Shown in pieces: positions 1 through 20,821 of a stretch of DNA of 20,821 nt (position 1 is its first letter; every line of letters begins with the position of its first letter). The DNA is from a virus. The DNA is taken from positions 1 to 20,821 of the IMG/VR virus record IMGVR_UViG_3300013010_000099; one strand, given 5' to 3'. The notes under the pieces are model-generated. The model made no database searches. It was not told where the DNA came from and saw only the letters and a program-made list of their open reading frames with translations. Made by a program: the position numbers and the translations under genes.

Positions 1-4
1 ATTT

Positions 5-1405
5 TTAAATTTTCTCCCAGCTAGATTTTGAATTTACATCTCCACCCTTAAAACGATGTCCATCTACAACATCACCAACTTTTGGCATTGGCCTAGCATT
101 GGTAGACGTTCCAGATGATCCAGAACCTTGTTTTTTCAAAGCATCTAGAGTTGGTAGTAATTTTTGATAAATTTTGACTGTATTTTCAAAGGCAACTTTT
201 GGTGCATTCTCAACATCAAGTTGACCAGAAAGATTCCCTAAAACTTTCATATCACTATCAGATAAAGTTCCAAGCGTAATACCAGCGGCAACAATTTCGC
301 TTAAATTTTCAAAAGTCATAATTGCGCCTAATTGCTCTGCTTTGGCTTTGTAAGTTAGATAATTTTGATCAGCCATTGAATTTGGAACAATGGTTCTATT
401 CCAAAAGAAAGTGTCGCCTTTTTTACCTTCTTTTAAAGCATCATCAACTTCATCTGGGTTTACTTCCAAAGCTGCGGCCAAAGCAGATCTTGCCACATCA
501 ACAGCATTTTCAGTTTTGGCAATTTTACCAATACGTTCCTGTTCTTTTGCAGTTTCAGCGCCCGTGGATGCTTTTAATTCATCGCGTTGATCCGTTAAGC
601 TTGCAAGTTTTGCAGTGTATTCATTTGACAAGCCTGCCGACATATAAGCGCCCATTTGACCGCGCAACTTATTAATTTGATCATCTAAAGATCCAGAAAT
701 TGTTGCTTGTGGTGCATCACCACCCATAGGTGCAGTTTGTTGACCCGCAGCAATTGCAGTTGCGTCAACAGGTGCGCCCAAAAGCAAAGCATCCATCATT
801 GCTTGTCTTTGGCTTTCCTTGGCAAGTTCCGCTTCAGCAGCGCGAGCTTTACGCGATTGATCTTGCTGTTCGTTTATGGCCTGCATAGTTCGGGCAAACG
901 ATGTGCCTTCTTGACCGCCCTGCAAAGCCATGCCAGCGTCCTTTAGAGCGCCGAAAGCGAGCATCAAGCGCTGGCTCTTGCTCAAGCTTCCCATTGGGTC
1001 ATTAGAGACTTGTTGTGTAGGTGTATTTTCCATCTTATTGCCCCCAAGGACTTTAGAAACATAGTTCTGCGTTTCAGCAAATGGCGGAATGCCGTTGTAT
1101 TTCTCCACATTAGATGGCCCAGCGTTATATGCAGCCAAAGCTAATTTTGGATCTTTAAAGCGCTCAAGCATCTGTCTCAGATACATAGCGCCGCCTTTTA
1201 AGTTCTGCGCTGGATCACTTGGATCAACGCCTAATTCAGCCGCAGTTGCAGGCATAAGCTGCGCATAACCCATAGCGCCCTTTGGGCTAACGGCATTAGC
1301 ATTGCCGCTACTCTCTGCCATGATAAGACTGCGATACAGCGCAGGGTCAATACCTTGCTCCTGTGCGGCCTGTCTGATCATTGCATCAAGGTCAGGTGAA
1401 GCCAT
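5..1405 (-). CDS. Virion-associated lytic transglycosylase (SLT domain) with long helical tail
   Basis: Residues about 5-120 form a soluble lytic transglycosylase (SLT, GH23-like) domain. The likely catalytic Glu31 sits in the AESSGN motif, followed by GAMGYAQLMP (43-52) and AAYNAGPSNV (91-100). Such enzymes cleave the glycan strands of peptidoglycan. The remaining roughly 345 residues are Ala/Gln/Lys-rich and mostly helical, with no recognised domain. It is the last gene of the visible late operon and its ATG overlaps the stop of the upstream Gln-rich gene (TAATG). A transglycosylase at the end of the tail and ejection genes, apart from the lysis cassette, suggests a virion protein that opens the wall during DNA entry, as known for T7 gp16 or P22 gp4, rather than a lysis enzyme. 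The domain call is firm; the role is inferred. The stop codon lies at positions 5-7, so the gene is complete. Confidence 0.88.
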   Translation of the reverse strand: MASPDLDAMIRQAAQEQGIDPALYRSLIMAESSGNANAVSPKGAMGYAQLMPATAAELGVDPSDPAQNLKGGAMYLRQMLERFKDPKLALAAYNAGPSNVEKYNGIPPFAETQNYVSKVLGGNKMENTPTQQVSNDPMGSLSKSQRLMLAFGALKDAGMALQGGQEGTSFARTMQAINEQQDQSRKARAAEAELAKESQRQAMMDALLLGAPVDATAIAAGQQTAPMGGDAPQATISGSLDDQINKLRGQMGAYMSAGLSNEYTAKLASLTDQRDELKASTGAETAKEQERIGKIAKTENAVDVARSALAAALEVNPDEVDDALKEGKKGDTFFWNRTIVPNSMADQNYLTYKAKAEQLGAIMTFENLSEIVAAGITLGTLSDSDMKVLGNLSGQLDVENAPKVAFENTVKIYQKLLPTLDALKKQGSGSSGTSTNARPMPKVGDVVDGHRFKGGDVNSKSSWEKI

Positions 1406-2319
1406 TATCTAGCCCCTAGCGAAGCTACTTGAGCAGGGCTGCCAAACATTCCAAATGATGCGCCAGCCTGACCCAGAGAGCCAAGAGTTGACAGGACATT
1501 CGAGCCGCCACTTGTAGTCTGATTTGAAGATCCAGAGGTGTTGACAGTGCCTAGACCCCCAGGAATTGCACCTCCACCAGCGAGCAAAGCATTGAGTTGT
1601 TGCAACGGATGTGCCTGTGCGCGATCAAATTCGGCCATGTCAGCTTGCAGTTGAGCTTGCTCTATAGACCGCGCGACTTGACCAGCCCCTAGCTGCCCTT
1701 GGAAGCCCTGCATGAGGGCTTGATTGCCTGCGGTGGTGGTATCTGCCAAGCTGCCTGCCGCCTGCCCTCTACCAGCCAATTGAGCCATTGTCTGGGCCTG
1801 TGCCTTATCGTAGCCCTGAGACATAAGATCCGCCATTGTTTGCAGATAGCCTGTTTCAAACGCACCCTGTCTCGCACCCTGATACACATCTGCGCGACTG
1901 CCGCCAAATGCATTGGATTTCGAGATCATTTCATTCTCTTGCAGCCGCTGTTGCGCCCGTAAGTTTTGCTGTGCCGTATCAGCCGCACTAATTACGTTTT
2001 GCTGATATGGGTTGTAGTTTTGCATCGTCATTGCGTTATATTGCTCTGGTGTCATGCTCGACAACTCAGAGAAAACATTTGATGCCTGTTGATATTGAGG
2101 TTGACCAAAATCAGCCTTGGCAAGGTTGGTTTGAACCTGTTGCTCAAGAGGGCTTAAACCAGCAACAGTTTGGCCAGTGTACGGCTTATACTCTGCCGTA
2201 CTAAGTGCAGTAGCTTTCGGCATAATTTGATTGCGAATATAATCTTCTTGCCACTTAGGAAGCTCAGACGTTTGAGCCTGATTTGTGGTTTCGTAAACCG
2301 TCTTGCTACTGCTACCCAT
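1405..2319 (-). CDS. Gln/Ala-rich probable internal virion (DNA ejection) protein
   Basis: No family is recognised with certainty. The 304-aa protein is rich in Gln, Ala and Gly. Its N-terminus (about residues 1-60) contains a PxWQExYIRNQI-like segment and a GLSPLEQQ segment that I recall from phage structural proteins. Residues 90-240 are long, polar, Gln-rich helix, and the C-terminal 60 residues are Gly/Ser-rich and flexible. It lies between the GNAT-like gene and the transglycosylase gene, with one-base overlaps on both sides, so the three are probably translated together. Composition and position match the ejection proteins that podoviruses pack inside the head and release ahead of their DNA (P22 gp7/gp20/gp16, T7 gp14/gp15). 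This is inference from context; a minor tail protein is the alternative. Confidence 0.7.
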   Translation of the reverse strand: MGSSSKTVYETTNQAQTSELPKWQEDYIRNQIMPKATALSTAEYKPYTGQTVAGLSPLEQQVQTNLAKADFGQPQYQQASNVFSELSSMTPEQYNAMTMQNYNPYQQNVISAADTAQQNLRAQQRLQENEMISKSNAFGGSRADVYQGARQGAFETGYLQTMADLMSQGYDKAQAQTMAQLAGRGQAAGSLADTTTAGNQALMQGFQGQLGAGQVARSIEQAQLQADMAEFDRAQAHPLQQLNALLAGGGAIPGGLGTVNTSGSSNQTTSGGSNVLSTLGSLGQAGASFGMFGSPAQVASLGAR

Positions 2320-2771
2320 TAGTTTAACTCCATTTCAAAATGCGTATAAATCGGCTGGAAGTTGAATTTTCCACAAAGCTTATCAAATCCCTTGCGACCA
2401 TCAGCCTCTATTGCTCCGCATCCACCGTCTGTTGCCATTCTGGTGAATATTGCCAAAGCATCATCCACCCATTCATCCATTCTCGACCCACCTATAAATT
2501 CGATCTTAAAATTCGATCTTCGAGGGTGGTTGACAATCGCAGTTGTGATTATCGCCGTTAATTCATCATCTAGATAGATCATCCAAAGAAGCGATCCGCC
2601 TTCCTTTAAATCATCTATAATATCATCAAGCCCAATATTCCGTTCCGCCCGTTTCTGTCCCTTGCGAATTAAGGGTAAAGCCTGATCAATCACATCATCC
2701 ACAAATTCTGGCAGAATTGGCAGTATGTTGACCACAGCCCGTTGATGCAAATGTACCACGTTATTAAGCAT
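2319..2771 (-). CDS. GNAT-fold-like phage protein
   Basis: This 150-aa protein resembles the short GNAT-like proteins common in podovirus structural operons, a group that includes T7 gp13-like proteins. Visible elements are a helical N-terminus (20-60), a strand pair LLWMIYLDDELTAIITTAIV (61-80), a further strand around IEFIGG (90-95), a helix (98-114) and a C-terminal EADGRKGFDKL segment (122-132). That last part matches the E-x-x-GR-x-G pattern typical of this group, followed by a closing strand ending at the C-terminus. A clear acetyl-CoA pyrophosphate loop (Q/RxxGxG/A) is not obvious, so enzymatic activity is doubtful and a structural or assembly role is likely. It sits directly after the C1q-like gene and its stop overlaps the next ATG by one base. 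Confidence 0.6.
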   Translation of the reverse strand: MLNNVVHLHQRAVVNILPILPEFVDDVIDQALPLIRKGQKRAERNIGLDDIIDDLKEGGSLLWMIYLDDELTAIITTAIVNHPRRSNFKIEFIGGSRMDEWVDDALAIFTRMATDGGCGAIEADGRKGFDKLCGKFNFQPIYTHFEMELN

Positions 2772-2774
2772 ATG

Positions 2775-3434
2775 TCATTGCCTTAACCTAGTTATTGAAA
2801 GGGTGGCGGATGGAGATGCAGGAGCATAGGCCGTTGCTGCGTGAGCATCAAGGTAGGACGCGGTGCTTGTCGTTGCCCAATCCACCTCAAGATAATCACC
2901 AGCGGTCATTTGAAATATAGCCGTGCGCGAAACAACTGTAGTGTCGCCGTTGTTTTTCAAGCTTGCCACGATGGTTGATCCAGCAACGTTTGTGCCGTTA
3001 ATTACTGGCCAAAATCTAAACTCAACAGAGCTTGCATTGGTTGAAGTGATTTGCGCCGAAAAACCTAAAAGGTAAGTGCCAGCTTCCGCAAATACAATTC
3101 GCGTTGGATATGTACCATCTAGTGATACACCATTTGCCATTGCTGGCGTGTCAAACTGGATCTTATAAGCCGTGTCAGCTAATGCAGCGGTTACTGATGT
3201 GGCTTTGTTTAGCAACGCATATCCATCGGCCAGAGTGATCTGCCGCCATACCCCGTCTTTAGAGACAACGGGATAGCCGTATTCGTTATCCCAAAGCATG
3301 ATGCCATTTTCATTGGCAACCGACTTGTCATTTCTATATTCCAGATTATTGATAATTCTGCCTAGAAAAGAGGTGAGCGTATTTGCCCACCTTTTTAGAT
3401 CCTCGCCAACAATCGGAAAGCTGCGACCACTCAT
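2775..3434 (-). CDS. C1q/TNF-like jelly-roll protein, candidate tail needle
   Basis: The first about 35 residues of this 219-aa protein are helical (EDLKRWANTLTSFLGRIINN), followed by a short linker with VSKDGVWRQIT at 57-67. Residues about 83-218 look like a C1q/TNF-type jelly roll: GTYLLGFSAQIT (119-130), a strand VEFRFWPVINGT (137-148), and TAIFQMTAGDYLEVDWAT (171-188), where the pattern F-x-x-x-AGD-x-l-e-v is typical of the fold. Its start overlaps the gp10-like stop by four bases. In P22 and Sf6 the tail needle gene gp26 directly follows gp10, and the Sf6 needle ends in a TNF-like knob, so order and fold both suggest a needle or vertex plug. Against this, the long trimeric coiled coil of gp26 is missing here. 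A decoration protein or small adhesin is the alternative. Confidence 0.65.
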   Translation of the reverse strand: MSGRSFPIVGEDLKRWANTLTSFLGRIINNLEYRNDKSVANENGIMLWDNEYGYPVVSKDGVWRQITLADGYALLNKATSVTAALADTAYKIQFDTPAMANGVSLDGTYPTRIVFAEAGTYLLGFSAQITSTNASSVEFRFWPVINGTNVAGSTIVASLKNNGDTTVVSRTAIFQMTAGDYLEVDWATTSTASYLDAHAATAYAPASPSATLSITRLRQ

Positions 3435-4924
3435 CTCTTGCCACCAGCCTTAACTTCAACACGGTTATTGCCAACGCGCCAATCTGTAGATCCGCCAATG
3501 ATTTTCATTTTAATCTGACGGCCAGTAAAACGCAGAGAAGTTGGCTGGGTCAAGGAATATGGCCCGTGCGTTGTTTCTGTTGCGTTTGGATATAGTCGAG
3601 TTTTAAACTCAAGCTGCACATCTCCAAGATTTGAAACATCTGGGATCAGGTTAGTCACCACGGCAAGATTGTCGCCTATGCCGATTTCAATTGGCCCAGT
3701 TTCGGCAAATACTTCTTGACCGTCATAATCCAAGCCGACCTCGTGGTCATATAGGTATCCATCCGTTGACACCATAATTGGCGCTCCGAATACCCCACCA
3801 TCACTTGATGCAGTTCTTGCCAGATAGCCAGTTGTCCATGAGCCAGTTCTATAGGAATAGGTAACGTACCTGTCAACTTCCACTGAATTTTCACTGGGAT
3901 AAAACCACGTTACCTCAGAAAACTTTGTGTTTGATGATGCGACAATTTTTGATTGCTGGCTTACGTTCATGTCGCCATATACATATTCAGCAACAGGACA
4001 TGGAAGCGCTCTTACGCTGCCGTCAAAAATCCAAAATGAACCGCTGCCCATCCACATTGCAGATCCCTCAACTTGAATGACCGCATTTTGCGCAATCAAT
4101 CCAGCGTTTGTGGCTTGGCGATCAAAACGGTAAACAAACGGAGCGCCAACGTATGACGCGAGGTGAACATCGGTATCAGTTAGGAATAAAGTTCCATTAA
4201 CTACTCTGCAGGCACCGACAATGCGGCCACTTGTTTGCAGGATCTGTGAACCAGCCTGATTTGTTGTGGAAGGTGTCCAGTTTTGATTGTTTTCCTGATC
4301 ACACCACTGGATCAGTCGATCATTGCCAGAAAGACCATTTGACCCGTATGCAAACATGATGCGTTCTTCTGATACAACAACACCAGCAACAGCGGTTGGC
4401 GCATTTGGAATAACGGTTGCTGCGACTGGCGCACTAACTGTTAATGGCCACTGAAACAGTCTACCGTCATCAGCCATGACACCTACAAGATCCTCGCCCC
4501 AATTATCAAGGCTCCACGTTGATGCCGTCACAACGCCTGATTGAGCGCTTTCTGGTCGAGCCGTGCCATATGAATATTCACCGTAGGCACCAATGCCATA
4601 CCCAATAGCTCCTTGGGCATCAGCGCTGCCAGTTAAAAAACCCGCTGGCGTTATGTCATAAAAATCACCACCACCGCTGATTGCATATAGGTTTGTGTTT
4701 GTACCAACAGCAATCCACTTGCCACCAACAACATCACGCCACGTTTTAATTGCGCGACCCATGCCAGACATTTGATTGCTTATGCGCTTGCGCCAGCCGC
4801 CAACAGGCTGCATCACATTGTTGTAAAATCGCACCAACGACATATCGCGCCAGCGACCACCATCAGCATATTCCGTGGCACCGCGCACGGCACCGATTGG
4901 GATCTCTAGCTTAAATAATGGCAT
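3431..4924 (-). CDS. P22 gp10-like packaged DNA stabilization (tail accessory) protein
   Basis: This 497-aa protein resembles the phage stabilisation family of P22 gp10 (472 aa), a hub that closes the portal tail after packaging and carries the needle and tailspikes. Family-like features are the N-terminus MPLFKLEIPIGAVRG, the segment about 22-45 in which a conserved Arg-rich stretch leads to N-N-x-M-x-x-VGGWRKR, and many Gly/aromatic strand repeats. Examples are IAVGTNTNLYAISGG, the VVSEERIMFAYGS segment and WTPSTTNQAGS, which fit the beta-propeller-like body of this family. The start codon follows the stop of the 45-aa gene by about six bases with no strong ribosome binding site, so it is probably translationally coupled. 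The next gene overlaps by ATGA. The family call is fairly secure. Confidence 0.85.
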   Translation of the reverse strand: MPLFKLEIPIGAVRGATEYADGGRWRDMSLVRFYNNVMQPVGGWRKRISNQMSGMGRAIKTWRDVVGGKWIAVGTNTNLYAISGGGDFYDITPAGFLTGSADAQGAIGYGIGAYGEYSYGTARPESAQSGVVTASTWSLDNWGEDLVGVMADDGRLFQWPLTVSAPVAATVIPNAPTAVAGVVVSEERIMFAYGSNGLSGNDRLIQWCDQENNQNWTPSTTNQAGSQILQTSGRIVGACRVVNGTLFLTDTDVHLASYVGAPFVYRFDRQATNAGLIAQNAVIQVEGSAMWMGSGSFWIFDGSVRALPCPVAEYVYGDMNVSQQSKIVASSNTKFSEVTWFYPSENSVEVDRYVTYSYRTGSWTTGYLARTASSDGGVFGAPIMVSTDGYLYDHEVGLDYDGQEVFAETGPIEIGIGDNLAVVTNLIPDVSNLGDVQLEFKTRLYPNATETTHGPYSLTQPTSLRFTGRQIKMKIIGGSTDWRVGNNRVEVKAGGKR

Positions 4925-4930
4925 GGCGGA

Positions 4931-5068
4931 TCATTTCTTTTTCTTAGGCTTGGCTTTTTTAGCTGATGATAAAGCCATCGCAATAGCCCGATCATGTGGA
5001 GTTCCAGATTTCATTTCTGTGGAAAAGTTTTTGCTAATTGTTTTTTTAGAGTAACCTTTTTTAAGCAT
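4931..5068 (-). CDS. 45-aa lysine-rich small protein (DUF6496-like)
   Basis: This short gene lies in a 160-base gap that would otherwise look non-coding. The ATG at 5068 is preceded by a strong AGGAG six bases upstream, and the frame closes with TGA at 4931. The product begins MLKKGYSKKTISKNF, continues with SGTPHDRAIAMALSSAKK and ends in a KPKKKK tail. The pattern (KKGYSKKTISKN, then a short helix with A-I-A-x-A-L-S-x-A) matches the small basic phage proteins I know as DUF6496-type. Their function is unknown; the high charge suggests nucleic-acid or capsid-interior binding. It sits between a fibre-like gene and the gp10-like gene and may couple translation of the latter. Confidence 0.72.
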   Translation of the reverse strand: MLKKGYSKKTISKNFSTEMKSGTPHDRAIAMALSSAKKAKPKKKK

Positions 5069-5085
5069 TTTTAGCTCCTCATAAA

Positions 5086-5535
5086 TTAGCTAATCGTTCC
5101 AGCCGTTTCAATATTTCCTGTAACCACAAGATTTCCAGATCCATCAACGCGCATTACATTTACGCCATTGTAAGCAAATGTCAGATTTTCCGCCCCTGCG
5201 GTAACAGTCCAGCTTTGAGTGCCGCCAGTAATTGTAATAACGGATCCAAGTGTTGGGCTTGTAAGTGTTGGGTCAACAAAGGTGCCATTAGCCGCAATAG
5301 TATCCAATTGAGTTTGAATTGATGATGTAACACCACTAACATAATTCAATTCAGCCGCAGTTGAGCTTACTGCAACACCGCCAATTTTTAACGTTGAAAG
5401 GTTTGGAGCAATAGCAACCGTGCCATCAAGCAAGTCATCAAGCAGATCTAAATCATCATTTAAGATGCCGCCCCATGTGCTGGTGCTTGCGCCAACGGTT
5501 GGCTTTTCTAATCCATATGTTGTTGTGGCTACCAT
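5086..5535 (-). CDS. Short tail-fibre-like virion protein
   Basis: The N-terminus (TYGLEKPTVGASTSTWGGILNDDL as residues 6-29, followed by a helix of LDLLDDLLDG) is the segment by which many marine and T7-like phage fibre proteins begin, probably a virion-anchoring region. The middle (VSSTAAELNYVSGVTSSIQT) is another motif found in modular fibre proteins, and the last about 60 residues are short beta strands (ITITGGTQSWTVTAG, then NLTFAYNGVNVMRVDGSGN). At 149 aa with no receptor-binding domain or S74 chaperone it is far shorter than a usual fibre. It may be a capping or adaptor fibre segment, or the remnant of a longer fibre. A GGAT-type ribosome binding site precedes the ATG. Confidence 0.72.
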   Translation of the reverse strand: MVATTTYGLEKPTVGASTSTWGGILNDDLDLLDDLLDGTVAIAPNLSTLKIGGVAVSSTAAELNYVSGVTSSIQTQLDTIAANGTFVDPTLTSPTLGSVITITGGTQSWTVTAGAENLTFAYNGVNVMRVDGSGNLVVTGNIETAGTIS

Positions 5536-5538
5536 TTT

Positions 5539-6003
5539 CTATCCTACTTGCGTCCATATTTCGCTTGGAACCGATTGTTGTTCCCATTTTTCGCGGCCAA
5601 TTACGGCAATTATACACGAAATTGGAATAGTTGCACTCATTGAACGAGTATATCCGCCAATGATAGAAATCCCAGATGCCAAGTCTATTGTTAAACCGCC
5701 GCCTGTCGTAAAGTTGGCGCTTGATGACACATTGAATGTTGCTGATATTTCAGAAACACCAAACTTAGTATATCCGCCAATAATCGCCATATTAGTGTTT
5801 GCAGCGATTAAAGATGCGCCAAGCAAAATCTTAGTTCCCTCAACGCTTGATGCACTTGTTATTGCTATATCAGAATTTGCAGAAACAAGAAAAACGCCAG
5901 ATCCAGAAAGTGATATGGTTAATGGTATAGCTGCGCTGCCAGTGACAGCATCACCGACAGCGTACCCGTATTCCCAATAGTCTGGTTCTACATAATATGA
6001 CAT
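5539..6003 (-). CDS. Beta-repeat virion protein of unknown function
   Basis: I do not recognise a named family. The 154-aa protein begins with an aromatic, acidic head (MSYYVEPDYWEYGYAVGD). It then consists of short Ser/Thr/Ile-rich strands in which IIGGYT occurs twice, at residues 74-79 and 114-119, exactly 40 residues apart. The spacing suggests a repeated beta-strand unit, as in solenoid or fibre proteins. It lies between the chaperone-like gene and a fibre-like gene with gaps of only about three bases, so it belongs to the fibre cluster and is probably a tail or adhesin component. A single Trp-rich tail (KWEQQSVPSEIWTQ) closes the protein. Confidence 0.62.
   Translation of the reverse strand: MSYYVEPDYWEYGYAVGDAVTGSAAIPLTISLSGSGVFLVSANSDIAITSASSVEGTKILLGASLIAANTNMAIIGGYTKFGVSEISATFNVSSSANFTTGGGLTIDLASGISIIGGYTRSMSATIPISCIIAVIGREKWEQQSVPSEIWTQVG
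5647..5781. repeat. 15-bp direct repeat pair inside the beta-repeat gene
   Basis: The sequence agtatatccgccaat occurs at 5647-5661 and again at 5767-5781, exactly 120 bases apart. It encodes the repeated IIGGYT segment of the surrounding gene, so the copies mark a 40-residue internal duplication. Confidence 0.75.
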
Positions 6004-6006
6004 ATG

Positions 6007-6279
6007 TTACTCTGGTTTAGTCGGCCAAGTGATGTCTGTAGGCCATCCAGCTTGTGCCGTAATGTCACGCAATGCTTGGCGGTATGCAGTTTGTTCAGCA
6101 GACATGGTGCGGTCTGATGTGGCCCACCAATCTGTAGAGGCTATTAGTTGGTCACGCATACTACGCATTGACACACATAAGTGACCTATCCGATTACCCA
6201 TATCTATTTCTAACTGGGCAACTTCAGCGGCAGACATTTCAATTTTGGAACCGTTTTCTGTTTTGTAGTAAACTGTCAT
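6007..6279 (-). CDS. Tail-assembly-chaperone-like small protein
   Basis: The 90-aa product ends with a pattern typical of the Phage_tail_APC group (Pfam PF16778): RDQLIASTDWWATSD (42-56), a helix containing YRQALRDIT (66-74), and the closing GWPTDITWPTKP. Members lie next to tail fibre genes and are presumed to help fibre folding or attachment, although many are known only by sequence. Here it sits inside the fibre cluster, directly after a fibre-like gene and before the beta-repeat gene, with a GGAT ribosome binding site. The family resemblance is good; the biochemical role is inferred. Confidence 0.78.
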   Translation of the reverse strand: MTVYYKTENGSKIEMSAAEVAQLEIDMGNRIGHLCVSMRSMRDQLIASTDWWATSDRTMSAEQTAYRQALRDITAQAGWPTDITWPTKPE

Positions 6280-6288
6280 AACTCTATC

Positions 6289-6921
6289 CTATGCGTTAAA
6301 GCTGTAAACACGAACAGTTCCAGCAGTATAAGTTGATGCCATATTTGATGTTAATTGAAATCTATCTGGCCTTGCAGTGGTCGCAGATAGGTAACTCCCC
6401 GCAGTATAATATCCTCCTGCTTCAAAATATGAGTTAGGGCTGCCACCTGTCGTAGCCCACTGCATACCCCATGACCAAACCGCAGTGGAATATTGCCCTG
6501 ATGGTAAGCCTTGAAGTATTAAACTGGAATAACTAGCATATGCTGTATTTGTGTTTTGAGTACTTTCTTTATAATCCATTGCATCTTTGCTGCCCCCGTC
6601 ATACCGCTTATAATGCCCATTGGATGACCAATATGAACTGCCCCCATCTGTAGACAATCTAATCTTTTGATTACGGTAGCCAGTATTTCCATAAACTATA
6701 CCTTCAAGTATAATCATGCACATAGAGCCTGTTGCAGGGATAACCAGATTATTTACTGTTGTTGAACCCGAAGAAATAGTTGTAACACTTTCTTCAGACC
6801 AAATACCCCCACCGACACCCCCCGCACTAATAGCAGCAGCCGTAGTAGCATCAATGCTAGCCACATTGGTCAGCGCCCTTGCGTTGCTGATAACCTCTGT
6901 TCCTGATACTTGAATCGCCAT
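6289..6921 (-). CDS. Tail fibre-like protein
   Basis: The N-terminus of this 210-aa protein (AIQVSGTEVISNARALTNVASIDATTAAAI) matches the opening segment shared by many cyanophage and roseophage fibre proteins. The remainder is Gly/Ser/Tyr-rich with aromatic strand repeats (YWSSNGHYKRYDGG, then YSTAVWSWGMQW, then YFEAGGYYTAGSY), as in small distal adhesin domains. No catalytic motif is seen. It lies 18 bases after the S74 fibre gene and has a good AAAGGA ribosome binding site. It is probably a second, short receptor-binding protein or a fibre-tip component. Confidence 0.75.
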   Translation of the reverse strand: MAIQVSGTEVISNARALTNVASIDATTAAAISAGGVGGGIWSEESVTTISSGSTTVNNLVIPATGSMCMIILEGIVYGNTGYRNQKIRLSTDGGSSYWSSNGHYKRYDGGSKDAMDYKESTQNTNTAYASYSSLILQGLPSGQYSTAVWSWGMQWATTGGSPNSYFEAGGYYTAGSYLSATTARPDRFQLTSNMASTYTAGTVRVYSFNA

Positions 6922-6939
6922 CTTCGTAATCCTTTACTA

Positions 6940-8433
6940 TTAGCGTTTCTTTAATTCTTCGATTTCGGCCTTTAGTTCTTTGACCGCTTCAATCAACACT
7001 GCAACCATATTAGCATAAGATACCGATTTAAGGCCAGTATCTGCATTTGTGCCAATAAGTTCTGGCAGCACTTTTTCAACTTCTTGAGCGATTAGACCTA
7101 CAGTCTCAACGCCTGTCTCTTTCCAAGCAAACCGCACACCGCGTAGCTGAGATACTACATCCATCGCGCTTTCAAATGTGCGGATGTTATCTTTAAGCCT
7201 AATGTCAGATGTGGTGTTGAATGTCGCTGCGGTTACTACATTAAACGTCACGCTGCTAGTGGTGCTTGTAGCCTGATTGGATGTGTATGTTGTGTAACCA
7301 GCGCCATTGGTTAGCTGGTTGTTGTTGGTGATGTAGTTAGCGTTTGTTGCGCCAGTGTACCCCAAGTTTGCCAGAGATAACGAAATGTTAGCAGTGCCGT
7401 CAAACGGTACAGTGTTAATAGTGCGAGAAGTTTGTAACTTGGTTGCTGTCGCCGCGTTACCAGAGCAAGATGCAGCCGTTGTTGCGTTTGTTGCGTTTGT
7501 TGCGGTTGCTGCGTTTCCAGTTGTGTTCTGGTTTCCTGTAACATTTACGCCAGCGAGGTTGATATTGATGGATCCATCAAAGCTCACTCCGCCAATTGTT
7601 CTAGCGGTCTGCAATGTGGTTGCAGTTAAAGCATTACCAGTACAAGCCGCAGCCGTAGTAGCCGTTGCAGCGTTTCCAGAGATGCTTGCAGATGATGTAA
7701 TGTACGCAGATCCGTTTGTAAGCTGGTTATTGTTGGTAATTGTGTTGCTAAAAACAGTGCCAGTTAGGGCAAGTCCAGTGCCAGCGCTGTAAACCGCTGT
7801 TGAAGCGATTTGCGAAAACATAATATTGGTGGTGCCAAATGTAATTGTGCCGACTGTATTGCAAACATAAAGCTCGCCAGCGCCAGTGTTGCCGTTTAAC
7901 ACAAAAAATGCATCGCCCTGACCAAGTGTAGCTGGGCTGCTTGGTGCATATGAGTCAGCGTCTGTGGCGCGAGTCAGCACCCAATTTGTGCTTCCAGATC
8001 CAAGATTGGTGACTGTATATACGCCATTTTGAGTCGCATTAGCTTGGTTATAAACCAAGACACGATCTGCCAAATCAAGCGTAATGCCATCAATTGAAAT
8101 TGCGGCCTGTGCGCCAGCATTTGTCAGCGTAGCGCCAACACCTGACGTTCCGTTGTCATATGTTGCAGTGAGCGCAGATGGCGTTTCAACGCGCACTGGA
8201 TCATGGTAGTGAATGCCAGCGGCAGCAATCGTGTCAACGTACTGCTTGGTTGCGGCCTCGAGGTTGGATGTAGGATCTGACGGGAGAACCAACGCACCCG
8301 TCATTGTATCGCCATTTAGGGCAACATAGGCAGATGCCTCGGCCTTGTCGGTATTTAAATTAACAAAGTTACTATCGACTTCTTCATGCGTTAGCGGTGA
8401 GCCTTTGCCTGCGCGGGTGACGATGGTTGCCAT
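6940..8433 (-). CDS. Tail fibre with C-terminal S74 self-cleaving chaperone
   Basis: This 497-aa modular fibre starts with an attachment-type segment (LTHEEVDSNFVNLNTDK, 14-30). Residues about 75-215 form a beta domain containing VLVYNQANATQNGVYTV. Two copies of a GNAATAT...LQTxRTI...FDG module follow (about 252-293 and 305-352), with an ITNNNQLTNG repeat at 232-241 and 368-377. The C-terminal 90 residues are a peptidase S74 intramolecular chaperone: S409-D410 in the SDIRLKDNI motif, then VGLIAQEVEKVLPEL, and a final coiled-coil helix ending in KAEIEELKKR. In this family the chaperone drives trimerisation and is then released by self-cleavage just before the Ser. The motif is intact, so cleavage is expected. 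This is probably the main host-recognition fibre. Confidence 0.9.
   Translation of the reverse strand: MATIVTRAGKGSPLTHEEVDSNFVNLNTDKAEASAYVALNGDTMTGALVLPSDPTSNLEAATKQYVDTIAAAGIHYHDPVRVETPSALTATYDNGTSGVGATLTNAGAQAAISIDGITLDLADRVLVYNQANATQNGVYTVTNLGSGSTNWVLTRATDADSYAPSSPATLGQGDAFFVLNGNTGAGELYVCNTVGTITFGTTNIMFSQIASTAVYSAGTGLALTGTVFSNTITNNNQLTNGSAYITSSASISGNAATATTAAACTGNALTATTLQTARTIGGVSFDGSININLAGVNVTGNQNTTGNAATATNATNATTAASCSGNAATATKLQTSRTINTVPFDGTANISLSLANLGYTGATNANYITNNNQLTNGAGYTTYTSNQATSTTSSVTFNVVTAATFNTTSDIRLKDNIRTFESAMDVVSQLRGVRFAWKETGVETVGLIAQEVEKVLPELIGTNADTGLKSVSYANMVAVLIEAVKELKAEIEELKKR
7378..7680 (-). repeat. Two tandem degenerate repeats in the fibre gene
   Basis: Two similar coding modules, about 7555-7680 and 7378-7521, each encode a GNAATAT stretch followed by LQT-A/S-RTI and a FDG strand. 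Between them the bases show a short tandem pattern of the gcgtttgtt type encoding ATNATNAT. They are protein-level fibre repeats and likely recombination points for fibre evolution. Confidence 0.65.
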
Positions 8434-8448
8434 ATTTTACGCTTCCAA

Positions 8449-8829
8449 TCAATCAAGAGTAATGTCAAGATTTCCAGCGCTGATGCGGAAAACGTCACCG
8501 ATAGTGATATTTTTACTATCCGTTAGATTACCGTAAGCAATCAAATTACCGCCAGTTGATGCGTCAAAAACACCAATCGAGGTTACAACACCCCATGTGC
8601 CTGTTGCAGTATCCCACTCAAGCGCAGATCCGTTTGTTGCGGTGTCTCCAGAAACGGAAAGCGCCGTGCTGACGCGAGTATAACCGCCACCAGATACCTC
8701 TGTGCCGCCGCCACTGTCAGTAGGTGCAACCGTGTAAAGAGCCGTAAACCAAGCTGTAGGTCTAGTTACAGTCGTAGTTGTGAAAAGCCACTCTAAGGTT
8801 TCAGTTTCAAATGCATTTGTTAGTGACAT
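8449..8829 (-). CDS. Small tail-fibre-type virion protein
   Basis: This 126-aa protein resembles short tail or fibre proteins found in many unrelated phages. Family-like stretches are FTALYTVAPTDSGGGTEVSG (28-47) followed by GGYTRV, then WDTATGTWGVVTSIGVFDA (72-90), and the closing GNLIAYGNLTDSKNITIGD followed by strands to the C-terminus LDITLD. The whole is beta-strand with no enzyme motif. It is the first gene of the fibre cluster after the metallophosphoesterase and is preceded by the only AT-rich intergenic stretch in this region, where a possible promoter is seen. A GGGGT ribosome binding site precedes the ATG. Confidence 0.78.
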   Translation of the reverse strand: MSLTNAFETETLEWLFTTTTVTRPTAWFTALYTVAPTDSGGGTEVSGGGYTRVSTALSVSGDTATNGSALEWDTATGTWGVVTSIGVFDASTGGNLIAYGNLTDSKNITIGDVFRISAGNLDITLD

Positions 8830-8854
8830 GATTTTACCCCATTGGTTCTGAATA

Positions 8855-8883
8855 TTTATAGCATATAATTAAGTGCAATACAA
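8855..8883 (-). promoter_or_regulatory. Possible sigma70-type promoter for the fibre cluster
   Basis: On the minus strand a TTGTAT box (8878-8883) and a TATAAA box (8855-8860) are separated by exactly 17 bases of AT-rich sequence. They lie in the 56-base gap between the metallophosphoesterase stop and the next ATG, which begins about 25 bases downstream of the -10 box. The -10 box matches consensus at five of six positions, the -35 box at only three. It could give separate expression of the fibre genes. Confidence 0.35.
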
Positions 8884-8885
8884 AC

Positions 8886-10025
8886 TCAACGCTCTATTGG
8901 ATCAATGGCCCTCAAGACCAAACCGTCTATCATATGAAACGTCATAGCCTGTAATGCTCGCCTTGAAGCATAGCCCATTCCAGCCGCATATGCATCAGGT
9001 GGGCAGAAAGCTCTCAAGCTCTCCCAGCGTAGTGGCCCAATGTCCTTTGCCGCATCGTGGTGGATGTGTCCTGTCATCATGTATCTATGGCGCGTTTCCG
9101 ACCAATACGGGCATACATCTGACAAATACATGGTCAACCTATCAGGCTTGGCTTTATCGCCGTGGTGCGCAGAGATTAGGCATTTCCCCCACTGCCTCAT
9201 ATAAAGATCGTGCGGGTTTTTCTCCACATCAACTCTAACATCATCCCTGTATCGCTCTGCCAGAGAGAATGTCAGGATCAGGTGCGAGTGTTCGTCATGG
9301 TTGCCCCTGAGAACCCGTATTTGGACGCTCTGGTGCTTTGACCGCAGCGTGTCGATAATATTAGCCAAGATTGCAATGCCGCTGCTGATGATCCGCCAGT
9401 GCCTGCCATCAACGTCTAGCTTATTCTTTGACTTTGGCGTTTCAGCCCTACTATCATCTGCGTGGAAAAAATCACCACCGACCAAGAGAACGGCATGAGC
9501 GCTGTTTGGAGTTAGTGCGCACACCTTGGCAAATGCGTGTCGCATATCCTGAGTGGCAATATTAGTGTCGTAATCCTGATCCGCAGTTTCCTCGCCCCAA
9601 GCCATCATTCCATAGTGAGCGTCCATTATTGGATAGACTGTCAGCAGATCCTTGTTCACTACGTCTGGCGCGAGAATTGGATCACATTTTTTTACGTCAT
9701 CGAATGCATTTTTATAAAGATCAATAATGTCATCAGCATCGACTTCTGGCGCTCGCCAATACGTCGAAATACGAGACTTGGTTTCTGGATCCACTTGGAC
9801 AATCCAGCCAGCCTTTGCCTCTTGCGGATTTAGCTTTGCGGATCTAACTGCAGATGCCGCACCTTCCGATAAGAGAAAACCGCGATCAATCCCGCGATTG
9901 CAACGTGTGACGAAAGTATCGTATTGTATTCCAAGAGCCTCTGCGGCGGCTTTTTTGCTTCCATGTTGTTGAAAGGCTTTTACAGCTTCTAACAACAAAT
10001 CGCTTGAAATTGGTTTGCGTGGCAT
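8886..10025 (-). CDS. Helix-turn-helix/calcineurin-like metallophosphoesterase fusion
   Basis: This 379-aa protein has two parts. Residues about 8-48 form a helix-turn-helix-like segment (HGSKKAAAEALGIQYDTFVTR). Residues about 127-370 carry the metallophosphoesterase motifs in order: D135-x-H137, GGD (183-185), GNHDEH (241-246), HHGD (287-290) and GHIHH (319-323), so the two-metal site looks complete. Enzymes of this fold hydrolyse phosphodiesters or phosphomonoesters; the substrate cannot be read from sequence. The HTH suggests binding to nucleic acid. The gene lies between endolysin and fibre genes, an odd place for a nucleic-acid enzyme. The same HTH-phosphoesterase arrangement is, as I recall, widespread in phages without a known role. 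Confidence 0.85.
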   Translation of the reverse strand: MPRKPISSDLLLEAVKAFQQHGSKKAAAEALGIQYDTFVTRCNRGIDRGFLLSEGAASAVRSAKLNPQEAKAGWIVQVDPETKSRISTYWRAPEVDADDIIDLYKNAFDDVKKCDPILAPDVVNKDLLTVYPIMDAHYGMMAWGEETADQDYDTNIATQDMRHAFAKVCALTPNSAHAVLLVGGDFFHADDSRAETPKSKNKLDVDGRHWRIISSGIAILANIIDTLRSKHQSVQIRVLRGNHDEHSHLILTFSLAERYRDDVRVDVEKNPHDLYMRQWGKCLISAHHGDKAKPDRLTMYLSDVCPYWSETRHRYMMTGHIHHDAAKDIGPLRWESLRAFCPPDAYAAGMGYASRRALQAMTFHMIDGLVLRAIDPIER

Positions 10026-10035
10026 TAATCACCAT

Positions 10036-10650
10036 CTAGCTTAACCATCCAAATATCTTGGTGGTTTCCTCTGTTCTGTGGTCAAGGCCATGATATCCGC
10101 CATTAACACGCTTAGTGATACGCTTAATAGTATCCTCGTTTATGCCTTCATCCGCGATCTGGAATAATTTATTGCGCTCAAAGAACCATAAAGCGCCATC
10201 AAAAGCAAGCTCGCCTTCAAGTAGCGATGGATCTGTCAATACATCTGGCCTGTTCATATCGTGGGCAAATGCTTTGTAGTTGTCATATCCAGTCAATTGA
10301 AGAAAACTTCTGCCTATGTAGAGGCTGGCTTTTTCTGGCGTATCATTCCCCATGCGATTTAAATATGTTTTCTCTGCCAATGCTTTTGGATTACGGGCAA
10401 ATGGTGCAGCGGCCTCAAGCGATTTAAACCTATTAGGCCAGATCTGACACATTCTTTCCGCTGAGTAGTTCAAGTTTTCACGGGTCAGTTTAAAACCACC
10501 ACTCTCGTGCGATGCTTGACCCAAGAGATGGGCCGCGCGTTCTGGTGCAAGATCGTAATGCTTGGCAATTGCACGGGCAGTATTTGGCCCAAAATCACCA
10601 TCAGCGGAAACACCGCACTTCTCTTGCAGGATCTTCATAGCTTCGCTCAT
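10036..10650 (-). CDS. GH19 chitinase-like endolysin
   Basis: The catalytic domain of this 204-aa protein is GH19 chitinase-like, a fold used by many phage endolysins to cut peptidoglycan glycan strands. The likely acid is Glu49 in SHESGGF, with Glu58 in the following ENLNYSAE as the probable second carboxylate. SFLQLTGYDNY (115-125) and VNGGYHGLDHR (182-192) are further family motifs. The first about 30 residues (KCGVSADGDFGPNTARAI) look like a shortened peptidoglycan-binding repeat. There is no signal peptide, so export depends on the holin encoded immediately upstream, with a four-base ATGA overlap between the two genes. Confidence 0.9.
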   Translation of the reverse strand: MSEAMKILQEKCGVSADGDFGPNTARAIAKHYDLAPERAAHLLGQASHESGGFKLTRENLNYSAERMCQIWPNRFKSLEAAAPFARNPKALAEKTYLNRMGNDTPEKASLYIGRSFLQLTGYDNYKAFAHDMNRPDVLTDPSLLEGELAFDGALWFFERNKLFQIADEGINEDTIKRITKRVNGGYHGLDHRTEETTKIFGWLS

Positions 10651-11048
10651 TTTGTAACCTTTTGTATTTTCTCGTATGACCTCAAACCGCCAAGACCAAG
10701 CATTCCTAATAGGATTGGCATAAGATCCGCTGTCCCAATTTCGGGAAGTGCTGGCAGATCAACGCCGAATACTAATAAAAAGAAGACTAGAAAAGGCTGC
10801 AAGATAAACGACCAAAATAATGCTAATCCACATATCCATCCTATCGCAGGTCGCCACCCGCCTTTAAAGAGTGAGCCGCTGGAGGCTTCAGCCTTGTTGA
10901 CTTCAAGCTGTGCCAGCGCTTGTTCCGAAGCTATTTTTTCAGACATAGTTGCAAGTTCGTGACCTAATTTTGCAGCTAAATCTTTATCAGGTATAAATTT
11001 TGATGCCAGCGCAGTGGCTGGGCCAATTAAACTGTCGATCAATCCCAT
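10647..11048 (-). CDS. 3TM holin (gene-transfer-agent type)
   Basis: The C-terminal two thirds of this 133-aa protein match the three-TM holin family known from alphaproteobacterial gene transfer agents (Pfam GTA_holin_3TM). Key features are GGWRPAIGWICGLAL (63-77), a long hydrophobic segment SFILQPFLVFFLLVFGV, and a terminal segment LLGMLGLGGLRSYEK. Residues 1-55 are amphipathic helix. The protein would form the membrane lesion that releases the endolysin encoded next, whose ATG overlaps this stop. The start overlaps the EF-hand gene's stop by one base (TAATG), which indicates coupled translation. Confidence 0.87.
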   Translation of the reverse strand: MGLIDSLIGPATALASKFIPDKDLAAKLGHELATMSEKIASEQALAQLEVNKAEASSGSLFKGGWRPAIGWICGLALFWSFILQPFLVFFLLVFGVDLPALPEIGTADLMPILLGMLGLGGLRSYEKIQKVTK

Positions 11049-11386
11049 TATTTATTCTCCTTGCTTTTTGACCAAGCCGTGGCACCCATGAAACCCACTA
11101 CAATGCCCGTCTGGGCCACTAGAAACGTGTTTAGGAAGGCAGATGCCATATCAACGCGATCAAGGGCCACAAGGGGGCTTAGAAGCGCTGCAATGGCCAC
11201 TATCGTTGACCACATTGCGACCCATGCCATTAAGCGTTGCTGATCCTGCATTTTGTCGTTGTTTTCGATCTGGATCATGCGCTCAGATCGTGCAAGCTCA
11301 TCATCGGTCACAACACCATCGCCATCGGCATCAAATTGATTGAACTTTGAATCTTCTTGAAGTTTCTTCATGCTTTGTGTGTCCAT
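11048..11386 (-). CDS. EF-hand membrane protein of the lysis region
   Basis: This 112-aa protein has one canonical EF-hand loop at residues 19-30 (DADGDGVVTDDE). All expected ligand positions are filled (D19, D21, D23, T27, E30), with Gly24 and a hydrophobic residue at position 8. Two probable transmembrane segments follow, about 48-72 and 85-105, leaving the loop on a short soluble N-terminal arm. Calcium binding is expected from the motif but not shown. The gene sits directly before the holin, overlapping it by one base, and overlaps the upstream gene by 19 bases. A role as a calcium-responsive holin partner or antiholin is possible but inferred. ATG codons exist at residues 1 and 6; the first keeps the overlap with the upstream gene. 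Confidence 0.8.
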   Translation of the reverse strand: MDTQSMKKLQEDSKFNQFDADGDGVVTDDELARSERMIQIENNDKMQDQQRLMAWVAMWSTIVAIAALLSPLVALDRVDMASAFLNTFLVAQTGIVVGFMGATAWSKSKENK

Positions 11387-11835
11387 GCAAACCAGAATAA
11401 AAACAAAGCCAATCCCATTGCAGTTGAAAAGAACAAAACAAACAAAGATATGCTGGTGATCTTTTCAATCATGGCGGCCCTGCGATGTTCGTGATCGGCG
11501 CGTTCCTTGCGAACCTTGGCCTCAATGGACAGAAATTCTTGCCATTTATCTTGGCCTGCCGAATATTGGATATATTGGCGCAGCTCATTGCGCATATGCT
11601 CTACTTGCTGCTTTGCAGCGTAGATTTCGATAGCTTCAGACTGAGCAGATCCGCTTATTGATTTATACCACGGTGGGTTGGACGCTTTGTTGGCAATGAA
11701 ATCCAAATCTGCGATTGCAGTAGCCCAAGATCCTAATTGTTGGCCGACCGAACTTATATCTTTGCCAACTTCGACAGCGGATTTTATCGCTTTAAATGCG
11801 GTTGTTGCCGCCGCTATGAGGGTAAATGGGTCGAT
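11368..11835 (-). CDS. Helical, C-terminally membrane-anchored phage protein with probable non-AUG start
   Basis: The open frame runs from directly after the TGA at 11845-11847 to a TGA at 11368. Its upstream part encodes a family-like N-terminus (DPFTLIAAATTAFKAIK, then VGKDISSVGQQLG), but the first ordinary start codon is the TTG at 11706. That would discard this segment and has no ribosome binding site nearby. A GAGG followed by seven bases leads to an ATC at 11833-11835, so AUC is proposed as the start, giving about 155 aa. The protein is helical with a charged coiled coil (about residues 70-125) and one C-terminal transmembrane segment (SISLFVLFFSTAMGLALFLF). Its function is unknown; lysis or membrane accessory by location. 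Translational readthrough of the TGA is an alternative. Confidence 0.6.
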   Translation of the reverse strand: MDPFTLIAAATTAFKAIKSAVEVGKDISSVGQQLGSWATAIADLDFIANKASNPPWYKSISGSAQSEAIEIYAAKQQVEHMRNELRQYIQYSAGQDKWQEFLSIEAKVRKERADHEHRRAAMIEKITSISLFVLFFSTAMGLALFLFWFAWTHKA

Positions 11836-11844
11836 GGTGTAACC

Positions 11845-12072
11845 TCAACTGCGTAAAGCTTGCTCAATATTGTCAAGCTTGGTGAAAACGTGCTTAAAGC
11901 TATCCCGCATTTCCTTAAACTCGCGGTCATGTGCTTCTTTAGTCAATGCTAGTTGTGCCTGCAAAACGGCAATATGTGTCTCATGTGATTGCTGTTTTAA
12001 AAACATATATGAAACCAGTGCTACTGTGGGTGCTACAATCCACTTCAAAAGCATATCAAGAAATTCCATCAT
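11845..12072 (-). CDS. Small TM/coiled-coil membrane protein of the lysis region
   Basis: The 75-aa product has an N-terminal transmembrane segment (about residues 8-26, WIVAPTVALVSYMFL). A polar heptad-like helix follows (HIAVLQAQLALTKEAHDREFKEM), ending in FTKLDNIEQALRS. The pattern TM-HDxxIAVLxxQL...KLDNIEQ is one I recall in podovirus late regions. It would sit in the inner membrane with a coiled coil on one side. It could be an inner-membrane spanin-like component or a holin regulator, but no partner lipoprotein is seen. The start is six bases after the adaptor stop, and the downstream gene continues in the same frame after the TGA. Confidence 0.68.
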   Translation of the reverse strand: MMEFLDMLLKWIVAPTVALVSYMFLKQQSHETHIAVLQAQLALTKEAHDREFKEMRDSFKHVFTKLDNIEQALRS

Positions 12073-12077
12073 CTACC

Positions 12078-12698
12078 CTATGCCATTGGTTTTGCGCGCA
12101 TCGACAACTTGGCAGATCCAGTGCTTGCCCTTTCATCTAGAAGATTGATCCCATCAACACCGCGCTGATAAAGTGCCGACCATGTTGCCATGCGCTCGTC
12201 ATTATCTAAATAAGGCGATGCTTGGAGTAAGCAAGCATATAGGTAAACGTCAGGCGCGTATGTCAAAAGCCAGTTAGTTGGGCTTGCATCCGATAGCGCG
12301 TCAATCTTGGCATAGTAGGTTAATTCTGATTGATAGGTATCATCTGGCGCTGGCACAACTTGGATGCCGCTGCCGATTAGTGTGAAATATTGCGGTTTGC
12401 CAGATCCAACAAACTGCGCTTTCTTTTCTGATGCTTTGCTTGGCGAGATAAAGCTCAGAGGCGCAACTGGCGTTCCAAGTAGCTCAAAACGGATTGTTTC
12501 CTGCCAATCCGCTGGGATCTGAGAATATTCTGTGTCGATCTCCGCTGTTGCGCGTTTGACCATACGGCGATCACGCACATCGCGGCTAATCTGAGCCTCT
12601 GCCATTGAAATGAATGACGGGATCACGCTTGTCAGGTCAGTGCGTAAAAGCCAATCAGCTATAGCCGATTTTAGGCTTGAATAATTTGAAATGCTCAC
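12078..12698 (-). CDS. SU10-like head-tail adaptor protein
   Basis: This 206-aa protein resembles the phage adaptor family exemplified by SU10, which binds beneath the portal and links the head to the tail. Typical features are the helical N-terminus ending LTSVIPSFISMAEAQISRDVR (22-42), a middle with IPADWQETIRFEL (76-88), and a helix pair with YAPDVYLYACLLQASPYL and ERMATWSALYQRGVDGINLL near the end. The start codon is GTG at 12698, overlapping the TGA of the preceding gene as GTGA, with an AGGTGGG ribosome binding site. Position between capsid and lysis genes agrees with the role. Confidence 0.83.
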   Translation of the reverse strand: MSISNYSSLKSAIADWLLRTDLTSVIPSFISMAEAQISRDVRDRRMVKRATAEIDTEYSQIPADWQETIRFELLGTPVAPLSFISPSKASEKKAQFVGSGKPQYFTLIGSGIQVVPAPDDTYQSELTYYAKIDALSDASPTNWLLTYAPDVYLYACLLQASPYLDNDERMATWSALYQRGVDGINLLDERASTGSAKLSMRAKPMA

Positions 12699-12997
12699 AG
12701 TGACCCACCTCTTGTTCGAAACGCCCGATTGTCGGGATCGTTTAGCCAGCGTTTAAATGCAACGGGATCATCAACGATGCCCTGTTTCTTGAGTTCATAA
12801 TACACTGAAAGTGGAATTGATGCTACCTTTGCAACATCACCAAATTTTCCGCTTGTATCGTTCAACTGGCGTTTGTTTTGATCAACAATTGCACTTACAT
12901 CTTGCACGTTCTCAATCGCATATTCGCCGTTATCCTTAACGTGCCAATATGATTTTGTGCCTGTCATAGCATCATGGTCAAAAATACGTTTATTCAT
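12695..12997 (-). CDS. Small conserved-looking phage protein between capsid and adaptor genes
   Basis: I do not know a function. The 100-aa protein is polar with Lys/Asp-rich helices. It has an N-terminal H-D-x-x-T-G-x-x-x-x-W pattern, a middle SIPLSVYYELKKQGIVDD, and a C-terminal AFKRWLNDPDNRAFRTRGG segment that I recall in comparable small proteins placed between capsid and adaptor genes of marine podoviruses. There is no membrane segment or signal peptide. It follows the hairpin after the capsid gene and overlaps the adaptor by four bases, so it probably belongs to virion assembly. Candidates are a head-closure helper or a capsid-binding protein. Confidence 0.68.
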   Translation of the reverse strand: MNKRIFDHDAMTGTKSYWHVKDNGEYAIENVQDVSAIVDQNKRQLNDTSGKFGDVAKVASIPLSVYYELKKQGIVDDPVAFKRWLNDPDNRAFRTRGGSL

Positions 12998-13019
12998 TTA
13001 AGTCTCCCAGATAGGTAAA

Positions 13020-13041
13020 GGGGGCAACCGAAGCCGCCCCC
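13020..13041 (-). terminator. UUCG-capped GC hairpin after the major capsid gene
   Basis: On the minus strand the sequence forms a nine-base stem, GGGGGCGGC against GUUGCCCCC, closed by a C(UUCG)G tetraloop. It lies eight bases after the capsid TAA and is followed by only UUUACC. The stem and loop are very stable, but the U-run is short, so it may be a partial (leaky) terminator or a 3'-end mRNA stabiliser. Either would raise capsid mRNA relative to downstream genes. Confidence 0.8.
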
Positions 13042-13048
13042 GATATTA

Positions 13049-14005
13049 TTATGCAGCGGTGGTCAAATCTGCAATCATGCCGTGTGCAGCTTCTTGGGTC
13101 ATTTCCAAGCCGAACTCACAAAGCAACATGGCTTTGGAAGCATCGCCTGTTTTCGCCAAGTCTTTTTTGACGATTGGACGCAAGTAAGATACCGAAGCAT
13201 ACTCTGGGTCAAGCAGCCAAGCATCACGCTCACGAGTAAAGCGGTTTGCGACTACCGAAATCGAGCCGAAGTCGGACATATATACGTCAGCCGCACCGAT
13301 AATTGTGGTTGGGCTGTCCGAAGGTGCCATGTAGCGCTGTGCAGCGATACCAGCAAAGCCAGATACAACGGTTTTGTTGTAAGGGCCGACCATCAACACA
13401 GATGGGTTGCCGCCAGATGTCCATGCTTGCTGCATAGCATCTTTCAACATAGCTTCAGTGAAAGCACGTTGGGTGCCATCGGTGCGAGCGTCTGTGCCGT
13501 CACCAGTTGGGTTTGCGCCGTCACCAGCTTTGCTTACGTTAGTTGCGATCCAGCCGCCCAAGCCAGCGGTTTCACGGGCAGTAGTTGTGTTCCCTGCAAC
13601 GCGAGCGTTATTTGCGGCCAAAACAGCCTCAACGTCACGCTTTAATTCTTTACCGCGTTTAGCTACTTGGTAAGCCATTTCGTTTGCACGGCCAGCTTTG
13701 TCTTGGTTTTCAAGGTTGTCAGCGATAACAACTGTGCGACGACGAATGGTTGTGTAGTTGCCCAAGCGGGTTGTTGGGTTGGTTACGTCAAATGTGCCAA
13801 CATCATCACCATCCAAGATAGCAGTTGTCGAAACAGCGTTTAGGCTGTCTGTCTGCCATTCAAAAAATGTGTTCGACACTTTCTTTGAACCAATGTTGGA
13901 TTGCAGCGGTGTTTCTTCGGGAGAAATGTTTGCGATGACATTTGCGAGGCTCTCTTTTATGCCTTTTGCACTAAAAGAGGTAAATGTATTTGCTACTATA
14001 GTCAT
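13049..14005 (-). CDS. Major capsid protein, SU10-type (DUF5309)
   Basis: The 318-aa sequence matches the SU10-type major capsid group (DUF5309), an HK97-fold shell protein. Family-like stretches are the N-terminal NISPEETPLQSNIG, then FFEWQTDSL, LGNYTTIRRRTVVIAD, MAYQVAKRGKELKRDVEAVL, and the later YMSDFGSISVVANRF and AWLLDPEYASVSYLRPI. A ribosome binding site (GGAG, eight bases before the ATG) is present. It follows scaffolding and precedes the small gene and adaptor, the usual order. The hairpin downstream suggests higher mRNA levels than for its neighbours, as expected for the most abundant protein. No Ig-like decoration domain is seen. Confidence 0.9.
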   Translation of the reverse strand: MTIVANTFTSFSAKGIKESLANVIANISPEETPLQSNIGSKKVSNTFFEWQTDSLNAVSTTAILDGDDVGTFDVTNPTTRLGNYTTIRRRTVVIADNLENQDKAGRANEMAYQVAKRGKELKRDVEAVLAANNARVAGNTTTARETAGLGGWIATNVSKAGDGANPTGDGTDARTDGTQRAFTEAMLKDAMQQAWTSGGNPSVLMVGPYNKTVVSGFAGIAAQRYMAPSDSPTTIIGAADVYMSDFGSISVVANRFTRERDAWLLDPEYASVSYLRPIVKKDLAKTGDASKAMLLCEFGLEMTQEAAHGMIADLTTAA

Positions 14006-14018
14006 TTGGAATGCTCCA

Positions 14019-15020
14019 TTAAATGAGGTTTTTCAGAAGTTCGGCAGCGTCCCTTACGTTGCCAGTTCGATTAAAGCGTTGTTGCGCCTTTTGCACATCC
14101 GATTTAGTTCGCACCCCAGTGTTATTGGATCCAGCTTTAAGCATCTTGCCCTGTGGCTTTTTAGGTTTAGCTTTAACCTCATCAGCACGTTTAGAGCCTT
14201 TTGCATATAGCATCGCCATACGAGCCATTCTAACCAAACTAGCGCTTGTCACGCCAGCAACGTCATCATCAGAAAATCCTTCAGCTAATAAGAAATCACG
14301 AACTTGTGCGCTTTCCCGTTGTGCGACTTTACTGTCACGCCACTCAGGGATAAATTCTGGCAACACTTGTTTTTGTGCCTCCAGATATTGCGCCTTCGCT
14401 GCTTCCATTTGCTGCGCTCTCATCTGACCCATGCGTTGCTTTTCAATTTCCACAGCTTGGAGTTGCTGACCGCGTTGCTCCTGTTGCTGCTTCCAATTTC
14501 GCTCGGCCTTGGCTGCCATCTTGGGGTCTAGATCGTATAGCTTGTCCCAATCTGGCTCTGGTTGCACGTTCTCTTGCAGTTTTTGCTCAAGCATGGGCAA
14601 TAGCTGCTCGTATTGTGCGCGTTCCCGACTAAGTTCCGCATTGAAAGCCTCAAGCTGTTTACGGCTCTCGGATATTTCTTGCGTCTTGCGGGTGTAATCT
14701 CGCTGCCTCAGATAACCAGCTTTGATTTCTTCAACCGTCATCTCCACGCCATCAACTTCAACTTTAGCCGATAGTATATCTAGAGATTGATCTTCGTCAT
14801 CATCGCTTTCTTCATCTTCATCAAGATCGGCATCATCTTCAGAGGTGTCATCCTCATCATCGTCAGCCTGTTCGGTTTCGGCATCCTCGGAATATTCTTC
14901 CTCATCTACCTCATCCAGCGCTTCAGTTGCTTCGTTATCCTCATCAGGCGAAAGCAGTGAACTGATAGCAGTCTGCGCTTCAGATAGGCCAATCCCGCGT
15001 GGGTTGTTGACTTCTGACAT
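14019..15020 (-). CDS. Scaffolding protein
   Basis: This 333-aa protein has the three-part layout of capsid scaffolding proteins. Residues about 25-80 are an extremely acidic low-complexity stretch of Asp/Glu/Ser. A VDGVEMTVEEIKAGYLRQRD motif runs over 90-109, followed by YTRKTQ, which recurs in podovirus scaffolds, and residues about 112-215 form a Gln/Glu-rich coiled coil. The last about 55 residues are basic (KGSKRADEVKAKPKKPQGK), consistent with the coat-binding C-terminal helix of P22 gp8-type scaffolds. It directs shell assembly and leaves before or during packaging. It lies between the small gene and the capsid gene, as expected. Confidence 0.86.
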   Translation of the reverse strand: MSEVNNPRGIGLSEAQTAISSLLSPDEDNEATEALDEVDEEEYSEDAETEQADDDEDDTSEDDADLDEDEESDDDEDQSLDILSAKVEVDGVEMTVEEIKAGYLRQRDYTRKTQEISESRKQLEAFNAELSRERAQYEQLLPMLEQKLQENVQPEPDWDKLYDLDPKMAAKAERNWKQQQEQRGQQLQAVEIEKQRMGQMRAQQMEAAKAQYLEAQKQVLPEFIPEWRDSKVAQRESAQVRDFLLAEGFSDDDVAGVTSASLVRMARMAMLYAKGSKRADEVKAKPKKPQGKMLKAGSNNTGVRTKSDVQKAQQRFNRTGNVRDAAELLKNLI

Positions 15021-15035
15021 AGCGTTATCTCCATT

Positions 15036-15287
15036 TTACTCTTTGCTTGACTTTTTTTCAAGCGTTGCGTTATCCACGGCAATTTTGAGGTGCTGTCTTA
15101 CTAGCTCAACCCCTTTTAACCGTGCATAGATGGCCTCTCTGCCAGCTATATCGTTTGGTGCCGTGGTCTTAAATTCGCCCCACGACACCTGATCTATTTC
15201 ATCCAAGAAAAGGGTCAGGTCGGTATCTTCCAATAGCCGCCTTGCTGATTGTCCTTCTTGGAGAATTTGTGGCTTTGTCTTAATCAT
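15036..15287 (-). CDS. Small unknown protein between portal and scaffold
   Basis: An 83-aa soluble, mostly helical protein with no recognised domain. Visible segments are ILQEGQSARRLLEDTDLTLFLDEI (8-31) with alternating hydrophobic and charged residues, and a second helix GREAIYARLKGVELVRQHLKIA (49-70). The ATG overlaps the portal stop by eight bases, so translation is coupled, and the scaffold follows after 15 bases. Proteins of this size and place recur in related podoviruses; an assembly role is likely but the function is not known. Confidence 0.68.
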   Translation of the reverse strand: MIKTKPQILQEGQSARRLLEDTDLTLFLDEIDQVSWGEFKTTAPNDIAGREAIYARLKGVELVRQHLKIAVDNATLEKKSSKE

Positions 15288-17436
15288 TAGTTACCTGTTT
15301 GATTACGTCAGCTTGAGCCTTCATAACTTCACGGTTGATTGCCATGTCGCTTTTCAGTTTCTCAACGTCCATGCGGTTGCCGTATTTGGCTTTCATTTCT
15401 TCAGCCGCAATCAGAATGTCAGCTTCCAGCTTGTCGCGCTTGAAATCATCCTCAAGCATCATTTTCTGGCGCTCAAGTTCAAGCTCGGCAGTTTTCTTTT
15501 GGATGTCGGCTTGGATTTGCTGGATCTGCACTTGGATGAACATTTCATTCACATCAGGCTTTTGCTCTTGCTGTGATGGTTGGAAGTCGGCTGGATCAGA
15601 CCAGAACCGCGAGCTATCTTTAAAGCCTGCAAGCTCGGTGATTTCCTTGAGCGTGTTAGATAGCTTGGTCATGTCTGTGAGTGGGTTCTGTGCGCCCATC
15701 TCGGTCATAGCCTGACGTTGCTGTTGTGCAATTGATGTGAGAACAGCCATGCGCTCGTTAGTGGTGCCGCGACCAAGGGCTACATTTACTACACAGTCCA
15801 TCCCAGCGTCCCATACGGAAGGGTCGATTTGCACAAATTCATTCCGAAGGCGGATCATGCGCGGTTGATCTTGGTGCATAACCACGTTTTTAAGAATAAG
15901 CTTGTAAAGCTGTTTCATGCCTGTTTCCGCAAACACACGGGCAATCATTTCGATATGCTCTTGAGATGCGCTTACAACCGCGTTTACGGCTGTTGCAGTG
16001 CTGTTCTGTAGTGCGCCAGCATCAAGCCCTGCAGAGGCGCGTGAAATGCCTGTGCGAGCCTCTTTGACCGCATCCATGTATTCCAGCACTGGGAAGGCTG
16101 CCTGACCAACAAATGGCATCGACAACGGCTGCACGGCACCCGCAGATTTCTGGCGAATAATTGCGCCAACCTCTGTATTCATAACGTCCTCGATTGATGC
16201 CTGTCCCTCAACCACCGTCATGCGTGGATGGATCGACATAGCCAAGCTGTCGAGCGTGTTGCGCATAATGACAGACTTGATGCGCTGAATATCAGACACC
16301 ACATCGGCAATGCTCATACCGAAGAAATCGTGTGGTTCTGGATCTGGGCAAAACGCCGCAAAAGGGATTGCATCTACAGGCTCGTTTGAAAGCACCTTCT
16401 TACCGTTGCCTGCGACACACACCTTGCGAAGCTCGGCAATACCATCGCCATTAAAATCGACCTTGATGTATGTTTCGATATACATAACTTTACGCATAGC
16501 TTCATCGCTACGAGCGTTTGTCATCGTGGTTAGCGCTGGGTTGCGTGTGTAGCGCTCCACATTGGTGTCAAGCTCATCAGTGTCGGATGCTAGATCCTCG
16601 ACCTCATCTTCATCGTATCCCATAGACACAAGCTCAGAGACCGTCACAGCGCGGCGATGCGCTACAAACTCTGCCTCCTCTAAACTGGTCGCTCTACGGT
16701 CGATTAGGAACTCCTCTGGTGGAATAGCTGCAATTTTTACGCGGCCATTCGAGCGTTCATGTGTCAATCTAACATCGTGGACAAGCGGGGCAGGCATAAC
16801 TGCGCCCGTCATTGGGTCAACCATATCCTCGCCATAAGGCTCTGAAGATACGATCTCTACGTCAACCTCTGGATCTGCCATAAGCGCTGAGAGAGCGTTA
16901 TCGTCCAAGCCTGTCATGTCGTAGGTCTTGATCTCTTTGTTCTCATCGAACCAGACTTTGATAATCCCCATCTTGCGGATCAGCGCGTCTTTGAATGCAG
17001 AGTGCAAAGCTAGAAAGCCACGGTTGTCGCGGTTCATAATGAAATTGGCATAGTCGGTAGCTTGATCCGCAGCGTCAACATCTTCCGCAGATTGCGGCAT
17101 GAACTCCACGGTTCGCTCTGATCCCGTAAAGATCCGCATTAAGCTCGGCAGGATTGCCTGCACAGTATCGCGCACATCCATCGAAACAACTTGGCTGCGT
17201 CCATCCTCCTCATCACCGAATGGATCACCGCGATAATACTCTGTCGCCTTGGCACGAACAGGCGAGACAGTGTTGTCGATGAAATCAACAGAGTCATCAA
17301 TCTCCTTGGCAACAATGCTTTGAAGCTCGGTTTCATCCATCTGATCATCATCTATTTCTTCGTCCATCTCATCGTAAATGAGATCATCGGTAACTTCGGT
17401 CAAGTTCTCAACCAAATCATTGATTTCTTTTTTCAT
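15280..17436 (-). CDS. P22-type portal protein
   Basis: At 718 aa it matches the length of the P22 portal (725 aa), the dodecameric ring at the packaging vertex through which DNA enters and leaves. Family-like features are YYRGDPFGDEEDGRSQVVSM (67-86), VQAILPSLMRIFTGSERTVEF (92-112), a wing and stem region with FNGDGIAELRKV, and GISRASAGLDAGALQNSTATA. Residues about 620-718 form a long charged helix rich in Gln/Lys/Glu, resembling the C-terminal barrel helices of P22-like portals. The N-terminal 35 residues are unusually acidic. It overlaps the upstream ADP-ribosyltransferase-like gene by ATGA and the downstream small gene by eight bases. The family call is secure. Confidence 0.92.
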   Translation of the reverse strand: MKKEINDLVENLTEVTDDLIYDEMDEEIDDDQMDETELQSIVAKEIDDSVDFIDNTVSPVRAKATEYYRGDPFGDEEDGRSQVVSMDVRDTVQAILPSLMRIFTGSERTVEFMPQSAEDVDAADQATDYANFIMNRDNRGFLALHSAFKDALIRKMGIIKVWFDENKEIKTYDMTGLDDNALSALMADPEVDVEIVSSEPYGEDMVDPMTGAVMPAPLVHDVRLTHERSNGRVKIAAIPPEEFLIDRRATSLEEAEFVAHRRAVTVSELVSMGYDEDEVEDLASDTDELDTNVERYTRNPALTTMTNARSDEAMRKVMYIETYIKVDFNGDGIAELRKVCVAGNGKKVLSNEPVDAIPFAAFCPDPEPHDFFGMSIADVVSDIQRIKSVIMRNTLDSLAMSIHPRMTVVEGQASIEDVMNTEVGAIIRQKSAGAVQPLSMPFVGQAAFPVLEYMDAVKEARTGISRASAGLDAGALQNSTATAVNAVVSASQEHIEMIARVFAETGMKQLYKLILKNVVMHQDQPRMIRLRNEFVQIDPSVWDAGMDCVVNVALGRGTTNERMAVLTSIAQQQRQAMTEMGAQNPLTDMTKLSNTLKEITELAGFKDSSRFWSDPADFQPSQQEQKPDVNEMFIQVQIQQIQADIQKKTAELELERQKMMLEDDFKRDKLEADILIAAEEMKAKYGNRMDVEKLKSDMAINREVMKAQADVIKQVTND

Positions 17437-19247
17437 AGTAAGCCCCTGTTGGTTGATTTTGGTAGCAAGCTCTGCGAATTGTTTTGCTTGAATGCATCTG
17501 AAATGTCTGCCTCAGATACGCCATAAAAAGATGCCGCACCAGCGATGCCGTATTTCTTAACTATGCTTAACAGCCTATCATCAAACACAACATAATTTCG
17601 AGTTCCTATTTGATTAAGGTCAGTTTCAAAACCTTTGTCTTGATATTCTTTAACAATGCGATCAGCCTCGGAACGTGATCTTGCTTTGATTGGTTCGGTT
17701 GGATAATCCTGACCTTTTATTTTTAGTTTTATTTCCCAACCCATGCCGCGAGATCCAGCATCAAGATACTTTGATCCAGATATGCCTTTTTCAAGTAAAG
17801 ACTTGGAAATATTTTCTGGTGGCACATTTCCAAGAAAATCTGTCATTCTCCCACCTTTGGCAACTTCCATTCCAAAGCTATCTAAAGGTGGTGCGCCCTT
17901 TGGTATTGGCAAAGGTATTTCATTGTATTCTGAAATTTCATCTTTAAGAGCTTTTTCTAAATTTTCATCGTTAATCTTTTGAACTCTTTTAACTTCAGCT
18001 TTTGCCTCTGGTGTCCAACCAAGTGCGCTTTGCACCTTTTGGGTTTGCTCTTTGATAGGCAAATCTAAATTTAAAAATGTTTCTGGATCTGCATTAATTC
18101 TTGTTTGATATAAAGCACCTTCACGATTGAATTTAGGTTTAATGCTTTTATTGAACCAGTCCATTGTAGGGGCATCATATGCTCCACTTGCTGCCCTTTG
18201 CTCAATTACAAGCAAATCACCCTCTTTCATAATATCTTCAAGCATAGCTAACTTGTTGTATTCTTTTTGAGCAACTGCAGCAGGCATTCGATCTGCGCCC
18301 ATAGAGATCTCTGAATAAAGATCCTCAATTGGCTTATTGCCAACTTTTATATCAATTGATTTTAACCTAGCGGTCAAACCATCACGATAAGTTCTAGCAA
18401 TATCTGGAGTTTCAGTAGTGTATCCACCCCATCCATATGCTTGTGCGCCCTCACCGCTGCCCATTTTGTTAAAATCAAACATCCCAAGTGGATTTTCATC
18501 AATAATTTGGTAGCGATCAGGGTTTTTTGATAGGATGCCAGCCGCGACTGGATCACCTGACTCTTGAACGTAGGTTTTCCCAGTTTCCTTATCTAATATT
18601 CTAATACCTGATGGAAACTTATGCGGTGTTCCATGCCAAACTTCAAATCCAACAGGCTCTGGGATTACTTCTTTTGGATCATAACCAAAGCGCTGAATAT
18701 TTGCCTCACGGCGCATTTGATCGGCTTTAGATAAAGCTGGAATTGGCGATACCTGACCGACAACATCAGCGCCAGCCGCCCGTGCGCTCTGTGGGCTATT
18801 CCATCCTGTCAGGAAGTCCATGTCGCCAGATCCGATAGCCCGTGCAGTGCCGACCATATCAGTTGCTGCGAAGTCTCCAGCCTTCTTGGCGTTCTTGCTT
18901 ACCCGTGCTGCTACATCCGTTAGAAGATCGGCACCGACCTTGCTTGCGGCAGGAGCGCCCAATAGGCCAAGCCCAGCGCCTGCAGTTTCCGACAACATAT
19001 TGCTTGTGGATATTAAGCGCTCCATCGGTGTCTTGTTGGCAGCAAAAATGTCTTGAGATTGTGTGCCTGCGCGGTCAAGGCCAGAGATAGGGTTGCTATC
19101 AGCGAGCAATCCAAGCGCCTGCGGCAAAGAGTTGCCAGCGCCCATATAGTAGCTCAATGCTTTGTTGATTGGTGTATCAACATTTTGGTTCAGCCACTGA
19201 CGGCGCTTTTGCCCAGCGTCTGGCGTAAATATATCCCAAATGCCCAT
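17433..19247 (-). CDS. ADP-ribosyltransferase-like (polyvalent-type) protein between terminase and portal
   Basis: Residues about 200-570 of this 604-aa protein resemble the ART-PolyVal domain, an ADP-ribosyltransferase-like module of phage polyvalent proteins. Landmarks are VWHGTPHKF (203-211), with H205 matching the His of the PARP/diphtheria H-Y-E triad; KMGSGEGAQAYGWGGYTTE (261-279), with Y276 as the likely triad Tyr; FLNLDLPIKEQ (391-401); and KGISGSKYLDAGSRG (487-501) followed by NYVVFDDRL (551-559). The residue before this last strand, where PARPs have Glu, is an Asn (N551). Two extra segments, about 212-257 and 505-547, split the usual motifs. Residues 1-120 are helical with a hydrophobic Gly/Ala patch (89-101). 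The gene overlaps the portal by ATGA. Packing in the head and injection, as for T4 Alt, is inferred. Confidence 0.78.
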   Translation of the reverse strand: MGIWDIFTPDAGQKRRQWLNQNVDTPINKALSYYMGAGNSLPQALGLLADSNPISGLDRAGTQSQDIFAANKTPMERLISTSNMLSETAGAGLGLLGAPAASKVGADLLTDVAARVSKNAKKAGDFAATDMVGTARAIGSGDMDFLTGWNSPQSARAAGADVVGQVSPIPALSKADQMRREANIQRFGYDPKEVIPEPVGFEVWHGTPHKFPSGIRILDKETGKTYVQESGDPVAAGILSKNPDRYQIIDENPLGMFDFNKMGSGEGAQAYGWGGYTTETPDIARTYRDGLTARLKSIDIKVGNKPIEDLYSEISMGADRMPAAVAQKEYNKLAMLEDIMKEGDLLVIEQRAASGAYDAPTMDWFNKSIKPKFNREGALYQTRINADPETFLNLDLPIKEQTQKVQSALGWTPEAKAEVKRVQKINDENLEKALKDEISEYNEIPLPIPKGAPPLDSFGMEVAKGGRMTDFLGNVPPENISKSLLEKGISGSKYLDAGSRGMGWEIKLKIKGQDYPTEPIKARSRSEADRIVKEYQDKGFETDLNQIGTRNYVVFDDRLLSIVKKYGIAGAASFYGVSEADISDAFKQNNSQSLLPKSTNRGLL

Positions 19248-19263
19248 GTGAGATTATTCCCTA

Positions 19264-20106
19264 TTATTGAAAAGCTGGGCTTCTACGGTAATTTTCATAC
19301 ATATACCGCAAACCTTCTGGGGTCATGTTATCAACATTAATAGCGCCATTTTGGTTGCGCAGCCAGCTTGAATACATTTGATCACTCATACCGCTGGGAG
19401 GCATTCCATTTGATGCATTCGGCATTACTTTAGATCCCAAAGCGCCCATAGGCCCATTAGTGTTGCTGTATGGCGTTCCCGCTGGTTGAGTTGTGGCTTG
19501 CATAACATTCCAGTTGCTTGGATCGTAACCTACTCCAACACCACTCATGCCAATTGATGAAAGTGGAGCATTCATTGCTGGATTGCGAGCAAGGCCGTAA
19601 AAGTCTTGTGGGCTTGCTTGCATACTGGATTGCTGACCAACGCTTGCTGGAACAGCACCCAATCCCGCTGGTCGAGCTTGTGGGCGCATAGATGCATTAG
19701 GCGCAAGCTTGCTCTGAAGGCCAAGCGTTTGTAGCAAGCCACCATTTGAACGGATCTGATTACCCAGCGCAGGGCGAAGCGCACCCATTGCAGCACCACC
19801 AATGCCGCCAGTAAAAGCTCCAAGCAAACCACCTATAGCTGGGTTTGCCATCATGCCGCGAAATCCTGTTAGTGTCTCGCCGCGACCATCTTGTGTCTGA
19901 CGGGTAAAACCAGACGGCGCTACATTTGGATCACGATCTTTACCGCCAGCCGCTTTGTAATCAGCGTTTGACATTGTTGAGAAAGAAGCACCAGAACCAC
20001 CACGGCCACCACCATCAAACATATCTCTAAGCGCGGAAACCTTTTTGCCAGACTTTGAGTCTTTATAACCCCAGCTTTTCTTTTCTTTCTTTTCTTTCTC
20101 AGCCAT
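19264..20106 (-). CDS. Glycine/methionine-rich unknown protein after the terminase
   Basis: No family is recognised. The 280-aa product begins with a strongly basic head (MAEKEKKEKKSWGYKDSK), then a Gly-rich linker (31-39). A stretch at 88-115 (NPAIGGLLGAFTGGIGGAAM and on) has glycine-zipper spacing and could insert into a membrane. The remainder is rich in Pro, Gln, Met and Asn with low complexity, ending in a small helix EGLRYMYENYRR (264-275). It has a strong GAGAAGGA ribosome binding site and lies between the terminase and the ADP-ribosyltransferase-like gene. The glycine-zipper segment and low-complexity body are compatible with an internal head or ejection protein, but this is inference. 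Confidence 0.65.
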   Translation of the reverse strand: MAEKEKKEKKSWGYKDSKSGKKVSALRDMFDGGGRGGSGASFSTMSNADYKAAGGKDRDPNVAPSGFTRQTQDGRGETLTGFRGMMANPAIGGLLGAFTGGIGGAAMGALRPALGNQIRSNGGLLQTLGLQSKLAPNASMRPQARPAGLGAVPASVGQQSSMQASPQDFYGLARNPAMNAPLSSIGMSGVGVGYDPSNWNVMQATTQPAGTPYSNTNGPMGALGSKVMPNASNGMPPSGMSDQMYSSWLRNQNGAINVDNMTPEGLRYMYENYRRSPAFQ

Positions 20107-20132
20107 GATTAATCCTTCTCAAGGGCTTAAAG

Positions 20133-20145
20133 GTCAAATGTTGAC
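20133..20145. repeat. Short perfect inverted repeat in the gap after the terminase gene
   Basis: The gap 20107-20173 holds a 13-base inverted repeat, gtcaa-atg-ttgac. It is AT-rich around the repeat and has no convincing promoter pair. It could be a protein-binding site, or chance. Confidence 0.3.
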
Positions 20146-20173
20146 AAATAATACCATACAAAGTTAATTTATG

Positions 20174-20821
20174 CTAGACGATGCCGCCAATGTTTCGGCG
20201 CAGCGGCTTATCCCAGATTGCCTGCGCCTTATATCCAATGGCAAGGTATCGCATTGCATCAGCGCCGTGCGAAGTCCAATCGTGTAATGGTCGCATTCTC
20301 CAAGTCTTGCCCTTCTCATCCCAGTCCCTGCGATACTGTCTCAGGCACTCAATGCCGCGACCACAATGCTCCTCATCAAACCACGCCGTGCGGAGCATCA
20401 TGCGGGTTGCTTGGATGCCGTCATCCAGCGATAGGCTGGGCGCAATCTCGATATTGGTAAGGCCAAGCGTATTGAGCGTTTCGACCCGTGTCTTGCCTGT
20501 GCCAAGCTCCCTGACCCGTGCATCGTGCGGCAGTATGTGTTGGTCGTAAACGTAGCCCTTGTCGTTAATCACCTTCACATAGTGATCAAGGCCAACGCCT
20601 GATGCTTCATAAAAGTCGATGATCCGCATTTCCTGACCAACGCGCTGGGCAAACCAAATAGCCGTGCTGTCAGACATTCCCAGATCCCACGCCGTCACAA
20701 CGGCCACAGATGGCTCATACGGCACCACACTAACGCGCTTGGCCTCAGTAGCTAATTGCATCTCTGTGCCGTAGTAAGCGCCTTGAATGGCCGCCTCAAA
20801 GCTGCACTCAAACTCCTGCAA
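20174..20821 (-). CDS. Terminase large subunit, C-terminal nuclease part (partial)
   Basis: The frame is open at the window edge, so this is only the 3' part of the gene, about 216 codons; the ATPase half lies outside. The visible part is the RNase H-like nuclease domain that cuts the concatemer during headful or unit-length packaging. Metal-binding acids are likely D46 in VVTAWDLGMSDSTAIW, D100 in ILPHDARVREL and D188 in HDWTSHGADAMRYLA (numbered from the window edge). The CLRQYRRDWDEK stretch (159-170) is also typical of podovirus and siphovirus large terminases. The next gene follows after a 67-base gap, the largest real gap in the window. The end of the reading frame is a normal stop at 20174. 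Confidence 0.9.
   Translation of the reverse strand: MQEFECSFEAAIQGAYYGTEMQLATEAKRVSVVPYEPSVAVVTAWDLGMSDSTAIWFAQRVGQEMRIIDFYEASGVGLDHYVKVINDKGYVYDQHILPHDARVRELGTGKTRVETLNTLGLTNIEIAPSLSLDDGIQATRMMLRTAWFDEEHCGRGIECLRQYRRDWDEKGKTWRMRPLHDWTSHGADAMRYLAIGYKAQAIWDKPLRRNIGGIV

What the first reader, a model, noticed from the sequence alone, without database searches (positions are those of the whole stretch)
17433..19247. ADP-ribosyltransferase-like protein encoded between terminase and portal
The motifs VWHGTPHKF, GSGEGAQAYGWGGYTTE and NYVVFDDRL follow the layout of ADP-ribosyltransferases of the phage polyvalent type, with H205 and Y276 as the first two residues of an H-Y-E-like triad. The gene is coupled to the portal gene in the head operon. 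It may therefore be made late and packaged for injection, like T4 Alt, so that the phage could modify host targets at once on entry. The motifs are seen; packaging and injection are inferred.
Basis: partly seen in the sequence, partly recalled or inferred. Interest (0 to 1): 0.75.

Follow-up and report, generated by a model that had tools for sequence, protein, structure and literature searches.

The report
Swappable effector gene beside phage portal
This phage carries, next to the gene for its DNA portal, a protein with a predicted ADP-ribosyltransferase domain, and relatives carry quite different domains on the same kind of N-terminal piece in the same place, which suggests an exchangeable cargo that the virus may deliver into its host.

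Summary
In detail: window 17433-19247 (-) encodes 604 residues with the three motifs; the gene overlaps the portal start (ATGA). A confident AlphaFold2 model of residues 196-604 matches an ART-like domain in a solved podovirus pre-ejectosome protein (Z 10.1) and PARPs (Z 6-7), so the ART reading holds. H205 and Y276 are nearly invariant in relatives. The third active-site position is probably N551, not E or D; the published description says H-Y-D, and one sequence test favours D557. ARTs near terminase/portal are already predicted in print to be packaged (PMC5512222, PMC9503650). The unexpected part is the slot. In many phages with related portals the gene here keeps an N-terminal leader but has another C-terminal half: ART or one of at least five other types; some have no gene here. 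In sister contigs the leader is 74-97% and the portal side 84-96% identical in DNA, with no match between. Three leader families each carry three or more effector types; no leader has a Pfam or PHROG match above chance level. This resembles MuF polymorphic toxins, without MuF or an immunity gene. Module exchange is shown; packaging, injection and catalysis are inferred.

The parts
17433..19247 (-). cargo gene: N-terminal leader plus C-terminal ART domain, 604 aa
18663..19247 (-). leader, residues 1-195 (family 1; in relatives the exchange boundary lies roughly at residues 125-165); no Pfam or PHROG match above chance level
   Evidence: HMM of 11 other family-1 leaders finds it at E 4.2e-12; alignment A9
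17523..18662 (-). ART domain, residues 196-575
   Evidence: AlphaFold2 mean pLDDT 87.5 for residues 196-604; fold match
18615..18641 (-). motif I, strand 1, VWHGTPHKF with H205
18411..18461 (-). motif II, GSGEGAQAYGWGGYTTE with Y276 in strand 2
17577..17600 (-). motif III, strand 5 and turn, residues 550-557 RNYVVFDD; N551 invariant in the viral relatives, D556 and D557 variable
18480..18614 (-). insertion of 45 residues between motifs I and II; insertions of like place are seen in L002/L012, L015, L020, L028 and L247
17601..17741 (-). insertion of about 47 residues (beta-beta-alpha-beta) between strands 4 and 5, alignable in 7 other relatives
17433..17455 (-). last codons NRGLL and stop, overlapping the portal start (ATGA); DNA homology to sister contig L182 resumes here
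15280..17436 (-). portal gene, downstream partner
   Evidence: SU10_portal E 3e-213, phrog_1216
19264..20106 (-). 280-aa gene between terminase and cargo gene, unknown
   Evidence: no Pfam or PHROG match at E<=1; kept in L183 and L184, which lack the cargo gene
20174..20821 (-). terminase large subunit, cut by the window end
   Evidence: phrog_2472 (unnamed) E 6e-49, phrog_2 terminase large subunit E 2e-8

Best explanation
The gene is one allele of an exchangeable head-operon cargo gene of phages with SU10-type portal and capsid genes. It has an N-terminal leader (about residues 1-165) and a C-terminal effector that is replaced by recombination. In this phage the effector is an ART-fold domain of the polyvalent-protein type. 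Probably translated together with the portal (ATGA overlap), it is made with the head proteins, probably taken into the virion through the leader, and delivered with the DNA, where it binds NAD+ through H205 and Y276 and transfers ADP-ribose to a host target (or removes an NAD-linked defence). Shown here: the predicted fold, residue conservation, head-operon position, and leader/effector exchange among relatives. Inferred: packaging, injection, NAD chemistry, target. The likely Asn at the catalytic-Glu position makes poly-ADP-ribosylation unlikely and fits mono-transfer or a non-standard reaction.
For: ART fold: the ten best entries by Z are 9k3a_B (podovirus pre-ejectosome, Z 10.1, rmsd 4.5, 151 aligned, chain 1418-1605) and nine PARP1/2 entries (Z 6.0-6.9); next unrelated row Z 5.5. 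Family: 44 of 49 alignment members match PF18760 at E<=0.1; 16 viral models at Foldseek E<=1e-3, three named ART-PolyVal-like. Residues: H205 in 82 of 84, Y276 in 84 of 84, N551 in 84 of 84 viral or phage relatives. Purifying selection on the ART in four pairs of one clade, dN/dS 0.13-0.16. Slot: of 80 portal relatives, 67 show an upstream gene and 14 of these have the ART. Exchange: L207(ART)/L235, L247(ART)/L260, L247/L254, L223(ART)/L226, L204/L221 match in leader and portal side but not in the effector; leader families (single linkage) carry 5, 3 and 3 effector types. Leader HMMs hit only slot genes among the ORFs of those contigs plus window and phiGT1 (784 targets, E<=0.01). Retrieval by leader alone gives E0 32, E1 18, E2 6, cut 3 of 59, and ART 5, E2 5, E3 4, E0 1, other 2 of 17.
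Against: No proteomic proof of packaging for any leader protein was seen; phiGT1 virion mass-spectrometry data exist (PMC10386132, Table S3) but could not be read. In phiM5 the gene at this place (a different, 173-aa 'putative peptidase') carries no 'detected in phage particle proteome' note, while portal, scaffold and capsid do. Not every portal relative has a leader gene here: L197, L213, L188, L256 and like loci have other small genes. The window ART gives no PF18760 match. The third active-site residue is not acidic by structural register, L012/L013 have Q instead of H205 and L330-L332 look degenerate, so activity may be lost in part of the family. Foldseek itself found no PDB match at E<=1e-3; PARP Z values under 8 are not decisive alone. 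Leader model confidence is low (block pLDDT 27-66 up to residue 170). Many contigs are near-duplicates, and the ART relatives were chosen for their ART, so counts are not independent.
Confidence: 0.6

Rival explanations
1. A late cytoplasmic ART, not packaged: made beside the portal because of operon position, it modifies host or phage proteins late in infection, or protects terminase and portal from a defence that targets them.
For: Only gene position and the leader pattern speak for packaging; PMC9503650 itself offers protection of the packaging apparatus as an alternative (passage). The leaders have no known structural domain.
Against: A cytoplasmic enzyme does not need a leader conserved across unrelated effectors; the best solved match lies in a pre-ejectosome protein.
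Confidence: 0.2
2. A structural or ejection-channel component in which the ART fold is a scaffold without catalysis (a pseudo-enzyme).
For: The ART-like domain of A-4L ORF27 sits in a pre-ejectosome; the strand-5 position is N (or C) instead of E in nearly all relatives aligned.
Against: The gene is absent in L183 and L184 and replaced in other relatives, so it is not needed for the particle; H and Y stay conserved.
Confidence: 0.12
3. A polymorphic toxin used against rival phages or non-immune bacteria, in the manner proposed for MuF toxins.
For: Leader plus variable C-terminus in the packaging module, as in MuF toxins (PMC5576092, abstract and passages).
Against: No MuF domain and no small immunity ORF: the portal start overlaps the stop.
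Confidence: 0.08

Closest known systems
ART domains of phage polyvalent proteins (Pfam PF18760 ART-PolyVal; Iyer et al. 2017, PMC5512222, passages)
   Same: Motifs I and II, ART fold, encoded among virion genes; 44 of 49 members of the domain alignment match the Pfam model at E<=0.1
   Different: Single-effector gene of 604 aa; two insertions; no match of the window protein itself to the Pfam model; strand-5 residue probably N551 where the paper states D
Phage ARTs beside terminase/portal (PMC9503650, passages)
   Same: The paper predicts that such ARTs are packaged and delivered; position agrees
   Different: The passages seen do not describe exchange of effectors on a leader
MuF polymorphic toxins (Jamet et al. 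2017, PMC5576092, abstract and passages)
   Same: N-terminal domain constant, C-terminal domain variable, packaging module; ARTs among the C-termini
   Different: No MuF domain, upstream rather than downstream of the portal, no immunity ORF
Anabaena phage A-4L ORF27 (PDB 9k3a chain B, pre-ejectosome)
   Same: Best structural match, residues 1418-1605; podovirus
   Different: 1717-aa protein annotated 'tail protein'; aligned part 12% identical; its strand-5 region reads TTLVINPD by my placing
Sulfitobacter phage phiGT1 gp5 (QLB38217.1)
   Same: Leader (sub-family 0b, E 5.7e-21) plus ART (28% identity over 56% of the window protein) in the head module
   Different: Second gene after the portal, before the scaffold
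T4 Alt
   Same: Proposed role: virion-delivered ART
   Different: R-S-E triad, different ART clade (PMC5512222, passage)

Membership tests
ART-PolyVal / polyvalent-protein ART | ART fold, six core strands | tested here: met
   predicted model only
ART-PolyVal / polyvalent-protein ART | score over the PF18760 cut-off | tested here: not met
   no match for the window protein at E<=1 or E<=10; relatives phiGT1 30.0 and L017 30.9 bits against cut-off 31.2
ART-PolyVal / polyvalent-protein ART | H in strand 1 and Y in strand 2 | tested here: met
   H205, Y276
ART-PolyVal / polyvalent-protein ART | D in strand 5 (PMC5512222) | tested here: inconclusive
   D556 and D557 follow strand 5 but are not invariant; structural register puts N551 at the catalytic position, the best sequence-only register prefers D557
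ART-PolyVal / polyvalent-protein ART | encoded among virion genes | tested here: met
MuF polymorphic toxins | N-terminal MuF domain | tested here: not met
   no MuF model (PF04233, PF06152) among Pfam matches of the window protein at E<=1 or of ten slot proteins at E<=0.1
MuF polymorphic toxins | gene immediately downstream of portal | tested here: not met
   immediately upstream
MuF polymorphic toxins | constant N-terminus, variable C-terminus across relatives | tested here: met
MuF polymorphic toxins | small downstream immunity ORF | tested here: not met
   stop overlaps portal start
T4 Alt-like ARTs | R-S-E triad | tested here: not met
   H205, Y276, N551
virion-delivered effectors | protein present in the particle and injected | not testable with these tools
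   needs proteomics; Table S3 of PMC10386132 not readable here

The most novel reading that the evidence does not exclude
A polymorphic, virion-delivered effector system of podoviruses that does not use MuF: unnamed leader families at the terminase-portal slot direct interchangeable effectors (an ART of H-Y-N type, ART-like E3, GNAT-like, DUF7178-like E2, and unknown E0, E1, E5) into the particle and the host, possibly with a C-terminal GLL tag.
Probability: 0.55. Interest if true: 0.8.

Novelty: new variant of a known kind. Interest (0 to 1): 0.62.

Why it matters
If the leader is a packaging or ejection signal, it gives a sequence handle for finding phage-injected effectors of unknown function: what follows a leader at this slot is a candidate host-takeover or counter-defence protein. 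It also turns 'is this ART injected?' into a direct test, since leader and effector can be tested apart. An invariant Asn at the strand-5 position would mean that a common phage ART family works without the acidic residue that the literature assigns to it.

Tried and rejected
Direct profile searches (Pfam, PHROGs, NCBIfam, PDB sequences) found only chance-level matches for the window protein (best Pfam DUF6489 E 0.1, best PHROG E 0.21), so the assignment rests on relatives and fold. The A4 profile against PDB sequences gave only chance hits. Foldseek against the PDB gave no match at E<=1e-3 for either model. hhalign of A4 with seven bacterial PARPs aligned motifs I and II only; an ungapped register test of the strand 5-6 segment scored D557 with the PARP Glu highest (-1.7) and N551 second (-7.0), which speaks against my N551 reading. 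I still prefer N551 because the structural alignments end in one register for PARP1 and for PARP2 (residue numbers recalled), because D557 is not conserved, and because within one Tunturi_5 protein three like segments read TNYAVFSS, QEVIAFES and HNYVVFDD. No PARP was found in 35 genomes that hold ART relatives; the PARPs came from 8 of 301 other genomes.

The C-terminal GLL tag (25 of 117 cargo or ART ORFs against 22 of 834 others) was first suspected to be only a ribosome-binding site of the portal gene; its codons vary, so it is kept as a note, but the contigs are related and the count is not a test. The insertion at 503-549 resembles T7 Gp2 (Z 4.2 and 4.1) and AcrIF9 (Z 3.8 and 3.6) by fold, as it does several unrelated small folds; no sequence match, so no function is claimed. 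A first pass over the portal slot mis-indexed overlapping genes and was replaced. A first leader/effector split mixed ART starts into leaders; replaced, where effector family 0 was split because L023 carries both an ART and an E0-like part. L182 was used for its effector only, its leader being cut by the contig end. The window leader (residues 1-199) found nothing in the phage records better than E 2. The phrase search returned jumbo-phage, type VI and Rhs papers (listing only); nothing on this leader was seen, which is no proof of absence.
Full report
What is there. The ORF at 17433-19247 (-) is real, 604 aa, with all three motifs at the stated residues. It lies in a head operon: terminase fragment, a 280-aa gene, this gene, portal (SU10_portal), an 83-aa gene, scaffold, major capsid protein (SU10_MCP). 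Its stop overlaps the portal start as ATGA. The record is a virus record of 20821 bases, the window itself.

ART domain. No library model matches the window protein above chance level. Relatives do: tblastn links it to phiGT1 gp5 (E 2e-17), and a profile search of viral contigs confirmed 542 of the 600 pattern matches it looked at, the best 80 kept. Of the 49 members of the domain alignment (48 relatives and the window), 44 match PF18760 at E<=0.1, best 2e-12; the window is not among them. AlphaFold2 gives mostly high confidence from about residue 200 to 560 (full length; residues 196-604, mean pLDDT 87.5), with six core strands; H205 lies in the first, Y276 in the second and N551 in the fifth. 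VIA-align ranks 9k3a_B first (Z 10.1, rmsd 4.5, 151 aligned), then nine PARP1/PARP2 entries (Z 6.0-6.9), then unrelated rows from Z 5.5; with the full-length model 9k3a_B has Z 10.5 and nine PARP or tankyrase entries follow (Z 5.6-7.7). Foldseek alone gives no PDB match at E<=1e-3 but 16 viral models at that level, best 5e-17, three of them named ART-PolyVal-like.

The solved match. 9k3a chain B is ORF27 of Anabaena phage A-4L (identical over residues 1401-1717; annotated 'tail protein'); the entry's title is 'Cyanophage A4 pre-ejectosome'. The aligned part, 1418-1605, contains LYHGT and GSGTYFS. The structure paper is not held; only its title was seen, in the reference list of PMC12810830. 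So an ART-like domain is present in a pre-ejectosome protein of a podovirus, though not in this protein.

Active site. In 84 viral or phage relatives H205 is H in 82 (Q in two), Y276 is Y in 84, N551 is N in 84; D556 is D in 67 of 83, and D557 is D or E in 67 of 83. The strand-5 motif was one of two search patterns; among the 53 of 84 proteins whose motif does not fit that pattern, a pattern scan finds the N in 52 and the profile alignment also in the last, L022, while the following residues change to P, A, G, H and others. In 80 genome relatives, found with motif-II patterns only, N551 is N in 66, C in 8, G in 1, with 5 gaps; H205 is H in 75, T in 4, 1 gap. The ends of the structural alignments place PARP1 E988 and PARP2 E545 (numbers recalled) on N551 if no gap lies near the end. 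Against this, the best ungapped sequence register pairs D557 with the PARP Glu. PMC5512222 (passages) states H, Y and an aspartate in strand 5. I hold H-Y-N at about 0.7.

Slot analysis. With the window portal as query, 352 relatives were found and the best 80 kept (portal 61-100% identical). A portal ORF was found in 77, and an upstream same-strand gene of 100 aa or more in 67; 14 of the 67 carry the ART. L183 and L184 (portal 74%) have terminase, the 280-aa gene and portal with nothing between. Cultured HTVC106P and Venkman have terminase directly beside portal. Other loci carry different proteins here, some with a leader and some (L197, L213, L188, L256 groups) without. L182, 94% identical to the window DNA over 6.65 kb, has another effector, and identity begins in the last codons of the gene.

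Exchange of modules. Leaders and effectors of 105 proteins (slot proteins of 300 aa or more, ART relatives of up to 750 aa, phiGT1) were clustered apart by single linkage. The ART relatives were chosen for their ART, so ART counts are raised by design. Leader family 0 carries E0 (13), E1 (6), ART (5), E2 (3), E3 (2); family 1, the window's, ART (8), E1 (2), E2 (2); family 2 ART (6), E1 (1), E5 (1). Most of the other leaders are single or in small families with ART only. L202 and L221 leaders are identical over 126 aa with unrelated effectors. At DNA level, leader side and portal side: L207(ART)/L235 84% and 84%; L247(ART)/L260 81% and 87%; L247/L254 80% and 86%; L223(ART)/L226 74% and 95%; L204/L221 97% and 93%; L206/L221 93% and 96%; no blastn match (E<=1e-8) in the effector part. 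An HMM of 11 family-1 leaders without the window finds the window gene at E 4.2e-12; four leader HMMs hit no non-slot ORF among 784 targets at E<=0.01, though many slot targets were in the training sets. Many contigs are near-duplicates, so counts are not independent.

Retrieval by leader alone, overlapping with the portal set, gave 59 family-0 loci (E0 32, E1 18, E2 6, cut 3; a window-type portal within 2.6 kb downstream in 55, contig end in 4) and 17 family-1 loci (ART 5, E2 5, E3 4, E0 1, other 2; window-type portal in 4). For five of the 13 without that portal, flanking genes were scanned, and each has a large terminase gene adjacent or two genes away. The two 'other' look like GNAT and ParB-like domains by eye. 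The five ART loci are few: L321 and L322 are the contigs of L210 and L211, and L330-L332 score alike and look degenerate. E2 weakly matches DUF7178 (E 1.7e-5, below cut-off), and L254 of E3 weakly PF18760 (E 0.014).

Leaders elsewhere. Among Pfam and PHROG matches of the slot proteins scanned, none in a leader is better than chance (DUF5849 in L246 E 0.07, DUF6489 in the window E 0.1). In 50,697 phage records the L247 leader finds only phiGT1 gp5 (43.5%, E 2e-9), the L195 leader nothing at E<=0.01, and the window leader nothing better than E 2.

Function and selection. In four pairs of family-2 genes the ART part has dN/dS 0.13-0.16 and the leader 0.15-0.30. ART relatives elsewhere also sit by head genes: of the 75 loci left after dropping near-duplicates, 60 had a close upstream neighbour, of which at least 10 match a portal model and at least 8 a large terminase model; 54 had a close downstream neighbour, at least 7 and at least 4.

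What is known. PMC5512222 and PMC9503650 (passages) already predict that phage ARTs near portal or terminase are packaged; PMC5576092 (abstract and passages) describes MuF toxins with constant N- and variable C-termini. The ART is therefore of a known kind; the leaders and the exchange at this slot were not seen in the listings and passages. Verdict: new variant of a known kind, packaging untested.

Noticed in passing
window 17595-17597 (N551) and relatives: Strand-5 residue is Asn in all 84 viral or phage relatives aligned and Asn or Cys in 74 of 75 genome relatives with a residue there, against the published H-Y-D description of this family.
   Followed up: yes
window 17601-17741: A beta-beta-alpha-beta insertion between strands 4 and 5, alignable in 7 other relatives, resembles T7 Gp2 and AcrIF9 in fold at low Z; it sits next to the active-site strand and might take part in target recognition.
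   Followed up: partly
L012, L013: Close relatives with the same two insertions have Q in place of H205, so part of this subfamily may be inactive.
   Followed up: no
window 17433-17455; L182, L207, L210, L247, L197, L034 and others: Cargo proteins with unrelated effectors, and neighbouring small proteins ending in RP.GLL, often end in GLL within the last nine residues, with varied codons.
   Followed up: partly
PHROG 873: Named endolysin, yet it matches 44 of 49 ART-domain sequences; the name probably comes from another part of the 1277-position profile and may mislabel phage ARTs.
   Followed up: no
L023: One protein carries an ART and a stretch similar to effector E0 (34.6% over 156 aa to L194), a step towards a polyvalent protein.
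   Followed up: no
L246, L254: Effector E3 looks like a second ART-like type with HG[ST] and TEQVTFDP or REQTIYNP, that is with Glu at the strand-5 position (by eye).
   Followed up: partly
L189, L191, L193, L195, L202 and others: A 170-190-aa gene ending in RP..RP.GLL lies just before the cargo gene in several relatives; where a like gene is itself the slot gene (L197, L188) it looks like a lytic transglycosylase or lysozyme (by eye).
   Followed up: no
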